Below, piece by piece: positions 1 through 64,000 of a stretch of 64,000 nt of DNA. Each line of letters begins with the position of its first letter. The stretch's first letter is position 1. Below the pieces are notes generated by a model. It worked only from the letters and a program-made list of their open reading frames with translations. It ran no database searches and had not been told where the DNA came from. The stretch is from Deltaproteobacteria bacterium (GTDB lineage: Bacteria; Desulfobacterota; Desulfuromonadia; Desulfuromonadales; Geopsychrobacteraceae), in NCBI GenBank assembly GCA_024280335.1, contig JAJRQI010000009.1, positions 1 through 64,000 of the forward strand. Reading direction: 5' to 3'. The position numbers and the translations under genes are program-made.

Positions 1-57
1 ACTAAAGTGCAGAGGTTTGATGGGGACTGAAAGTCCCTTAAAACCAAGATCAAAGAC

Positions 58-127
58 CGTCATCCTCGCGAAAGCGGGGATCCACGCTTCTTAAAAACAC
101 TGGATTCCCGCCTTCGCGGGAATGACG
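58..127. repeat. REP-like palindromic element, copy 1
   Basis: The element opens with CGTCATCCTCGCG and closes with CGCGGGAATGACG, so it is palindromic overall. Inside it carry two small hairpins, GCGAAAGC and CCCGCCTTCGCGGG. A diverged second copy lies at 9035-9114. Two further hairpin-like words flank this copy (GGGACTGAAAGTCCC near 27-41 and GGACTAAAGTCC near 154-165). It is probably a dispersed non-coding repeat. No gene is seen in 1-267. Confidence 0.75.
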
Positions 128-267
128 ACAAACGAGTAGCAACTGAAAGTCTTGGACTAAAGTCCATAGTTTTTACTAGCGTGCTGAAACAATAAAGTGT
201 GGCACTTCATGCTGCAAATCGATAAGGTAGTAGGCAATGTTACGAAATTGTTACAGGAGGTTGGCCA

Positions 268-1647
268 ATGGGACCCGTACCTGACGTATTCCGCGCAATC
301 ATCGCCCACATGAGTGATGGAGTCCTGTTCCTCGACGATCAGCATGTTATCCGGCTCTGCAATCCGGCGGCAGAAAAAATCCGCAAGGTAAAAGCGGACC
401 ACATTGTCGGTCGCTCGATTTTTGATATCCACCCACGCCGGGCTCACCCGCAATTGAGTGAACTGCTGGTCAACATGCAGACCGGGGCGCTTCCCCTGAG
501 CCATCGCATCGTCGAGGCACAAGGGCGCTGTTTCGATAATTCCTATTCTTCGATCCAGGATCCCCAGGGAAATTTTATCGGTACCCTGCTGGTGAGTCGC
601 GACATCACCGAGCAGCGCCGCCTGGCCGAAGAAGTCTGTCAGCTTAAAACGGTCCTCGCCACCAAGGAAAAAGGGCCACCGTTGGTCTTCAACAGCCCGG
701 TGATGAAACGGATTCTGGAAACCCTGGAAGCGGTCGCACCGCTTGAATCGACCGTGCTGATTACCGGCGAAAGCGGTACCGGCAAAGAATGCCTGGTCGA
801 GTTGCTCCATCGCCTCAGCCAGCGCAGCGGTAAGCCGCTGATCAAGGTCAATTGCGGTGCACTGCCGGAGAGTCTGATCGAGTCGGAGCTGTTCGGGCAT
901 GTCAAAGGAGCCTTTACCGGCGCGCATTCGGACAACAAAGGGAAGTTCGTTGCCGCGACCGGCGGCACCCTCTTCCTCGATGAAATCGGTGAACTGCCGC
1001 TGACTGCGCAGGTCAAGCTGCTGCGCGTCATTCAGGACAGAATTGTGCAGCCGGTCGGCGGGCAGAAGGAAATCAAGGTCGACATCCGGATCGTCGCGGC
1101 AACCAACACCGATCTGGGCAAAGCGGTCCGCGAGGGGCGTTTTCGTGAAGACCTCTTTTACCGCCTCAACGTCATTGCCATTGAAGCCCCGCCGTTACGG
1201 GATCGCCCGGAAGACATCGTTCCGCTGGCCGAAGCCTTCCTCAAATACTTCGCCCGCAAGATGAAAAAACCGCTGCCGGCACTCTCCGCACCGGTCCGCG
1301 ATATCCTCCTGTCCCACGCCCTGCCGGGCAATGTTCGGCAGCTCCAGCATGCCATGGAGCGGGCTATCGCACTCGGTCGAGGAGAAATGATCCTGCCGGC
1401 CGACCTGCCTGCTGACCTGCAGGGGAAAGCGAGTCCGCTGCCCCCCGCTATCCCGTTTGCACAAAGCAGGCTGAAGGAGGCGCTGGGATCCTTTGAACGT
1501 GATTTCATCCTTCAGTCACTGTCCATTAACGAGGGGCGAAAGATACCCACCGCCAAAGCACTCGGCATCTCCCGAAAAACCCTTTGGGAAAAAATGCAGC
1601 GCTACCAGCTGAACGGCAATGTAACCATATCGGAACACCCTCTATAA
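268..1647 (+). CDS. PAS-domain sigma-54-dependent transcriptional activator
   Basis: 459 aa enhancer-binding protein that activates RNA polymerase carrying sigma-54. A PAS sensor occupies about residues 5-115 (DGVLFLDDQ start, RDITEQRR end) in place of a receiver domain, so it probably senses a ligand or redox state directly. The AAA+ domain has Walker A GESGTGKE (167-174), the sigma-54 contact loop GAFTGA (214-219) and Walker B LFLDEIGEL (about 235-243). A Fis-type helix-turn-helix ends the protein (KALGISRKTLWEKMQ). An AGGAGG ribosome site lies 8 nt before the ATG. It sits directly upstream of the nar genes on the same strand and is inferred to control them, but no clean -24/-12 promoter was found in front of them. 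Confidence 0.93.
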   Translation: MGPVPDVFRAIIAHMSDGVLFLDDQHVIRLCNPAAEKIRKVKADHIVGRSIFDIHPRRAHPQLSELLVNMQTGALPLSHRIVEAQGRCFDNSYSSIQDPQGNFIGTLLVSRDITEQRRLAEEVCQLKTVLATKEKGPPLVFNSPVMKRILETLEAVAPLESTVLITGESGTGKECLVELLHRLSQRSGKPLIKVNCGALPESLIESELFGHVKGAFTGAHSDNKGKFVAATGGTLFLDEIGELPLTAQVKLLRVIQDRIVQPVGGQKEIKVDIRIVAATNTDLGKAVREGRFREDLFYRLNVIAIEAPPLRDRPEDIVPLAEAFLKYFARKMKKPLPALSAPVRDILLSHALPGNVRQLQHAMERAIALGRGEMILPADLPADLQGKASPLPPAIPFAQSRLKEALGSFERDFILQSLSINEGRKIPTAKALGISRKTLWEKMQRYQLNGNVTISEHPL

Positions 1648-1996
1648 CATGTAACCTTTTCGTATCATACGCAACAGCGCCTGCGCTGTGCGGCAGCCGG
1701 ACAAAGGGACTTCACATTGAAGTTCCTTTTTGTTTTTGCTCACTTACAAACCTAATGAACAATTTGGTACGATTTGTGGACAGACACAACGCAAGGCGAC
1801 GTACAAAAGAGCCGGTTGTGCCGAGCAAAACCCTTGCTATCATTAAAGCCAATCGGCGCAGCGCCCGCACCTTGCCGCAATCATCTCTGTTCACCCGGCA
1901 TATTTAGCCGCTTTTGCAGCAGTTGTTAATTGATCGTTGCCGTCCAGCCGTAAATTGAAAAGTCACAGTCTTATTTGCTGAATAAAAGGAGTGATC
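1648..1996. other. Intergenic region upstream of the nar operon
   Basis: 349 bp without a convincing gene. It holds the terminator at 1706-1737. I looked for GG-N10-GC sigma-54 elements and for TTGAT-N4-ATCAA FNR sites and found none with the right spacing. The nar promoter and its operators should lie in about 1740-1985 but cannot be placed by eye. Confidence 0.5.
1706..1737 (+). terminator. Intrinsic terminator after the PAS/sigma-54 activator
   Basis: A 9-bp stem GGGACTTCA / TGAAGTTCC (one G-T pair) with a 3-nt loop is followed by TTTTTGTTTTT. It separates the regulator transcript from the nar operon. Confidence 0.8.
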
Positions 1997-2524
1997 ATGT
2001 CGGGAAACAGGTTCGGTCTGTCCGTCGTCATCTTGGCACTGCTACTGTTCTGCCCGCCGGCAGAGGCCGAAGCAGCCGGTGATCCCAGTCGAGGCGAGGC
2101 GCTGTTTGTGGGGAGAATGGCATTCGAAAATGGCGGTTCTCCCTGCCTGGCCTGTCACAATCTGACCGGTGTCGGCATCAGCGATGGCGCCAGCTACGGC
2201 CCGGATCTGAGTGCTATGTATGAGGACTATGGTGCGGAGGGCGTCGCCGGGGTGCTGGAGTCGCTGGAGTTTACCAGCATGGCAGCGATCTACGCCGACC
2301 GGCCGCTGAGCGAGGCCGAGCAGGTCGACCTGATCGCCTACTTCGAACAGACCTCCAAACTATCGGCAACGCCGGATAATGGAAAATTGGCCATGCTGGT
2401 CATCCTCGGGGTGGCGATCCTCTTGGTGTTCACCTTCCTGATCGGCAAACGGCGCTTAAAAGCAGTACGGCAACCGCTGATCGATCGTCAACGCAACCTC
2501 ATCAACAAAGGTGGTCTGCAATGA
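1997..2524 (+). CDS. Membrane-anchored monohaem cytochrome c of the nar operon (NarC-like)
   Basis: 175 aa. An N-terminal signal peptide (about 1-28, ending near AEA) exports the protein. One haem c motif, CLACH, is at residues 50-54, and a C-terminal membrane helix (about 131-150) followed by a basic tail anchors it with the haem domain in the periplasm. It overlaps narG by 4 bp (ATGA), so the two are co-translated. A cytochrome c leads the nar operon in Thermus (NarC) too, where it passes electrons into the nitrate reductase; that role is inferred here. The ATG at 1997 is preferred to the GTG at 1991, because the AAGGAG site ends at 1991 and leaves normal spacing only to the ATG. Confidence 0.85.
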
Positions 2525-5500
2525 GCTGGATTAAAGATATTATCGATCCCAAGGCCAGAGCGTGGGAAGAGTTCTACCGGAATCGCAACCAGTGCGACAA
2601 AGTGGTACGCAGTACCCACGGCGTCAACTGTACCGGTGGTTGCTCCTGGAACGTGCATGTCAAAGACGGCATCGTCGGCTGGGAGTTGCAGGCGACCGAT
2701 TATCCCGCCCTCGAAGAGGGTCTTCCGCCCTACGAACCGCGCGGCTGCCAACGGGGGATCTCCTTCTCCTGGTACCTCTACAGTCCGTTACGGATCAAGT
2801 ACCCTTACCTGCGCGGCACCCTGACCGATCTCTGGCGGGCCGCCAAGGCTGAACATGCCGACCCGGTCGTCGCCTGGGCCTCGATCGTCGAAGATGAGGA
2901 GAAGCGCAAAAGCTATCAAGTGGCGCGCGGCAAGGGTGGTTTTCGCCGGTCCAACTGGGACGAGGTGGAAGAGATCATCGCCGCTTCGACCGTCTACACC
3001 ATTAAAAAGCATGGTGCCGACCGGCTGGTTGGGTTCTCACCGATCCCGGCCATGTCGATGCTCAGTTTCGCCGGCGGTTCCCGCTTCATGCAGCTGCTCG
3101 GTGGCGCGAACTTGAGTTTTTATGACTGGTACTGCGACCTGCCGAACGCCTCGCCGGAGATCTGGGGCGAGCAGACCGACGTCGCCGAGAGCGCCGACTG
3201 GTACAACAGCAAGTTCATTGCCGTGATGGGCTCCAACCCCGGCATGACCCGCACCCCCGATGTTCATTTCCTGACCGAAGCGCGCCACAACGGCTCCAAG
3301 GTCACGGTTCTCTCGCCCGATTTCAGCATGTCCTCGAAATTCGGCGACCAATGGATTCCGGTCCACGCCGGACAGGACGGCGCCTTCTGGATGGCGGTCA
3401 ACCATGTCATCCTCAGCGAATTCCACCACCAGGCCCAGACGCCCTACTTCATCGATTACTTAAAGCGCTACACCGACACCCCGTTCCTGATCCAGCTGGA
3501 GGAGAAGGATGGCGCATATACTGCGGGGCGGATGGCCAAAGCGGTCAGCCTCAAGCGCTACAAGGATGAAGAGAAGGCCGATTTCAAGTTCCTGGTCTGG
3601 GATGAGCAGAGTCAGCAACCGCGCATGCCGCTCGGCACCCTGGGTTTTCGCTGGCAACAGCAGAAGGGTGAGTGGAATCTGCAGATGAAGGATGGTCAGG
3701 ACGGCAGCCCGATCGCGCCGGCCCTCTCTTTTGTCGACAGCCATGAAGAGGTGCTGCAGGTCATCTTTGACGATTTCGCCGATGACCAGACCGTCCGCCG
3801 CGGCGTACCGGTGCAGTATCTCGATACGCCCGACGGACAAGTGCCGGTGACCACCGTCTTTGATCTGCTGATGGCGCAGTTCGGTGTCGGCCGCAGTCTG
3901 GCTGGCGAATACCCGCAAAGTTACGATGCCGAAAACAGCGCCTACACCCCCGCCTGGCAGGAAAAATATACCGGCATCGACCGGGCCACCGTCATCCAGT
4001 TTGCCCGGGAGTGGGCTGCTACGGCGGAAAAGACCGAAGGCAAATGCTCGATCATCATCGGCGCCGGAATCAACCACTGGTACCACGCCAATCTGATCTA
4101 CCGCGCCGGGATCGTCTCGCTGATGCTTTGCGGTTGCGTCGGCAAGAACGGCGGCGGCCTCAATCATTATGTCGGCCAGGAGAAGTTGGCCCCGATCGCG
4201 CCTTGGGCGACGATCATGGGAGCCCTCGACTGGAGTAAGCCGCCCCGCTTCATGAACGCTCCCTCTTATCACTATGTGCATAGTGATCAGTGGCGCTACG
4301 AGCGGACCGCCGATGAGATCCAGATCAACCCGGCGGCAAAGAAGAACCATATCACCGAAGGTCACACCATCGATCATCAGATCCGTGCGGTCCGCAACGG
4401 CTGGCTGCCCTTCTATCCACAGTTTGACCGCAGCCCGACTGAGGCAGTCAAGCAGGCCGAAGCCGACGGAGCAAAGAGCAACCAGGAGATCGTCGACTGG
4501 ACGGTCAAACAGCTGACTGAAAAGAAGATGAAGTTCGCCGTCGAAGACCCCGACGCGCCGGAGAACTGGCCGCGAATGTGGATTATCTGGCGCGGCAACG
4601 CCCTGATGTCGAGCGCCAAGGGACATGAGTACTTCCTCAAGCACTATCTTGGCACCCATACCAGCACGGTTGCCCCGGAGACCGCCAAGGAATCGGTCAA
4701 GGATGTCGTCTGGCGTGACAAAGCGCCGGAAGGAAAACTCGACCTGGTGGTCGACATCAACTTCCGTATGGACACCTCGGCGCTCTATTCCGACATCGTC
4801 CTGCCGACCGCTACCTGGTACGAGAAGGACGATCTCAACACCACCGACATGCACTCCTTCATCCACCCGCTGCAAGAGGCGGTCGCGCCCTGCTGGGAAT
4901 CGCGCAGTGACTGGGATATTTTCAAATCGCTGGCAAAAAAGGTCAGCGAACTGTCCGAGGTCCATCTGCCCGATCCGGTTCGCGATATCGTCGCGGTGCC
5001 GCTGGCCCACGATACCCCGGCGGAGATGGCCCAGCCGGAGATCAAAGACTGGTCGAAGGGAGAGTGTGAAGCGATCCCCGGCAAGACCATGCCGAACTTC
5101 GTGGTGGTCGAGCGTGACTACAAGAATCTCTACAACCGCTTCATCTCCTACGGCCCGAACCCGCGCAAAAACGGTATCGGCGCGCACGGGCTGAACTGGC
5201 AGATTGAAGAGTTCTACGATGAACTGCTGGAAAACAACCCGACCGTCGAATGGGACGGCAATAAATACCCCTCGCTGATCGATGCCAAAGAAGCCGCCAA
5301 CATCATCCTGCATCTGGCGCCGGAAACCAACGGTGAAATGGCCTACAAGGCGTTCCAGGCCGAAGAAGCCAAGGTCGGCGTGCCGCTGCTCGATCTGGCC
5401 GAGAAAACCCGCGGCGTGCGCACCACCTTCGCCGACCTCGACCGGCAACCGCGCCGCCTGCTGACCAGCCCCTGCTGGAGCGGACTGATCAACGACGGCC

Positions 5501-6144
5501 GCGCTTATACCGCCTACAGTCTCAATGTCGAACGGCTGGTGCCCTGGCGCACCCTGACCGGTCGCCAGCATTTCTATCTCGATCACGAAAGCTACATCGC
5601 TTACGGCGAGCACCTGCCGACCTACAAGCCGAAACCGGATCCGAGCGTCCTGCAGGATCTGATCGTCACCGAAACGCAAGAAAAGAGCATCATGCTCAAC
5701 TACCTGACCCCGCACGGCAAGTGGAGTATCCACAGCACCTACGGCGACAACCACCGGATGCTGACCCTGTCGCGCGGCTGCCACCCCTTCTGGCTCAACG
5801 ACCAGGATGCCGCCGAAATCGGCGTGGTCGATAACGACTGGGTAGAGGTCTACAACGATCACGGCGTGGTCGTCACCCGGGCGGTTGTCAGTTCCCGGCT
5901 GCCGCGGGGGATAGCGTTCCTCTACCACTCACCGGAACGGACCGTCGGGGTGCCCAAATCGCCATTGCGTGGCAACAAACGCGGCGGTGGCCACAACAGC
6001 CTCAACCGGATCCGCCTGAAGCCGAACCTGATGGTCGGCGGCTACGGCCAGTTCACCTACGGCTGGAACTACTGGGGACCGACCGGCGCCAACCGGGACA
6101 CTTTTATTCTGGTCCGCAAGCTGACCGGTGAACCGCAATGGTAA
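2521..6144 (+). CDS. narG: Respiratory nitrate reductase, alpha (catalytic) subunit NarG
   Basis: 1207 aa, close to the usual 1200-1250. It reduces nitrate to nitrite at a molybdenum bis-MGD centre, taking quinol electrons through NarI and NarH. The FS0 cluster ligands follow the family pattern H-x3-C-x3-C-x34-C: H33, C37, C41, C76. The molybdenum ligand is D206 within WYCDLP. The N-terminus has no twin-arginine export signal, which fits the cytoplasm-facing bacterial type rather than the archaeal outward type. The start overlaps the stop of the cytochrome c gene. A long open frame on the opposite strand (3460-5928) is a shadow of this gene. Confidence 0.98.
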
Positions 6145-6153
6145 TGGGGATAT

Positions 6154-6257
6154 CTGTAGGGGCGAATCTTGTATTCGCCCGCTTTCGGGTCGTAAACGCC
6201 CAGGGCGATCACACCGGGGAAAAAGGCGGGCGATCACAAGGATCGCCCCTACGGCAG
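6154..6257. repeat. Inverted-repeat element between narG and narH
   Basis: The left arm starts CTGTAGGGGCGAATCTTGT and the right arm, read on the other strand, starts CTGCCGTAGGGGCGATCCTTG. Each arm also forms its own hairpin (GGGCGA...TCGCCC). It fills almost all of the 136-bp gap between two genes that normally lie close together. A related element is at 62415-62498. It is probably a non-autonomous mobile repeat; an effect on the NarG/NarH expression ratio is possible but not shown. Confidence 0.75.
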
Positions 6258-6280
6258 GGATTTAATTCAGGAGACAAATC

Positions 6281-7768
6281 ATGAATATACGTGCACAGGT
6301 ATCCACGGTTTTCCATCTCGATAAATGCATCGGTTGCCATACCTGCAGCGTCGCCTGCAAGAATCTCTGGACCGACCGCAAGGGTGCCGAATACATGTGG
6401 TGGAACAATGTCGAAACCAAACCGGGGACCGGCTATCCGACCAAATGGGAGGACCAGGAACAGTACAAGGGCGGCTGGGAGCGCTCCGGTTCACAACTGC
6501 AATTGAAGATGGGCGGCAAGGCGAGCAGTCTCGGCAAGATCTTTCACAACCCCGATCTGCCGACCATGGACGACTACTACGAGCCGTTCACTTTCAAATA
6601 CGCTGACCTAACCAACGCCCCGGCCGGAAAGGATCAGCCGACCGCCCGACCGGTCTCGATGGTCAGCGGCAAGCCGATGAAGATCGAAGCTGGCCCCAAC
6701 TGGGACGATGACCTCTCCGGCTCCAATATCTACGCGGCCAACGATCCGGGCGTGGTGCAACTGAGCGAAGAGGAGCAGCAACAGCTGTTCGCCATCGAGA
6801 AGATGGTCTTCTTCCACCTGCCGCGCATCTGCAACCATTGCCTGAACGCCGGTTGTGTCGGCAGCTGTCCGTCCGGTGCCATCTACAAACGGGGCGAAGA
6901 CGGCATTGTGCTGATCAATCAGGATAAGTGCCGCGGATGGCGGATGTGCGTTTCCGGCTGTCCCTACAAAAAAACCTACTACGGCTGGACCACCGGCAAA
7001 TCGGAGAAATGCATCCTCTGCTACCCGCGACAGGAAGCGGGCGAAGCGCCAGCCTGTTTCCACTCCTGCGTCGGTCGCATCCGCTACCTGGGGGTGCTGC
7101 TTTACGATGCCGACCAGATCGAGGCAGTGGCGATGAAGGAAGATAGTGAACTGGCCGCCGCACAGCGCGAGATGATCCTCGATCCACATGATCCGCAGAT
7201 TCAAAAAGCTGCCCTCAAGGCGGGGATTGCCGAAGAGGTGCTGGCTGCCGCGCAGGCTTCACCGGTCTATAAATTTGTCAAGGAGTGGGGCATCGCCCTG
7301 CCGCTGCATCCGGAATTCCGCACCCTGCCGATGCTGTTTTACGTGCCGCCGTTGTTGCCGGTGCTGTCGATGGAGAACCAGGGTTCGCAGAAAATGGCTG
7401 AGGACTTCTTCACCACTTTGGAAAATGCCCGGTTGCCGATGCGCTACCTGGCGGGTCTGTTTGCCGGCGGCAACGAAGAAGAGGTAAAAGCGGTCTACCG
7501 CCGCCTGATCGCCGTTCGCATTCAGCGCCGCAGCGCCACCGTCGGTGACATGGATGAAGCCGAAGTGGTCAAGGCGCGTGAGATTGCCAAGGTAAGTAGC
7601 GAGCAGATTGAAGCGATCTACCGCATGACGGCTTTGACCCATATCAAGCAGCGGATTGTCGTTCCGCCGATGCTGCGGGACCGGGCGATTGAAGCGGGGA
7701 TCGACCCAGAGACCTACAAGCAGGAGATGGGCTTCGGCAAGCGTCAGGCGCCGAAGAGACGGTGGTAA
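6281..7768 (+). CDS. narH: Respiratory nitrate reductase, beta (iron-sulfur) subunit NarH
   Basis: 495 aa electron-transfer subunit that carries electrons from NarI haem to NarG. Four cluster-binding groups are visible: C16/C19/C22/C26; C184/C187/C192/C196; C217/W220/C223/C227; and C244/C247/C259/C263. The tryptophan at 220 in CRGWRMC replaces a cysteine, the hallmark of the [3Fe-4S] site of NarH. Residues after about 270 form the typical NarH C-terminal region. A CAGGAG ribosome site precedes the ATG just after the repeat element. It acts on the cytoplasmic side of the membrane in the NarGHI complex. Confidence 0.98.
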   Translation: MNIRAQVSTVFHLDKCIGCHTCSVACKNLWTDRKGAEYMWWNNVETKPGTGYPTKWEDQEQYKGGWERSGSQLQLKMGGKASSLGKIFHNPDLPTMDDYYEPFTFKYADLTNAPAGKDQPTARPVSMVSGKPMKIEAGPNWDDDLSGSNIYAANDPGVVQLSEEEQQQLFAIEKMVFFHLPRICNHCLNAGCVGSCPSGAIYKRGEDGIVLINQDKCRGWRMCVSGCPYKKTYYGWTTGKSEKCILCYPRQEAGEAPACFHSCVGRIRYLGVLLYDADQIEAVAMKEDSELAAAQREMILDPHDPQIQKAALKAGIAEEVLAAAQASPVYKFVKEWGIALPLHPEFRTLPMLFYVPPLLPVLSMENQGSQKMAEDFFTTLENARLPMRYLAGLFAGGNEEEVKAVYRRLIAVRIQRRSATVGDMDEAEVVKAREIAKVSSEQIEAIYRMTALTHIKQRIVVPPMLRDRAIEAGIDPETYKQEMGFGKRQAPKRRW

Positions 7769-7770
7769 TC

Positions 7771-8316
7771 ATGACCAGCTTACAGACCCACCAGGATATC
7801 TGTCGACAATTCGCCGTGCTGCTCAGTTACCCGGACAGCGGGGTACTGACCAACGCTGCTGTCTGCCAAAAACTGCTGCAGGAAGATCGCCCCGAAGCCG
7901 CCCCACAGCTGCAAAACTTCATCGAGCGGCTGGAGAACGCCGATCAGGCACAGATCGAGGAGATGTTCACTTCGACCTTCGATCTGCAACCGCTCTGCCA
8001 CCCCTACGTCGGCTATCAACTCTGTGGCGAAAGTCAGCAGCGCACCATGTTTCTGATCAAATTGCAGGAAGTCTACCGGCTGCATGATTACAACTCCGGC
8101 AGTGAACTACCTGATCATATCAGCGAAATGTTGCGGTTTATCGGCATCACCGACGATCAGAACTGTCGCCGGGAACTGATCGACGAGGGCTTGCTGCCGG
8201 CCCTGGAAAAGATCATTCCGGCGATTGAAAACGATAACCATCCCTACAAGGGGCTGCTCAAAGCCCTGCAAAGCTTTTTGAGCGGAAGCAGCGCGGAAAA
8301 AGGAGCACCATCATGA
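7771..8316 (+). CDS. narJ: Nitrate reductase assembly chaperone NarJ
   Basis: 181 aa member of the TorD/NarJ chaperone family. NarJ binds apo-NarG and helps insert FS0 and the molybdenum cofactor before the complex docks on NarI. The protein is largely helical and acidic, with the conserved HPYVGYQL-like segment near residues 72-79. The ATG at 7771 is chosen over an upstream GTG at 7762 that would overlap narH; both have only weak ribosome sites. It starts 2 nt after narH stops and overlaps narI by 4 bp. Confidence 0.93.
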   Translation: MTSLQTHQDICRQFAVLLSYPDSGVLTNAAVCQKLLQEDRPEAAPQLQNFIERLENADQAQIEEMFTSTFDLQPLCHPYVGYQLCGESQQRTMFLIKLQEVYRLHDYNSGSELPDHISEMLRFIGITDDQNCRRELIDEGLLPALEKIIPAIENDNHPYKGLLKALQSFLSGSSAEKGAPS

Positions 8317-8990
8317 TCGACATGATTCTATTCGGCGTATTCCCCTATGTAGCGGTCGCCCTTGCGGTTGCCGTCGGCATTTACCGCTACTGCTTCGACC
8401 GCTACTCCTGGTCGTCGCAATCGTCGCAGTTTCTCGAAAGCAAGGCGCTGTTCTGGGGCTCGGTTCCTTGGCACTACGCGATTCTGCTGATTCTGCTGGC
8501 GCACCTGCTGGCCTTTCTGTTCCCGAGTGCCTGGGGGGCGTTGCTTGGTGAACCGGGTCGACTTTATTTTCTGGAAGTGACCGGCATCGCCCTGGGCGTG
8601 ACCACGATCCTCGCCATGCTGGTGTTGATTTTTCGCCGGGCGGCTAACGACCGCGTCTGCGCGGTCACCAGCAAGGTCGACTGGGCGCTGCTGATCGCCC
8701 TGCTGATTCAGGTTACCAGCGGTGTTTATATCGCCGTAACCCTGCGTTGGGGCGGCTTCTGGTATGTGCATACGGTATCACCCTGGCTCTGGTCGCTGGT
8801 CGGCTTCAGCCCGAAGATTCAGTATCTGGCCGAAATGCCGTTCATCGTCAAGCTGCACGCCTTCAACGCCTTCTTTCTGCTGGCGCTGTTCCCCTTTTCC
8901 AGGCTGGTCCATGTGGTCAGTGTACCGCTCTCCTACATCAGCCGCCCCTATCAGGTGGTGGTTTGGTATCGGCAGCGGAGCGGTAATTGA
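8313..8990 (+). CDS. narI: Respiratory nitrate reductase, gamma (cytochrome b) subunit NarI
   Basis: 225 aa integral membrane protein with five predicted helices that oxidises quinol at the outer face and carries two b haems. The four haem ligands are visible as H54, H64, H182 and H200; their spacing (10 and 18) matches E. coli NarI H56/H66 and H187/H205. An AAAGGAG site precedes the ATG, which overlaps narJ's stop codon. It is the last gene of the narCGHJI set before a repeat-bearing gap. Confidence 0.97.
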   Translation: MIDMILFGVFPYVAVALAVAVGIYRYCFDRYSWSSQSSQFLESKALFWGSVPWHYAILLILLAHLLAFLFPSAWGALLGEPGRLYFLEVTGIALGVTTILAMLVLIFRRAANDRVCAVTSKVDWALLIALLIQVTSGVYIAVTLRWGGFWYVHTVSPWLWSLVGFSPKIQYLAEMPFIVKLHAFNAFFLLALFPFSRLVHVVSVPLSYISRPYQVVVWYRQRSGN

Positions 8991-9034
8991 GCATCAATCA
9001 TGAAAATCAGGGCAATTGAGGCTCTTGCATATGT

Positions 9035-9114
9035 CGTCATCCCCGTGAAAACGGGGATCCAGCTGCTAGGCTGTCCCGGAGAACTTCTGGATTCCCGCCT
9101 GCGCGGGAATGTCG
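9035..9114. repeat. REP-like palindromic element, copy 2
   Basis: It opens with CGTCATCCCCGTG and closes with CGCGGGAATGTCG, and has the same two internal hairpins (CCCCGTGAAAACGGGG and TTCCCGCCTGCGCGGGAA) as the copy at 58-127. It lies between narI and narK1 and may act as a transcript-stabilising or terminating structure for narGHJI. Confidence 0.75.
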
Positions 9115-9197
9115 AACGATTGATTTTTCGGACTTTTGCAAGCGGCTCCATGGATTCCTCCTTCACCTGAAGTTCAGACGTAAAGAGGCTTACCTTT

Positions 9198-10724
9198 ATG
9201 ATGGAACAAAAGGCGACTGCCACATCGCATAAAGTCCTGTTTCTCAACACCCTGGCGTTTACCGTCTGTTTTGCCGCCTGGATGTTCAACGGCGTGCTGG
9301 TCACCTTTCTGGCCGACAATCAGGTGTTCGACTGGGGACCGATCGAAATCGGCTGGCTGATGGGGATTCCGGTGCTGACCGGCTCTATCTTCCGCCTGCC
9401 GGCCGGAATGCTGACCGATAAATTCGGTGGCAAACCGATTTACGGCAGCCTGCTGTTTATCTGTGCGGTGCCGATGTTCCTGCTCTCCAAGGCTGACAGT
9501 TTTACCAGCTTCGCTCTGTGCAGTTTCGGCTTCGGCCTGGCCGGGGTCAGTTTTTCGATCGGCATCGCCTTTTCGTCGGTCTGGTACCCGCGCGAACGTC
9601 AGGGGACGGCGCTGGGGATCTTTGGTGCCGGTAACGCCGGGGCAGCACTGACCACCCTGTTTGCCCCGACCCTGCTCAATCGCCTGACCGACAACGGCGC
9701 CAATATTGAAGGCTGGCGGCAACTGCCGATCTACTACGCCATTCTGCTGGCGGCGATGGGCGTGATCTTCTTCATCTTCGCGGAAAACAAGAAACCTGCC
9801 TCATCGACCAAAAGCTTCCGCCAGATGCTGACGCCGCTGAAAAATGTCCGGGTCTGGCGGTTCGGCCTCTACTACTTTCTGGTCTTCGGCTGCTTCGTCG
9901 CCTTTTCACAGTGGCTGGTCCCCTACTTTGTCAACGTCTACTATCTGCCGCTGGTCACCGCCGGGATCTTTGCCTCGATGTTAAGCCTGCCCTCCGGGAT
10001 TATCCGCGCCCTGGGCGGCTGGCTCTCCGATCTGTTCGGCGGCCGCACCATTATGTACTGGGTGCTCGGCGCCTCGGTCATCATCAGCTTTCTGGTGATT
10101 ATCCCGCGGATGGAACTCTACTCGCCGGGACGCGGGGTGATGGCAAAAAGAGCTGGCGTGGTCACTGCCGTCACCCCTGGAGCGATCAGCGTTGCAGATA
10201 GAACCTATCCGCTGAAGGTCAAACCACAGAATTTGGAGACGTACGATGACCAGCTGCTGGTGCTGCCGACCAAGAACGCCTGGCAAGAGTCGATCGTCGA
10301 AGTCGGACAAGAGGTCAAGAAGAAGGAGCTGCTGGCCAAAGGCGTCACGCGGATCTTCTTTCAGGCCAATGTCTGGATCTTCGCCATCTTCATCATCCTG
10401 CTGGGAAGTGTCTGGGGGATCGGCAAGGCGGCGGTTTACAAGCTGATTCCCGATTACTTTCCCGACGAGGTCGGCGTGGTCGGCGGCATGGTCGGCGTAC
10501 TGGGGGGACTGGGCGGTTTCGTCTGCCCGATCATCTTCGGCTACCTGCTTGAATGGACCGGGTTGTGGACCAGTTGCTGGATTTTCATGTGCGGACTGTC
10601 GCTGGTCTGCCTGCTCTGGTTGCATCTGACCACGCAGAAACTGATGAAAGAAAAACACCCTGAGGATATGAAGAAAATTGAGCAGGATAAATTCACCATC
10701 GTTGAAGATGCCTTAAAGGAGTAG
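9198..10724 (+). CDS. NarK1-type nitrate/nitrite transporter (MFS) with an extra loop domain
   Basis: 508 aa nitrate/nitrite porter of the major facilitator superfamily with 12 predicted helices. The nitrate-porter glycine-rich motif is seen around helix 5 (GIFGAGNAGAA) and again near helix 11. It would import nitrate for cytoplasm-facing NarG. About 88 residues (303-390) between helices 9 and 10 are hydrophilic and start with GRGVMAKRAGVVTAV and end with VEVGQEVKKKELLAKG, a pattern like biotinyl/lipoyl barrel-sandwich folds. By the helix count this loop faces the periplasm. The start has a choice of two adjacent ATGs (9198, 9201), with AAAGAGG further upstream. Confidence 0.93.
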   Translation: MMEQKATATSHKVLFLNTLAFTVCFAAWMFNGVLVTFLADNQVFDWGPIEIGWLMGIPVLTGSIFRLPAGMLTDKFGGKPIYGSLLFICAVPMFLLSKADSFTSFALCSFGFGLAGVSFSIGIAFSSVWYPRERQGTALGIFGAGNAGAALTTLFAPTLLNRLTDNGANIEGWRQLPIYYAILLAAMGVIFFIFAENKKPASSTKSFRQMLTPLKNVRVWRFGLYYFLVFGCFVAFSQWLVPYFVNVYYLPLVTAGIFASMLSLPSGIIRALGGWLSDLFGGRTIMYWVLGASVIISFLVIIPRMELYSPGRGVMAKRAGVVTAVTPGAISVADRTYPLKVKPQNLETYDDQLLVLPTKNAWQESIVEVGQEVKKKELLAKGVTRIFFQANVWIFAIFIILLGSVWGIGKAAVYKLIPDYFPDEVGVVGGMVGVLGGLGGFVCPIIFGYLLEWTGLWTSCWIFMCGLSLVCLLWLHLTTQKLMKEKHPEDMKKIEQDKFTIVEDALKE

Positions 10725-10730
10725 CCTATC

Positions 10731-12335
10731 ATGCCTATCAATCTGGAAAAGTGGGACGTTGAGGACGAACAGTTCTGGGAGTCCGAAGGAAAGAAGATCG
10801 CCAGCCGCAACCTGTGGATCTCGATCCCCAGCCTGCTCTGCGGCTTTGCCGTTTGGCTCTACTGGGGCATCATCACCGTGCAGATGCTCAATCTGGGCTA
10901 TCCGTTCGACAAATCGCAGCTGTTTACCCTGTCGGCGATTGCCGGATTGACCGGGGCGACGCTGCGGATTCCCAGCTCTTTTCTGATCCGCATCGCCGGT
11001 GGCCGCAACACCATCTTCTTTACCACTGCCCTGCTGATGCTGCCGGCGGTCGGTACCGGCATCGCCCTGCAGGACGTCAACACGCCGATCGAAGTCTACT
11101 ACTTCCTCGCCCTGCTCTCCGGTTTCGGCGGCGGCAACTTTGCCTCGTCGATGTCGAACATCAGCTTCTTCTTCCCGAAAAAGGTTCAGGGCACTTCGCT
11201 CGGTTTAAATGCCGGACTGGGCAACTTCGGCGTCACCACCATGCAGATCCTGATCCCGCTGGCGATGACTTTCGGCCTGTTCGGCGGCACCCCACAGACC
11301 CTGATCAACACCAGCGGCACCCTGATCGGCAAGATTCCGGCCGGCACCGAGACCTACATCCACAACGCCGGTTATATCTGGCTGATCTTCCTGATCCCAC
11401 TGGCCGTTGCCGGCTACTTCGGCATGAACAACATCAAAACCAAGACGGTCACCCCTAATCTCGGTTCTGCCGGCAAATCATTTGCGATGATCACCGGCCT
11501 GCTGCTGATCGCCTTTGTCACGGCAATCGCCGGTCTCTACCTGCTGCTGCCGCCGCCGGTCGGGCTGGGTTTGCTGAGCAAATGGATCGTACTGCCGCTG
11601 GTTATCGCCGCCACCGTCTTCGGCATGAAGTATCTGACCAGCGGCGGGCTGCGTGAAAACCTCGACCGCCAATATCAGATTTTCAACAACAAACATACCT
11701 GGGCGATGACCATCATCTACACCATGACCTTCGGTTCCTTTATCGGCTACTCAGCGGCCTTCGCCCTGTCGATCAAGGTTATCTTCGGTTTCTCACATAT
11801 CATGGTCGACGGGGTCATGACCCACAATACCATCAACCCCAACGGTCCCAGCGCACTGATGTTCGCCTGGATGGGGCCGTTCATCGGTGCGCTGATCCGT
11901 CCGATCGGCGGCAAGATCGCCGACAAGCTCGGCGGTGCCATCGTCACCCAGTGGGTTTCGATTGTGATGATCGTCTCGGCGCTCGGTTGCGCCTACTTCA
12001 TGAAAGCTGCCTATGCCTCCGCCACTCCGGAGACGGTCTTCGTGCCTTTTTTGATCCTGTTTATCGTGCTGTTCGCTGCAACCGGTGTCGGCAACGGTTC
12101 AACCTTCCGCTCAGTTGCCATGATCTTCAACGCCGAACAAGCCGGACCGGTACTCGGTTGGACCTCGGCAGTCGCCGCCTACGGCGCCTTCATCATCCCC
12201 AAGGTGTTCGGTGAGCAGATCAAGGCAACCACCCCGGAAAATGCCCTGTATGGATTTGCCATCTTCTACTTTATCTGCCTGGTGCTGAACTGGTGGTTCT
12301 ATACCAGAAAAGATGCCTATATCCAGAACCCCTGA
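10731..12335 (+). CDS. NarK2-type nitrate/nitrite transporter (MFS)
   Basis: 534 aa, 12 predicted helices, the second nitrate/nitrite porter of the pair. The nitrate signatures are GFGGGNFASSMSNISFFFP (around residues 130-148) and GVGNGSTFRS near the C-terminus. It begins 6 nt after narK1 with an AAAGGAG site. Denitrifiers often pair a NarK1-type proton symporter with a NarK2-type nitrate/nitrite antiporter, sometimes fused; here they are separate genes. An N-terminal soluble stretch of about 25 residues (rich in W, E, D) precedes the first helix. Confidence 0.93.
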   Translation: MPINLEKWDVEDEQFWESEGKKIASRNLWISIPSLLCGFAVWLYWGIITVQMLNLGYPFDKSQLFTLSAIAGLTGATLRIPSSFLIRIAGGRNTIFFTTALLMLPAVGTGIALQDVNTPIEVYYFLALLSGFGGGNFASSMSNISFFFPKKVQGTSLGLNAGLGNFGVTTMQILIPLAMTFGLFGGTPQTLINTSGTLIGKIPAGTETYIHNAGYIWLIFLIPLAVAGYFGMNNIKTKTVTPNLGSAGKSFAMITGLLLIAFVTAIAGLYLLLPPPVGLGLLSKWIVLPLVIAATVFGMKYLTSGGLRENLDRQYQIFNNKHTWAMTIIYTMTFGSFIGYSAAFALSIKVIFGFSHIMVDGVMTHNTINPNGPSALMFAWMGPFIGALIRPIGGKIADKLGGAIVTQWVSIVMIVSALGCAYFMKAAYASATPETVFVPFLILFIVLFAATGVGNGSTFRSVAMIFNAEQAGPVLGWTSAVAAYGAFIIPKVFGEQIKATTPENALYGFAIFYFICLVLNWWFYTRKDAYIQNP

Positions 12336-12343
12336 TTTTCACC

Positions 12344-12375
12344 TTGCCGCGAGTCGCCCGATCGACTCGCGGCAA
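12344..12375 (+). terminator. Perfect hairpin after narK2
   Basis: A 13-bp perfect inverted repeat TTGCCGCGAGTCG / CGACTCGCGGCAA with a 6-nt loop, 8 nt after the narK2 stop. It lacks a T-run, so it may act as an mRNA 3' stabiliser or Rho-dependent end rather than as a classic terminator. Confidence 0.6.
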
Positions 12376-12395
12376 CTTCTATCCGAGGCCAGCAG

Positions 12396-12830
12396 ATGAA
12401 TACGCAACTGAAACAACAGGTTTATGCCACCCTCTGTGAAGAGTCCCCCGACGCAATTCTGTTCGCCGACCGGGAAGGCTTGATTCAATTCTGGAGCCGG
12501 GGCGCAGAGACCATCTTCGGTTACAGCTCCGCTGAAGCGATCGGCCAACCGCTGGAACTGATCATCCCTGAGAAATTGCAACAACGGCACAATGACGGCT
12601 ACCAGGCAGTGATGGCCGGCGGCACCACCAAGTACGGCAGCGATCTGCTCTCGGTTCCGGCCCGGCACAAGGACGGCAGTCGATTGTTCAGCGATTTCTC
12701 GATCGTCATGGTTAAAGACGCTGCCGGGCAGATACAGGGGATTGCCGCCATCATGCGCGATTCGACCGCGCAGAAAATCAAAGAGAAGGAGCTGAAAGAA
12801 CGGATAAATCAGCTCGAATCGCCAGAATAG
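12396..12830 (+). CDS. Stand-alone PAS domain protein
   Basis: 144 aa made of one PAS domain (about residues 8-125: ESPDAILFADREGLIQFWS start, IMRDSTAQK end) and a short charged helix. No output domain follows. Stand-alone PAS proteins sense redox, haem or small ligands and pass the signal to a partner. Its place directly after narK2 and the PAS-type activator at the head of the cluster suggest a nitrate- or redox-sensing role, but that is inference only. Confidence 0.85.
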   Translation: MNTQLKQQVYATLCEESPDAILFADREGLIQFWSRGAETIFGYSSAEAIGQPLELIIPEKLQQRHNDGYQAVMAGGTTKYGSDLLSVPARHKDGSRLFSDFSIVMVKDAAGQIQGIAAIMRDSTAQKIKEKELKERINQLESPE

Positions 12831-12871
12831 CTTCCCCCCCTGCCCCTGAACCCTCCGCAAACAACAAACCC

Positions 12872-12899
12872 TTGCAAGTCTGGTGGAAATGGTTACAAT
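12872..12899 (+). promoter_or_regulatory. Candidate sigma-70 promoter for mobA
   Basis: TTGCAA, 16-bp spacer, TACAAT. The expected transcription start (about 12906) falls at the ATG of mobA (12907), so the transcript could be leaderless. Confidence 0.4.
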
Positions 12900-12906
12900 C
12901 ATCGCT

Positions 12907-13506
12907 ATGCAAAATACGCACAACGAAAAATATCCGGATGTCACCGGCGTGATCCTTGCCGGGGGCAAGAGCCGGCGGATGGGCACCGACAAGGCCCGAC
13001 TGAAACTCTCTGGCCAGTCATTGTTCGAACGGTCACTGGAACTGCTGCAGAGCTTTTTCGCCACGATCATCATCGCCGGGGATCGTCCCGATCTGGCCCG
13101 ACCGGGAATCCCGGCGATCCCCGACCTCTATCCCGGCAGCGCCCTGGGTGGTCTGCACACCGGGTTGATCAGCGCAACAACCGACTGGATTTTCGTTGCG
13201 CCCTGCGATATGCCCTATCCAGATCCGCTGATTATCGAGACGCTGCTGCAATATCGTCATGCGGTCGATGCCGTGATCCCGCGCACTTCGGCCGGCTATG
13301 AACCGGTCTTTGCCCTCTACCACAAAAACTGTTTGCCGCAGATGGAAGCGATGCTGCAGCAGGATCAGTTTCGTATCTACGATTTTTATCAACGCATCCC
13401 GATCCGCTACCTTGAGCCGCCGGACTTGCCGGATGGTTGGCAGCGCTCGCTGATCAACATCAACACCCCGGAACAGTTGACCAAAATCGAAAAGGAGAAC
13501 CGATGA
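12907..13506 (+). CDS. mobA: Molybdenum cofactor guanylyltransferase MobA
   Basis: 199 aa. It links GMP from GTP to molybdopterin to make the MGD cofactor needed by NarG. The nucleotide-binding signature LAGGKSRRMG is at about residues 17-26, and the conserved GDRPD, PGSALGGLHTG and APCDMP segments follow in family order. Start is uncertain: ATG 12907 gives the usual short lead to the signature, while GTG 12883 or ATG 12889 would add 6-8 residues. It overlaps mobB by 4 bp. Confidence 0.95.
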   Translation: MQNTHNEKYPDVTGVILAGGKSRRMGTDKARLKLSGQSLFERSLELLQSFFATIIIAGDRPDLARPGIPAIPDLYPGSALGGLHTGLISATTDWIFVAPCDMPYPDPLIIETLLQYRHAVDAVIPRTSAGYEPVFALYHKNCLPQMEAMLQQDQFRIYDFYQRIPIRYLEPPDLPDGWQRSLININTPEQLTKIEKENR

Positions 13507-14009
13507 CTCCACCTGTCGTCTCTATTGTCGCCAAAAGCGGCACCGGCAAAACCACCCTTTTGGAAAAGCTGATTGCCGAACTGAAACAGCGCGGCTACAA
13601 GGTCGGTGCGGTCAAGCACGATGCCCACAGTTTCAGCATCGACCATGAAGGCAAGGATTCCTGGCGACTGACCGAGGCCGGAGCCGATACCATGCTGATC
13701 ACTTCGCCGGAGAAGATCGCCATGGTCAAGCAGAACCGGGGCGTGGAACCGTCTCTGACCGATACCATTGCTGAATTCTGCGGCGACCGGGATATCGTCC
13801 TCACCGAAGGTTTTAAGCGCAGTAGTATGCCGAAGATTGAGGTTCATCGCCGAGCCCGTAGCGAGAAGTTGCTCTGCCGCGGCGAAGAATACGATCCGAG
13901 TCTGTTTGCCGTCGCCAGCGACAGTTCGCTGGAGTTGGATGTGCCGGTTTACGACATCAATGATGCCGGTGGCCTGGCCGATCTGATCATCGAGAAATTT
14001 TTAACATGA
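13503..14009 (+). CDS. mobB: Molybdopterin-guanine dinucleotide biosynthesis protein MobB
   Basis: 168 aa P-loop GTPase that assists MobA in MGD synthesis. Walker A is AKSGTGKTT (about 9-17), followed by the conserved GAVKHDAH segment and a D-x-VLTEGFK motif. An AAAGGAG site sits 6 nt before the ATG. It overlaps mobA upstream and the modE-like gene downstream by 4 bp each (ATGA in both), so the three genes are translationally linked. Confidence 0.95.
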   Translation: MTPPVVSIVAKSGTGKTTLLEKLIAELKQRGYKVGAVKHDAHSFSIDHEGKDSWRLTEAGADTMLITSPEKIAMVKQNRGVEPSLTDTIAEFCGDRDIVLTEGFKRSSMPKIEVHRRARSEKLLCRGEEYDPSLFAVASDSSLELDVPVYDINDAGGLADLIIEKFLT

Positions 14010-14353
14010 GTGAGTTTACCGTCCGCTCCAAAGCCTGGCTCGAGTATAAAGGCCGACCATTTCTGGGCGACGGACGCTACCGGCTGCTGTGCGCGGTAGA
14101 ACAGTGCGGCTCGATCAATGCTGCCGCCCGTGAGTTGGACATCTCCTACCGCAAGGTCTGGTCACAACTGCAGGCGATGGAAGAATCAGCCCCCTTCCCC
14201 TTGCTCAAGCGGCGGATCGGCGGCAAAAATGGCGGTGCTACCCGGTTGACCGAGGAAGCGCTGGAGTTGATAAAAGGTTTTCGTCAATTGCGTAAGCAGG
14301 TGAACGATGGAGCGGACCGTTGCTTTTCCGAGTGCTTTCCCGGATGTTCCTGA
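14006..14353 (+). CDS. Short ModE-type molybdate regulator (DNA-binding domain only)
   Basis: 115 aa, equal to the N-terminal LysR-like winged helix of ModE (GRYRLLCAVEQCGSINAAARELDISYRKVW). The molybdate-binding TOBE (MopI) domains of full-length ModE (about 260 aa) are absent, so how it senses molybdate is unclear. Its C-terminal 10 bp overlap the start of modA. Single-domain ModE proteins are known in several phyla. It likely regulates modABC and perhaps nar. Confidence 0.88.
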   Translation: MSEFTVRSKAWLEYKGRPFLGDGRYRLLCAVEQCGSINAAARELDISYRKVWSQLQAMEESAPFPLLKRRIGGKNGGATRLTEEALELIKGFRQLRKQVNDGADRCFSECFPGCS

Positions 14354-15138
14354 TCAGGCTCTGCCTCATCTGCTGCTTGCTGTTGCCTGCGCCTGCGGTT
14401 GCAGCAACGCAACCCTTGCTGGTTTTCGCCGCCTCATCACTCCGGCAGCCGTTCGAAGAGTTGGCCGATCTGTACCAAAAACGCTTCCGACTGCCCCGCC
14501 CGCTGCTGCTGTTTGCCGGTAGTCAGATCCTTCGCACCCAGCTGCAACAGGGCGCCCCGGCCGATATTTTTGCTTCGGCCAATCAGCAGGTCATCGATTC
14601 GCTGGAGGCTGAACAATTGATCAGCAGACCGCACCGCTTTGCCGAAAACCGATTGGCTCTGTTGGTCGACAAGCAAAACCGGCAACTGAAAAAACTCGCC
14701 GATCTGACCAGGCCGGGACTGCTGCTGGCGGTCGGCAATCAACACGTACCGGTTGGACGCTACACCCGGGAGTTATGGGGCAGGCTGGCGGCTGACCCCG
14801 GCTACGGAGCGGAGCTGGTTAGGAAAATCCGTCAGAATATCATCAGCGAAGAGAACAGCGTCAAAGCGATTGTCACCAAGGTCCAGTTGGGCGAGGTGGA
14901 TGCCGGAATCGTCTATCATAGTGAGCTGACCGCTGCGTTGCGGACATGGATTGGGGTGATCGAACTTCCGGAGCAGCACAATCCGACGGCTCACTACCCG
15001 ATTGCGGTTACCCGCCGTTCAACGCAAGTGGCTGATGCGGAACGCTTTATCAGTCTGCTGCTGGCTGACGAAGGGCAGCGGATTCTCGGCAAATATCATT
15101 TCCAACCGGCAGCACGGGAAACCTTTGCTGATGAATAA
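14344..15138 (+). CDS. modA: Molybdate ABC transporter, periplasmic binding protein ModA
   Basis: About 264 aa. The signal peptide (MFLIRLCLICCLLLPAPAVA) is followed by the mature start LLVFAASSLRQPFEEL, the typical ModA opening whose serines bind oxyanion. The FAGSQILRTQLQQGAPADIF segment and the late EVDAGIVYHSE segment are family landmarks. ATG 14344 is preferred; TTG 14320 and GTG 14332 are in frame upstream. No clear ribosome site is seen, consistent with coupling to the overlapping regulator gene. Confidence 0.93.
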   Translation: MFLIRLCLICCLLLPAPAVAATQPLLVFAASSLRQPFEELADLYQKRFRLPRPLLLFAGSQILRTQLQQGAPADIFASANQQVIDSLEAEQLISRPHRFAENRLALLVDKQNRQLKKLADLTRPGLLLAVGNQHVPVGRYTRELWGRLAADPGYGAELVRKIRQNIISEENSVKAIVTKVQLGEVDAGIVYHSELTAALRTWIGVIELPEQHNPTAHYPIAVTRRSTQVADAERFISLLLADEGQRILGKYHFQPAARETFADE

Positions 15139-15955
15139 TGCAACCACTGAAAAACGCTTCGACACCTGGTTGTTTACCGGGTTCTGGGTCGGCAGCAGCC
15201 TGCTGCTGGGCGGGCTGCTGTTGTTGCCGATTCTGGTGCTGCTGCTGCATCCGCAACCGGCAGAACTTCTTTCCCTGCTGCTGAGCAGGCAACTGTTGGA
15301 CGCGCTGCGGGTTACGCTGCTGACTTCGACGACTTCGCTACTGCTCATCTTTCTGCTTGGCTTGCCGACCGCCTATGCCGTCTCCCGCTTCGCCGGGCGC
15401 TACCGGTTTATAATCGATTTCTGCCTGGAATTACCGATGGCCTTTCCGTCGCTGATCGCCGGCATTGCCCTGCTGCTGGCCTTCGGCCGCCGCGGTCTGT
15501 TCGGCCAACTGCTGCTCACATGGGATATCCGGATTCCGTTCACCCCGCTGGCGGTAATTCTGGTGCATATTTTTGTCCTCGCCCCTTTCTTTGTCCGCCG
15601 GGCCGCAGTGCTCTTTGACCAGATTGACCCGCAACTGGAGGAAGCCGCGCAGCTGCTGGGCGCCAGTCCATTTTTCACCTTTTGCCACGTCAGCCTGCCG
15701 CTCTGCCACCGGGCACTGCTGGCCGAAGCAATCATGATCTTTGCCCAGAGCATCGGCATGTTCGGTGCGGTGATCCTGTTTGCCGGCAACCTGCCCGGAA
15801 AAACCCGCACCCTGACCCTGGCGATTTACGATGCCTTCGAAAGCAACCCGGAGCAGGCCTTCGGACTGGCGACACTGTTGCTGATCGGTTCCTCGCTGCT
15901 GTTACTGACTGGCCGGCTGCTGCTGCGCAGTCGGCGGATTGTGGGGAACCTGTGA
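15131..15955 (+). CDS. modB: Molybdate ABC transporter, permease ModB
   Basis: 274 aa inner-membrane permease with about six helices. The EAA loop that docks on ModC is visible as LEEAAQLLGASPFFTFCHVS. The ATG at 15131 overlaps modA by 8 bp; an in-frame reading further upstream only covers modA codons in another frame. The stop overlaps the GTG start of modC (GTGA). Confidence 0.94.
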   Translation: MNNATTEKRFDTWLFTGFWVGSSLLLGGLLLLPILVLLLHPQPAELLSLLLSRQLLDALRVTLLTSTTSLLLIFLLGLPTAYAVSRFAGRYRFIIDFCLELPMAFPSLIAGIALLLAFGRRGLFGQLLLTWDIRIPFTPLAVILVHIFVLAPFFVRRAAVLFDQIDPQLEEAAQLLGASPFFTFCHVSLPLCHRALLAEAIMIFAQSIGMFGAVILFAGNLPGKTRTLTLAIYDAFESNPEQAFGLATLLLIGSSLLLLTGRLLLRSRRIVGNL

Positions 15956-17034
15956 GCCGACTCAAGTTTGACATCAACTTTCGTCGTGGTGACTATCAAC
16001 TAGAGGCCAGTTTTGCCGTGGCTGACGGCTTAACCCTGCTGATCGGGCCGAACGGTGGTGGAAAAAGCAGCCTGTTGCGTCTGCTGGCCGGGCTGGAGCA
16101 ACCGCTCTCCGGGCAGATTTCTATCGGCGGGCGAAAGTTGCTCGATACCGAGCAGAAGATTAACCGGCCGCCGTCTGCCCGCAATATCGGCATGTTGTTT
16201 CAAGAGTTGGCGCTGTTTCCACACCTTGATGTCAGCGGGAATGTTGCCTTCGGGCTGAAGGCACGCGGTGTTGACGCGAGCCGGCGCCGGCAGAAAGTCG
16301 CAGCGATTCTTGCCCGTTTTGAGATGTCAAAATACGCCGGCAGTCAGATCAGACAACTCTCCCAGGGTGAACGACAGAAGGTTGCCCTGGCCCGCGCGCT
16401 GGTGACTGAGCCGCAACTGCTGCTGCTTGACGAACCGACCGCCGCCCTCGATCAGGAGAGCCGCTGGCAATTCCGTCGCTGGTTGAGTGAAATTTTACGT
16501 GATTGGCAGATCCCGATGCTGATGGCGACCCACGATCCCGCTGATACTGCCTATTTCCGCAAACGAATTCTGCTGCTCGAAGACGGCAAAATCCGCCAGC
16601 ACGGCAGCTATCACCAACTTCTGCACGCACCGACGACCCCGTTCGTTGCCGACTTTGCCGGGGTCAACTACCTGCTCGGCGAAATCTGCAGACCGCAAGG
16701 AAAGCTAATTTTCCGCAGTCGGGGGGGATCGATCTTTTTGGCTCCGTTTGAAAAAGTACGCGAGGGGCAAGCCTGCCTGACGGTCTTCCCCTGGGATGTT
16801 TCGCTCTACCGGGAACGACCGGCGGGCAGTCCACGAAACCAGCTGTATGGCAAAATTCAGGATGTCATCATCCTGGGTGACCGGGTCCGAATCACCTTGG
16901 TCAAGGCAGACAAGCTGGTCGCCGAGCTCAGCACCCGTGGCTACCAGGCACTCGGCGAACCCCGCTCGGGTGAAATGCTCTGGGCGGTATTTAAAGCCCG
17001 TGAATCGAGAATCGAGAATTTAGCCGTTCTATAA
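15952..17034 (+). CDS. modC: Molybdate ABC transporter, ATP-binding protein ModC
   Basis: 360 aa. The ATPase domain has Walker A GPNGGGKSS (about 32-40), signature LSQGERQK, Walker B LLLLDEPT and the switch histidine in MATHDPADT. Residues from about 290 form a TOBE domain of the kind that binds molybdate in ModC and feeds back on transport. Here that domain is the only molybdate sensor in the cluster, because the regulator lacks one. It starts with GTG overlapping modB. Confidence 0.95.
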   Translation: MSRLKFDINFRRGDYQLEASFAVADGLTLLIGPNGGGKSSLLRLLAGLEQPLSGQISIGGRKLLDTEQKINRPPSARNIGMLFQELALFPHLDVSGNVAFGLKARGVDASRRRQKVAAILARFEMSKYAGSQIRQLSQGERQKVALARALVTEPQLLLLDEPTAALDQESRWQFRRWLSEILRDWQIPMLMATHDPADTAYFRKRILLLEDGKIRQHGSYHQLLHAPTTPFVADFAGVNYLLGEICRPQGKLIFRSRGGSIFLAPFEKVREGQACLTVFPWDVSLYRERPAGSPRNQLYGKIQDVIILGDRVRITLVKADKLVAELSTRGYQALGEPRSGEMLWAVFKARESRIENLAVL

Positions 17035-17141
17035 CCAAAACTAAAGTTTTACGGACCACCACCAGAAGTAGGCGCTCTTAAGCGAGTCTGCAAGAGCACC
17101 GAAGTGGGTCATGAGTAGAGCCGATTTTTTATGGAGAGCAG
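17035..17141. other. Leader between modC and moeA with an unassigned hairpin
   Basis: 107 bp. GCTCTT (about 17075) can pair with AAGAGC (about 17093), extended by neighbouring bases with a mismatch, and a T-run lies just before the ATGGAGAG of the moeA leader. It does not match the Moco RNA motif as I know it. It may be a small attenuator or simply mRNA structure. Confidence 0.3.
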
Positions 17142-18332
17142 ATGATCAGTTACGATCAGGCATTGGAAGCAGTACTGGCTACGGTTTCAGCGTTGCCGCC
17201 GCTAAATACGGCGCTGACCGAAGCAGCCGGACTGATATTGGCCGAACCGGCGAAGGCCTGCTGGGACATGCCGCGCTGGGATAATTCGGCGATGGACGGT
17301 TTTGCCTGCGCGGCAGCATCGCTGGAAGCAACGCAGCAGCTGCGGATTGTCGGCGCAGCCTATGCCGGGCATCCCTTCGGCGGCCGCTTGCAGCCAGGAG
17401 AGGCGATCCGGATTACCACCGGCGCGCCGCTGCCGATTGACGCCGACACGGTAATTCCGCAGGAGGATACGCAGGCCTGCGGCATCCAACTGACCATCGA
17501 GCGACCGGCCAAACCTGAGCAGCACGTTCGCTATCAGGGCGAGGAATACCAGGCGGGTGAGATTCTGCTCGAGGCAGGAGCACAGCTGCATTCCGGCACC
17601 ATCGGTCTGCTGTCCAGTGCCGGAGTCGAGCAGGTCGCGGTCTATCCGCGACCGAAGGTAGCCATCTTTTCTACCGGTGACGAGCTGGTGGATCTGGGGC
17701 AGCAGCCGGGGCCGGGCCAGATCATCAACTCGAACCTGCTGTTTCTGGAAGCGCGCCTGCGTGAATGCAACTGCATCCCCATCCCCTTGGGCATCGGCGA
17801 GGACCATTCCGACAATCTCGACGAACTATTGGATCGGGCCGTGGCGGCCGATCTGATTATCTCGACCGGCGGGGTTTCCGTCGGGGAAAAAGATCTGGTC
17901 CAGCAAACTCTGGTCACCCGCGGCTTTGAGCGAAAATTCTGGAAGGTGGCGATCAAACCGGGCAAACCGGTGCTGTTCGGTCAACTCGAAGGCAAACCCT
18001 GCTTCGGCCTGCCGGGCAATCCGGCGGCAACCGCCGCGACTTTTGAACTCTTTGCCCTGCCCGCCCTGCGGGCACTGGCCGGTCAGCAGCAGCACCCGGA
18101 GCGAAGAACCGCCACCCTGCGCAACGCTGTCAAAGCCGGCGGTTCACGGCAGCTGTTTCTCTGGTCACAATGTGTTTGGCAGGATGGCGGCTATCAGGTC
18201 GAGATTCCACAACGCCAGGCTTCCGGCCAGACCCGCAGCATTGCCGGAAACAACGCCCTGCTGGCATTGCCGATCGGTTCGAAAGGGTTAGCACGCGGGG
18301 AACAGGTAGAAGTGATTCTGATCGGTCGTTGA
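17142..18332 (+). CDS. moeA: Molybdopterin molybdenumtransferase MoeA
   Basis: 396 aa. MoeA inserts molybdate into adenylylated molybdopterin made by MogA. Family landmarks are NSAMDGFA near residue 48, the IFSTGDEL motif (about 174-181), ISTGGVSVGEKD (about 245-256) and CFGLPGNPAA (about 287-296). A GGAGAGCAG ribosome site precedes the ATG. It closes the mob-mod-moe run; the partner MogA is encoded far away at 50.3 kb. Confidence 0.96.
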   Translation: MISYDQALEAVLATVSALPPLNTALTEAAGLILAEPAKACWDMPRWDNSAMDGFACAAASLEATQQLRIVGAAYAGHPFGGRLQPGEAIRITTGAPLPIDADTVIPQEDTQACGIQLTIERPAKPEQHVRYQGEEYQAGEILLEAGAQLHSGTIGLLSSAGVEQVAVYPRPKVAIFSTGDELVDLGQQPGPGQIINSNLLFLEARLRECNCIPIPLGIGEDHSDNLDELLDRAVAADLIISTGGVSVGEKDLVQQTLVTRGFERKFWKVAIKPGKPVLFGQLEGKPCFGLPGNPAATAATFELFALPALRALAGQQQHPERRTATLRNAVKAGGSRQLFLWSQCVWQDGGYQVEIPQRQASGQTRSIAGNNALLALPIGSKGLARGEQVEVILIGR

Positions 18333-18410
18333 GCACAGATTACCATCGACAACCGTTGCCGAGTGAAACAGAGCAGCCGGCAGCAACGGAACGTAGGTGA
18401 TATTGAAGAG

Positions 18411-19163
18411 TCAGCCGAAAGACGGCGGAAAAAACTCGTAGAGGTAACCGGTGATCCGGCCGAACATGTCGAAAAAAAGCATCACCCCGGCGACCATCAA
18501 CAACAGCCCGGTGACCATTTCAACAATCCGGATGTGCCTCTTGAAACGATTGAAAAAACCGAGAAAGCTGTGAAACAGCAAACCGGAAATCAAAAACGGC
18601 ACGCCGAGTCCGGCGGAGTAGACGGAGAGCAGCACGACACCCTGGCCGATCCCACCGGAGCTGCTGGCGGCGATAGCCAGAATAGCGCCGAGAATCGGGC
18701 CGATGCAGGGGGTCCAACCGGCGGCAAAAGCAATCCCGACCAATATTGTCCCGACAAATCCTGCCGGCTTGGCGCGCAACTGAATCCGTTTTTCTCCCAG
18801 CAGGACACCGAAATGGAACAGACCGCTCAGGTGGATACCGAACAGGAATATCAGCACCCCGCCAACCTTCTGCACAATGCCCAAGCCTTCACGCAGCCCC
18901 CCCTGAAATGAGGAGGAGGCAAGTCCGGCGATCGCCCCTAGGGTGATGAAGACCAGCGAGAAACCGGCGATAAACGCCAGAGAATGCAGAACGACCGTCA
19001 AGCGAACCTTCGAACTGGCCTCAGCATCTTTCAGCTCAGCGAAAGAAAGTCCTGAAATATAGGTCAGATAGGAGGGGATCAACGGCAGCACACAGGGGGA
19101 AAAGAAAGAGAGCAGCCCGGCTGAAAAAGCAATCCAGATGGTAATATCGGTTCCGGCTTCCAT
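18411..19163 (-). CDS. ccdA: CcdA-type thiol:disulfide transmembrane protein
   Basis: 250 aa with about six to seven helices. The redox cysteines lie in the two symmetric motifs SPCVLPLIPSY (C24) and GWTPCIGPI, the signature of the DsbD membrane domain/CcdA family. It carries electrons from cytoplasmic thioredoxin to periplasmic thiol proteins for cytochrome c maturation or disulfide repair. The tlpA gene lies 20 nt upstream and is the likely periplasmic partner. It converges on moeA. Confidence 0.93.
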   Translation of the reverse strand: MEAGTDITIWIAFSAGLLSFFSPCVLPLIPSYLTYISGLSFAELKDAEASSKVRLTVVLHSLAFIAGFSLVFITLGAIAGLASSSFQGGLREGLGIVQKVGGVLIFLFGIHLSGLFHFGVLLGEKRIQLRAKPAGFVGTILVGIAFAAGWTPCIGPILGAILAIAASSSGGIGQGVVLLSVYSAGLGVPFLISGLLFHSFLGFFNRFKRHIRIVEMVTGLLLMVAGVMLFFDMFGRITGYLYEFFPPSFG

Positions 19164-19183
19164 AGTATCTCCAGCGAGTTAAA

Positions 19184-19726
19184 TCAGCCGTTGAGTAGAA
19201 AATTGATCTTTTTTACGATCGGCTCGGACATCCAATCGCGCCCACCGATAATTTTATCAACCACGTTGCCGTTGCGGTCGATCAGAAAGCTTTCCGGAAA
19301 GCGGTAGACTCGGTAGAGATTCTGCGCATCGGCGTTGCTGTCGAGCAGAATCGGAAAGCTGTGTGGGTGCCGACTGAGAAAACTGCTGACCGCCTGAAAG
19401 CCGTTCTCTTCAACATTTACCGCCAGCATCACCAGCCCCTGTTCCTTGAACCGTTGATACAATCGCTCCATCGACGGCATTTCTTCACGGCAGGGGGGGC
19501 ACCAGGTCGCCCAGAAGTTCAATAGTACTACTTTACCGCGAAACTGCGACAGAGTCACCTGGCGGCCCTGCATGTCGGTCAGGGTGAAATCCGGGGCCGG
19601 GTTGCCGATGTAGCTCCCCTGCGGGGGTTGTGAAGATTGCTGCGGCTGGTCGCTGCAGCCGCTGATCAGCAGCAGAAAAATCACTGTCAGGAGCAGCAAC
19701 CCCGTTTGAAACAAGCGATGCATCAT
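19184..19726 (-). CDS. TlpA/ResA-type thioredoxin lipoprotein
   Basis: 180 aa. The N-terminus is a lipoprotein signal with lipobox ending ISGC (C24). The thioredoxin fold carries the active site WCPPC (C76/C79) in the NFWATWCPPCREEMP context, and the cis-proline region PESFLID. It is a membrane-tethered periplasmic thiol reductase, probably re-reduced by CcdA. ATG 19726 is used because AAAAGGAT lies 7 nt upstream; a second ATG follows directly. Confidence 0.93.
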   Translation of the reverse strand: MMHRLFQTGLLLLTVIFLLLISGCSDQPQQSSQPPQGSYIGNPAPDFTLTDMQGRQVTLSQFRGKVVLLNFWATWCPPCREEMPSMERLYQRFKEQGLVMLAVNVEENGFQAVSSFLSRHPHSFPILLDSNADAQNLYRVYRFPESFLIDRNGNVVDKIIGGRDWMSEPIVKKINFLLNG

Positions 19727-19740
19727 ATAGATCCTTTTAT

Positions 19741-19771
19741 CCTGAATCCATGCGTAAAAGGCGGATTCAGG
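19741..19771 (-). other. Hairpin between degP-like and tlpA genes
   Basis: A 9-bp perfect inverted repeat CCTGAATCC / GGATTCAGG with a 13-nt loop, in the short gap just before the tlpA ribosome site. It may set the expression ratio of the two genes by mRNA processing or partial termination. Confidence 0.45.
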
Positions 19772-19772
19772 T

Positions 19773-21080
19773 TTATGGTAATTCAACCAGATAACCGCGG
19801 TTATCGCGCACAATCAGAAATGGCAGCGACTGCCGTCCCAGGCGATCTTCCAGCAACTTTTCAAACTCTGCAAGGTCTGTCAACTCGATTCCATCAACCT
19901 TGGCGAGCAGGTCACCGCGACGGATACCGGCCCGATCGGCCGAAGAGTCGGTAACGACATTATCGATCAGCAGCCCCTGTCGTCTCTGCTGCAGGCTAAA
20001 ACCGAACACCCGTACTGCATAGGATAATACATATCCTTGCGGCAAGTCAGTTAATGCGACATTTTTTTCCAGTTTATCCATGCCGCGCAAGAGTGACAAT
20101 TTCAATCGATCGTCGGGAGTGTAGGTCTGCAACAGTGAAAAAAACTGCTCGGTAGAGGAGACCGGAATATCATCGATCGCCAAAATCACGTCCGCAACCT
20201 GGACCCCGGCCTGTTCGGCAGGTGCATCGGCCGACAGCTCGACGACCAACACGCCGGCATCGCCATGCGAACGGACAAAGGATGCGCCAACATTACCCGG
20301 CACCACACCGAGAAAGGCCCGGCGGACCCGGCCGTAGTTGATCAGGTCGCCCATCACCCGCTTGGCGGTGTTGATCGGTATCGAAAAGCCGATCCCCTGC
20401 GCCTGCCTGGCAATCGCCGTGTTAATGCCGACCAACTCACCATTGATGTTGATCAACGGCCCGCCAGAATTACCGGGATTGATCAGAGCATCGGTCTGGA
20501 TAAAAATCGAAGAGCGGCTTTTATCGATCGGGATGCGCCGTTTGATCGAACTGACAATTCCGGTGGTGATCGAGTGGCCGAGGCCGAGAGGATTGCCGAT
20601 GGCAATCACCTGTTCGCCGAGCATCAGATCATCGGAACGGGCGGGCGGCAGATAGGCATAATCAGCCTCTTCGGTAATTTTCAACACCGCCAGGTCGATC
20701 CGGTCATCCTTGCCGACCAGCGTGGCCTCCAGCTCTTTGTGTCGGTCCGGCAAGGCGACATAAATTTTCGACGCTTTATCGACCACGTGAGCATTGGTCA
20801 GGATATGCCCCTCCGCATCGATAATCACCCCTGAACCGAGAGATTGGGTTTTGTAGCTGCGCGGAGCCATCATTTCACCGAAAAACTGGTCGAACAATGA
20901 ATCGCCAAAGCCGAAAAACGGCGAACTGCGCCGCCGGACAATCTGTTCGGTGCGGATATTGACAACCGCATCCCTGGCCTTGGCAACCGCATCGACAACA
21001 GCGGTACGCCGCTCGGCGGCAAAGGCCGGGCTAGAGAGAGCAAAAAACAACAGCAACAGCAGGACACGTAACAGCAACAT
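19773..21080 (-). CDS. DegP/HtrA-family periplasmic serine protease
   Basis: 435 aa. A signal peptide ending AFA directs it to the periplasm. The catalytic triad is H98 (TNAHVV), D129 (RIDLAVLK) and S205 (NPGNSGGPL). Two PDZ domains follow (about 245-330 and 345-430). It degrades or refolds damaged envelope proteins. The second PDZ is compact and the total length is slightly below DegP of E. coli. ATG 21080 is chosen, since the TTG at 21083 is too close to the GGAG site. It lies 12 nt after the response-regulator gene. Confidence 0.94.
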   Translation of the reverse strand: MLLLRVLLLLLFFALSSPAFAAERRTAVVDAVAKARDAVVNIRTEQIVRRRSSPFFGFGDSLFDQFFGEMMAPRSYKTQSLGSGVIIDAEGHILTNAHVVDKASKIYVALPDRHKELEATLVGKDDRIDLAVLKITEEADYAYLPPARSDDLMLGEQVIAIGNPLGLGHSITTGIVSSIKRRIPIDKSRSSIFIQTDALINPGNSGGPLININGELVGINTAIARQAQGIGFSIPINTAKRVMGDLINYGRVRRAFLGVVPGNVGASFVRSHGDAGVLVVELSADAPAEQAGVQVADVILAIDDIPVSSTEQFFSLLQTYTPDDRLKLSLLRGMDKLEKNVALTDLPQGYVLSYAVRVFGFSLQQRRQGLLIDNVVTDSSADRAGIRRGDLLAKVDGIELTDLAEFEKLLEDRLGRQSLPFLIVRDNRGYLVELP

Positions 21081-21092
21081 CAATCTCCACCT

Positions 21093-22442
21093 TCAGGAAA
21101 TATCGATAGAGTATTTTTCCAGCCGATAGAGCAGCGTATGGCGAGGGATACGTAAAAATGCCGCCGCTTTGGTCTTGTTTCCATCGCAGCGCTTAAGGGC
21201 AATTTCAACCGCCTCCTGCTCCAGAGCTTCGAGCGAGTATCCTTCTTCCGGAAGATTAAGGACACTGTTGGCGCGGGCCGGGGAGCGGCCGATCCGCTGC
21301 GGCAGGTCGACAAGCTCCAGCACTTCTCCCTGGCGCAGAATCAACATCTGCTCAACGACATTCTCCAGTTCCCGTACATTGCCCGGCCAGCTGTATTTTT
21401 GCAGTGGCTCCAGAACCTCGGCAGAGAAACAGACGCCGACACCAGCCTGTTTTTTGCACAAAAAGAAATCGAGCAGTAACGGGATATCGTCTTTTCGCTC
21501 GCGTAATGGCGGCAGCTCCATCGGCACCACCGCCAGCCGATAATAGAGATCTTCACGAAATTCCGCGTTCAGCATTGCCTCTTCGAGATCGCGGTTGGTC
21601 GCGGCAACAACCCGCACGTCAACCTTCTCGGGAACCCCGCCTACCGGTTCGATCTCCTGCTCCTGCAAGGAACGCAACAGTTTCGGCTGCAGGTCCAACG
21701 GCAGCTCACCGATCTCATCAAGAAACAGGGTTCCGCCGTTCGCCAGGGAAAATTTACCGCGACGATCCTTAACCGCGCCGGTAAAGGAACCCTTGAGGTG
21801 GCCGAACAGCTCACTTTCAATCAGATCTTTGGGGATTGCGGCACAGTTCACCGCCACAAAGGGACCATCGGCCCGTTCAGAACCCCGATGCAGAGCTTTG
21901 GCGATCACCTCTTTACCGGTGCCGCTCTCGCCGGTAATCAACACCGAAGCCTGACTGGCGGCGACCTTTTCCACCCGCTGCAATAGACTTTGCATCGCTT
22001 TGGATTGGCCGATAATCTGTTGATTGTTGTTCTGACTGCCCAGAGCATTTTTCAGTCGGATATTCTCCCGGCGTAAGTTACTGAACTCAAATGCCTTGGC
22101 AACGGTCAAGCGCAACTGATCACGGCTGAAGGGTTTGGTCAGATAATCGTAAGCGCCCGACTTCATCGCCATCACCGCCTTTTCCACCGAACTGAAGGCG
22201 GTTACGATAATCACCAGGGTTTGCGGCTCGAGCTGCAGCACTTTCTCAAGCACTTCATAACCACTGATCCCGGGCATTTTGACATCGGTAATGACCACCG
22301 CAGGGCGATAACGCTTGAAGGCTGCTATCCCTTCTGTCCCGTCAGCGGCAGTAAGCACTTGATATCCGGCTTCCTGCAGGTTGAATTCAGTGACCCGCCG
22401 CAAAGAGACATCATCATCAATCAACAGAATTTGTTTAGCCAT
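21093..22442 (-). CDS. NtrC-family sigma-54 response regulator
   Basis: 449 aa. Receiver domain 1-120 with phospho-acceptor D53 in VVITDVKMPG, AAA+ domain with GESGTGKE and LFLDEIGEL, and a C-terminal Fis-type helix-turn-helix (NKTKAAAFLRIPRHTLLYRL). The sigma-54 loop reads GSFTGA instead of the usual GAFTGA. It overlaps the kinase gene by 8 bp and pairs with it. The nearest target is the protease and thiol genes downstream, so an envelope-stress role is inferred. Confidence 0.95.
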   Translation of the reverse strand: MAKQILLIDDDVSLRRVTEFNLQEAGYQVLTAADGTEGIAAFKRYRPAVVITDVKMPGISGYEVLEKVLQLEPQTLVIIVTAFSSVEKAVMAMKSGAYDYLTKPFSRDQLRLTVAKAFEFSNLRRENIRLKNALGSQNNNQQIIGQSKAMQSLLQRVEKVAASQASVLITGESGTGKEVIAKALHRGSERADGPFVAVNCAAIPKDLIESELFGHLKGSFTGAVKDRRGKFSLANGGTLFLDEIGELPLDLQPKLLRSLQEQEIEPVGGVPEKVDVRVVAATNRDLEEAMLNAEFREDLYYRLAVVPMELPPLRERKDDIPLLLDFFLCKKQAGVGVCFSAEVLEPLQKYSWPGNVRELENVVEQMLILRQGEVLELVDLPQRIGRSPARANSVLNLPEEGYSLEALEQEAVEIALKRCDGNKTKAAAFLRIPRHTLLYRLEKYSIDIS

Positions 22443-23580
22443 CGGCTTCCTCGTCACGACAGGGATGATCAGCCAACTGCAGATTCAGAGTAAATTCCGC
22501 ACCGCCCTCAGGAAGGTTGCGGACGCTGAGTTGGCCATAGTGGTTCTGCACGATTCGATAGGCAATCGCCAGCCCCAAACCGGTTCCTTCGTCTTTGGTG
22601 GTAAAAAAAGGGTTAAAGATCCGATCCTGATCCCCTTCCGGAATCCCGGGACCGGTATCACAAAAACGCAGAATCACCCGTCCGTCCTTGACCTCATGTT
22701 CGATTCTGAGTTGTCCCCCCGGTTGCATCGCCTGAAAGGCATTGAGCACCAGATTGAAAAAAACCTGTTTGAATTGCGCTGCATCGCCGATCGCAACAGG
22801 CAGCGGTTCGGACTCCCAGACAACACTGATTTGAGCGTTACTCGCCTGTGGCTGGCTTAACTGCAAAACCTCACGCAGAACCTCATCCGGCATGAAATCA
22901 TTGCGTTCACTGGGGCCCGGCCGAGCAAAGCGCAGAAAATCTTCGAGCACCTGATTTAAGCGATCGACCTCAGCAATCAGAATCCTGGTGAATTCAGCGT
23001 AGCGATCTTCAGGCGAAAAAGCATCACGTAGAATTTCTGCGGTCCCCCGGATCGCGCCCAGAGGATTGCGGATTTCATGGGCCATCCCGGCCGACAGTTC
23101 ACCCAGCGCGGTCAGGCGATCCGCTCTGCGCAGTTGGTCTTCTATCTCCAGGATCAGATCTGCCTGGCCGCGTAATTTTTCGTAACTTACCGCCAGATTC
23201 GCCGCATTCTCCTCGCTGCGCAAGCGCTGCGCATGCTCTTTGGCAGAAAGAAAACCGGTCAAGAAACCGATGGTATGGTAAAGCAGGATTTCCAGATATT
23301 GTTCAATGTGGATGGCGGGCAGATGACCCCACTGAAACAGGATGTGCGGGGCATAGAGCACAGAGACCAGCAGTGCAACGATAACTCCGCCGCGCAAGTA
23401 AAACCAGATGCCACCGAGCACAATCGGCAAGTAGTAGAGCCGTCGATAAATGCCGTGGCTGCTCGAATGCTCTGTCCCGGTCAGATAATGCAGCGCCGTT
23501 ACTGCGGCAACCAGCAACAATAACAATGCAAGCCTGATCGTTTGGCGTCGATCCGTGAATATATTTTCCGCTGTTTTCAT
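22435..23580 (-). CDS. Sensor histidine kinase partner of the NtrC-type regulator
   Basis: 381 aa. The N-terminal third is a membrane domain with about four helices (16-110) and almost no periplasmic loop, so it probably senses in the membrane. H168 in MAHEIRNPLG is the phosphorylation site. The ATPase domain shows NLVLNAFQAM, DTGPGIP and GTGLGLAI. It is the first gene of the kinase-regulator-protease-TlpA-CcdA run. Confidence 0.94.
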   Translation of the reverse strand: MKTAENIFTDRRQTIRLALLLLLVAAVTALHYLTGTEHSSSHGIYRRLYYLPIVLGGIWFYLRGGVIVALLVSVLYAPHILFQWGHLPAIHIEQYLEILLYHTIGFLTGFLSAKEHAQRLRSEENAANLAVSYEKLRGQADLILEIEDQLRRADRLTALGELSAGMAHEIRNPLGAIRGTAEILRDAFSPEDRYAEFTRILIAEVDRLNQVLEDFLRFARPGPSERNDFMPDEVLREVLQLSQPQASNAQISVVWESEPLPVAIGDAAQFKQVFFNLVLNAFQAMQPGGQLRIEHEVKDGRVILRFCDTGPGIPEGDQDRIFNPFFTTKDEGTGLGLAIAYRIVQNHYGQLSVRNLPEGGAEFTLNLQLADHPCRDEEADG

Positions 23581-23812
23581 CGATTTCCAACCTACGCCCA
23601 GAACCCTTACGTGGGTCGCCCTAGCTAACTGTTGAATATTCTACAAAAGAGGCCAGCAACTGTCTAGTGAAATATCTATCTTATTGATTTCACAAGTAGG
23701 AATCCTTACCCTGCCCTTTCCTCAAAAATGCTGGCCACGCAGCCGTTTTCGCTCAACGGACCATGGACAGTAACCATATTCTGAGCTATGCTGCCACAAT
23801 CTCGGAGATCCC

Positions 23813-24754
23813 ATGTTACTGCTTATCACGACCATCACCATTGTCCTGCCAGTCTTTCTGGTGATCGGCCTCGGCCACCTGTTACGCTGCCTGAAACTAT
23901 TTGACGCCTCATTTGTACAGCAAACCAATCGGCTGGTTTACGTTGTTTTTCTCCCCCTGCTGCTGTTCCATAAAATCGGCAAAGCAGACTTTGTCAGTTT
24001 TTTCAACGGTCCGCTGGTGATTGCCTCTTCGCTGGTGGTCCTGTTCGGTTTTCTGCTGACCTACAGTTACACGGGACTGCGTCACTACCCTGCGCCGCAA
24101 CGCGGAAGTTTCTGCCAGGGAGCTTTTCGCGGCAACCTGGCCTACGTCGGACTGGCAATCTGCTTGAACGCCTACGGGGATGACGGTTTGACGCGAGCCG
24201 GCATTCTGATGGGATTTCTGGTGCCGGTGCTCAACCTGTTTGCTATTTTGGCGCTGCTGCTGCCGCAACCGCGCAATGCAGATGAAAAAGGTCCGAACTG
24301 GCTGGCTCAAATCGCTTTAAACCCGTTGATTCTTGCCTCTTTTCTGGGACTTATCTGGAGTTACTGGAGCCTGCCGATTCCAATCATCATCGACCGTGCG
24401 CTCGGCATCACCTCCGGCCTGACATTACCGTTGGCGCTGCTGGCGATCGGCGGCTCCTTTTCACTGGAACGGCTGAAAGGGGATCTTCGCCTGGCGACCT
24501 TGGCCAGCAGTGTAAAACTGTTGCTAATGCCGTTGTTTGCCGCCGTCCTGCTGCGCCTGTTCGGGGTCGGTGGTGTGGATTTCGGCGTCGGCGTACTGCT
24601 GGCCGCAACCCCCGCCGCCACGGCGACCTACATCATGGCCCACCAGATGAAAGCGGACGCGGAACTGGCCGGCTCGATCGTCATGCTTTCGACCCTGGCC
24701 TCGGCCTTCAGCTACACACTGATTCTGTTGCTGCTCAAGGGAATCGGCTTGTGA
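23813..24754 (+). CDS. AEC-family (auxin efflux carrier-like) permease
   Basis: 313 aa with about ten helices in two halves. N-terminal residues ITIVLPVFLVIGLGHLL and the NRLVYVVFLPLLLF segment are typical of the AEC family, whose bacterial members move malate, malonate or other organic acids. The substrate cannot be told from sequence. A GGAG site lies before the ATG. A methyltransferase gene follows 40 nt later on the same strand. Confidence 0.88.
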   Translation: MLLLITTITIVLPVFLVIGLGHLLRCLKLFDASFVQQTNRLVYVVFLPLLLFHKIGKADFVSFFNGPLVIASSLVVLFGFLLTYSYTGLRHYPAPQRGSFCQGAFRGNLAYVGLAICLNAYGDDGLTRAGILMGFLVPVLNLFAILALLLPQPRNADEKGPNWLAQIALNPLILASFLGLIWSYWSLPIPIIIDRALGITSGLTLPLALLAIGGSFSLERLKGDLRLATLASSVKLLLMPLFAAVLLRLFGVGGVDFGVGVLLAATPAATATYIMAHQMKADAELAGSIVMLSTLASAFSYTLILLLLKGIGL

Positions 24755-24794
24755 CCATCCGGCCGTTTGAGCATGCAGCTGTCTGGAGATATTT

Positions 24795-25388
24795 GTGAAA
24801 CAGGCCTACCAACCGTTCCTGCTCGGCTCAGAATTCCGCATTCAGTCACCGACCGTTGCAACAACAGGAGATCAGCGGATCAACCTGCTGATGCAACGTG
24901 GCGCTTTCGGTTCGGGAGAACATGAAACCACTGAAAGCTGTATTGAGATTCTGGAGAAACAGCATTTTACCGGCAAAGAGAAGATTCTAGATCTGGGCAG
25001 CGGCACCGGAATCTTATCGATTGCGACGCTGTTACTCGGCGGCGGCCGCTCCTGGTGTGTCGATATTGAACAGCAAGCAGTCGATAGCTGTCGACACAAC
25101 AGTCAGCTGAACGGGGTCGCGGGTCAGATCGAAAACTTCTGCGGCAGCCTCGATCAGTTAGCGGAAAGTAATTTCGATTTGGTCCTGGCGAATATCTATG
25201 GCGATATCCTGCTCGATGTGGCGGAAGATCTGGTCGATAAAGCAGTTTCAGGTGCGACTCTGCTACTTTCGGGAATCTTATGGGAGTACAACTTTGATGT
25301 CCGGCAGAAATATCAGCGCCTCGGCTGCAAACTGATTAAAAACCGGATGCTGGAAGAATTCAGTACGGTTCTGTTAGAGAAGGAATAA
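24795..25388 (+). CDS. PrmA-like class I SAM-dependent methyltransferase
   Basis: 197 aa. SAM-binding motif I is ILDLGSGTGILSIA, and the later LVLANIYGDILL resembles the catalytic LANI segment of ribosomal protein L11 methyltransferase PrmA. It is about 100 residues shorter than PrmA and lacks its N-terminal L11-docking domain, so the target may differ. GTG start with GGAG 7 nt upstream. The stop codon abuts that of the converging GGDEF gene with no spacer. Confidence 0.8.
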   Translation: MKQAYQPFLLGSEFRIQSPTVATTGDQRINLLMQRGAFGSGEHETTESCIEILEKQHFTGKEKILDLGSGTGILSIATLLLGGGRSWCVDIEQQAVDSCRHNSQLNGVAGQIENFCGSLDQLAESNFDLVLANIYGDILLDVAEDLVDKAVSGATLLLSGILWEYNFDVRQKYQRLGCKLIKNRMLEEFSTVLLEKE

Positions 25389-26993
25389 TCAAGAGATTTC
25401 ATCCCAAAGCACGCTGCGATTACGACCGCATTCTTTGGCGTGATAGAGAGCCCGGTCAGCACAATTGACCAGCCCTTCAAGACTGTCGGCATCCTGCGGA
25501 AACGCAGCAATCCCCAGCGAGATAGTAACTGCGGCCCGCTTGCCGAGAAAGATCAGCTCTAACCCTTCAACCAGCTTACGCAGGCGCTCGGCCACCTTCC
25601 AGGCACCATTTCCATCGGCATCTTCCAACAGAATGGCAAATTCTTCACCACCGGTCCGGGCAGCCAGATCGACGCTGCGCACCACCCGCGCAAACAGCTT
25701 GGCCACCTGGCGCAACACTTCATCTCCGGCCGGATGCCCGAAACCATCATTGATCCTTTTAAAATGATCGATATCACAGAGAACCAGATAGAGGGCGCCT
25801 GAGCGACGTTCGGCACGATCAAGCATCGCCTCAAAGCCACACTGGTAGGCACGGCGATTGGAAATCCCGGTCAATGTATCGACGGTCGCCATCCGGTTGA
25901 TCTGCTCATGCGAGCTGGCCAGATCGATCTTGATGGCAATCTGGGTCGCGACCAACTCCAGGATCTCGCGGCAGGTTCGACTGAACGCGTCAACCTGCCG
26001 GGCGGCGACAATCAAGGCACCGATGGTCGGCCCATCCTTCTGGCAGAGCGGCACAATCATCAGGGAACGGTATTCGGCAAACAGATGCGCCTCACTGAAA
26101 ACCGGTAAAGTGCCGCGGTAATCGGCATCCTCCGGAAAGGTTCGCGCATACTTGAGAGTCTGACCGACCACCCCCTGCCCGATCGGAAAGGACTGCCCGG
26201 CCAGCAGAGCCGCCTGTTCTCCTTCAACATAGGCGATCCGATGCTGCTCACCTTCGGCCAGACTGATCGCCAGAAAATCAGCCGGAACGATACTGCGGAT
26301 CGCCTCGGCAATAGCTGTGAACGCTGACTGCAATCCCAGAGACGAGTTCAGTTTGCGCAAACCATCAAAGGCTCGACGGTAAGCATGACGCTCTCGGTCA
26401 CTGACAATCAGCTGGCGGGCCCGGTTGACATTGGCGAGCAACTGCTCAGCCGTCAATTCAACCAGACGTTGCTCCGCTTCCGTCCAGCGTTCCGGCAATT
26501 CCCGATCGACACACAAAATCCCCAAACCGTCAGGTTGACAAGCGGCATTGCCGGGGAGAAACAAGCGTACCGCCATAAAACTGCCGACCCCCAGATTGTT
26601 TGGATAGTAAGGAATGGCCGGCGAGTGCTGACGGACCGGGGCCAGCAATAACTCGTTGCGTTCTTTGAGAATCCCGGTCATCCCGACCCCGAGGGGATAA
26701 GGACCGAAGTTTAATGCAGCAAATGCGCTGGAACAGGCGTACAGGGAGAGTTGATCGGCGGCAGGGCCGCTCCACAGCAAGGCAGCGGTCTTCAGCTGCA
26801 GAGAAATTCGCAACAACTCCAGTTGCCGCTGACAATCTTGTTGCAGCTGCTCGACAATCGACTGTCGATTGGGCACCGCAACCTGGCCGCCCTGTTCATA
26901 GGCTAACGGCAAAGCGTTGAAACATTTCTCAACGCATTCGGCAATCGGTGGAGTAGCCGTCTGCTTGACGATTCGACTGAACCAGTTTTTCAT
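25389..26993 (-). CDS. GAF-GAF-GGDEF diguanylate cyclase
   Basis: 534 aa. Two GAF-like sensory regions (about 45-200 and 215-360) precede a GGDEF domain. The active site is GGEEF (448-452), which should be catalytic. An RxxD inhibitory site (RSVD, 439-442) lies five residues upstream, so product feedback by c-di-GMP is expected. There is no signal peptide or membrane helix, so it is cytoplasmic. A PilZ receiver at 49.5-50.2 kb is one possible c-di-GMP effector in the window. Confidence 0.93.
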   Translation of the reverse strand: MKNWFSRIVKQTATPPIAECVEKCFNALPLAYEQGGQVAVPNRQSIVEQLQQDCQRQLELLRISLQLKTAALLWSGPAADQLSLYACSSAFAALNFGPYPLGVGMTGILKERNELLLAPVRQHSPAIPYYPNNLGVGSFMAVRLFLPGNAACQPDGLGILCVDRELPERWTEAEQRLVELTAEQLLANVNRARQLIVSDRERHAYRRAFDGLRKLNSSLGLQSAFTAIAEAIRSIVPADFLAISLAEGEQHRIAYVEGEQAALLAGQSFPIGQGVVGQTLKYARTFPEDADYRGTLPVFSEAHLFAEYRSLMIVPLCQKDGPTIGALIVAARQVDAFSRTCREILELVATQIAIKIDLASSHEQINRMATVDTLTGISNRRAYQCGFEAMLDRAERRSGALYLVLCDIDHFKRINDGFGHPAGDEVLRQVAKLFARVVRSVDLAARTGGEEFAILLEDADGNGAWKVAERLRKLVEGLELIFLGKRAAVTISLGIAAFPQDADSLEGLVNCADRALYHAKECGRNRSVLWDEIS

Positions 26994-27079
26994 CCTGGAC
27001 TGACCTGTCTTTTTGAACGACTGCGGGAACTTCCGTCCAATCTGTGCGATGTAACAGGGGCTGATTGAATTTCTTCCAG

Positions 27080-27107
27080 AAAAAAAAGGCGGACCCGAAG
27101 GTCCGCC
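27080..27107 (-). terminator. Intrinsic terminator of the frdCAB operon
   Basis: On the minus strand GGCGGACC-TTCG-GGTCCGCC is followed by eight T. The 8-bp stem with a UUCG-type tetraloop is a strong rho-independent terminator, 24 nt after frdB. Confidence 0.95.
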
Positions 27108-27131
27108 GATTGAAACTCTATTTTACAAAGA

Positions 27132-27869
27132 TCAACAAAACGATTTGATGTATTCGCGGTTGAGCGTTGCGATAAATTTGACGTTGATCCCTTTCGGGCA
27201 AGCTTCCTGGCACTCATAGTGATTCGTGCAGTTGCCGAACCCTTCCGAGAGCATTGTTTCGGTCATGTTTTTCACCCGAGCCTTGGCTTCTCCCTTGCCC
27301 TGCGGCAGGACCGCAAGCTGGGCAACCTTGGCGCTGGTGAAGAGCATTGCCGAACTGTTCGGACAGGAAGCAACGCAGGCGCCGCAACCGATACACTCGG
27401 CAGCGTCCATGGCGTAGTCGGCAACCGGTTTCGGAATCAGCAGAGCGTTACCGTCAGCAACACCACCAGTGTGACAGGAGGTGAAACCACCAGCCTGCAT
27501 GATCACTTCGAGAGCATTACGATCAACAATCAGATCTTTGTGGATCGGGAACGCCTTGGCGCGCCACGGCTCGATGAAGATCTCATCCCCGTCATTGAAC
27601 GAGCGCATATGCAGCTGGCAGACCGTGGTCCGCTCCTGACCACCGTGCGGTTTACCGTTGATAACCTGCGAACACATGCCGCAGATCCCTTCGCGACAAT
27701 CATGATCGAATGCGATCGGGTCTTTACCAGCTTTGATCAGATCCTCGTTGACATCGTCGAGCATTTCGAGGAAAGACTGATCTTCACTGACATTTTTCGC
27801 TTGATAGGTCTCAAGCTCTCCTTTAGCCTCCGGCCCCTTCTGGCGCCATACATGCAATGTCAGGTTCAT
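27132..27869 (-). CDS. frdB: Succinate dehydrogenase/fumarate reductase iron-sulfur subunit
   Basis: 245 aa. The [2Fe-2S] ligands are C58, C63, C66 and C84; the ferredoxin part carries C159/C162/C165/C169 and C214/C220/C224. It wires FrdA flavin to the di-haem FrdC. The order C-A-B and the subunit sizes match the Geobacter FrdCAB enzyme, which works in both directions (fumarate reductase and succinate dehydrogenase). The ATG overlaps the frdA stop by one base (TAATG). Confidence 0.96.
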
Positions 27870-29785
27870 TATTTGTAACTCCTCACGGCAAGTTTGACGT
27901 TTTCGAATTTCAGGGGTTCTTTGTGCAGCTCGGGCTCATTGCCCGCCCCCTTGAATTCCCAGGCCGCAGCATAGGCAAAGTTCTCGTCATCACGCATCGC
28001 TTCACCATCATCGGTCTGGTGCTCAGTCCGGAAGTGGCCGCCGCAGGATTCCTCACGATGCAGGGCATCCTTGGCGAAGACTTCGGCGAACTCGAGGAAG
28101 TCGGCCAAACGGCCGGCATTTTCAAGCTGCTGATTAAGCTCACCGGCTTCTCCGGTGACGTTGACATTGTTCCAGAATTCTTCACGAATTTCCGGAATCC
28201 GCTTGATGGCATTATTGAGGCTGGCATCGCTACGCGCCATACCGACATCTTCCCACATGACCTTGCCGAGTTCACGGTGCAGTTCGCTGACGGTCTTTTT
28301 GCCGTTGATGTTGAGCAGTTTGTTGGTTTGCCCTTCAACTTCTTCAACCGAACGCTTGAATTCAGCGTGATCGTCCTTGACGGTGCCCGGAGTAATACCG
28401 GCCAGGTAACCGGCGATGGTGTAAGGGATAACGAAGTAACCATCGGCCAGACCCTGCATCAGCGCCGAAGCACCGAGGCGGTTAGCGCCGTGAACCGAGA
28501 AGTTAGCTTCACCCAAGACGAACAGCCCAGGGATATTGCTCATGCAGTTGTAATCGACCCAGAGACCACCCATGGAGTAGTGCGGGGCCGGATAAATGCG
28601 CATCGGCTGCTGGTAGGCATTCTCGTCGGTGATCTTCTCGTACATTTCAAACAGGTTGCCGTACCGCCCACGGATAGTCTCTTCACCGAGACGATTGATT
28701 GAATCGGCAAAGTCGAGATAGACGCCGCGCTTGCCGGGTCCGACACCACGCTCATCATCACACTGTTCCTTGGCAGCCCGAGAAGCGATATCCCGCGGAG
28801 CCAGGTTACCGAAGGACGGGTACTTCCGCTCCAGATAGTAATCACGATCATCTTCGGTAATGTCACCGGCCAGGTTTTCGCAGTCTGCGGCCTTTTTGGG
28901 GACCCAGCAACGACCGTCGTTCCGCAGCGACTCGGACATCAGCGTCAGTTTTGACTGCTTGTCGCCATGCTGCGGGATACAGGTCGGGTGAATCTGGGTG
29001 TAACAAGGATTCGCGAAGTAAGCACCCTTTTGGGCTGCTTTCCATGCTGCCGTCACACTGCAGCCCATGGCGTTGGTCGAAAGGTAGAAAACATTGACGT
29101 AACCACCAGTGGCCAGAATCACCGCATCACCCCAGTGGGATTCGATCTTGCCGGTAATCAGGTTGCGCACGGTGATCCCTTTGGCCACACCGTCAACCAC
29201 AACCAGGTCAACCATTTCGGTCCGTTGATGCAGCTTGACGGTTCCCGCTTTCACTTGCCGGGAGAGCGCCGAGTAGGCACCGAGCAGCAGCTGCTGACCG
29301 GTTTGGCCGCGGGCATAAAACGTCCGGGAAACCTGCGCACCACCGAAAGAACGGTTGTCGAGGTAACCGGCATAGTCGCGGGCAAAGGGAACACCCTGGG
29401 CAACACACTGGTCGATAATGTTATTCGACACTTGAGCCAGACGCCAGACGTCAGCTTCACGGGCGCGAAAATCGCCACCCTTGATGGTGTCGTAGAAGAG
29501 GCGGTAGATGGAATCACCGTCGTTCGGATAGTTTTTCGCAGCGTTGATACCGCCCTGGGCCGCAATCGAGTGGGCGCGGCGGGCACTGTCTTGATAGCAG
29601 AAGGCTTCAACGTTGTAGCCGAGTTCGCCAAGCGAGGCAGCGCCGGCGCCACCGGCGAGACCGGTACCGACCACCAGAATCTTGAACTTACGCTTGTTAG
29701 AGGGGTTGACCAGCTTCATATCGAAGCGGTGCTTGTCCCAAGATTTTTCAATTGGACCTGTGGGTGCTTTTCCGTCGAGAATCAC
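27869..29785 (-). CDS. frdA: Succinate dehydrogenase/fumarate reductase flavoprotein subunit
   Basis: 638 aa, the catalytic subunit that interconverts fumarate and succinate. The FAD fold starts at [10 protein letters not shown] (40-49), and H72 in [11 protein letters not shown] is the covalent flavin attachment site. Conserved catalytic segments such as HPT, RDIASRA and APHYSMGG follow. The GTG start at 29785 is supported by AGGGGG about 6 nt upstream. A central TCA-cycle and anaerobic respiratory enzyme located on the cytoplasmic face of the membrane. Confidence 0.97.
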
Positions 29786-29795
29786 AATAAACCCC

Positions 29796-30470
29796 CTAAA
29801 TCTTTACGATATGGAAGAGGAAAGCCAATGGGATGGCGATGTATGCCAGGCCAAAAAAGATGGCGACCAGTTTGCCGATGGCAGACACCTTGTCCTGACT
29901 CGGACCATTGTTCAGGCCGAGAGTCTGGATAAAGCTTTGCAACCCGTGGCTCAGGTGCAAAAACAGCGCGCACATGGCAACAACGTAGGCAATAGAGACA
30001 AACGCGCTGTTAAAGCTGTTCCCAACCATAGCAAAGACGTTGAGGCGCCCGTTAACCAAAGGCTGCAATGTCGCGACCGCGTCGGTGTGAACCACCTGAA
30101 CAGTGAAGTGCAACAGGTGGTAAAGCAGGAAGGCCAGTAGAATCAGACCGGTGTAGATCATCGATTCCGCAGCAAAAGTGGTCTTCAGCCGCGCCTTGAT
30201 CGCGTAGGCTTCAGGAGACGCAGAGCTGTTCTCCATTGTCAGCTGGATGCCGAGAGCGATATGCACAGCAAACAGACCGAGCATGATCAGTCTAAAAATC
30301 CAGACGATCGGGCCCAGACTGTGCAGCTTTTCAGCATAAATGTTGATTGCTTCGGAACCGGCAAAAATCGACAGATTCCCGAGCAAGTGGACAGTAATAA
30401 ATCCGACCAGCATCATACCGGTCACTGCCATCAATAGTTTTCTTCCCACAGAGCTTGTTATCAAATGCAT
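29796..30470 (-). CDS. frdC: Succinate dehydrogenase/fumarate reductase cytochrome b subunit
   Basis: 224 aa, five predicted helices, two b haems. Candidate haem ligands are H28, H70, H118 or H121, and H172 or H175, which agrees with the single-subunit di-haem anchors of Wolinella FrdC and Bacillus SdhC. It exchanges electrons with menaquinone. First gene of the frdCAB operon, 10 nt before frdA. The palindromes upstream (30716-30728, 30766-30780) may control it. Confidence 0.94.
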
Positions 30471-30715
30471 AGTTTCATATCCCTCGAGAATGTGAATTGA
30501 TTGCTCATCAAAGAAAGCCTCCTTGACTCAATCACCAGTGCCTTAAGGCGGCTCAAGGCCCGGCACGTCGCTCCTTTTGCAGCTGAGCCAACTCTCTCCC
30601 TGGCGGTCCACGCCAGCACTCTTGCCTCCTTTTCATAAATTCAATCCTTTCGGCAGCCGATCGAAACAATTTTGTTCGACACGGCAATGCACGAGCGGTT
30701 GATTAACAGCAAATC

Positions 30716-30728
30716 GTATACTGTATAC
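30716..30728. promoter_or_regulatory. Perfect 13-bp palindrome, candidate operator of frdCAB
   Basis: GTATAC-T-GTATAC, about 245 bp upstream of frdC. TGTATAC-type palindromes are bound by several GntR-family repressors, which is why it is flagged; no such regulator is in the window. Confidence 0.4.
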
Positions 30729-30765
30729 TAAACATTATTGGAAATTTAAACAAAAAAAGCCCTAA

Positions 30766-30780
30766 ATTAGAAATTCTAAT
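30766..30780. promoter_or_regulatory. Perfect 15-bp palindrome upstream of frdC
   Basis: ATTAGAA-A-TTCTAAT, between the valS terminator and the palindrome at 30716. It could be a second operator or an accident of A/T-rich sequence. Confidence 0.3.
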
Positions 30781-30833
30781 CAAGAACAGAACAAAGGTTT
30801 ATGCCCTTGGACACAAACCAGGTGTGCGACAGC

Positions 30834-30864
30834 AAAAAGACCGGAAAGGTTACCCTTTCCGGTC
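30834..30864 (-). terminator. Intrinsic terminator of valS
   Basis: On the minus strand GACCGGAAAGG / CCTTTCCGGTC forms an 11-bp stem followed by TTTTT, 10 nt after the valS stop. Confidence 0.92.
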
Positions 30865-30873
30865 TCAACTCTA

Positions 30874-33531
30874 TTATCCCAGTGCCGAGATTTTCTCCAG
30901 GCCCTGCCGCAAAATTGCCAACTTCTCCTCAGCTGCTGCCATCTTGCCGCGATCTTTCGCTAAAACTTGCGGTGGCGCATTTGCGACAAACTTTTCGTTG
31001 GAGAGTTTTTTGCTGAAAAAGGCAACGTCCTTTTCAACCTTCTTGATCTCTTTCTCCAACCGGGCAGACTCTTCCTCAACATCCACCAGATCCGCCAGCG
31101 GGATCAGCACCTCAACATCACCGGCAACCTGAGTTGATACCTGCTTCGGATGTTCTATAGCAACGCCGAACTCCAGTACTTCGACACGCGCCAGTGACTT
31201 GACGTAAGCCTGACCGGCTTCAATCGCCTGAACCGATTCCGCCGACTGGCAATCCAGTACAACCTTGATCCGTTTACCCGGCGGCAAGTCCAACTCGCCG
31301 CGAACATTGCGGATCGCCCGGATCACCTCCATCAGCAAGTCCATTCTGGCGACCGCGACTGAATCGACCGGACAGAAGGCGGTCGTCGGATATTCGGCCT
31401 GCATGATTGAAACTGCCGGTCGCTCACCGGGCAACACCTGCCAAATCTCTTCAGTGACAAAAGGCAACAGCGGGTGCAACAGTCTCAGCAGCCCTTCAAG
31501 CACAGTATAGAGAACTGTTTGCGCACGCAGTTTCGCCTGCGGGTCGTCGCCATATAAATCCTCTTTACTCAGCTCAATATACCAGTCGCAGAACTCATGC
31601 CAGGTAAAAGAATAGAGCGCACTGGCGACATCATTAAACTTGTATTCAGCCAGTGATTTATTAACCTCGGCAGCCGTTTTGGCAAAACGGTCAAGGATCC
31701 ACTGATCCACTTGCGACAGTTCGAAATCGGTCAGCTTCGCCTGTGCCGGATCGAAATCCTGCAGATTCATCAGCGCAAACCGGCTGGCGTTCCAGAGTTT
31801 ATTAACAAAGTTACGATAACCGCCGATCCGCTCGGTCGAAAGCTTGATATCACGACCCATGGCAGCAAAGGCGCAGAGGGTAAAACGGAAGGCATCGGCA
31901 CCGTACTCATCGACGATAGTCAGCGGGTCGATGACGTTGCCCTTGCTCTTGCTCATCTTCTGCCCCTGGGCATCACGCACCAAGGCATGGATGTAGACCT
32001 CCTTGAACGGCACCTGGTCCATGAACTTGATCCCCATCATCATCATCCGCGCAACCCAGAAGAAGAGGATGTCGAAGCCGGTCACCAGGCAGCTGGTCGG
32101 GTAAAACTTCCGCAGTGTCGTTGTCTGCTCCGGCCAACCCATGGTCGAAAACGGCCACAATGCTGAAGAGAACCAGGTGTCGAGGACATCAGTCTCTTGT
32201 CGGATATTGCTGCTGCCGCAGTGCTTGCAGACACGGGCATCTTCCTTGGTAACGGTAATCTCATCGCAGTCGTCACAGAACCAGGCCGGAATCCGATGCC
32301 CCCACCAGATCTGGCGGCTGACACACCAATCCTGAATATTGTACATCCACTCGTAATAGGTTTTTTCCCACTGTGCCGGAACGATCTTGGTCACCCCGGT
32401 TTCGACCGCCTTGATAGCTTCAGCCGCAAGCGGCTTGACGGCGACATACCACTGTTTGCTCATGTAGGGTTCGATGATCGTTCGACAACGGTAGCACTCC
32501 CCGACGGCATTGGCGTAAACCTCGGTTTTTTCCAGCAATCCCTGCGTGTCCAGATCAGCAACCACACTTTTGCGCGCTAGATAGCGATCCTGACCCTGGT
32601 AGGAACCGCCGTTTTCGTTGATAACCCCCGACTCATCGAGGATGTTGATAAACTCCAACTGATGCCGCTTGCCCATTTCAAAGTCGTTGAAATCGTGCGC
32701 CGGGGTGATTTTCACCGCACCGGAACCGAACTCCAGATCAACATAATCATCGGCGATGATCGGGATCTCACGATTCACCAGCGGTAGCAGCACCTTTTTT
32801 CCGATCAAATCCCGATAACGCTCATCTTCGGGATTGACCGCGACGGCAGTATCACCCAGCATAGTTTCGGGGCGCGTGGTCGCCACCACCAAGTACTGAT
32901 CAGTACCCTGCACCGGGTAACGCAGATGCCAGAGGTTGCCCTGCTTGTCATCATGCTCAACCTCGAGATCAGACAGGGCGGTGTGACAACGCGGGCACCA
33001 GTTGATCAGCCGATTATCACGATAGACCAAGCCGTCGTCATAAAGCCGCACAAACACTTCTCGAACCGCTTTCGAAAGCCCCTCATCCATCGTGAAGCGC
33101 TCACGTTGCCAATCACAGGAGGCACCGAGTCGCTTCAGTTGGTTGATGATCTGCCCGCCCGACTCTTCACGCCACTGCCAGACACGTTCGACGAAGTCGT
33201 CCCGACCCAGTTCATGGCGATCCTTGCCCGCTGCGGCCAACTGCTTTTCCACTACATTCTGGGTGGCGATGCCGGCGTGGTCGGTCCCCGGCATCCAGAG
33301 CACCTGGTGACCGGTCATCCGTTTCCAGCGACAGAGAATATCCTGCAAGGTATTATTGAGGGCGTGTCCCATGTGCAGGACGCCGGTGACATTAGGCGGC
33401 GGGATAACGATGGAATAGTGCGGTTTGGAGGAGTTTTCGTCAGCATGAAAGTCTCCACGCCCCTCCCAGACAGCAAACCACTTCTGCTCCACCTGAGCTG
33501 GTTCGTAACCCTTGGGCAGTTCTTTTTTCAT
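30874..33531 (-). CDS. valS: Valyl-tRNA synthetase
   Basis: 885 aa class Ia enzyme that charges tRNA-Val and edits threonine. The HIGH-type motif is HMGH (53-56) in PPPNVTGVLHMGHALNN, and KMSKS is at about 525-529. The C-terminal arm (about 820-885) is a coiled coil rich in E and K that grips the tRNA. Length and order match bacterial ValS. No T-box-like leader is seen upstream. Confidence 0.98.
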   Translation of the reverse strand: MKKELPKGYEPAQVEQKWFAVWEGRGDFHADENSSKPHYSIVIPPPNVTGVLHMGHALNNTLQDILCRWKRMTGHQVLWMPGTDHAGIATQNVVEKQLAAAGKDRHELGRDDFVERVWQWREESGGQIINQLKRLGASCDWQRERFTMDEGLSKAVREVFVRLYDDGLVYRDNRLINWCPRCHTALSDLEVEHDDKQGNLWHLRYPVQGTDQYLVVATTRPETMLGDTAVAVNPEDERYRDLIGKKVLLPLVNREIPIIADDYVDLEFGSGAVKITPAHDFNDFEMGKRHQLEFINILDESGVINENGGSYQGQDRYLARKSVVADLDTQGLLEKTEVYANAVGECYRCRTIIEPYMSKQWYVAVKPLAAEAIKAVETGVTKIVPAQWEKTYYEWMYNIQDWCVSRQIWWGHRIPAWFCDDCDEITVTKEDARVCKHCGSSNIRQETDVLDTWFSSALWPFSTMGWPEQTTTLRKFYPTSCLVTGFDILFFWVARMMMMGIKFMDQVPFKEVYIHALVRDAQGQKMSKSKGNVIDPLTIVDEYGADAFRFTLCAFAAMGRDIKLSTERIGGYRNFVNKLWNASRFALMNLQDFDPAQAKLTDFELSQVDQWILDRFAKTAAEVNKSLAEYKFNDVASALYSFTWHEFCDWYIELSKEDLYGDDPQAKLRAQTVLYTVLEGLLRLLHPLLPFVTEEIWQVLPGERPAVSIMQAEYPTTAFCPVDSVAVARMDLLMEVIRAIRNVRGELDLPPGKRIKVVLDCQSAESVQAIEAGQAYVKSLARVEVLEFGVAIEHPKQVSTQVAGDVEVLIPLADLVDVEEESARLEKEIKKVEKDVAFFSKKLSNEKFVANAPPQVLAKDRGKMAAAEEKLAILRQGLEKISALG

Positions 33532-33593
33532 GACAGGCGCGTCCTTTATTGATCAAATTCCAGCTGAATCAGCAGATACCGGGGGACAATAAA

Positions 33594-33636
33594 GGGGGGG
33601 AGGTAAGGAAGTCAAGACCTCCCTAGCCTCCCCCCC
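33594..33636 (-). terminator. G/C-rich hairpin after the acidic receiver gene
   Basis: Seven G plus AGG pair with CCT plus seven C, with an inner AGGT/ACCT pairing. On the minus strand the stem is followed by TTTATTGT. It probably ends the dgt-cheW-receiver transcript before valS. Confidence 0.65.
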
Positions 33637-33667
33637 GTTAGAAGAAGAAATAAGTGGTAGGCGTTTT

Positions 33668-35356
33668 CTATTCTTCGGCCTGCTTGATCTTGCGGATCTC
33701 TTCGCGGATCATCGATTCAGCCAAGTCGGGAACCACTTCCCAGGCGATCTGCTCCAACAGCTCACCTGCCAATCTTTCAATAATCGGCCCGGCTACCTTA
33801 CTGACCACCTCTTTCAAATCGTCCTCGGACAGCTGACGCAACTGCTGCTCAACTTGCTCAATGTCACCTTCGGACTTTACACTCGCGACGGTAGCAGCGG
33901 CCACGGATTCTTCTACTTCCGCCTCCCCTGCCTCAGAAGAATCGAAATAGAACCCATCATCCTCTTCAACTGCCGGTGAAGTCAGCGCCTCTTCTGAAGC
34001 GTCAATCGGCTCTGCGGTTTCATCGGCCAGCAACACTGTGTCCTCAATGAAGAAGCTCTCTTCCTCTGCAACCTCCTCCTCAAGTTCAATCGGTTCTGCA
34101 GATCCGGCAAGCGGCGCTGAAATTTCTTCGGCGAGCGGGACTTCTTCTTTGCCGAAGCTCTCTTCCTCGATTACTTCGTCCTCAAGTTCGATCGGTTCCG
34201 CCAGCTCAGTGACAGTCGCGTCAAGCAGCGGTTCTTCATCCAGGATATCCTCAGCGCCCAGATCGAGGATCTCTTCATCCTCATCCAGCGACTCTTCAGG
34301 CAACGGCTCAACCAGCGGAAGCTCTTCTTCAACTGCGGCAGGACCCTCAACAACGAACTCTTCTCTGGCGGCAACCGGCGACAGCAGCTCCGTCACCGCC
34401 GGCTCTTCAACAACGACAGACTCCTCGGTCAAGTCGAGCGGTTCAAACTCCTCAATGTCAGCATCGGCGGCAACTTCAGACGACGAAGTTTCCAGCAGTT
34501 CATCCTCCAGCTCAATCGGCTCCCCATCGTCCTTCTCCGACAGAACAGTCTCTATACCGATCACAGGTTCCTGATCTTCAAGCACCAGTTCCGCTGTTTC
34601 CTCTGCCGCAGCAAAAGCTGCCGCTTCGACGACAGGATCTTCGGTGTCCCGCTCATCCATCAGGTCAAGGGGGTTTTCCACCGCAGGTTCTGCCGCAGTG
34701 ACTGCCTCCTCCTCCTCAGCGCTATCGGCAAACGAGAAATCGGCAGAGTCAGGAGTCTCTTCCACCGCCAGCTCAGCTTGTTCCTGAAGATCGTCCTCCT
34801 CAAATGACACTGCATCCCAGATATCATCGGGGGACTCTTCAATCGTCTCTTCAGCGACAACCGATCCTTCAATCTCGTCAAGACCTAAAACAACCTCATC
34901 CACGGTCGAAACGGCAACCGCTTCAACCACCGGGGGCACAAAGTCAGCGACGGGCTCTTCGGCAGCGGCTCCAACCAAGCGAACCGGGTCGGCCTCAAGC
35001 AATTGCACAACCTTGTCGAGCAGCGCCTGCGATTCAAACGGCTTGGTCAACCAACCGTCAGCGCCGACGGCCTGCGCCCGCTCTTCATCAAAGTGATCAA
35101 AGGTGCCCGGCAATAACATGACTGAAGTGTTAGACAACTGCGGGTCCGACTTAATCGCCTGACAGAGTTCAAAACCATCCTTGCCAGGCATCGAAATATC
35201 GGCAATCACCAAATCCGGAAGTTCTTCGAGTGCCTGAGTAAATGCCTCGTCGCCATTGTCAGTCATCAGAAGCTGATAGTCTTCTGTTTCGAAGATTATA
35301 CCGATGACTTTCTGAATGGTAATACTGTCATCGGCCAGCAGCAGCTTTTTCGTCAT
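33668..35356 (-). CDS. Receiver-domain protein with a long acidic repeat tail
   Basis: 562 aa. Residues 1-122 form a CheY-like receiver with D53 in LVIADISMPG. Residues about 130-490 are extremely acidic and low complexity. They include near-repeats of AEPIELEDEVIEEESF at three places, suggesting an extended linker or a charged brush. The last 60 residues form a conserved helical module (IIERLAGELLEQIAWEVVPD) that I have seen at the end of other delta-proteobacterial receiver proteins. No DNA-binding or enzymatic domain. It follows two CheW-like genes and may be their regulated partner. GGAGAG precedes the ATG. Confidence 0.85.
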   Translation of the reverse strand: MTKKLLLADDSITIQKVIGIIFETEDYQLLMTDNGDEAFTQALEELPDLVIADISMPGKDGFELCQAIKSDPQLSNTSVMLLPGTFDHFDEERAQAVGADGWLTKPFESQALLDKVVQLLEADPVRLVGAAAEEPVADFVPPVVEAVAVSTVDEVVLGLDEIEGSVVAEETIEESPDDIWDAVSFEEDDLQEQAELAVEETPDSADFSFADSAEEEEAVTAAEPAVENPLDLMDERDTEDPVVEAAAFAAAEETAELVLEDQEPVIGIETVLSEKDDGEPIELEDELLETSSSEVAADADIEEFEPLDLTEESVVVEEPAVTELLSPVAAREEFVVEGPAAVEEELPLVEPLPEESLDEDEEILDLGAEDILDEEPLLDATVTELAEPIELEDEVIEEESFGKEEVPLAEEISAPLAGSAEPIELEEEVAEEESFFIEDTVLLADETAEPIDASEEALTSPAVEEDDGFYFDSSEAGEAEVEESVAAATVASVKSEGDIEQVEQQLRQLSEDDLKEVVSKVAGPIIERLAGELLEQIAWEVVPDLAESMIREEIRKIKQAEE

Positions 35357-35391
35357 TGATCTCTCCTCGCAGTGCCCGTATCAGGCTCAAG

Positions 35392-35817
35392 TCACCAGGA
35401 CTCCTGAATCAAACCTATCGCCAAACAATCGATATCTAGAATCTTAAAAATTCTTTCCTGAAAATGAAACTCGCCGGACACGCCATGAACCGCCGAGCCC
35501 TCAGCAAGCGCGGTCACCGCGCCGTTTTCCCCAGCAATGATCCCGCAGGTTTGATCCGCCGGCAGGGCCAGTGTGCCACATTCCGACTCAACTAGCACCT
35601 GATAAGCGGTCTGCTCGTTTTGATACTCTGAACAGGGCAGTATTTTCGCAAGATCAAGCTGCGGGATCAGCTGTCCATCGGCAACGATAACCCCTGCAAC
35701 AGCCTGCGGCAATTGCGGCAGGAGATAGCAGCGCTCACCGGGCAGGATTCGAACCAGCCGCTGCAAGGGAACCGCATAATCGATCCCGCCGCCACGAAAC
35801 AGGCCGAAACGCCTCAC
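35392..35817 (-). CDS. CheW-like protein B
   Basis: 141 aa single CheW-type domain (YAVPLQRLVRILPG opening, GVIVADGQLIPQLDL core). CheW proteins couple receptors to a CheA kinase, but no CheA or chemoreceptor gene is in the window. GTG start overlapping the stop of CheW-like A (GTGA), so the pair is co-translated. The two copies differ strongly and could bind each other or the acidic receiver. Confidence 0.8.
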   Translation of the reverse strand: MRRFGLFRGGGIDYAVPLQRLVRILPGERCYLLPQLPQAVAGVIVADGQLIPQLDLAKILPCSEYQNEQTAYQVLVESECGTLALPADQTCGIIAGENGAVTALAEGSAVHGVSGEFHFQERIFKILDIDCLAIGLIQESW

Positions 35818-36266
35818 GAAGCAAGCCCTGCGGCACCGTAAAAGCGCTCCGGCTCAAACCGCACCAAAGGTTCATTGTCCAGCAAATCAATCTGTGCATA
35901 GTAGTCGCTTACCGCCACACGAAGTATCGCTGGCATCTCGCAGGGTTGAAGCCTGCCGGCAAGACTTATCTCTTGCGCTCGATCGACCAGCAACGCCCAA
36001 TTTCCTTCCGGGCTGGTTAATATCAATGCGGTCTTGGCAGACAGCGGAAGGGCCGAGGACAGGTCGAAACGTATCGCGGGATCGATAGCGGGCACCCAGG
36101 TATGACGAAAATCAAGCGCGCCCACAATCCCGGCATCGAGATCACGATATGTGGAATCAAGAAGATCAACGACCTGCTCACGGATTTCAACAACGAAAGA
36201 GAGATCAAGAATGAAACCGACCGACCCTAATCGAAAGATCAGCTTTCTGGCAAGCACGTTGCCCAT
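35814..36266 (-). CDS. CheW-like protein A
   Basis: 150 aa single CheW-type domain (LIFRLGSVGFILDLSFVVEI opening, VGALDFRHTWVPAIDPAIRF core). Diverged from chemotaxis CheW, so a role in a non-flagellar pathway is possible. An AGAGGGG site precedes the ATG. First of a likely unit of CheW-A, CheW-B and the acidic receiver; the dGTPase gene lies 113 bp upstream. Confidence 0.8.
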   Translation of the reverse strand: MGNVLARKLIFRLGSVGFILDLSFVVEIREQVVDLLDSTYRDLDAGIVGALDFRHTWVPAIDPAIRFDLSSALPLSAKTALILTSPEGNWALLVDRAQEISLAGRLQPCEMPAILRVAVSDYYAQIDLLDNEPLVRFEPERFYGAAGLAS

Positions 36267-36379
36267 AACCCCTCTATCGCTGGAACCCCCTGATTATCCA
36301 ATAGAAACCGCGATAAAGCTAGCATAGCGGATACTGGCTGTCAAGCCTTCCATAGTAAAATCCAATAAACGAACGCACA

Positions 36380-37420
36380 TCAAATGCTTCGCCACGGCTG
36401 CGGCATAAAGAGCCGGCTAAAGAGTGTCAGAGCAAAGCGGTCGGTCATCCCGGCGATAAAGTCGGCCACCGACACCTCGAGGCCGTCATCCTCGATCCGC
36501 CGCCCGCCATGCTGCAGAAAAACAGCTTCATTATCAATAAAATAGAGGAAGATTTCGCGTAACACGTGGGAGGCCTTGACAAACTCACGGTGCACCCGAT
36601 CGGCCCGATATACACTCTCGAACAACCAACTCCGCAGCGCCCGGATAGATTCGTCCATTTCGTCAGAAATGCTGATTGCCGCTGTCCCGGTTGCCAGCGA
36701 TTGCTCAATGAGATCGCGCACCATCCGGTTGATCCGATCCGAATGCCTGACTCCGACGACGGATGAAATCTGCTGCGGGATATCGGTCTGTTGAATCACC
36801 CCACCGCGAATTGCATCATCCAGATCATGACTTAAATAGGCGATAATATCCGCCAGACGCACCACCTGCCCCTCAAGGGTTTTAGCCCGGGATTCCGGAT
36901 TCGGAGTCAGCAATCCGCCTCGCCCCTTCGAATGCTTGAGAATGCCATCGCGAACCTCAAAGGTAAGGTTCAGACCACGACCCTCCTTCTCGAGAACATC
37001 AACAACCCTTAAACTCTGCCTGACATGATGAAAACCACCAGGGACCAACTGATCCAGCACTCGCTCACCGGCATGACCGAAAGGGGTATGACCAAGGTCG
37101 TGCCCCAAGGCGATGGCTTCAGTCAGATCCTCATTTAGGCGCAGAGCGCGGGCAATGGTTCGAGCGATCTGGGAAACTTCCAGTGTATGGGTCAAACGGG
37201 TTCGATAATGGTCTCCCTCCGGGGCGAGGAATACCTGTGTCTTGTATTTCAATCGACGAAAGGCCTTGCAGTGCAATATCCGATCTCGGTCATGTTGAAA
37301 AACTGTACGGATAGAACATTCCTGTCCAGGGAATCTACGTCCACGAGAAGCATTGCTTCGACAAGCACTGGACGAAAGTGTTCCTTCCTCATATTTTTCA
37401 GTAATTCTTCTGATATCCAT
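36380..37420 (-). CDS. dgt: dGTP triphosphohydrolase-like HD-domain protein
   Basis: 346 aa. The HD metal site is visible as RLTHTLEVSQIA, then GHDLGHTPFGHAGE, and the later LADIIAYLSHDLDDA. It hydrolyses dNTPs to nucleosides and triphosphate, with dNTP-pool or phage-defence roles in relatives. The length fits the short (type 2) dGTPase-like group rather than the 505-aa E. coli Dgt. The N-terminal segment of about 60 residues is typical of this group. AGAGG precedes the ATG. Confidence 0.92.
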   Translation of the reverse strand: MDIRRITEKYEEGTLSSSACRSNASRGRRFPGQECSIRTVFQHDRDRILHCKAFRRLKYKTQVFLAPEGDHYRTRLTHTLEVSQIARTIARALRLNEDLTEAIALGHDLGHTPFGHAGERVLDQLVPGGFHHVRQSLRVVDVLEKEGRGLNLTFEVRDGILKHSKGRGGLLTPNPESRAKTLEGQVVRLADIIAYLSHDLDDAIRGGVIQQTDIPQQISSVVGVRHSDRINRMVRDLIEQSLATGTAAISISDEMDESIRALRSWLFESVYRADRVHREFVKASHVLREIFLYFIDNEAVFLQHGGRRIEDDGLEVSVADFIAGMTDRFALTLFSRLFMPQPWRSI

Positions 37421-37660
37421 CTAGAGCCTCTTGTTAATAATCATGACGATTATATAAAAAGCGTTTCCCACAATCCATAAAAAGCCTTCTATACTACTAT
37501 TAACTTGTTATAAAATTGCCGTTAAAACCTTAAATATAGTTTTTTGATTTTTCTTCTTGTTTATCGATCATTTATTGTTTAAAAATAACTTTTCTACGTT
37601 AGGGGGGGATAAGTATTTAACAATCGCTAACACCATCCAAACCTGAAGGAGAAAGCACAG

Positions 37661-38092
37661 ATGGCAACTATTATGGAAATGGCAGCCGAAATCATTGCTG
37701 CCCATGCATCCACGACCCCGATGTCGAAAGACGAACTGCTTGCCGAACTGAACGAAGTCCACTCGGTACTTGCAGCGCTTGAAAAAGGGGAAGTCGTTAC
37801 AACCGAACAGGCGGCAGAGGGAGTTCCGGTCGTTTCCCGCAAAAAGGCGTTCGGTAAAGATAAAATATTCTGTATGCTCTGCGGCAAAGGCTTTAAAACC
37901 CTTTCCCGCCACCTGAAAACCTCTCATGGAATGACGGCTTCAGAGTACCGTAAGCAGTTCGACATTCCACGCAGCCAGTCATTGGCCGCCAAGAACTATT
38001 CAGAAAGCCGCCGACAGATGGCGATTGAACGCGGTCTTGCCGACAATTTGGCAAAAGCACGTGCGGCACGCGGAAAGAAGAAACAGAAATAA
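37661..38092 (+). CDS. MucR/Ros-family zinc-finger transcriptional regulator
   Basis: 143 aa. A prokaryotic C2H2-type finger has ligands C71, C74, H84 and H89 (C-x2-C-x9-H-x4-H), inside the MucR domain (FGKDKIFCMLCGKGFKTLSR). The tail is very basic (RAARGKKKQK). Family members bind A/T-rich promoters and control exopolysaccharide, motility and other envelope traits, acting like nucleoid proteins. The 240 bp before it are strongly A/T rich, consistent with self-binding. An AAGGAG site precedes the ATG. Confidence 0.93.
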   Translation: MATIMEMAAEIIAAHASTTPMSKDELLAELNEVHSVLAALEKGEVVTTEQAAEGVPVVSRKKAFGKDKIFCMLCGKGFKTLSRHLKTSHGMTASEYRKQFDIPRSQSLAAKNYSESRRQMAIERGLADNLAKARAARGKKKQK

Positions 38093-38117
38093 CTTGAAAC
38101 TGAAATTAATAATATAG

Positions 38118-38146
38118 AAAAGGCGACTGATTAACAGTCGCCTTTT
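38118..38146. terminator. Bidirectional terminator between mucR-like and DUF2914-like genes
   Basis: AAAAGGCGACTG-ATTAA-CAGTCGCCTTTT: a 12-bp stem with A and T runs on both sides. It ends the converging transcripts on both strands. Confidence 0.93.
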
Positions 38147-38159
38147 CTATACGTTAGCG

Positions 38160-38546
38160 TTATTCAAGCACAAACGGGATGCTCGCCAGTTCATTCCCTT
38201 CAGCATCAAGGACTCTGACCTGCCAGTCGCCGGCCCATTGCGGCAAAAAACGTTTCGATGAGTTCGTTCGCCAGTTTTCGGAACCGACCGGCAAAGTCAC
38301 CCGTGCCATTTCATGCCCCTGAAACAACCAGACGTGGGTCACCGAAGTATCGCTGTTTGCCCCGACAATCCGGGTAAAGCAGTAGAGTTTGCCAAAATCG
38401 GCGGGATAAGTACTGATCCGATCAACCGGTTGCTGGTTTTCTATAGCCGTGGTGATACTTGACTCCGCTACCGACAATTCACCCGCCACAGCAAACGTAC
38501 CCCAACAACCACCGATAAGAATAAGTAGTAGTAGCTTTTGCAGCAT
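38160..38546 (-). CDS. Exported DUF2914-like protein
   Basis: 128 aa with a signal peptide (about 1-22, ending AVAG). The mature part has the TRIVG...VTHVWLFQGHEMARV and SSKRFLPQWAGDWQV segments that I associate with DUF2914, a small beta-rich domain of unknown function. ATG 38546 is preferred over GTG 38552, which overlaps the GGGAG ribosome site. It probably sits in the periplasm. Confidence 0.75.
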   Translation of the reverse strand: MLQKLLLLILIGGCWGTFAVAGELSVAESSITTAIENQQPVDRISTYPADFGKLYCFTRIVGANSDTSVTHVWLFQGHEMARVTLPVGSENWRTNSSKRFLPQWAGDWQVRVLDAEGNELASIPFVLE

Positions 38547-38582
38547 TATCACTCCCTCACATTTCTGGTCATCAGCACAGAG

Positions 38583-39761
38583 TCAAGACGAGGCCGCCTG
38601 TAACTGCGGCAAAAAACTCACCCCACGGCGACAATCCAAAGAAAAATTTTCCGCGATTGTTGCTCCGACATCAGCAAAACAATCCCTATCGCCCAAAGCT
38701 TCCCCCTGTTTGAGCGATGCGGACCACGCCAGCAGAGGAACATATTCTCGGCTGTGGTCGGTACCCGGGGTCGTTGGATCGCAACCATGATCCGCACTGA
38801 TCAACAGCAAGTCATCCCGCTTCATCTGTGCATACAGGTCGGGTAGCCAGCGATCAAAATCCTCCAGAGCTACGGCAAACCCACGCGTATCAAGACGATG
38901 TCCATACAGCATATCAAAATCGACCAGATTGGTCATGACCAGCCCGGTTTTTATTTTTTCCAGTGCGGTAAGAGTCTGCGCCATCCCGTCCACATTATGT
39001 TTGGCTGAAAATGAATGGGTCAGTCCGCGACCGGCATAGAGATCTTTGATTTTACCGACACCACAGACCGACAGACCAGCCTCGCACATACGATCGAGCA
39101 AAGTTTTTTCCAGCGGCTCCCGGGAGAAATCGCGTCGCCGCGAGGTACGAGAAAAATTGCCTGCAGTGGTCCCGACAAAGGGCCGGGCAATCACCCGACA
39201 AACATTATAGGGCTGAAGGATTTTTTCTGTCCGGCGACAAATCGCGTAGAGAGCTTCTGGAGGGATAATCGACTCATGGGCTGCAATCTGAAAAACCGAA
39301 TCGCTGCTGGTGTAAACAATCGGCCGCCCGGTCTGCAAATGTTGCTCGCCCAGTTGCCGCAGAATATCGGTGCCGCTGGCAGCAATATTACCCAGTGGCG
39401 GCAACCCGGTGGTTGCAGTAAAAGCATCAATGATTTCGGCCGGAAACCCATGCGGAAAGGTGGTAAAGGGTTGCGGCAAGACAACCCCGGCCAACTCCCA
39501 GTGACCGGTGACGGAATCCTTGCCGGGACTGCACTCGGCCATGCGCCCCCAGCAACCTTGCGGTGACGCAACTGATGCAACCCCGGCAAGCGGCACAATC
39601 CGCCCCAGACCCAAACACTGCAAATGCGGCAAAGACAAACCGCCCACCACCGCAGCAACGTGCGGCAAGGTGGCGGCGCCGGAGTCGCCATAGAGATCTG
39701 CATCCGGGAGGGCGCCGACGCCGACGCCATCAAGGACAATGAGAATCACCCGCCTGTACAT
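38583..39761 (-). CDS. deoB: Phosphopentomutase
   Basis: 392 aa. It interconverts ribose-1-phosphate and ribose-5-phosphate (and the deoxy forms) in nucleoside salvage. Metal ligands of the alkaline-phosphatase fold are visible: IVLDGVGVG at the start, GKDSVTGHWE with the phosphorylated threonine near residue 85, NLVDFDMLYGH, and ISADHGCDP near residue 320. No other nucleoside catabolic gene is adjacent. Confidence 0.96.
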   Translation of the reverse strand: MYRRVILIVLDGVGVGALPDADLYGDSGAATLPHVAAVVGGLSLPHLQCLGLGRIVPLAGVASVASPQGCWGRMAECSPGKDSVTGHWELAGVVLPQPFTTFPHGFPAEIIDAFTATTGLPPLGNIAASGTDILRQLGEQHLQTGRPIVYTSSDSVFQIAAHESIIPPEALYAICRRTEKILQPYNVCRVIARPFVGTTAGNFSRTSRRRDFSREPLEKTLLDRMCEAGLSVCGVGKIKDLYAGRGLTHSFSAKHNVDGMAQTLTALEKIKTGLVMTNLVDFDMLYGHRLDTRGFAVALEDFDRWLPDLYAQMKRDDLLLISADHGCDPTTPGTDHSREYVPLLAWSASLKQGEALGDRDCFADVGATIAENFSLDCRRGVSFLPQLQAASS

Positions 39762-39988
39762 ACTTAATAACCCTGACAGGGCTTCCTTTGGTTGACAATC
39801 GGCACGCCGGCACAGGTGCCGATCCGCGTTACATCGGCAGGCAGAACAGACTCAGTCGCGAGCAACATCATTTCAGGAGACCGATTTTAACCGTGTTTTC
39901 ACAGAGAGCAGCGAACAGAATTCCAGTTATTTCCAGCTTGAGGAGGGTCCGATCAATCATGGGGGCAGGGTTGTCCATCGTTCGGCAA

Positions 39989-41182
39989 TCAGGTCCGGTA
40001 ATCGGCATTTATCTTGATATATTCGTAGCCCAGATCAGAAGTGTAATAGCTGGCCTCAGCGTCACCCTGATGCAGATCAATGGTCACAGTGAACTCATCC
40101 AATTTCAGAACTTCCGACGCCTCAGCCTCAAGCCCAGGACCGGTCGACAGGCCATCCCGAGTCACAGGAACCTGATTGAAGCTGATATCGATCTGCTCCG
40201 GGTTCACCTCAACCCCGGAATAGCCGACTGCGGCAATGATCCGTCCCCAGTTGGCATCTTCGCCGAAAAATGCGGTTTTCACCAGCGATGAAGTCGCAAC
40301 CGTGCGTGCTGCGGTTCTGGCGGCCTGCTCGTCAGTCGCCCCGGTGACATGAATCCGCACGACCTTGGTCGCACCCTCGCCATCACGGACGATCATCTTT
40401 GCCAGGTCGAGCAGAACCCGCTCCAAAGCCTGAATAAAAGCCTCCGCTGCCGGCGTATCGTCCTTGATCGGCAGGGTCTTACTGGCACCGTTGGCCAACA
40501 AGAGAACCATGTCGTTGGTTGAGGTATCGCCATCAACGGTAATCGAATTAAAACTCCGCTTAACCGCACGGCGAAGTGCCGAGTCAAGCAGCTCGGCACT
40601 CACTGCAGCATCGGTCAGGACAAAACCGAGCATGGTCGCCATATCGGGATGAATCATCCCGGCGCCCTTGGCCAAACCGAGAATCCGGCATTCACCGCCC
40701 GGCACCTCGATCCGCGCCGAGGCAATTTTTGCATAGGCATCGGTGGTCATGATCGCCTCAGCAACCTGACCCGCCTGTTCAGCAGCTAACGCCTTGACCA
40801 GCAGGGGCACTCCGGTCTCAAAAGGGGCCAATGGCATCTGCACACCGATCACCCCGGTCGAAGCAACAGCAATCAACTCTTCTGAAATCTCCAGCGCTTC
40901 AGAGAGTAACCGGGCAGACGCTGCCGAAACTTGCCGGCCGGCAGCGCCGGTGCAGGCGTTGGCGTTGCCGCTATTGATCAGAATTGCCTGACAACGACCT
41001 GCGGCAACCCGTGGTTTGCTCACCAGCAGCGGCGCGGCAACAACCTTGTTGCGGGTAAAGACTCCGGCACACTGCGCAGGCTGATCGGTACAAATCAACG
41101 CCAGATCCAGTTTGCCGGACGTCTTGATACCACTGGCAATCCCGGCAAATCGATACCCGGCGGGCAAATCGAAATGACTCAT
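39989..41182 (-). CDS. argJ: Bifunctional ornithine acetyltransferase/N-acetylglutamate synthase
   Basis: 397 aa. ArgJ recycles the acetyl group between N-acetylornithine and glutamate in arginine synthesis. The autocleavage and nucleophile site is T183 in GMIHPDMATMLGF, which splits the precursor into alpha and beta chains. The segment ILINSGNANACTG is a family mark. It lies 3 nt after the REC-GAF-kinase gene and so is probably co-transcribed with secA and that kinase. Confidence 0.97.
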   Translation of the reverse strand: MSHFDLPAGYRFAGIASGIKTSGKLDLALICTDQPAQCAGVFTRNKVVAAPLLVSKPRVAAGRCQAILINSGNANACTGAAGRQVSAASARLLSEALEISEELIAVASTGVIGVQMPLAPFETGVPLLVKALAAEQAGQVAEAIMTTDAYAKIASARIEVPGGECRILGLAKGAGMIHPDMATMLGFVLTDAAVSAELLDSALRRAVKRSFNSITVDGDTSTNDMVLLLANGASKTLPIKDDTPAAEAFIQALERVLLDLAKMIVRDGEGATKVVRIHVTGATDEQAARTAARTVATSSLVKTAFFGEDANWGRIIAAVGYSGVEVNPEQIDISFNQVPVTRDGLSTGPGLEAEASEVLKLDEFTVTIDLHQGDAEASYYTSDLGYEYIKINADYRT

Positions 41183-41185
41183 CCC

Positions 41186-42886
41186 CTACCCCTTCAGCTC
41201 GTTATAGGTCGGTTCGGTAGGCAGCAACAGGCCGAAAGAGGTCCCTTCACCATCGACCTTTTCGAGAAAGATATCTCCTTTCATCCGGCCGATAACCACC
41301 TTGACCAAAGCCAGGCCGATGCCGACACCGTGCGGTTTTTCCGTGTCGATATCACCCAACTGGGTGTACGAATTGAAAATCGTCTCGCGGGCCTCAAGCG
41401 GTAAAGTTTGCCCCTGATTATAGACCTGCAGATAAACGTACTCCAGCCCTTCAAATTCACGTGCTTCCGCGGTGACCTTCACCAGACCACCTTCTTGATT
41501 GAACTTGACGGCATTGTCGATCAGCGAGTTGAAAGCCATGCCGAACTTTTCCGGATCACCATAGACTTCGGGAAGATCCTCCTGAATATCAATCTCTGAG
41601 GCAATCTGATTGGCGGTCATCTGTTTGCTGTAATACTGAAAAGCATCGGCAATCGACCAGGGCACACCAAAAGATTTCCAGCGCCAGATTTCCCGCTCCG
41701 ATTCAATCGAGAAAAGCCGCAGCATGCCGGTGATCAGCTTTCCCAGTCTCTCCCCCTCTTCACGCACATTTTTCAGGTAATCCTTGAATTCGTGTTCAGA
41801 AAGCCGGGAATAAAAGGTCAGCGCCAGATCGACATAGCCCAGGATCGAGGTGAGCGGAGTTTTCAACTCATGGGAAAGATTACAGACCAGACGGGTTCGG
41901 GCACGGTTCATCCGCACCAGATCCTCGTTGGTCCGCTCCAGGGTATCCGCCTGCAGGCGCAAGCTGTTGACCAGCTTGAAGTTCTCCATTGCCAGCGCAA
42001 CCTGATTGGCAATCGCAACCAGCAAACTCTGATCCTCATGGTCAAAGGATTCGCCGGAAATTTTATTATTGACATTAATAACACCGACCAGTTCGTCACG
42101 CACCAGAATCGGTACCGACAGCAGCGATTGCGTACTGTAGCGCTCCCCGCCGACCAGACTTTTGAAGCGGCTGTCCTGCTGCAGATTGGAGATCAACACC
42201 GGCTCGCAGGTCGCCAGAACATGGCCGGAAACGCCTTCACCGGCAGCCACTCGCACGGTGTTGATAATGTCATCAGACAGGCCGCGCGCCGAGGCAATGT
42301 GCAGCAGTCCGTCATCTTCAAGCAGCATCAGGGAGGCGACTTCAACCCCCGCGGAATCGACAATGGAGTCCAGGCTCAGATCGAAAAGTTCCTGCAGGTT
42401 GCCGCCGGAGCTGGCCGTCTCACCGATCTGCTTGAGTAGAACCAGGTCGGCCATGCGCCGTTGTGCCTCCAGTCGGGCACGGCTCTGATGGGTCGCATGT
42501 TCGTAGGCGGCAAGGCCCTGTTTAACCGCCTCCAAAACCTCGTCCCGGGAGAAGGGTTTGACCAGATAATCGAGCGCCCGCTCTCGCAGAACCTGACGAG
42601 CAACATCAAAATCCTGTTGACCGGAGATCATAACGACCTGAATCTCCGGAGTGTGCTGTTTGATCATCCGCAATACTTCAACGCCATGCACATCCGGCAA
42701 CGAGACATCACAGAACACCAGCGAAACCAGCTCGCGGTCGAGAATCTCGGTGACGCTGCTACCCGTTTCCGAGCGCAACACGCGGTAGCCCTGATCTTCC
42801 AGAATATCCTCTAACAGATCCAGGATCAAAGGAACATCATCAACCAGAAGAATGGCGGGCGTCTGCTGCTGATCAGTTTGCGTCAT
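41186..42886 (-). CDS. REC-GAF-histidine kinase hybrid sensor
   Basis: 566 aa. Domain order is receiver (about 10-125, CDVSLPD phospho-site), GAF (about 165-310), HisKA with H in SHELKTPLTSILG, and HATPase with DNAVKFNQEGG and GVGIGLALVK. The receiver at the N-terminus means it is itself the target of an upstream kinase, as part of a phosphorelay, or uses it for autoinhibition. It is cytoplasmic (no membrane helix). ATG 42886 is chosen because the reading upstream lies in the secA-argJ spacer. It sits between secA and argJ. Confidence 0.92.
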   Translation of the reverse strand: MTQTDQQQTPAILLVDDVPLILDLLEDILEDQGYRVLRSETGSSVTEILDRELVSLVFCDVSLPDVHGVEVLRMIKQHTPEIQVVMISGQQDFDVARQVLRERALDYLVKPFSRDEVLEAVKQGLAAYEHATHQSRARLEAQRRMADLVLLKQIGETASSGGNLQELFDLSLDSIVDSAGVEVASLMLLEDDGLLHIASARGLSDDIINTVRVAAGEGVSGHVLATCEPVLISNLQQDSRFKSLVGGERYSTQSLLSVPILVRDELVGVINVNNKISGESFDHEDQSLLVAIANQVALAMENFKLVNSLRLQADTLERTNEDLVRMNRARTRLVCNLSHELKTPLTSILGYVDLALTFYSRLSEHEFKDYLKNVREEGERLGKLITGMLRLFSIESEREIWRWKSFGVPWSIADAFQYYSKQMTANQIASEIDIQEDLPEVYGDPEKFGMAFNSLIDNAVKFNQEGGLVKVTAEAREFEGLEYVYLQVYNQGQTLPLEARETIFNSYTQLGDIDTEKPHGVGIGLALVKVVIGRMKGDIFLEKVDGEGTSFGLLLPTEPTYNELKG

Positions 42887-42915
42887 AACATTTTCACCGG
42901 TTAGGGATTCAGGTT

Positions 42916-45606
42916 CTATTTCCCGCAGCACTTTTTAAATTTTTTGCCGCTACCGCAAGGGCAGGGATCGTTACGGCCTACCTTGTCCTCGTCACGGGTA
43001 CTCGGTTTACGCACTTGATCTTCGCCACCGGCCCGATTCATTGAAATCTGCTGGCGACGCTGCCGCGCCTCCATCTGCTCGACATCTTCTTCGTGAGCCA
43101 GCTGAACCCGATAGAGCTTCTGCAATACTTCCTGACGAATCCGCCCCATCATCTCCATGAACAGACTATAGGCCTCTCGTTTGTATTCCTCTTTTGGGTT
43201 TTTCTGTCCGTAGCCACTCAGCCCGATCCCCTCCTTGAGATGATCGATCGACAACAGGTGGTCCTTCCACTGGGAATCGATGGTCTGCAGCAGCAAGTAG
43301 CGCATCAACTGCTCCATGACCGTGGGGGTAAATTCCTCTTCCTTGGCCGTCAGCCGCCCTTCGGCCTGCCCTTTGAGCAGCTGTTCCAACGCCTCAGGGC
43401 TGGTCTGCTGCTGATCAAGCTGGCTCAGATCGGGCTGGAAAGCAAACTGGCTCGCAAAATCTTCGTTCAACCGATCCCAGTCCCAGTCGCCGGCCGGGGT
43501 TTTCTCCGGGCAGAAGGAGGCGACAATATCTTCGATGGTATCTGAAACAATGCCATCAATTGTTTCCTTGAGATTCTCACCGCCCAGCACCTCGCGCCGT
43601 TGTGTGTAGATGACTTCACGCTGCCGATTCATAACATCATCGTATTCAATCAGATGCTTACGGATGTCAAAGTTATGCGCCTCGACCTTTTTCTGTGCAT
43701 TTTCAATGGCCTTACTGATGATCCCGTGTTCAATCGGCTCGCCTTCAGGGATCTTCAGCTTTTCCATGACATAAGCAACCCGCTGCGAACCGAAAATCCG
43801 CAACAGGTCATCTTCCAGACTCAAGTAGAAATGACTCTTCCCCGGATCGCCCTGACGGCCGGAACGGCCACGTAACTGATTGTCGATACGCCGGGACTCG
43901 TGCCGTTCGGTACCGAGAATGTAAAAGCCGCCGGCGGCCAGAACTTCCTGCTTTTCCTCTTTGCAGCTTGCTTCGAAGCGGGCCAGGCACTGGGAGTAGA
44001 CCGCATCGGGATCTTCAGCGCCGGCAGCTTCAGCCCGGGCCATCATCTCCGGGTTACCGCCAAGCACGATGTCGGTACCGCTACCGGCCATGTTGGTGGC
44101 GATGGTCACCGCCCCCTTGCGTCCGGCCTGAGCGACAATGAAGGCTTCACGTTCATGCTGCTTGGCATTCAACACATTGTGCGGAACCCCTCTTTTCTTC
44201 AGCAGTGCGGCCAGGACCTCTGATTTTTCGATCGAAATCGTACCGACCAGAACCGGCTGACCATTCTTGTGGCACTCAACAACATCATCGATGACGGCAA
44301 GGAACTTCTCCGTCTCCGTTTTGTAGATCACGTCGGCCTTATCGATCCGCAACATCGGCTGGTTGGTCGGAATCACCAGAACCTCGAGCTTGTAGATCTC
44401 GTTGAATTCTGCCGCTTCGGTATCAGCAGTACCGGTCATCCCGGCCAGTTTTTCATACATGCGGAAATAATTCTGAAAGGTGATGGTCGCCAGGGTCTGG
44501 TTCTCACTGGCTATTTTGACCCCTTCTTTCGCTTCAACCGCCTGATGCAGACCATCGCTCCAGCGCCGTCCCGGCATCAATCGCCCGGTAAACTCATCGA
44601 CTATCTGCACCTCGTTATCTTTGACCACATAATCGACATCCCGCTTGAACAGCGCATGTGCCTTCAGGGCCTGATTGACATGGTGCAGCAGCTCAATATT
44701 TTTCGTTTCGTAAAGGTTATCGACATTCAGTAATTTTTCAATTTTCGTCACGCCTTCTTCCGTCAACGCCGCCGATTTGGCTTTTTCATCTACCGTATAT
44801 TCACCGGTGTGCTTCTTGGTCGCCTGGCCGATGGCACCGTCCCGCTCCTCGATCGTCTCCCCCTTTTTGAGCAGCGGGATCACCCGGTTGACCATGGAAT
44901 ACAGCTCGCTGGAGGCCTCACTGGGACCGGAAATAATCAGCGGAGTCCTGGCTTCATCAATCAGGATCGAATCGACCTCATCGACAATTGCATAGTGAAG
45001 CGGTTGCTGGACGTAATCCTTGAGATCAAACTTCATATTGTCGCGCAGGTAATCGAAGCCGAATTCGTTGTTGGTGCCATAGGTAATGTCCACCCGGTAG
45101 GCGGCTTTCCGCTGCTCGTCATTCAGCCCATGAATGATACAACTGACTGTCAAACCGAGAAATTTGTAGAGCTGCCCCATCCATTCAGCATCACGACTGG
45201 CCAGATAATCGTTGACCGTAACCACATGAACGCCTTTTTCAGTCAGGGCATTCAGGTAGGTCGGCAGGGTCGCCACCAGGGTCTTCCCCTCGCCGGTTTT
45301 CATCTCGGCAATCTTGCCGGAATGTAGCACCATGCCACCGACCATCTGAACATCGAAATGACGCATTCCCAGCACCCGCTTACTCGCTTCACGGACAACT
45401 GCAAAGGCCTCGGGCAAAAGCTGGTCAAGGGTTTCACCCGCTTGCAGACGCTGGCGAAATTCAATGGTTTTAGCCTGCAGATGCTCATCGGAAAGCGGCT
45501 CTAATCCCGCTTCCAGAGAATTAATCTTGTCCACCTGAAACTGAAGTTTTTTCAACTCACGTTCATTTTTACTGCCAACGATTTTCTTAACCAGACCACG
45601 AATCAT
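42916..45606 (-). CDS. secA: Preprotein translocase ATPase SecA
   Basis: 896 aa motor that drives proteins through SecYEG. Walker A is GEGKT (105-109) in [15 protein letters not shown], and the DEAD-type site [17 protein letters not shown] follows. The C-terminus carries the zinc motif [13 protein letters not shown] that binds SecB and lipids. ATG 45606 has GGAG about 10 nt upstream; the reading before it is not SecA-like. Confidence 0.98.
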
Positions 45607-45636
45607 ATTTATGCAACTCCAGAGAGCGTGCAGCAA

Positions 45637-45820
45637 TGCTGCAGAGGACGCAAACCAACAATATCAGGAACTTAGAAAGTCAGTTCAGGGCAAATTTAAT
45701 TGGCGGCATGTTAGCACAGGGAAAGCCGCAGGAACAAGCAAGAACGGCTGAAAAACATTGAACTTAGCTGAGGTTGCGCGCAGAGAAAAGCTTCCTGAAA
45801 AAGCTGGTGGATGAGCGACC
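45637..45820. other. Upstream region of secA, no gene seen
   Basis: Together with the fold-back element at 45821-45984, this fills 346 bp between secA and the M23 peptidase. It should hold the secA promoter. No clear -35/-10 pair or operator was recognised. Confidence 0.4.
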
Positions 45821-45984
45821 AGGAGGCTGTCCGAGAATATGGGCCGAAGCGAAAAGTCAGAAGTTTGAGAACAGATTTTGGCTCGTTTGAGAGCCCATAG
45901 CCGTAGCTATGTGGCGAAAAGGAGCTGAAATATGGGCCAAACAGCTGGCTTTGCAGCCGGTCATATATTCTCGGACAGTCTCCT
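45821..45984. mobile_element. 164-bp fold-back (MITE-like) element
   Basis: Terminal inverted repeats of about 20 bp match with one mismatch: AGGAGGCTGTCCGAGAATAT at the left and AGGAGACTGTCCGAGAATAT read from the right end. A smaller hairpin CATAGC-CGTA-GCTATG (45896-45911) lies exactly at the centre, and the arms can pair imperfectly along much of their length. It has no coding capacity. The right end overlaps the stop codon of the M23 peptidase, so insertion may have set that C-terminus. Confidence 0.75.
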
Positions 45985-46849
45985 AGAGGGAGTTACGGGG
46001 ATCAATCGGCACACCGTTCAGGTGAACCTCATAGTGCAGGTGCGGTCCGGTCGAGCGGCCGGTATTGCCGACTTCAGAAATCCGCTCACCACGCACCACG
46101 CGTTGACCTGAACTTACCAGGATACGGGAATTGTGGGCGAACAGGGTACGATAACCGTAACCATGATCAAGAATCACTGTCTTGCCATAACCAGACGAGT
46201 ACTCAACCCGGGCAACAATTCCATCAGCCGTCGCCATGACCGGGGTGCCGGTACTTGCGGCAATATCAAGACCTTCATGAATTCTTCGGCGACCTATCTC
46301 AGGCAAATTCCGCATACCGAAGTAGGAGGTCAACCACCCCCTGGTCGGCCAGCCACCCGGTGTTGCGCGACCAAGTGAAACCTGATCGTTCAGCAGATTA
46401 CGAACCTGCTCCTGACTTTGACGGCGCAGCTCGATCGCCAGTTGCAAATGATTGATCTGTTGCTGAATAAGGTCGCTGTTCTCAGTTGCTGCCGTTTCAG
46501 GAATTCCACCCATAGCTACCGGAATCGTCTGCGGAGAACCATCCAAGTCGGCCAGCTGTCTGAGCCGCGCCTCGGTTTCCACCAGCAAAACCATCTCATT
46601 CTGCAGCTCGCCAAGACTGGCCGTCACACGTAGCAACTCCTGTCGCTGCTGAGCGTTCTCATGGCGCAAGCGGCGAAGTTCGGATAATTCCACCCCAGTA
46701 TTCCGGTAGGCATAAAACAGGTAAAAAAACAGAGCTGCAAAAAGGCAGCAACAGAGAACCCCTGCAGTCAGCATTCGGCGGGAAAGCCGAAATCGTCGCA
46801 CCTTCTCGTCCCCGTCCGGAATAAACATGATGGTAAATCGTCTGGCCAA
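45983..46849 (-). CDS. M23-family peptidoglycan endopeptidase (LytM-like)
   Basis: 288 aa. A membrane helix near 27-46 anchors it facing the periplasm, a coiled coil (about 55-100) follows, and the C-terminal M23 domain holds the zinc ligands HEGLDIAA (H and D) and HLHYEV. It cuts or activates cutting of peptidoglycan. The TTG start is supported by AAAGGA 6 nt upstream. The stop codon lies on the edge of the fold-back element. Confidence 0.92.
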   Translation of the reverse strand: MARRFTIMFIPDGDEKVRRFRLSRRMLTAGVLCCCLFAALFFYLFYAYRNTGVELSELRRLRHENAQQRQELLRVTASLGELQNEMVLLVETEARLRQLADLDGSPQTIPVAMGGIPETAATENSDLIQQQINHLQLAIELRRQSQEQVRNLLNDQVSLGRATPGGWPTRGWLTSYFGMRNLPEIGRRRIHEGLDIAASTGTPVMATADGIVARVEYSSGYGKTVILDHGYGYRTLFAHNSRILVSSGQRVVRGERISEVGNTGRSTGPHLHYEVHLNGVPIDPRNSL

Positions 46850-47144
46850 ATCGATTCCTTTAAACAGTTGCCAGGGGGACCACCCCTACCAATTCTCAAT
46901 GATGACCTTCCACAGATGGCGTACAGACCAGCAACCGAGCAACATTGATTCTCAGTGGAAATAACACGCGTGAGCGCCAAACATAAAGGCTCTATAATGT
47001 AACAGAGTCACCACAGCCCGGCAACCGCAAAAGCCAACACCGCAAAAACCGACAACGCCGTCTAGAAAAAGCCCGGCCCGAAGGTCGAGAATGGATTATA
47101 GTTTTTCAACTGGGACTACACAACAGTGTCCAACAGCGACAGAG

Positions 47145-48335
47145 CTACAACTCCAGCAAACTTTCATCGCTATAGGTCAACCGCTTGAGACCATCCGCAC
47201 CCACCCGCCAGCTGTTTTCTACGCCAACCGCTCCCAAACCCGGGAACACCACTTTCGGCTCAAAAGCAAAGACCATATTCTCTTCCAGAACCTGCTCGTT
47301 GAACCCACGGGCAATAAACGGGTATTCATCAACTTCGATGCCGATGCCGTGGCCGATAAAGGAAACCTGGGCTCCGACACTGCCCATAAAATTTTCCTGA
47401 TAGCCCATCTGCATCGCGAGATCATGGCAATCCCGGTACAGCTGCCCCCAAGGAACACCCGGCCTGGCAAGCGCGAAAAGCAGTTCCTGAATTTTCAGCA
47501 TATCGAAATAAGCCGTTCTAAGTTGCTCCGGCAAACGGCCGACCGACAGGGTCCGGGCTTGGTCAACCAGGTAGCCGTCAAACGCAGTGATCAGATCGAT
47601 AATGATCGGTTCACCGGCAGCAACCTTCTTGTAACTGGCCCCCTGCCCGACTGCAGGAGTCGTCCCCAGACCGCCGAGCGGGGCATCAAGGTGTGCCGGA
47701 ACAGCGCTGTCCGAACCGGAAAAAACATGGCCATAAAAAATTTCTGCATTAAAGCCACGTAAACGAATCAGCCCCTGATGTCCCTCTTTACGGGCAAAAA
47801 ACTCCAGTTCGGCGGCAATCTCCAGATCGGTCTTGCCGACAGCAATAACTGTGCGCGCATGTTGAAAAACCTTATCCATAATCAGCGCACAATCTTTCAT
47901 AATCGAAATTTCGTAATTGCTCTTGATCGCCCGTACCTGACGGATTAATACTGAGAGATCAAGGATCTCTGCGGCGGGAAAGGTCTTTTGCAACCGTTGA
48001 CAGTGCAGAACCGGCAGGACATCCAACTCCAGGCCGAGTCGCTCGGGTGACGAGAACCCCAATTCCAGCAACTGTGCACTGAGCTCACGCATGCCCCGCA
48101 ACGGGTAAACATACTTCAAGCCCGACTCCATCCGCGCCCGACCGAAATCCTTGCGCACCAGATAGGCAGGCTCACCCTCCGCCGGGATATACAGCACCCC
48201 CTGCTGAATCGAACCGGCAAAGTAAAAAAGATCACTATTCTGCAGCAGGGCGGCACCATCGATTCCCTTCTGGCGCAAAAGGGTCTGCAATTTTTTACAG
48301 CGTTGCTCCAACTCATTGGCCGGTGTTATCCGCAT
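47145..48335 (-). CDS. M24-family Xaa-Pro-type aminopeptidase
   Basis: 396 aa. Creatinase-type N-terminal domain (1-140), then the pita-bread metallopeptidase. Metal ligands are seen in order: IDLITAFDGYLVDQ (two D), FIGHGIGIEVDEYP (H), FAFEPK (E) and VGVENSW (E). It probably removes N-terminal residues next to proline. The family also includes creatinase and dipeptidases, so the exact substrate is open. Promoter candidate at 48378-48406. Confidence 0.9.
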   Translation of the reverse strand: MRITPANELEQRCKKLQTLLRQKGIDGAALLQNSDLFYFAGSIQQGVLYIPAEGEPAYLVRKDFGRARMESGLKYVYPLRGMRELSAQLLELGFSSPERLGLELDVLPVLHCQRLQKTFPAAEILDLSVLIRQVRAIKSNYEISIMKDCALIMDKVFQHARTVIAVGKTDLEIAAELEFFARKEGHQGLIRLRGFNAEIFYGHVFSGSDSAVPAHLDAPLGGLGTTPAVGQGASYKKVAAGEPIIIDLITAFDGYLVDQARTLSVGRLPEQLRTAYFDMLKIQELLFALARPGVPWGQLYRDCHDLAMQMGYQENFMGSVGAQVSFIGHGIGIEVDEYPFIARGFNEQVLEENMVFAFEPKVVFPGLGAVGVENSWRVGADGLKRLTYSDESLLEL

Positions 48336-48862
48336 ATACTATTTCCCTTGTTGTTTGGCAGGCAATTGACCTGTTCCGAGATAGCACAATGGTTATTTTG
48401 CGTCAAACTCTATGCCACCCAAAAATCCAACCGAGAGTCGAATTCCAGAGAACAGAAATTATGATTTTATCATGCCAAGCTGCTGTCTATTTTTTAAGCA
48501 AAGAGGAGAATCCAAGCAATCGCGGGAGAGAAAAGATCGACAAAACAGGTTTTTCACAAAGCTATCCACAGAGGATGTGAACAACCGGAAGCAGGCAGCA
48601 AGAACAATTAATTTCCGTATAATTTCAATGGATTTTGTGCATTTCACAGACAAACATGACTCTATCTGATCGATCGTCAACCCGAACCCTCAAATTGACA
48701 GAGATAAAAAACGACGATAGAGACAAAAGCACAGCGGATATGAAAATATGAGCGTCTGCCCTGCCAGGAATGCCGGAAAATTTGTCGCCGGTCGGTCAGA
48801 CAATCGGCATCGGATGTCCCTTTAATCGGATCTGGGGCAGAACGCTCCACTTTTATCTAAAC
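48336..48862. other. 527-bp gene-free region
   Basis: No gene or RNA with a recognisable motif. It holds the M24 peptidase promoter (48378-48406, minus). On the plus strand TTGACA (48695-48700), 17 bp, TAGAGA is a weak promoter that would read antisense into the small gene at 48863-49291. An isolated CTATCCACA at about 48562 resembles one DnaA box but has no partners. Confidence 0.5.
48378..48406 (-). promoter_or_regulatory. Sigma-70-type promoter of the M24 peptidase gene
   Basis: On the minus strand TTGACG, a 17-bp spacer and TATCTC. The start site would be near 48371, giving a leader of about 36 nt. Confidence 0.5.
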
Positions 48863-49291
48863 TCAATGATCAGCGGGATGAAGTATTTCCCGAATCTGTG
48901 CCATGAACTCGTCAGAGGGGGTCACGACAATATCCTTTTTGCCGATTCTGGTGGTATAGCGAGCATCATCCTGATTTTGCTCATAGGCTTTCCGCAGGTT
49001 TTCTGAGATACGCGGCAACTCTTGCGGGTTGACACCATCCTCCTCAACCAGGGTCTTAAAGTTGTGCAGCTTGCTGCCTTCGATCCAGGCAACGCCAAAA
49101 TCCTTCGGCGGCTTACCGATAAAGATATAGCTGCCCTCTGCACCCGGAATAACCTCGAGCGGTTTATGGACCCGCTTTGACAAGGATTCAAGTTGATCCC
49201 GAATCTTCTCTATCCGGTCGGCAGCCAGACTGGTTCCATCCAAGGCGGGATAGGCTGTCTTCCCGGCACGAATTCTGTCAAAAAAACCCAT
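48863..49291 (-). CDS. Conserved hypothetical protein, 142 aa
   Basis: I do not recognise this family. It begins MGFFDRIRAGKTAYPALDGT, then has an amphipathic helix (DRIEKIRDQLESLSKRVHKPL) and two short, charged regions with a beta-like core (YIFIGKPPKDFGVAWIEG). No signal peptide or membrane helix, so it is probably cytoplasmic. GGGAGG lies a normal distance before the ATG. Neighbours give no functional hint. Confidence 0.75.
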   Translation of the reverse strand: MGFFDRIRAGKTAYPALDGTSLAADRIEKIRDQLESLSKRVHKPLEVIPGAEGSYIFIGKPPKDFGVAWIEGSKLHNFKTLVEEDGVNPQELPRISENLRKAYEQNQDDARYTTRIGKKDIVVTPSDEFMAQIREILHPADH

Positions 49292-49473
49292 ATATTCCTC
49301 CCTTCTGACCGGCGACAGAACGTTCCTCAACAGTATTACGAAAACAGAGAATTTCAAGGTTTCAGATAAAAAATTAATGAAGGGGATAAAAATGACGCGA
49401 GTTTAAGCCCTTTTTTGCAGGGGTAACGCAGTAAACTCTGGACTGCCAGAGCCTATAGGAGGATGAAACGTAC

Positions 49474-50187
49474 TCAGGCGGCTTTACGAACCAGATACAA
49501 TTTCACCAGTTCTTGTTGCGGAGCGGACAAGCCGGCAAACGCGACCCCCATCCCCATCGGCAGATGCGGCTTTCTGTGGAATTCCGAGTGATTCAACCAA
49601 GCAACCTGCCCCTGACAGTTCAAGGTCTGCTCTTTTCCGGGGAATTGCAGGCGTAACGCCAGGGGGCTGCCGACCGGCAGGATCTCCTGAGTTGCGATAA
49701 ACATCCCGCCATGGCTCAGGTTGACGGAAAAATTACTGTGTTCCCGGTTGTTCTTTTTGAAATGAACCAGCATCCGCGCCGTAACCCGGGCCTGCTGCCG
49801 ATCAGCCAGTTCCAGAATATTGCGGGCAACCGATAAAAGTTGCTGTCGTTTGACCGGACTCTGGATGAGCGCATCGCAGCCGGCCTGACGGCAAAGGGAT
49901 TCGGCATCATGATCGCCGCTGGCGACAACCATGATGACCGGAATTGAAGACAGTTTTGGATCCTGTTTGATCCAGCGGCAGACATCATCGCCACGTGCGC
50001 CTGTCACCTGCATATCCATAAATATCAGGTCCGGCTTACGCTTCATCAGCAGCTGCATAATTTCTTCAGCATTGGAGGCCATCAACAAATCGAAACGGTC
50101 GCGATGCAAGAAGGTCTTTTCCAGTTCCAGAAAAAGCTCAATATCATCAACCAGCAGGATACTCCGACGCCCAAACTCTGTTTTCAT
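49474..50187 (-). CDS. Receiver-PilZ protein
   Basis: 237 aa. Receiver domain 1-120 with D58 in LIFMDMQVTG, then a PilZ domain (about 135-235). The c-di-GMP-binding motifs are present: RVTAR (RxxxR type) and NLSHGG (D/NxSxxG type). It should read both phosphorylation and c-di-GMP, and is a possible reader for cyclases such as the one at 25.4 kb. ATG 50187 gives the best spacing to GGAGG; the ATG at 50190 is the alternative. Confidence 0.9.
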   Translation of the reverse strand: MKTEFGRRSILLVDDIELFLELEKTFLHRDRFDLLMASNAEEIMQLLMKRKPDLIFMDMQVTGARGDDVCRWIKQDPKLSSIPVIMVVASGDHDAESLCRQAGCDALIQSPVKRQQLLSVARNILELADRQQARVTARMLVHFKKNNREHSNFSVNLSHGGMFIATQEILPVGSPLALRLQFPGKEQTLNCQGQVAWLNHSEFHRKPHLPMGMGVAFAGLSAPQQELVKLYLVRKAA

Positions 50188-50290
50188 CATGTCCTCCGAC
50201 AGTTTACAGACAGCAAAACAAGCATACCAGTTTTCCTCAAAGAGGAAATAACATCTTGATTTTTCTGACTTAATGAGATTCAAGCGCCCG

Positions 50291-50791
50291 CTATAGTTGC
50301 GCGCAGTCGGTCGGATCCCCCTGTAACTTGCCCAGTGCGTGCGGCAAAGCAGGCAGCAACGCCTGCAGATTTTCGCGCACCGCCTTCGGGCTGCCCGGCA
50401 GGTTGACGATCAGGGTCTTGCCGCGAACGCCGACCAGGGCGCGAGACAGCATCGCATGAGGCGTTTTACTCATACTGGCAGTCCGCATCGCCTCGGCCAT
50501 CCCCGGCACCTGATAATCGAGGACTCGTTCTGTCGCCTGCGGCGTCACATCCCGCGGGCTTAAGCCGGTGCCGCCAGTGGTCAGGATCAGATCAAGCTGC
50601 AATTCATCCGTCCAGGTGGTCAGCATCAGCACAATCGTCTCTTCCTCGTCAGCAACCACCTGATAGCGATTTACCCTGCCGAGCGGGGCGACCATCTCGG
50701 CCAGCAACTGGCCGCTCTCATCCTCACGCTCGCCCCGTGCGCCCTTGTCAGAGAGGGTTAACACCCCGATCCGAAAACCCTGTTCAGCCAT
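50291..50791 (-). CDS. mog: Molybdopterin adenylyltransferase (MogA/MoaB family)
   Basis: 166 aa. It adenylylates molybdopterin before MoeA inserts molybdenum. Landmarks are IGVLTLSDKGARGEREDESG at the start, LILTTGGTGLSPRDVTPQAT (about 82-101) and NLPGSPKAVRENL. GGGGGAAG precedes the ATG. It overlaps the MOSC gene by 8 bp. It supplies the Mog step missing from the mob-mod-moe cluster at 12.9-18.3 kb. Confidence 0.94.
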   Translation of the reverse strand: MAEQGFRIGVLTLSDKGARGEREDESGQLLAEMVAPLGRVNRYQVVADEEETIVLMLTTWTDELQLDLILTTGGTGLSPRDVTPQATERVLDYQVPGMAEAMRTASMSKTPHAMLSRALVGVRGKTLIVNLPGSPKAVRENLQALLPALPHALGKLQGDPTDCAQL

Positions 50792-51254
50792 CGGCTTCCC
50801 CCTTGGCAGCACCACGTCGCACCAGTTCAATCCGGTCGCCGTTACTCACCAACCCTTCCTTCAGAACCCGGGCAAAGATCCCCTCTTTCGGCATAACGCA
50901 GTCCCCGGCCTGATAGTAGATACTGCAGCGGGTATGACATTCCTTGCCGATCTGGGTCACTTCCAGCTCCGCGCCGCTTGACAGGCGAAATAAAGAACCG
51001 ACCGGCAGCGTGAAAAGCTCAATACTGGCAGTGGTCAGATTCTCAGCGAAATCCCCCGGACCGACATCCAGCCCGGCGGCAATCATCTTATCGATACTCT
51101 CCTGAGCCAGCAAACTGACCTGTCGGTGCCAATCACCGGCATGCGCATCCCCTTCCAGACCGAACTCTTTCAGGAGCTGGCAACGGCCGACAGCCTTTTT
51201 ACGCTCACCTTTGTTGAGGCTGGTACATACAGCAATGATTTTTCCCTGTGACAT
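50784..51254 (-). CDS. MOSC-domain protein
   Basis: 156 aa single MOSC domain, the fold of the molybdenum-cofactor sulfurase C-terminus. The conserved cysteine is in ECHTRCSIYYQAGDCVMP. MOSC proteins carry sulfur to, or handle, molybdenum or other cofactors. The overlap with the mog gene and the same strand support a molybdenum-cofactor role. Confidence 0.9.
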   Translation of the reverse strand: MSQGKIIAVCTSLNKGERKKAVGRCQLLKEFGLEGDAHAGDWHRQVSLLAQESIDKMIAAGLDVGPGDFAENLTTASIELFTLPVGSLFRLSSGAELEVTQIGKECHTRCSIYYQAGDCVMPKEGIFARVLKEGLVSNGDRIELVRRGAAKGEADG

Positions 51255-51262
51255 CGTAACTC

Positions 51263-52297
51263 CTAATGTTTTTTGCTCATCATTATTCGCCGGGCATTAT
51301 TGACGATTGCCTGTGACACATTGCGACTCTTCGCCAGTTCCTTGATATCCTTCTCGGTTAAAAAACTCATAAAGCGCATCGCCTTTTGTATCGGGGTGCG
51401 CGGATGAGTGACTAGAGCTTTTTTGACTTCATAATGTTTGACCCATTCCCGATTCAGCAGAATGATGCGGATCATATCATCATTGCTGCTGCGATTTTTT
51501 GCCACAGCGACCACTTCACCGTCAGAAATCCGCGGATTTTTCAAGACCGAGTTACAAACCATCTTGTTCGATTCGCGAATCAACAGCGCCCGCCATTCCT
51601 TGTCACCGGTCAGAGCCATTTTGATCTTTTCCGCGACCGGCATATCGAGCAGCATCTGGTACTTGGAGAGGGTCTCATCCTCAAATTCTTCTATTTCATC
51701 TGTGGAGAAACCATCCTCTCCCGCAGCGTCCTTCGCAGCTTCTTTGACAGCAACGGATTCAGATTCCGGCGCTGGCTCAGGTTTCGGCTCTTCCCAGCCC
51801 AAACGAAGCTTCATCAGCTTATCGGCACTGGGGTTACGGATGATGAGCTTTTTCAAAAGCGGGGCTTTTTGCAAAGCAACATCATTGTGCGACAGCATGT
51901 CGAGGACATCCCCGGAACTGTACTGGGCCAGGAACTGCAGGGTTTTCTGGCCGACCAGCGGGTTGGCCAGCACCTCTTTCATCAGCAGCGGATCTCGATA
52001 CCGCACCCGAGCGATCAGATCGATTGTCGCCGGATGCAGTTCCGGTTCGCCAAGAGTCGCCAACAGGATTTTTGCCGGAAGGGTTTTTAAGGTATTGAGC
52101 GCTTCTTTTTTCAGCTCATCATTTTCGCCGTGGAAGAAGATGAACAGCACGGTTACCAGGTTCGGGCCTGACATCGGCAACGCACCGCGCGCAGCAGCGA
52201 GCTTGACATTATGCCCGCCCCATTTGCTCATGATCTTGGCCACTTCAGCCGGGACTTTAATGTGGACCTGTGCCGATCCGCTCTTCTGCTCGGTCAA
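51263..52297 (-). CDS. Helical-repeat protein of unknown function (leucine-rich variant-like)
   Basis: 344 aa. I cannot name it. The N-terminal half (to about 165) and the C-terminal half (about 225-344) each contain short helical units with N-P-x steps, for example VLKNPRISDGEVVAVAKN and LVTHPRTPIQKAMRFMSFL, like leucine-rich-variant or HEAT-type repeats. The two halves are joined by an acidic, proline-rich linker (EEPKPEPAPESESVAV). TTG start with AGGGTGAG 5-6 nt upstream. It sits between the MOSC and SPOR genes. Confidence 0.7.
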   Translation of the reverse strand: MTEQKSGSAQVHIKVPAEVAKIMSKWGGHNVKLAAARGALPMSGPNLVTVLFIFFHGENDELKKEALNTLKTLPAKILLATLGEPELHPATIDLIARVRYRDPLLMKEVLANPLVGQKTLQFLAQYSSGDVLDMLSHNDVALQKAPLLKKLIIRNPSADKLMKLRLGWEEPKPEPAPESESVAVKEAAKDAAGEDGFSTDEIEEFEDETLSKYQMLLDMPVAEKIKMALTGDKEWRALLIRESNKMVCNSVLKNPRISDGEVVAVAKNRSSNDDMIRIILLNREWVKHYEVKKALVTHPRTPIQKAMRFMSFLTEKDIKELAKSRNVSQAIVNNARRIMMSKKH

Positions 52298-52365
52298 AAA
52301 CTCACCCTATTCAGCCGCAAACCGAAAAACATCCTGCAGCGGCTGATCCGTTACCAGATTGGAGG

Positions 52366-53349
52366 TTATTTACGCACAACCTGGGTTTTCAACCCCGATC
52401 TGCCGATCAATTCAGCAACCTGTCGGGCAGTCTGCTGATCCGCCTGCACAGCCAACAACATTTTACCACTCATCTCGATGTCAGTGGTAACCCGAGAGAC
52501 CTTGATCCCTTTCTCTGCAAGCTGATCGGCGTAACCGGCGGCCCGTTCGGAATCGCTGAAGGAGCCGACATAAACCGCCCATTTGTCATCCGTCGGCAAC
52601 ATAAAGGCGTCGCCGGTTTGCTTTTTGATGACGGCAAGCCGCTGCCGGGCTCGTGCCTCCGGATAGACCCCTTCCAGCAGTCGGGTCATCGCAACCAACC
52701 CTCTCCCCGGCATCTGCCGAGGATCAAAACCGAGACCGCGAAGTTGTTTAATTGTCGCATTCAAGGTTGTTTTGGTGATAAAGGGACCAACCAGAACAGA
52801 ATAGATCACTGCGGGAGTAAACTCAACCTCAGCGCCAGCGGCGGCTACTGCGGAGAATTTTGTTTCTGCGGCCGGTTCAGCTGCCGGCAATTTTTCGGCA
52901 ACCGGCTGCGGCTCTGCAGCAATCGGCGGTTGTTCGACACTCACTTCCTTGATTGGCACGGCCTGCGCAACGCGTTCGGGGATCGGCTGTTTCTTTGGCA
53001 GGCTGACGGTCACAGACTGCAGACTCGTCTCAGATGAGGGGACGACTGCGATAAAATAATAACCGGCACCGACCAGGACTACAAACAACAACAGCAGAGC
53101 CAGCGGCAAGTTGGACGTTTTTTTTGCCGTGGTCACCAAACGAACCTCACCACCGGCAATCCCGACGCCGGCAACATCCCCGGCGGTCTTTGCAAACGCT
53201 TCCTCCGGCTCCTCCGGCAGTTCGGCAAAAACCGACGTGTCCTCTCCCTGCTCGGTGGCGGAATCCGTCAAATCGGCCGGGGCCGACCGCTCGGTCACCT
53301 CTTTCTGCCCAGCATTGTCTTTGCTGAACAGATCATCCTGTTCCGTCAT
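52366..53349 (-). CDS. SPOR-domain membrane protein
   Basis: 327 aa. An acidic cytoplasmic N-terminus (1-80), one membrane helix (about 82-100), a proline- and alanine-rich periplasmic linker, and two SPOR-like regions (about 180-250 and 255-327; core YVGSFSDSERAAGYADQL). SPOR domains bind denuded peptidoglycan at the division site. GGAG precedes the ATG. The large palindrome at 53374-53409 lies just upstream. Confidence 0.88.
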   Translation of the reverse strand: MTEQDDLFSKDNAGQKEVTERSAPADLTDSATEQGEDTSVFAELPEEPEEAFAKTAGDVAGVGIAGGEVRLVTTAKKTSNLPLALLLLFVVLVGAGYYFIAVVPSSETSLQSVTVSLPKKQPIPERVAQAVPIKEVSVEQPPIAAEPQPVAEKLPAAEPAAETKFSAVAAAGAEVEFTPAVIYSVLVGPFITKTTLNATIKQLRGLGFDPRQMPGRGLVAMTRLLEGVYPEARARQRLAVIKKQTGDAFMLPTDDKWAVYVGSFSDSERAAGYADQLAEKGIKVSRVTTDIEMSGKMLLAVQADQQTARQVAELIGRSGLKTQVVRK

Positions 53350-53373
53350 CCTGCCTGTCTCCTTGCTAACCTT

Positions 53374-53409
53374 GCAAAGCGGGCACCCCGTTCAGGGTGC
53401 CCGCTTTGC
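53374..53409. terminator. Perfect 15-bp hairpin between EF-G-like and SPOR genes
   Basis: GCAAAGCGGGCACCC / GGGTGCCCGCTTTGC with a 6-nt loop, 5 nt past the EF-G-like stop. The T-run is inside the stem (CTTTGC), so termination may be partial. Confidence 0.7.
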
Positions 53410-53414
53410 CGGTT

Positions 53415-55490
53415 TTAGGCTTCGCCGAATTCGGCGAGTATTTTAGCCGTTTGATGCGACGGCACTTCTTCATATTTACTGAAATCCATCGAGAACATCC
53501 CGCGGTCAGAGGTCATTGAACGCAATTCAGGCGCATAGCGCAGCACCTCAGCCATCGGCACCTCAGCGCGAATCACCTGGCTGTTGGCTTGCGGCTCAAC
53601 CCCGACAACCTTACCCCGTCGCGAGTTGATATCGCCGATCACATCCCCCATACAATCATCAGGCACGGTGATTTCCATCGCCATCACCGGCTCAAGCAGG
53701 GTCGGTTTGCAAGCGTTCATCGCTTTTTTAAAGGCCATAGAACCAGCAACCTTAAAAGCCATCTCTGAGGAATCGACCGAGTGATGTGACCCGTCATAAA
53801 GGGTGACACGCACGTCAACCACCTGATTTTTGGTCAGCACACCATGCTTCATCGCCTCAATAATCCCCTTATCGACCGCCGGGATGTAATTTCGCGGCAC
53901 CACCCCGCCGACCACCTTGTCGACAAATTCATAGCCGCTGCCTCGCGGCAAGGGTTCAACCTTGATCCAGACATCTCCGAACTGACCGCGGCCGCCCGAC
54001 TGTTTCTTGTACTTGCCCTGCACCTCGGTTGAGGCGCGAATGGTTTCACGGTAGGGAACCTTCGGCTCCTTGAGGATAACTTCGGCACCGTACTTGCGCT
54101 TGAGCCGTTCAACGGCAACCTCCAGATGGATCTGGCCCATCCCGGAGAGGACCATCTCCTTGGTCTCTTCGTCGCGTGTCACCCGCAAGGTCGGATCCTC
54201 TTCCATCAATCGCTGCAGACCCGTATAGACCTTATCCTCGTCGGCCTTGCTTTTCCCTTCCAGAGCGAAGGAGATGATCGGCTTGAGCGGCACCAGCGGC
54301 TCGTACATGACCTGCGCTTTCAGATCACAAAGGGTGTCGCCAGTGGTGGTCACCTTCAACTTGGGCACGGCAATGATGTCGCCGGCAGCCGCAAGCTTAA
54401 TCGATACCTGCTTTTTCCCTTCCAACTCCAGGATATTGCTGACCCGCTCCTTCTCATCCTTATTCGGATTGTAAACTACCGTGTCGGTAGCAAGGGTTCC
54501 GGAATAGATGCGCATCAGGGTCAGCTTGCCGGCGTAAGGGTCGTTGATGGTCTTGAAAACCATCGCTGAAAACGGCTCATCTTCACTCGGCTGCCGCTCT
54601 ACCGGTTCGTCGCTGTTCGGCTTGGCCCCGATCTGGATTCCCTTGTCGACCGGTGACGGCAGGCAGGTAACGATATAATCGAGCAGTTGCCGAGTGCCGA
54701 TATTGGCCGTAGCACTGCCGCAGAACACCGGGGTAAAAACTCCGGTCAAGGTTCCTTCACGCAAACCACGCAAAACCTCCTCTTCAGAAAGCGCCTCCCC
54801 TTCCAGATATTTTTCCATCAGCTCATCATCTGATTCGGCAACCGCTTCGAGCAGCAACTCACGCAGTCGCTCAGCTTCAGCCCTCAGCTCGGCCGGGATG
54901 TCGGCTTCGTGGTAAGTGCCTTTACCGTCAAAATCATAAAGCCGGGCGCGCATATTAACCAGATCGATGGTCCCCTTGAATTCCCCTTCAGCACCGATCG
55001 GCATGGTAACAACCACCCCGCGGGCACCGAGCGATTTCTCCATATCATCAACCGCCTTGAGGAAATCGGCGCGCTCCTTGTCCATTTTGTTGACAAAAGC
55101 GATTCGCGGGATTTCAAACTGATCGCACCAGTTCCAGATCTGTTTGGTCTGCGATTTGGTGCCGGAGATCGCTGAAACGATCACCACTGCGCCGCCCAGC
55201 ACCCGCAGGCAGCGGCGGGTATCATGCAGAAAGTTGCTGACTCCGGGGGTATCGACGATGTGCAAGCTGTAATCGTTCCAGGTACAGTGATTCAGGCTGG
55301 CGCTCAAGGTGGCCTGACGTTTAATTTCTTCCTCTTCAAAATCCATCGACGAGGAGCCGTCATCAACCTTACCCAGCGTATCGGTCATCCCGGTATTGTA
55401 GAGGATCGCTTCAACCAGTGATGTTTTACCGGCGCTGTTATGCGCCACAATTCCCAGGTTTCTCAGTTTCTCGGTATCGTACTTTCCCAT
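53415..55490 (-). CDS. Elongation factor G paralogue (EF-G2-like GTPase)
   Basis: 691 aa with the full EF-G domain order. P-loop is AHNSAGKTS (16-24) where true EF-G has GHIDAGKTT. The G3 motif is DTPGVSNF, so the catalytic histidine of EF-G (DTPGH) is replaced by V. NKMD and GSATANIG (G5) are kept. These features mark the EF-G2-like branch rather than the housekeeping fusA, which usually lies in the rpsL operon. Role unknown; ribosome rescue, stress or a slow GTPase switch are possible. An AAAGGAG site precedes the ATG. Confidence 0.92.
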   Translation of the reverse strand: MGKYDTEKLRNLGIVAHNSAGKTSLVEAILYNTGMTDTLGKVDDGSSSMDFEEEEIKRQATLSASLNHCTWNDYSLHIVDTPGVSNFLHDTRRCLRVLGGAVVIVSAISGTKSQTKQIWNWCDQFEIPRIAFVNKMDKERADFLKAVDDMEKSLGARGVVVTMPIGAEGEFKGTIDLVNMRARLYDFDGKGTYHEADIPAELRAEAERLRELLLEAVAESDDELMEKYLEGEALSEEEVLRGLREGTLTGVFTPVFCGSATANIGTRQLLDYIVTCLPSPVDKGIQIGAKPNSDEPVERQPSEDEPFSAMVFKTINDPYAGKLTLMRIYSGTLATDTVVYNPNKDEKERVSNILELEGKKQVSIKLAAAGDIIAVPKLKVTTTGDTLCDLKAQVMYEPLVPLKPIISFALEGKSKADEDKVYTGLQRLMEEDPTLRVTRDEETKEMVLSGMGQIHLEVAVERLKRKYGAEVILKEPKVPYRETIRASTEVQGKYKKQSGGRGQFGDVWIKVEPLPRGSGYEFVDKVVGGVVPRNYIPAVDKGIIEAMKHGVLTKNQVVDVRVTLYDGSHHSVDSSEMAFKVAGSMAFKKAMNACKPTLLEPVMAMEITVPDDCMGDVIGDINSRRGKVVGVEPQANSQVIRAEVPMAEVLRYAPELRSMTSDRGMFSMDFSKYEEVPSHQTAKILAEFGEA

Positions 55491-55622
55491 GAATCGCTCC
55501 TTTTCCAGATAAGAATGGAACCTTCAACGGAGTTCCGCAGTAAAGACCTGAATCTGTCAATTCAGTTTACAGCCCTCCAAACGGACAACACTTGCCAAGG
55601 TCGTAAGACAATAAACTTGGGT

Positions 55623-55664
55623 TTGTACCAACGAAACCGGCTAGCCCCGGTTTCGTTGGTACAA
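55623..55664. other. Perfect 18-bp inverted repeat overlapping the coaX 3' end
   Basis: TTGTACCAACGAAACCGG / CCGGTTTCGTTGGTACAA with a 6-nt loop. One arm encodes the last residues of coaX (YQRNRG) and the loop holds its stop codon. No T-run is present. It may protect the mRNA 3' end, and is long enough to be a recent duplication or mobile end. Confidence 0.7.
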
Positions 55665-56408
55665 AATACGGAGACCTTCCAAGGTCAAAAAGGGTTCAAC
55701 CTGATCGATGCAATCGGTGGCAGCGGCAATCGGGCCGGCCAAGCCGCCGGTGGCGATCACTTTCGGCGTTTCTGACAATTCTTTCTTCATCCGCCCGACA
55801 ATCCCTTCCACCAGACCGACGTAGCCGAAAAAAATACCCGCCTGCATGCTGTTGACGGTGTTTTTGCCGATAATCTGTGCCGGTCGGCTGAATTCAACCC
55901 GCGGCAGTTTGCTGGCCCGATCAAAGAGCGCCTCAGCTGAAATTCCGATCCCGGGGGCAATCGCACCGCCCTGATAACTACCCTCTGCCGAGATGACATC
56001 AAAAGTAGTCGCCGTGCCGAAATCGACCACGATCAAAGCGCCACGGTACTGTTCATATGCGGCCACCGCATTGACAATCCGGTCGGCCCCGACTTCACGC
56101 GGATTGTCGTACTGGATCGGCATCCCGGTTTTCATCCCCGGCCCGACCAGATAGGGGGTCAGTTGAAGATACTGTCGGCAGAGTTTTCCCAGGATGTCCT
56201 GCAGCGGCGGAACCACACAAGAGATGATGACATCACTCAAGTCGGCAAAGCCTAAACCGGACAGGCTGAACAAATCGTTGATCAACATGGCATACTCATC
56301 AACCGTACGATATTTGTCGGTCCCGACCCGCCAATCTTTTTTCAGTTTCGTGCCGGCGTAAATTCCGAGAACGATATTACTGTTGCCGACATCTATGACT
56401 AGAAGCAA
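55641..56408 (-). CDS. coaX: Type III pantothenate kinase
   Basis: 255 aa. It phosphorylates pantothenate in CoA synthesis and is insensitive to CoA feedback. ATP-binding segment [12 protein letters not shown] at the N-terminus, [28 protein letters not shown] and the late VIATGGLA are typical. TTG start with GGAGTGAG upstream; MLLVIDVGN at the start is the normal family N-terminus. It follows birA, a common pairing (BirA-CoaX). Confidence 0.95.
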
Positions 56409-56474
56409 AACTCACTCCGTTCGTAGTTATCTGATATCTGTTATCTGTAAGCTGCTAACTGTTATCTGTTAGCT

Positions 56475-57464
56475 TTAAGTCTGCCCGACTGGGCGTACAT
56501 CTCCGGCCAAAACCCGCTCGACCTTACCGTTATCCAACTGCACTCGCAGCGCGCCATCGCTGTCGAGCCCGATCACAGTACCCTGCAACCGGCCGGGGTT
56601 CTGATCGACCTCCACGGGGGTGTTCAGCAGATCACAGAGGGCCTCCCAACGGCGGCGGATCGGCACAAATCCTTCGGCGAGAAACTCCTGATAATAACCA
56701 TCGAGCCGCTGCAGAAACGCCTGGACAAAGGCGGTCCGATCGATAGCGGTGCCCTGTTCGAGCAGAACCGAGGTCGCCGGATAGAGAAGTTCATCGGGAA
56801 ATTGCGCGGCGGTCATATTCAGATTGATGCCGACCCCGAGCACCACAAAATGGATCTGTTCGGTTTCAGCATTCACTTCATTGAGCAATCCGGCAATCTT
56901 GGCACCGCCGACCAATATATCATTGGGCCATTTTACCCGAGCGGAAAGCTGATAAAGATGATTGAGGGTTTCGGCGACAGCGACAGCAGAGAGAAAGGTC
57001 AGTTGCGGTGCCTGCTGTACCGGAATCTGCGGCCGCAGCAGGATGGAACAGTAGAGATTGACCGATGGGGGAGATTCCCAGCGCCGACCCAATCGTCCCC
57101 GGCCGGCGCTCTGTCGGTCGGCAATGACAACCGTTCCGCCTTCGGCACCCTCTTCGGCCAACTGCCGCACTTTGGCATTGGTTGAATCGAGCCGATCCAG
57201 ACAGAGCAGCGAACGACCGATGGTCCGGGCCTGCAGACCGCGTTCAATTTCGGCGGACAGCAGTACGTCCGGGCCACTGAGCAGGCGATAGCCACGGGAA
57301 CGCTGGGCGTCAATCTCAAAGCCGAGTTCACGCAACAGTTTCACCTGCTTCCAGACCGCTGCCCGGGAAATATTCAGTTCGGAACTGATCTCCTGACCGG
57401 AAACAAACTCGCCGAAATTAAGGCGGAACAGGCTGAGGATCTGGTCGCGTGAGGTCAAAAGCAC
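56475..57464 (-). CDS. birA: Biotin operon repressor/biotin-[acetyl-CoA-carboxylase] ligase BirA
   Basis: 329 aa. N-terminal winged helix (SSELNISRAAVWKQVKLLRELGF) followed by the ligase domain with the nucleotide site ADRQSAGRGRLGRRWESP and the KWPNDILVGG catalytic motif. It biotinylates carboxylases and represses biotin genes. Start is GTG 57464 or TTG 57458; the TTG has better spacing to GGGAG. No bio gene is in the window. Confidence 0.95.
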   Translation of the reverse strand: MLLTSRDQILSLFRLNFGEFVSGQEISSELNISRAAVWKQVKLLRELGFEIDAQRSRGYRLLSGPDVLLSAEIERGLQARTIGRSLLCLDRLDSTNAKVRQLAEEGAEGGTVVIADRQSAGRGRLGRRWESPPSVNLYCSILLRPQIPVQQAPQLTFLSAVAVAETLNHLYQLSARVKWPNDILVGGAKIAGLLNEVNAETEQIHFVVLGVGINLNMTAAQFPDELLYPATSVLLEQGTAIDRTAFVQAFLQRLDGYYQEFLAEGFVPIRRRWEALCDLLNTPVEVDQNPGRLQGTVIGLDSDGALRVQLDNGKVERVLAGDVRPVGQT

Positions 57465-57536
57465 TCCCTGTACTATTCTGAATAACAGACGATGGCTAAG
57501 CCATCAATGATGGTTTCGCAAAAAGCAACCAGATGG

Positions 57537-58364
57537 CTAATCAAACAGCATCGAGATATCGGCCGCCATGACCGAATGGGTCAACGCACCGACAGAAATA
57601 ATATTAACACCGGTTTCGGCAATTTCGCGTACGGTCTCAAGATTGACCCCCCCCGACGCCTCGACCAGTGCCCGCCCGTCGATCAGCTCAACGCCCTGTC
57701 GCATCTGCGCGAGGGTCATATTATCAAGCATGATAATGTCTGCTGCTGCCGCCAGGGCTTCGCGGACATCTTCGAGACTACGGGTTTCGACTTCAATTTT
57801 CAGCGTGTGCGGTAACCGCCGACGGGCGCGCTCAATGGCGGCGGTGATCCCACCCGCTGCGGCAGAATGGTTCTCTTTGATCAGCACGCCGTCAAACAGG
57901 CCGATGCGATGGTTACGACCGCCGCCCATACGTACCGAATACTTATCGAGCGCGCGCAATCCGGGAACGGTCTTTCGCGTATCGACGATGACCGCATCGG
58001 TCCCGGCCACCAGTTCAACATACTGTGCGGTCAGCGAAGCGATCCCGCACATCCGCTGCAACAGATTGAGCGCAACCCGCTCACCCTGCAACAAGATTGA
58101 AGCTTTCCCCTTGATCCAGGCGATCACCTCGCCACGCCGGACCTTGCGACCATCTTCAAGCAGTTGTTCAAAACTGGTGTGCGGATCCAGGGTACGGAAC
58201 ACGCTTGCCGCAACATCAATCCCGGCCAGAATGAAGTCTTCCTTGGCAACCAGCTCAGCGCGCGCCACGGTTTCCGGCGCTATGGTTACCTCGGTGGTGA
58301 TATCACCCAGGCCGATATCTTCCTCTAAAGAGGTCCTGACAATCCGCTCTATCTCAAACGACAT
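57537..58364 (-). CDS. nadC: Quinolinate phosphoribosyltransferase (nicotinate-nucleotide pyrophosphorylase)
   Basis: 275 aa. It converts quinolinate and PRPP to nicotinate mononucleotide in NAD synthesis. Landmarks are EDIGLGDITTE near the N-terminus, ILAG, the catalytic VDTRKTVPGLRALDKYSV region, GGGRNHRIGLFD and the phosphate-binding late segment EASGGVNLETV. A GGGAG site precedes the ATG. NadA and NadB are not in the window. Confidence 0.96.
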   Translation of the reverse strand: MSFEIERIVRTSLEEDIGLGDITTEVTIAPETVARAELVAKEDFILAGIDVAASVFRTLDPHTSFEQLLEDGRKVRRGEVIAWIKGKASILLQGERVALNLLQRMCGIASLTAQYVELVAGTDAVIVDTRKTVPGLRALDKYSVRMGGGRNHRIGLFDGVLIKENHSAAAGGITAAIERARRRLPHTLKIEVETRSLEDVREALAAAADIIMLDNMTLAQMRQGVELIDGRALVEASGGVNLETVREIAETGVNIISVGALTHSVMAADISMLFD

Positions 58365-58511
58365 TCAAACAAACTCCCGTCGGGCAGCAACGCCCCTGAA
58401 ATACAGATATAATCTGCATAAAACGCCCTCAAGCTATAGCACAGCGAACGCTCATCCCGCAACCGAAAATAGCTGTTCTGGCTCAGGAAATCTCCTTTAC
58501 ATTTCCGTGAC

Positions 58512-58539
58512 TTGTGATAAAAATGAGCCACTGTAAACT
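58512..58539 (+). promoter_or_regulatory. Candidate sigma-70 promoter of the OmpA-like gene
   Basis: TTGTGA, 16-bp spacer, TAAACT, with the start near 58546, giving a leader of about 28 nt before the ATG at 58574. Confidence 0.4.
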
Positions 58540-58573
58540 GTGTATATCGGTCGTAACCAAGAGGAGTTTAAAA

Positions 58574-59479
58574 ATGAGAAGAAAGTTCATTATTTTTCTG
58601 ACAGTTCTGCCCCTGGTCCTTGGTGCCTGCGTCAGTAAAAACAGCTATCAACAAAAAGTCAATGAAGCCGAACTGCTCAGTCGTGATGTTGCTCAATTAA
58701 CCGCAGACACGAAACTGTTGCGACAGGAAAAAGTCGAACTGCAGAATGAGCTGTCAACCTTGAACAATCGCCTGGTTGAAGTCCTGCAACAGAATTCGAA
58801 ACTGCAGCGCGATCTGCTAGCGGCCCATGCCGATCAGGAACGCCAGGAAGGCAATCTGACCCGTCACCAGCGGCAACTGGCCGCCAAACAGGATCAGCTC
58901 AGTGATATGCAACAAACCAACGATCAATTACTGGCGACGATCGAAGAGTTAAATCAGAAGTTGGCGAAAGAGAAAATCGCCCGCGAAGCACGACTGGCCA
59001 AGGTTAAAAACACCTACAACCAGCTGGTCGATGCCCTGGAGGATGAAATCAAGCGGGGCGAACTGACGATTTCAAACCTGGAAGGGCGCCTCTCGGTCAA
59101 CCTGCTCAACAAAATCCTCTTCGATTCCGGGAGAACTGAGATCAAGCCGGCAGGGCTGAAGGTCATGCAAAGCCTGGGCGATGTCCTTAACAAGTTCCCG
59201 GACAAAGCCCTGCAGGTCGAAGGACACACCGACAACGTACAGATCAGCAGCCGACTGATCGAGAGATTCCCCTCGAACTGGGAGTTATCAACCGCTCGCG
59301 CCACCAGCGTTGTCCATTTTCTGCAGGATAAAGTCGGGCTCCCGGGTGAACGGCTGGTCGCCGCCGGCTACAGCGAATATCAACCGGTCGTCAGCAACGA
59401 CGAAGCAGAAGGCCGGGCCCAGAACCGTCGCATTCAGATCCTGCTGGTCCCCTACAAAAAAGACGCACCTGCTGAATAG
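58574..59479 (+). CDS. OmpA-family lipoprotein with long coiled coil
   Basis: 301 aa. Lipoprotein signal with lipobox VLGAC (C19), then a coiled coil (about 30-170) rich in Q, L and E, and a C-terminal OmpA-like domain (about 185-295) with the peptidoglycan-binding motif VEGHTDNVQI. It should link the outer membrane to the cell wall. ATG 58574 is chosen because GAGGAG lies 8 nt upstream. Confidence 0.92.
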   Translation: MRRKFIIFLTVLPLVLGACVSKNSYQQKVNEAELLSRDVAQLTADTKLLRQEKVELQNELSTLNNRLVEVLQQNSKLQRDLLAAHADQERQEGNLTRHQRQLAAKQDQLSDMQQTNDQLLATIEELNQKLAKEKIAREARLAKVKNTYNQLVDALEDEIKRGELTISNLEGRLSVNLLNKILFDSGRTEIKPAGLKVMQSLGDVLNKFPDKALQVEGHTDNVQISSRLIERFPSNWELSTARATSVVHFLQDKVGLPGERLVAAGYSEYQPVVSNDEAEGRAQNRRIQILLVPYKKDAPAE

Positions 59480-59497
59480 CAGCCAGGCCACAGATAC

Positions 59498-59526
59498 TTG
59501 ACTCAGACCGGAGGCTGCCGTATAAC
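59498..59526 (+). promoter_or_regulatory. Sigma-70 promoter of the cobalamin-riboswitch operon
   Basis: TTGACT, 17-bp spacer, TATAAC, near consensus. The transcript would start near 59533, just before the aptamer. Confidence 0.75.
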
Positions 59527-59548
59527 TGCCTCTCAACATTCAAGAAGT

Positions 59549-59692
59549 AGCCCGGCCAAGGGAAGAGGGGTGCAACTCCCCCGCGGACCCGCCGCTGTGA
59601 GCGAGGACAAGGGGCCACAATGCCACTGACGAAAAACTGTCGGGAAGGCGGTCCGGAGGATGATTCGCAAGCCAGAAGACCTGCCGGGCCAA
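59549..59692 (+). promoter_or_regulatory. Adenosylcobalamin riboswitch
   Basis: Conserved aptamer blocks appear in order: AAGGGAA, GTGCAACTCCC then GCGGACCCGCCGCTGTGA, GCCACTG, GGGAAGG, and the closing GCAAGCCAGAAGACCTGCC. The ends pair (GCCCGGC 59550-59556 with GCCGGGC 59683-59689), matching the E. coli btuB arrangement. It binds adenosylcobalamin and should switch the downstream operon off, here through the terminator at 59757-59790. Confidence 0.95.
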
Positions 59693-59756
59693 CCGCCACC
59701 CCCTCCCCGGGATTCAGGGAGGCTGGCACAACTGCAACGCTTCCAAAACGGATGGA

Positions 59757-59790
59757 GCCCGCAGACCCTTTACAGGTTTGCGGGCTTTTT
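59757..59790 (+). terminator. Riboswitch expression-platform terminator
   Basis: GCCCGCAGACC / GGTTTGCGGGC stem (one G-U pair) followed by TTTTT. It lies between the aptamer and the cbiK start, so it is the likely cobalamin-responsive terminator. Confidence 0.85.
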
Positions 59791-59816
59791 ATGTCCGGTT
59801 TGCGCGGAGGACCATC

Positions 59817-60794
59817 ATGCGACACCCTGTCTGGAAAACCCTGCTGTTCACCCTCACCATCGGCCTGTTCTGCTGCGGAGGAAGTTTTGCCATGCAAGAA
59901 GAGAAAACTGCGATCGTCGTAGCGGCCTTCGGCACCACCTACCCCAGCGCCGTCGACTCACTGCTGGCAATCGTACGTGACTTTGAAACCGCCTATCCAC
60001 AGACACCGGTGCAGATGGCCTTCACCTCCAACATCATCCGCAAAAAATGGCATGGCCGGGCCGCAGACAGAGGGTATCGCGGCAGCCACCCACAAGTTCC
60101 CGAATACTTTTACCGGATCAAGAATCTCTTAGGCACCCTGGCCGACCTGCAGGATCAGGGCTATAAAACCATCGTCGTCCAGCCGACCCACCTGAGTCAC
60201 GGTGAAGAATTCGAAGATGTCAAAGCCTACGTCGACGGCCTGCGGTCGATCAAAACCCTCAAGCAGCGCTGGCGGCCCTTCAATAATATCGCCCTCGGTC
60301 GCCCGCTGATGGGCACCTGGGGGGTAGAATATCCCTACGAAGAAGATCTGCACAAGCTGGCCGAAGCCGTTGCCGATGACGCAAAACGGGCGGAGCAGCA
60401 GCAGGCAACGCTGGTCTACATGGGGCACGGCAACGATCACCTGTCCACCGGCCTCTATTACGAATTTGAACTGCTGATGAAGCAACTCTATCCACAGATC
60501 ACAACGCTTGTCGGTCTGGTCGAAGGACACCCGAACTTTGCCGAGGTACAAAAAAAACTGCAGTCAACGAACAACAAAAAGGTGCTACTTAAACCACTGA
60601 TGATTGTTGCCGGTGATCACGCCAGCAACGACATGGCCGGGGAAGAGGCTGATTCCTGGAAGTCACAACTGGAAACCGCCGGTTTTTCAGTCACGCCGGT
60701 TCTGCAGGGGCTAGGCGACAACGTCGCCGTCCGCCGGATATTCATCAAGCACCTGCAGGATGCCGCCACGGAGGCTGGGATTGATCTGCGCTGA
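59817..60794 (+). CDS. cbiK: Exported CbiK-family sirohydrochlorin cobaltochelatase
   Basis: 325 aa. CbiK places cobalt (or iron in vitro) into sirohydrochlorin. Catalytic histidine segments are QPTHLSHGEEF and VYMGHGNDH. The protein has an N-terminal signal peptide (about 1-25, cut near GSFA), so it works in the periplasm, as in the CbiK-P of Desulfovibrio vulgaris, which is thought to act in metal or tetrapyrrole transport rather than B12 synthesis. ATG 59817 with GGAGG 6 nt upstream. Controlled by the riboswitch. Confidence 0.93.
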   Translation: MRHPVWKTLLFTLTIGLFCCGGSFAMQEEKTAIVVAAFGTTYPSAVDSLLAIVRDFETAYPQTPVQMAFTSNIIRKKWHGRAADRGYRGSHPQVPEYFYRIKNLLGTLADLQDQGYKTIVVQPTHLSHGEEFEDVKAYVDGLRSIKTLKQRWRPFNNIALGRPLMGTWGVEYPYEEDLHKLAEAVADDAKRAEQQQATLVYMGHGNDHLSTGLYYEFELLMKQLYPQITTLVGLVEGHPNFAEVQKKLQSTNNKKVLLKPLMIVAGDHASNDMAGEEADSWKSQLETAGFSVTPVLQGLGDNVAVRRIFIKHLQDAATEAGIDLR

Positions 60795-61665
60795 AGCGAT
60801 CAGCTGCAACGGTCGCCCCTGTGAAATTGAAGTTCAGGGACTGACCCGCCGCTTCGGCAAAACGCTCGCCGTCGACAGTATCGACTTTCGCGTCGGTCGC
60901 GGTGAGCTTTTTGCCTTTCTCGGCCCGAACGGCGCCGGGAAAACCACCACTATTAATATGCTGACCGGCCTGCTTAAGCCGGATGCCGGCGAAGTCCGCT
61001 ACCAGGGCGAACGGTTCGATCCGCACCGGCTTGCGGTGAAACGGCTGATCGGCGTGGTGCCGCAGCACAACAACCTCGATCGCGAACTGACCGCCGCCGA
61101 AAACCTGCTGATCCACGGCCGCCTGTTCGGGATGTCGGGCAAAGGGTTGCAGCAGCGGATCGGCAGCTGCCTCGAATTCGCCGATCTGACGGCCAAGCGC
61201 GACACCCCGGCCGGGAAACTCTCCGGCGGCATGAAACGCAAGCTGGTGATCGCTCGCGCCCTGCTGCACCAGCCGGAAATTCTGTTCCTCGATGAACCGA
61301 CCGTCGGCCTCGACCCGCACAGCCGACGCAAAATGTGGGCCTTTCTGCGCCGAATCAATCAGCAGCAGCAGTGCACAGTCTTTTTGACCACCCACTACAT
61401 TGAAGAGGCCGAAGCCCTCGCCGACCGGGTGCTGATCATCGATCAGGCGAAAATTATCGCCGGCGGTACTCCGGAGCAATTGAAGAGATCAGCGGGGAAC
61501 TATGTTCTTGATATCTATCGTGAGGATGAAGTTCAAAATGAATTCTTCGCCGACCGCCCAGCAGCGCTGCAACGGCTGGAGCAGCTCGACACTTCGGTAC
61601 GGATCCGCGAAACCACACTGGAGGATGTTTTTCTGCAGCTTACCGGCAAGCGGATCGCGCCATGA
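60781..61665 (+). CDS. ABC transporter ATP-binding protein (NodI-like)
   Basis: 294 aa. Walker A is GPNGAGKTT, the signature is LSGGMKRK and Walker B LFLDEPT, in the order of the CcmA/NodI/ABC-2 export group. The start is taken as TTG 60781, because GGAGG (60770-60774) sits 6 nt upstream; ATG 60760 would be 7 residues longer and lacks a good site. Either start overlaps cbiK. It pairs with the permease that follows and probably exports a compound rather than importing one. Confidence 0.9.
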   Translation: MICAEAISCNGRPCEIEVQGLTRRFGKTLAVDSIDFRVGRGELFAFLGPNGAGKTTTINMLTGLLKPDAGEVRYQGERFDPHRLAVKRLIGVVPQHNNLDRELTAAENLLIHGRLFGMSGKGLQQRIGSCLEFADLTAKRDTPAGKLSGGMKRKLVIARALLHQPEILFLDEPTVGLDPHSRRKMWAFLRRINQQQQCTVFLTTHYIEEAEALADRVLIIDQAKIIAGGTPEQLKRSAGNYVLDIYREDEVQNEFFADRPAALQRLEQLDTSVRIRETTLEDVFLQLTGKRIAP

Positions 61666-62405
61666 TCCTGCACGGGGTACGCGCCATCTACTTGCGCGAG
61701 ACGCTGATTCTGCGCCGTAAGCTGGTCAAGACGCTGCTTGCCTCGGCGGTCTCCCCGGCGCTGTTCCTGCTCGCCTTCGGTTACGGTGTCGGTCGCGGCG
61801 CCCAGGTCGGCGGGGTCGATTATCTGGCCTTTCTGCTGCCGGGCCTGCTGACCATGAGCAGCATGAACCAAGCCTACAGTATTGCCACCGAGATCAATAT
61901 CTCGCGCTTCTATTTCAAGGTATTCGAAGAGTACCTGCTGGCGCCCTTGCATCGCTGGCAGATCATCATCGGCGAAACCTGCTACGGCATCACCAGGGGG
62001 CTGATCCCGGTGGTTATCATCGGTATTTACAGCCTGCTTTGCGGGGTCAACCTGCAGTTCAGCCCGCTGTTTCTGCTCGCTCTGCTGCTGCATCTGGCGA
62101 TCTTCGCGTTGCTCGGTTTTATTGCCGCGATGATCGTCAAAAGCCACAGCGATCAGGCAACCATCAACGCCTTTTTGATTACGCCGATGATGTTTCTCTC
62201 CGGCACCTTTTTCCCGGTTGAGCAGATGCCGCTGGCAATCCGGGCGGTCGCGAGTATCTTTCCGCTGACCTATAGTACCCAGCTGATCCGCGCGACTTTA
62301 ACACCGGAGGCCACGGTGGATTACGCGCTGTTCGCTGTACTGGGCGGGATTTTGATCATACTGTTTCTGATGGCGAAACGGATTGTCGCCAAGGTGGAAA
62401 TATAA
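61662..62405 (+). CDS. ABC-2 type permease (NodJ-like)
   Basis: 247 aa, six predicted helices, ABC-2 family. Landmarks are PALFLLAFGYGVGRG near the first helices, LLPGLLTMSSMNQAY and the late TPMMFLSGTFFPVEQMP. It overlaps the ATPase gene by 4 bp. The substrate is unknown. Its location in a B12-riboswitch operon between a chelatase and a BtuCD-like importer suggests a tetrapyrrole, metal-complex or lipid-linked partner, but this is inference. Confidence 0.9.
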   Translation: MILHGVRAIYLRETLILRRKLVKTLLASAVSPALFLLAFGYGVGRGAQVGGVDYLAFLLPGLLTMSSMNQAYSIATEINISRFYFKVFEEYLLAPLHRWQIIIGETCYGITRGLIPVVIIGIYSLLCGVNLQFSPLFLLALLLHLAIFALLGFIAAMIVKSHSDQATINAFLITPMMFLSGTFFPVEQMPLAIRAVASIFPLTYSTQLIRATLTPEATVDYALFAVLGGILIILFLMAKRIVAKVEI

Positions 62406-62414
62406 TGCAGATGA

Positions 62415-62498
62415 CCGTAGCGGCGACCCGCCGGGTCGCCCGGGCTAACCGAATACTCCCAATTCTAAAGCGGGCGACCCGCCGGGTCGCCCCTACCG
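62415..62498. repeat. Inverted-repeat element between ABC-2 permease and FecCD permease
   Basis: Left arm CCGTAGCGGCGACCCGCCGG and right arm, read on the other strand, GGTAGGGGCGACCCGGCGGG; each arm is itself a hairpin GGCGACCC-GCC-GGGTCGCC. Same family as 6154-6257. It lies inside a likely operon. Confidence 0.75.
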
Positions 62499-62505
62499 AG
62501 TTCTG

Positions 62506-63456
62506 ATGAAAAAATTGCTGCTCCTCATCTTTGCCCTGGCGCTGGTCGGCTCCTGCCTGATCGGTTCAACGGCGATCAATCCACTCGACGCCTCTCCAAT
62601 CGAACGGGATATCCTGATCTCGTTGCGCTTGCCGCGGGTGTTGTTTTCGGCAGTGATCGGCGCCATGCTCGGCCTCTCGGGAAGCGTCTACCAGCTGACC
62701 TTGAAAAACCCGCTGGCCGACAGCTTCACCACCGGTGCCGCCAGTTCCTCAGCCCTCGGCGCGGTCCTGGCGATCGCCTTCGGTCTGCCGCTGGCGCTGG
62801 TGCCGATCTGCGCACTGGTCACCGGGCTGATCGGCCTGTTGACCGTCTATCGGCTCTCCAAAACCAACGGCGTGATTAACCCGGTGACGATGATCCTGGC
62901 CGGGGTAGTGATGAATATCGTCGCCTCCGCGGTGATCAGTTTTGCTAAATATTTCTTCGAGGACTCCCTCTCTTCGATCGTTTTCTGGCTGATGGGCGGC
63001 TTCTTCGTGGTCGACTGGGGCAAGCTGCTGCTCTGCGCAACAGTGCTGGTGATCGCCTATCTGCTGTTTTCAACCCAGGCTCTGCAACTGAATCTGCTGG
63101 CATTGGATGAACACTCGGCGCAAAGTCTCGGTGTCAACGTCGATCGACTACGCACCCTCGCCTTTGTCGTCGCCACCGCGCTGGTCGCTGTTGCGGTCAG
63201 CCACACCGGCATCATCGGTTTTGTCGGTCTGATCGTGCCGCATGTCGCGCGCAGCCTGTTCGGCAGCGACATGCGGCAGAATATGTTCTACTCCTCGCTG
63301 CTCGGCGCCCTGCTGCTGGTGCTGGCCGACGCCGCGGCACGCACCATCATCCCCGGCGGCGCGGAGCTGCCGGTCGGCATTCTCACCGCGCTGCTCGGCG
63401 GCGTCTTCTTTCTCTACCTGCTGCAGACCCGCCGCGAGAGGTTCTGGCATGGCTGA
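62506..63456 (+). CDS. FecCD/BtuC-family ABC permease
   Basis: 316 aa, about nine to ten helices. Family landmarks are LRLPRVLFSAVIGAMLGLSG near residue 40, NPLADSFTTG, and the late HTGIIGFVGLIVPHVAR. It imports cobalamin, haem or ferric siderophores together with the ATPase that follows. The riboswitch upstream makes a corrinoid or metal-tetrapyrrole cargo likely. The first ATG follows directly after the repeat element. Confidence 0.95.
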   Translation: MKKLLLLIFALALVGSCLIGSTAINPLDASPIERDILISLRLPRVLFSAVIGAMLGLSGSVYQLTLKNPLADSFTTGAASSSALGAVLAIAFGLPLALVPICALVTGLIGLLTVYRLSKTNGVINPVTMILAGVVMNIVASAVISFAKYFFEDSLSSIVFWLMGGFFVVDWGKLLLCATVLVIAYLLFSTQALQLNLLALDEHSAQSLGVNVDRLRTLAFVVATALVAVAVSHTGIIGFVGLIVPHVARSLFGSDMRQNMFYSSLLGALLLVLADAAARTIIPGGAELPVGILTALLGGVFFLYLLQTRRERFWHG

Positions 63457-64000
63457 GTTGCGAGTGGAAAATCTACAGTTCCGGCGCGGCGAATTCAATC
63501 TCCGGCTGGATGACTTGATCATCCAGCCCGGTGAAAAGGTTGCCATCCTCGGCGAGAACGGCAGCGGCAAAAGCACCCTGCTGCAGCTGCTCTGCGGAGT
63601 CCTGCACGGCACGGGGAAGATCTTCTACGGAGGCCGCTCACTGCAAAAAATCCCGGTCGCTGAGCGTGCCCATCTCTTTTCACTGCTGCCGCAGTTTTCC
63701 GAGGTGATTTTTCCTTTCAGTGTCGAGGAGGTGGTGCTGTTCGGCCGTTTTCCGCACCGTCAGGGGAACAGCTTCAGCGAAGCGGATAAACAGCTGAGCA
63801 AACAACAGTTGGAGCAGCTCGATCTGTTGCAGCTGCGCCGGCGCCAGTTCAACCAACTCTCCGGTGGCGAGAAACGTCGGGTAATGCTGGCGCGGGTGCT
63901 CAACCAGCAGGCACCGATCATCTACCTGGATGAACCGAACGCCAGCCTCGATATCCGCCACACCCTGGAGATCTTCGAGCTGATCAGCGGCCGCGAACAG
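63449..64000 (+). CDS. FecE/BtuD-type ABC ATPase (partial, runs off the right edge)
   Basis: 184 codons are in the window with no stop. Walker A GENGSGKST, signature LSGGEKRR and Walker B IIYLDEP are in place. The ATG overlaps the permease stop by 8 bp. It energises the importer formed with the FecCD permease. A periplasmic binding protein gene would be expected just outside the window. Confidence 0.94.
   Translation, partial: MAELRVENLQFRRGEFNLRLDDLIIQPGEKVAILGENGSGKSTLLQLLCGVLHGTGKIFYGGRSLQKIPVAERAHLFSLLPQFSEVIFPFSVEEVVLFGRFPHRQGNSFSEADKQLSKQQLEQLDLLQLRRRQFNQLSGGEKRRVMLARVLNQQAPIIYLDEPNASLDIRHTLEIFELISGREQ

Follow-up and report, generated by a model that had tools for sequence, protein, structure and literature searches.

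The stretch of DNA analysed here (in the following, the window) comprises the first 64,000 nucleotides of contig JAJRQI010000009.1 (GenBank assembly GCA_024280335.1) from a deltaproteobacterium of the Desulfuromonadales. It carries a nar cluster in which the genes of a respiratory nitrate reductase are followed by two genes for nitrate/nitrite porters, narK1 and narK2 (Table 1). The product of the small gene just upstream of narG, for which no Pfam match at E <= 0.001 was found, is probably a membrane-anchored cytochrome c, judging from its heme-binding type motif and hydrophobic end. Upstream of the cluster (268-1647) lies the gene of a sigma-54 activator with a PAS domain and a Fis-type HTH, possibly the regulator of the nar genes. 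Between TM6 and TM7, NarK2 displays two additional peaks of hydrophobicity, at 260 and at 288, a pattern that suggests a 14-helix protein; this stretch (residues ~250-297) is present in 62 of 92 aligned NarK2-like rows (query counted) and missing in 30.

Table 1. Features of the nar cluster and of the narK1 insert (positions in the window; residues of NarK1)
Feature	Position	Strand	Basis
Small protein, one CxxCH motif and C-terminal hydrophobic segment, just upstream of narG	1991..2524	+	Sequence inspection
narGHJI, encoding the respiratory nitrate reductase, upstream of narK1	2521..8990	+	TIGR01580 (narG), TIGR00351 (narI); Pfam for H and J
narK1, MFS nitrate/nitrite porter, 508 aa, domain inserted between TM9 and TM10	9198..10724	+	ORF; MFS_1; TIGR00886
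Inserted domain (predicted periplasmic barrel-sandwich, RpoB (SBHM/HABAS) type), residues 304-388	10107..10361	+	AlphaFold2; RNA polymerase fold matches; RpoB profile matches
Residues 304-315, RMELYSPGRGVM: conserved, first of the long strands	10107..10142	+	Entropy; alignments
Distal loop (residues 341-356), varying in both length and sequence	10218..10265	+	Entropy; low pLDDT
Segment 357-377, W-Q-E-(P)-x-V-x-V-G-(D/Q)-x-V-x-K-K, GD-box-like turn common to RpoB	10266..10328	+	RpoB alignment; conservation
Residues 378-391, LLAKGVTRIFFQAN: last long strand with its link into TM10, most conserved part of the insert	10329..10370	+	Entropy; model strand 378-388
narK2, second nitrate/nitrite porter, without TM9-TM10 insert, directly downstream of narK1	10731..12335	+	

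NarK1 matches the Pfam family MFS_1 (E 8.6e-47), Pfam marking no domain in the insert, and the NCBIfam model TIGR00886 (E 8.3e-53), the latter with 179.8 bits in two stretches and thus below the cut-off of 311.7. This cut-off seems narrow, since the NarK2 of the window falls below it as well (268.3 bits). The closest relatives of NarK1 among PDB sequences are the nitrate/nitrite porters of E. coli, and the top Foldseek match is NarK (4u4v, E 1.0e-13). Moreover, R66, Y226 and R270 of NarK1 are invariant across 73 aligned rows and align with R89, Y263 and R305, which PMC4432589 gives as key residues of E. coli NarK. Judged on fold and key residues, and despite the score below cut-off, NarK1 is a NarK-like porter with predicted nitrate/nitrite transport.

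According to both hydropathy and an AlphaFold2 model of the full-length protein (mean pLDDT 84.9, pTM 0.78), helix 9 spans residues 282-301 and helix 10 residues 392-420. The two are thus separated by about 88 residues, the number counted in a preliminary description of this DNA. In MFS transporters the N-terminus lies inside and the loop between helices 9 and 10 is periplasmic. As the N-terminus is inside and the GG(K) and GGWLSD motifs of loops 2-3 and 8-9 are presumably cytoplasmic, the insert should face the periplasm, the side on which the preliminary description had put it. The span given there, 10105-10367, does hold the domain, although its first base is two bases out of frame (in frame, the domain begins at 10107). 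The adjacent NarK2 was said to have no such insert, and alignment bears this out.

In the whole-protein model the insert forms strands at residues 305-315, 320-325, 329-332, 335-338, 358-365 and 378-388. The pLDDT amounts to 80-90 at 311-340 and 84-87 at 361-380, and is lower at the base of the domain (64 at 301-310, 69 at 381-390, 74 at 391-400) and within 341-360 (72 and 65). When residues 304-388 are modelled by themselves, with 73 aligned sequences as input, they yield the same strands at a mean pLDDT of 88.7, only the block 344-353 being low (63) and all remaining blocks reaching 85-96. A disordered loop had been named as the outcome that would speak against a domain; a folded domain is predicted instead, its low confidence confined to the distal part when it is folded alone. 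In the 73 sequences nine positions of the insert are invariant and 15 nearly so, which argues against a chance sequence. We therefore regard the insert as confirmed, by these models and by the fold matches given below (Foldseek and VIA), to be real and folded into a beta domain of the barrel-sandwich type, the class that had been proposed for it.

Conservation of the insert is distributed unevenly. Among 66 representatives of 115 rows, it peaks in the membrane-proximal strands, mean column entropy being 1.10 bits in the first strand and 0.68 in the last strand with its link into TM10, and is lowest in the distal loop (2.81 bits). The links of the domain to TM9 and TM10 comprise about three residues each in the AlphaFold2 model. 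In the membrane core, 27 of 392 columns are conserved within the insert-bearing clade yet different in eight or more of the ten insertless proteins compared, including N31, T36, F37, L38 and W46 in TM1 and loop 1-2. Such clade-specific columns make up 14 of 139 in the periplasmic third, eight of 105 in the middle and five of 148 in the cytoplasmic third (Fisher p 0.031 for periplasmic versus cytoplasmic and 0.093 for periplasmic versus all other columns, at thresholds of our own choice). Covariation between insert and core gave no firm signal at an effective number of 49 sequences. The end of TM1 and the loop TM1-TM2 (residues 37-50, window 9306-9347) are two residues longer in the insert-bearing clade, and W46 is near-invariant there (64 of 66), the ten insertless proteins compared all having L.

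Which barrel-sandwich family the insert resembles was examined with a profile of the inserts (A2), which, like the profile A1 used further below, holds 72 of 80 loci plus the window, eight near-copies being omitted. Searched against PDB sequences, A2 finds RpoB first (E 0.002), and RNA polymerase beta subunits account for 38 of the 42 matches listed at E <= 10. When the 73 inserts are scanned singly at E <= 10, the RpoB model NF001616 is matched by 68 of them (best E 2.9e-5; window insert 0.0043) and TIGR02013 by 53. The predicted fold points the same way: Foldseek returned 289 matches at E <= 10, none of them at or below 0.001 (best 0.014), and the best 50 are all RNA polymerase. So are the best 50 of 647 chains found with VIA (Z 7.7-9.1, rmsd 3.9-4.7 over 69-71 residues), where 14 of the 647 reach Z 8 and values below 8 may merely reflect a common arrangement; that other families do not show up among these 50 says nothing against them.

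Genome searches with A2 yielded a similar picture. In a six-frame search of the own genome at E <= 10, only two matches were obtained, NarK1 itself (8.2e-38) and a frame of 1375 residues (3.1e-4) that NCBIfam identifies as rpoB; nine biotin/lipoyl matches and one RnfC_N match present in the same genome were not hit by the insert profile. Over 297 genomes of the phylum of the window, insert-type matches occur in four (E <= 2.5e-37), and all other matches listed sit in frames of 874-1563 residues, three of which (in L084, L088 and L089) were checked by NCBIfam and are rpoB. In a single hhalign comparison with seven RpoB segments, A2 aligns over 63 columns (positions 8-80) with 38% identity and E 6.4e-11.

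Other barrel-sandwich families fit less completely. The RnfC_N domain (PF13375; 16 of 17 chosen loci used as control) gave a partial match of 31 columns, and the biotin/lipoyl attachment domain (PF00364; 20 of 20 loci) one of 18 columns, with only the G-(D/Q)-x-V turn in common, a control weakened by at least three lipoyl rows being short fragments. From these extents (63 columns against 31 and 18) we derive the RpoB type. Single inserts matched several Pfam families at E <= 10, namely RnfC_N in 34 of 73 (best 5.1e-4), Biotin_lipoyl in ten (best 0.017) and DUF5666 in ten (best 0.0011), the window insert being in none of these three sets, as well as Peptidase_M23 in eight and Biotin_lipoyl_2 in four (best 0.0012). 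The motif around a modified lysine, which we take to mark attachment domains, was not seen on reading the insert. For a HlyD-type fold, in which a helical hairpin splits the barrel-sandwich, the comparison covered the AlphaFold2 models, and these contain no helix within the insert. With regard to a PepT-type fold of two immunoglobulin-like lobes, the insert is modelled as one domain of 85 residues that matches RNA polymerase; PepT structures do not occur among the matches listed, which carries no weight against that type.

By profile and by fold, the nearest relative of the insert is thus the RpoB barrel-sandwich domain (SBHM/HABAS) and not the lipoyl/biotinyl domains, and common descent with RpoB is likely on these sequence comparisons. 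Of the lipoyl- or HlyD-like reading in the preliminary description, the barrel-sandwich class holds and the lipoyl/biotinyl family gives way to the RpoB type, HlyD having been assessed on models alone. At the turn itself, the first glycine of the GD-box of PMC11515920 is G in 61 of 66 representatives and N in five, and the position matched to its second glycine is K or R in 61 and G in three. Nine inserts (L124-L132) have N for the GD-box glycine (NQ for GD/GQ) and keep the domain; their nine genomes show no NarI match.

The relatives of NarK1 were collected by a genome scan with six peptide patterns, one of which (IFFQANVW) lies partly within the insert. The insert is carried by 80 of 80 relatives kept, a figure that is no census, as the scan is pattern-based and found 117 relatives, of which these 80 were kept. 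According to the record titles, many of which belong to MAGs and may be wrong, the bearers include Desulfuromonadales, Bacteroidetes, Planctomycetota, Ignavibacteria, Chloroflexi, Acidobacteria, Myxococcales and others. The longest inserts (L134, L135 and L136) measure 117 residues between flanks where the window has 94. Profile A1, which could also pick up insertless members of the clade through the membrane core, gave 25 full-length matches plus one to residues 13-297 only in 296 genomes of the Cyclobacterium phylum. In 251 genomes of the phylum of the Dehalococcoidia record, the insert type occurs in one, while 24 matches end at residues 292-307 and are insertless in alignment (one is a fragment). 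In 247 genomes of the phylum of the window itself, there are three full-length matches and five partial ones, again insertless in alignment. A sample of 395 genomes, meant for Pseudomonadota and reached through a record titled Ectothiorhodospiraceae, yielded 31 matches, including a fragment of 201 residues and one to residues 13-297 only; the matching genomes are mostly those of the Cyclobacterium-phylum set, title and grouping being at odds, and the sample cannot stand for the chromosomes of Pseudomonadota. Among plasmid records, 192 relatives were found, none covering 80% of the query, and in the best 30 of each of two listings the alignments stop at residues 283-318. None of 68 pattern matches in viral contigs encodes a relative.

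Of 147 proteins compared, 114 have the insert and 33 have none. A quick maximum-likelihood tree over 390 membrane-core columns (built from 23 of the 33 insertless proteins and from 36 of the 114 with the insert, to which the window protein was added; no bootstrap, midpoint-rooted, with long-branch warnings) separates the 37 insert-bearing rows from the 23 insertless rows by one branch (SH-aLRT 99), so that one change accounts for the distribution. The nearest insertless proteins, the NarK1 of Thermus, Deinococcus, Paracoccus and Roseomonas and that of one genome of the Dehalococcoidia-record phylum, have 13-18 residues at the site of the insert. In alignments the flanks of this short loop line up with the first and last strands of the insert, which suggests insertion into an older short hairpin. 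A single gain followed by retention therefore seems to be what sequence, tree and model support: the ancestor of what is now a widespread NarK1 subfamily would have acquired an RpoB-type domain in its periplasmic loop between TM9 and TM10, in a single event and probably at such a hairpin. The more specific proposal that the domain was captured from rpoB, or directly shares its ancestor apart from the other barrel-sandwich families, and then became a fixed cis part of the transport cycle, we consider doubtful.

The preliminary description had further suggested that the domain might gate transport, sense a ligand or bind a partner such as the cytochrome c or NarI. Near the gene, a narI match occurs in 69 of 80 loci, a narK2 match likewise in 69 (at least two being cross-hits to NarK1) and a cytochrome-like match in 42, counts that are limited by the locus ends and include matches down to 24% identity. 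Of 25 insert-bearing genomes not chosen by context, ten lack NarI (PF02665), 12 lack NarK2 (E <= 1e-25) and seven lack both. With chosen loci added, NarI is missing in 15 of 35, NarK2 in 20 of 40 and both in nine of 35; the 35 are the 25 from the Cyclobacterium phylum plus ten loci mostly picked for few nar matches, and the 40 include five loci picked for lacking NarK2, so that the counts over 25 are fairer. Genome completeness is not given, and some of these absences may be gaps. The genomes that lack both proteins include that of the isolate Fulvivirga imtechensis. NarK2 was accordingly rejected as an obligatory partner, and NarI in that role is contradicted by its absence from ten of 25 genomes chosen without regard to context and 15 of 35 overall.

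As to its role, we favour the reading, at a probability of roughly 0.4, that the insert acts in cis, as a brace or lid on the periplasmic side of the C-bundle. Tied by short links, the domain could keep TM9 and TM10 joined at their outer ends when TM10 bends, in its cytosolic half, at conserved glycines, and it may also cover the outer mouth of the porter. Bending of TM10 at glycines is described for E. coli NarK in PMC4432589. Such holding would follow from links of about three residues each, whose stiffness is uncertain given the low whole-model pLDDT at the domain base. Besides the short links, conservation next to the membrane and retention in genomes without NarI or NarK2 would fit a brace or lid, and the periplasmic bias of the clade-specific core residues supports it weakly. 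Against it stands that insertless NarK1 evidently does without the domain. By analogy, the PepT domain is clear of the N-bundle, and the PepT2 domain and the hairpin of Rv1410 are dispensable for transport; that an unrelated domain at the same site can be spared in PepT2 counsels caution on function.

The same PepT1/PepT2 precedent at the TM9-TM10 site can be turned to another account, in which the domain is a docking platform that recruits a periplasmic or membrane protein, as has been proposed for PepT and trypsin. Candidate partners in respiratory clusters would be the cytochrome c and NarGHI, with some other protein taking their place elsewhere, and the frequent narI and cytochrome-like neighbours would suit this. 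The absence of a fixed partner among NarI and NarK2 and the position of the distal loop as the least conserved part of the domain make docking a rather unlikely, if possible, main role. Alternatively, the domain might aid biogenesis or shield the outer loop with no part in the transport cycle. A purely structural module of this kind agrees with a conserved base and variable tip and with the removable elements of PepT2 and Rv1410, and it is harder to reconcile with an insert kept in all 80 relatives retained of 117, also in genomes without NarI, and with insertless NarK1 that copes without it; we hold it to be unlikely. Conserved basic residues (K or R at 375 in 65, 376 in 61, 304 in 60 and 381 in 58 of 66 representatives) and a mean net charge of +1.6 over 115 inserts (+4 in the window) could point to an antenna that concentrates nitrate at the mouth or senses it. 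Since the net charge spans -8 to +8 and the RpoB segments are basic around the same turn, so that these residues may be structural, an antenna appears very improbable. A disordered linker or annotation artefact, finally, finds some footing in the low pLDDT at 341-360 and is scarcely credible next to the confident remaining blocks and the presence of the insert in every relative kept. The brace or lid remains our preferred reading.

These observations describe a nitrate porter subfamily with a predicted folded periplasmic domain, with bearers from Desulfuromonadales to Bacteroidetes, Planctomycetota and Chloroflexi, and they add a membrane transporter to the places where the RNA polymerase type module occurs. 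They also provide, in insert-bearing versus insertless NarK1, a natural comparison for what outer domains do in MFS transport. No earlier description of the domain in NarK was found in literature titles and abstracts, where earlier mentions are possible. Within our literature search, which may likewise have passed over earlier mentions, PMC11515920 (2024) alone names an MFS transporter with this domain: it uses the name HABAS and, in one phrase, counts a 'major facilitator superfamily transporter protein' as a bearer. The passages on HABAS give neither position nor function of the domain in that case, which may or may not belong to the NarK1 family, and the word 'nitrate' is absent from the main text.

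Among known systems, the RpoB domain itself (SBHM; HABAS in PMC11515920) agrees with the insert in fold, strand order and the segment Q-x-P-x-V-x-V-G-D-x-V-x-K. It differs in that LADG/IADG of RpoB reads LA(K/R)G in the NarK1 inserts, and in that it is part of a cytoplasmic transcription enzyme, whereas in NarK1 the domain would be periplasmic and lies between two membrane helices. Within the porter family, NarK and NarU of E. coli have the same substrate residues as the NarK1 of the window, and so do the NarK1-type porters of Thermus, Paracoccus, Roseomonas and Deinococcus. The latter four are 39-40% identical to the window protein and have their short loop of 13-18 residues in place of the insert. 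The TM9-TM10 site also bears extra elements in other transporters, for example a Kazal-type domain in the organic anion transporters (OATPs).

Further examples come from the literature. In Rv1410/MHAS2168 the same site holds a small periplasmic beta-hairpin and no domain, reported as dispensable for lipid transport in PMC10576003. PepT1 and PepT2 have a beta-rich soluble extracellular domain between TM9 and TM10 (PMC8565842, PMC4597091), which consists of two immunoglobulin-like lobes, whereas the NarK1 insert is predicted to be a single domain of unrelated fold. The PepT domain is described as not touching the N-bundle (PMC8565842) and, in PepT2, as removable without loss of transport (PMC4597091). 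According to PMC8565842, no MFS transporters other than PepT1 and PepT2 are known to have an extra domain between TM9 and TM10; the NarK1 subfamily is a predicted counterexample. If the domain was indeed captured and acts in cis, which we think improbable at present, it would be the prokaryotic counterpart of what PepT1 and PepT2 have between TM9 and TM10, with an unrelated fold.
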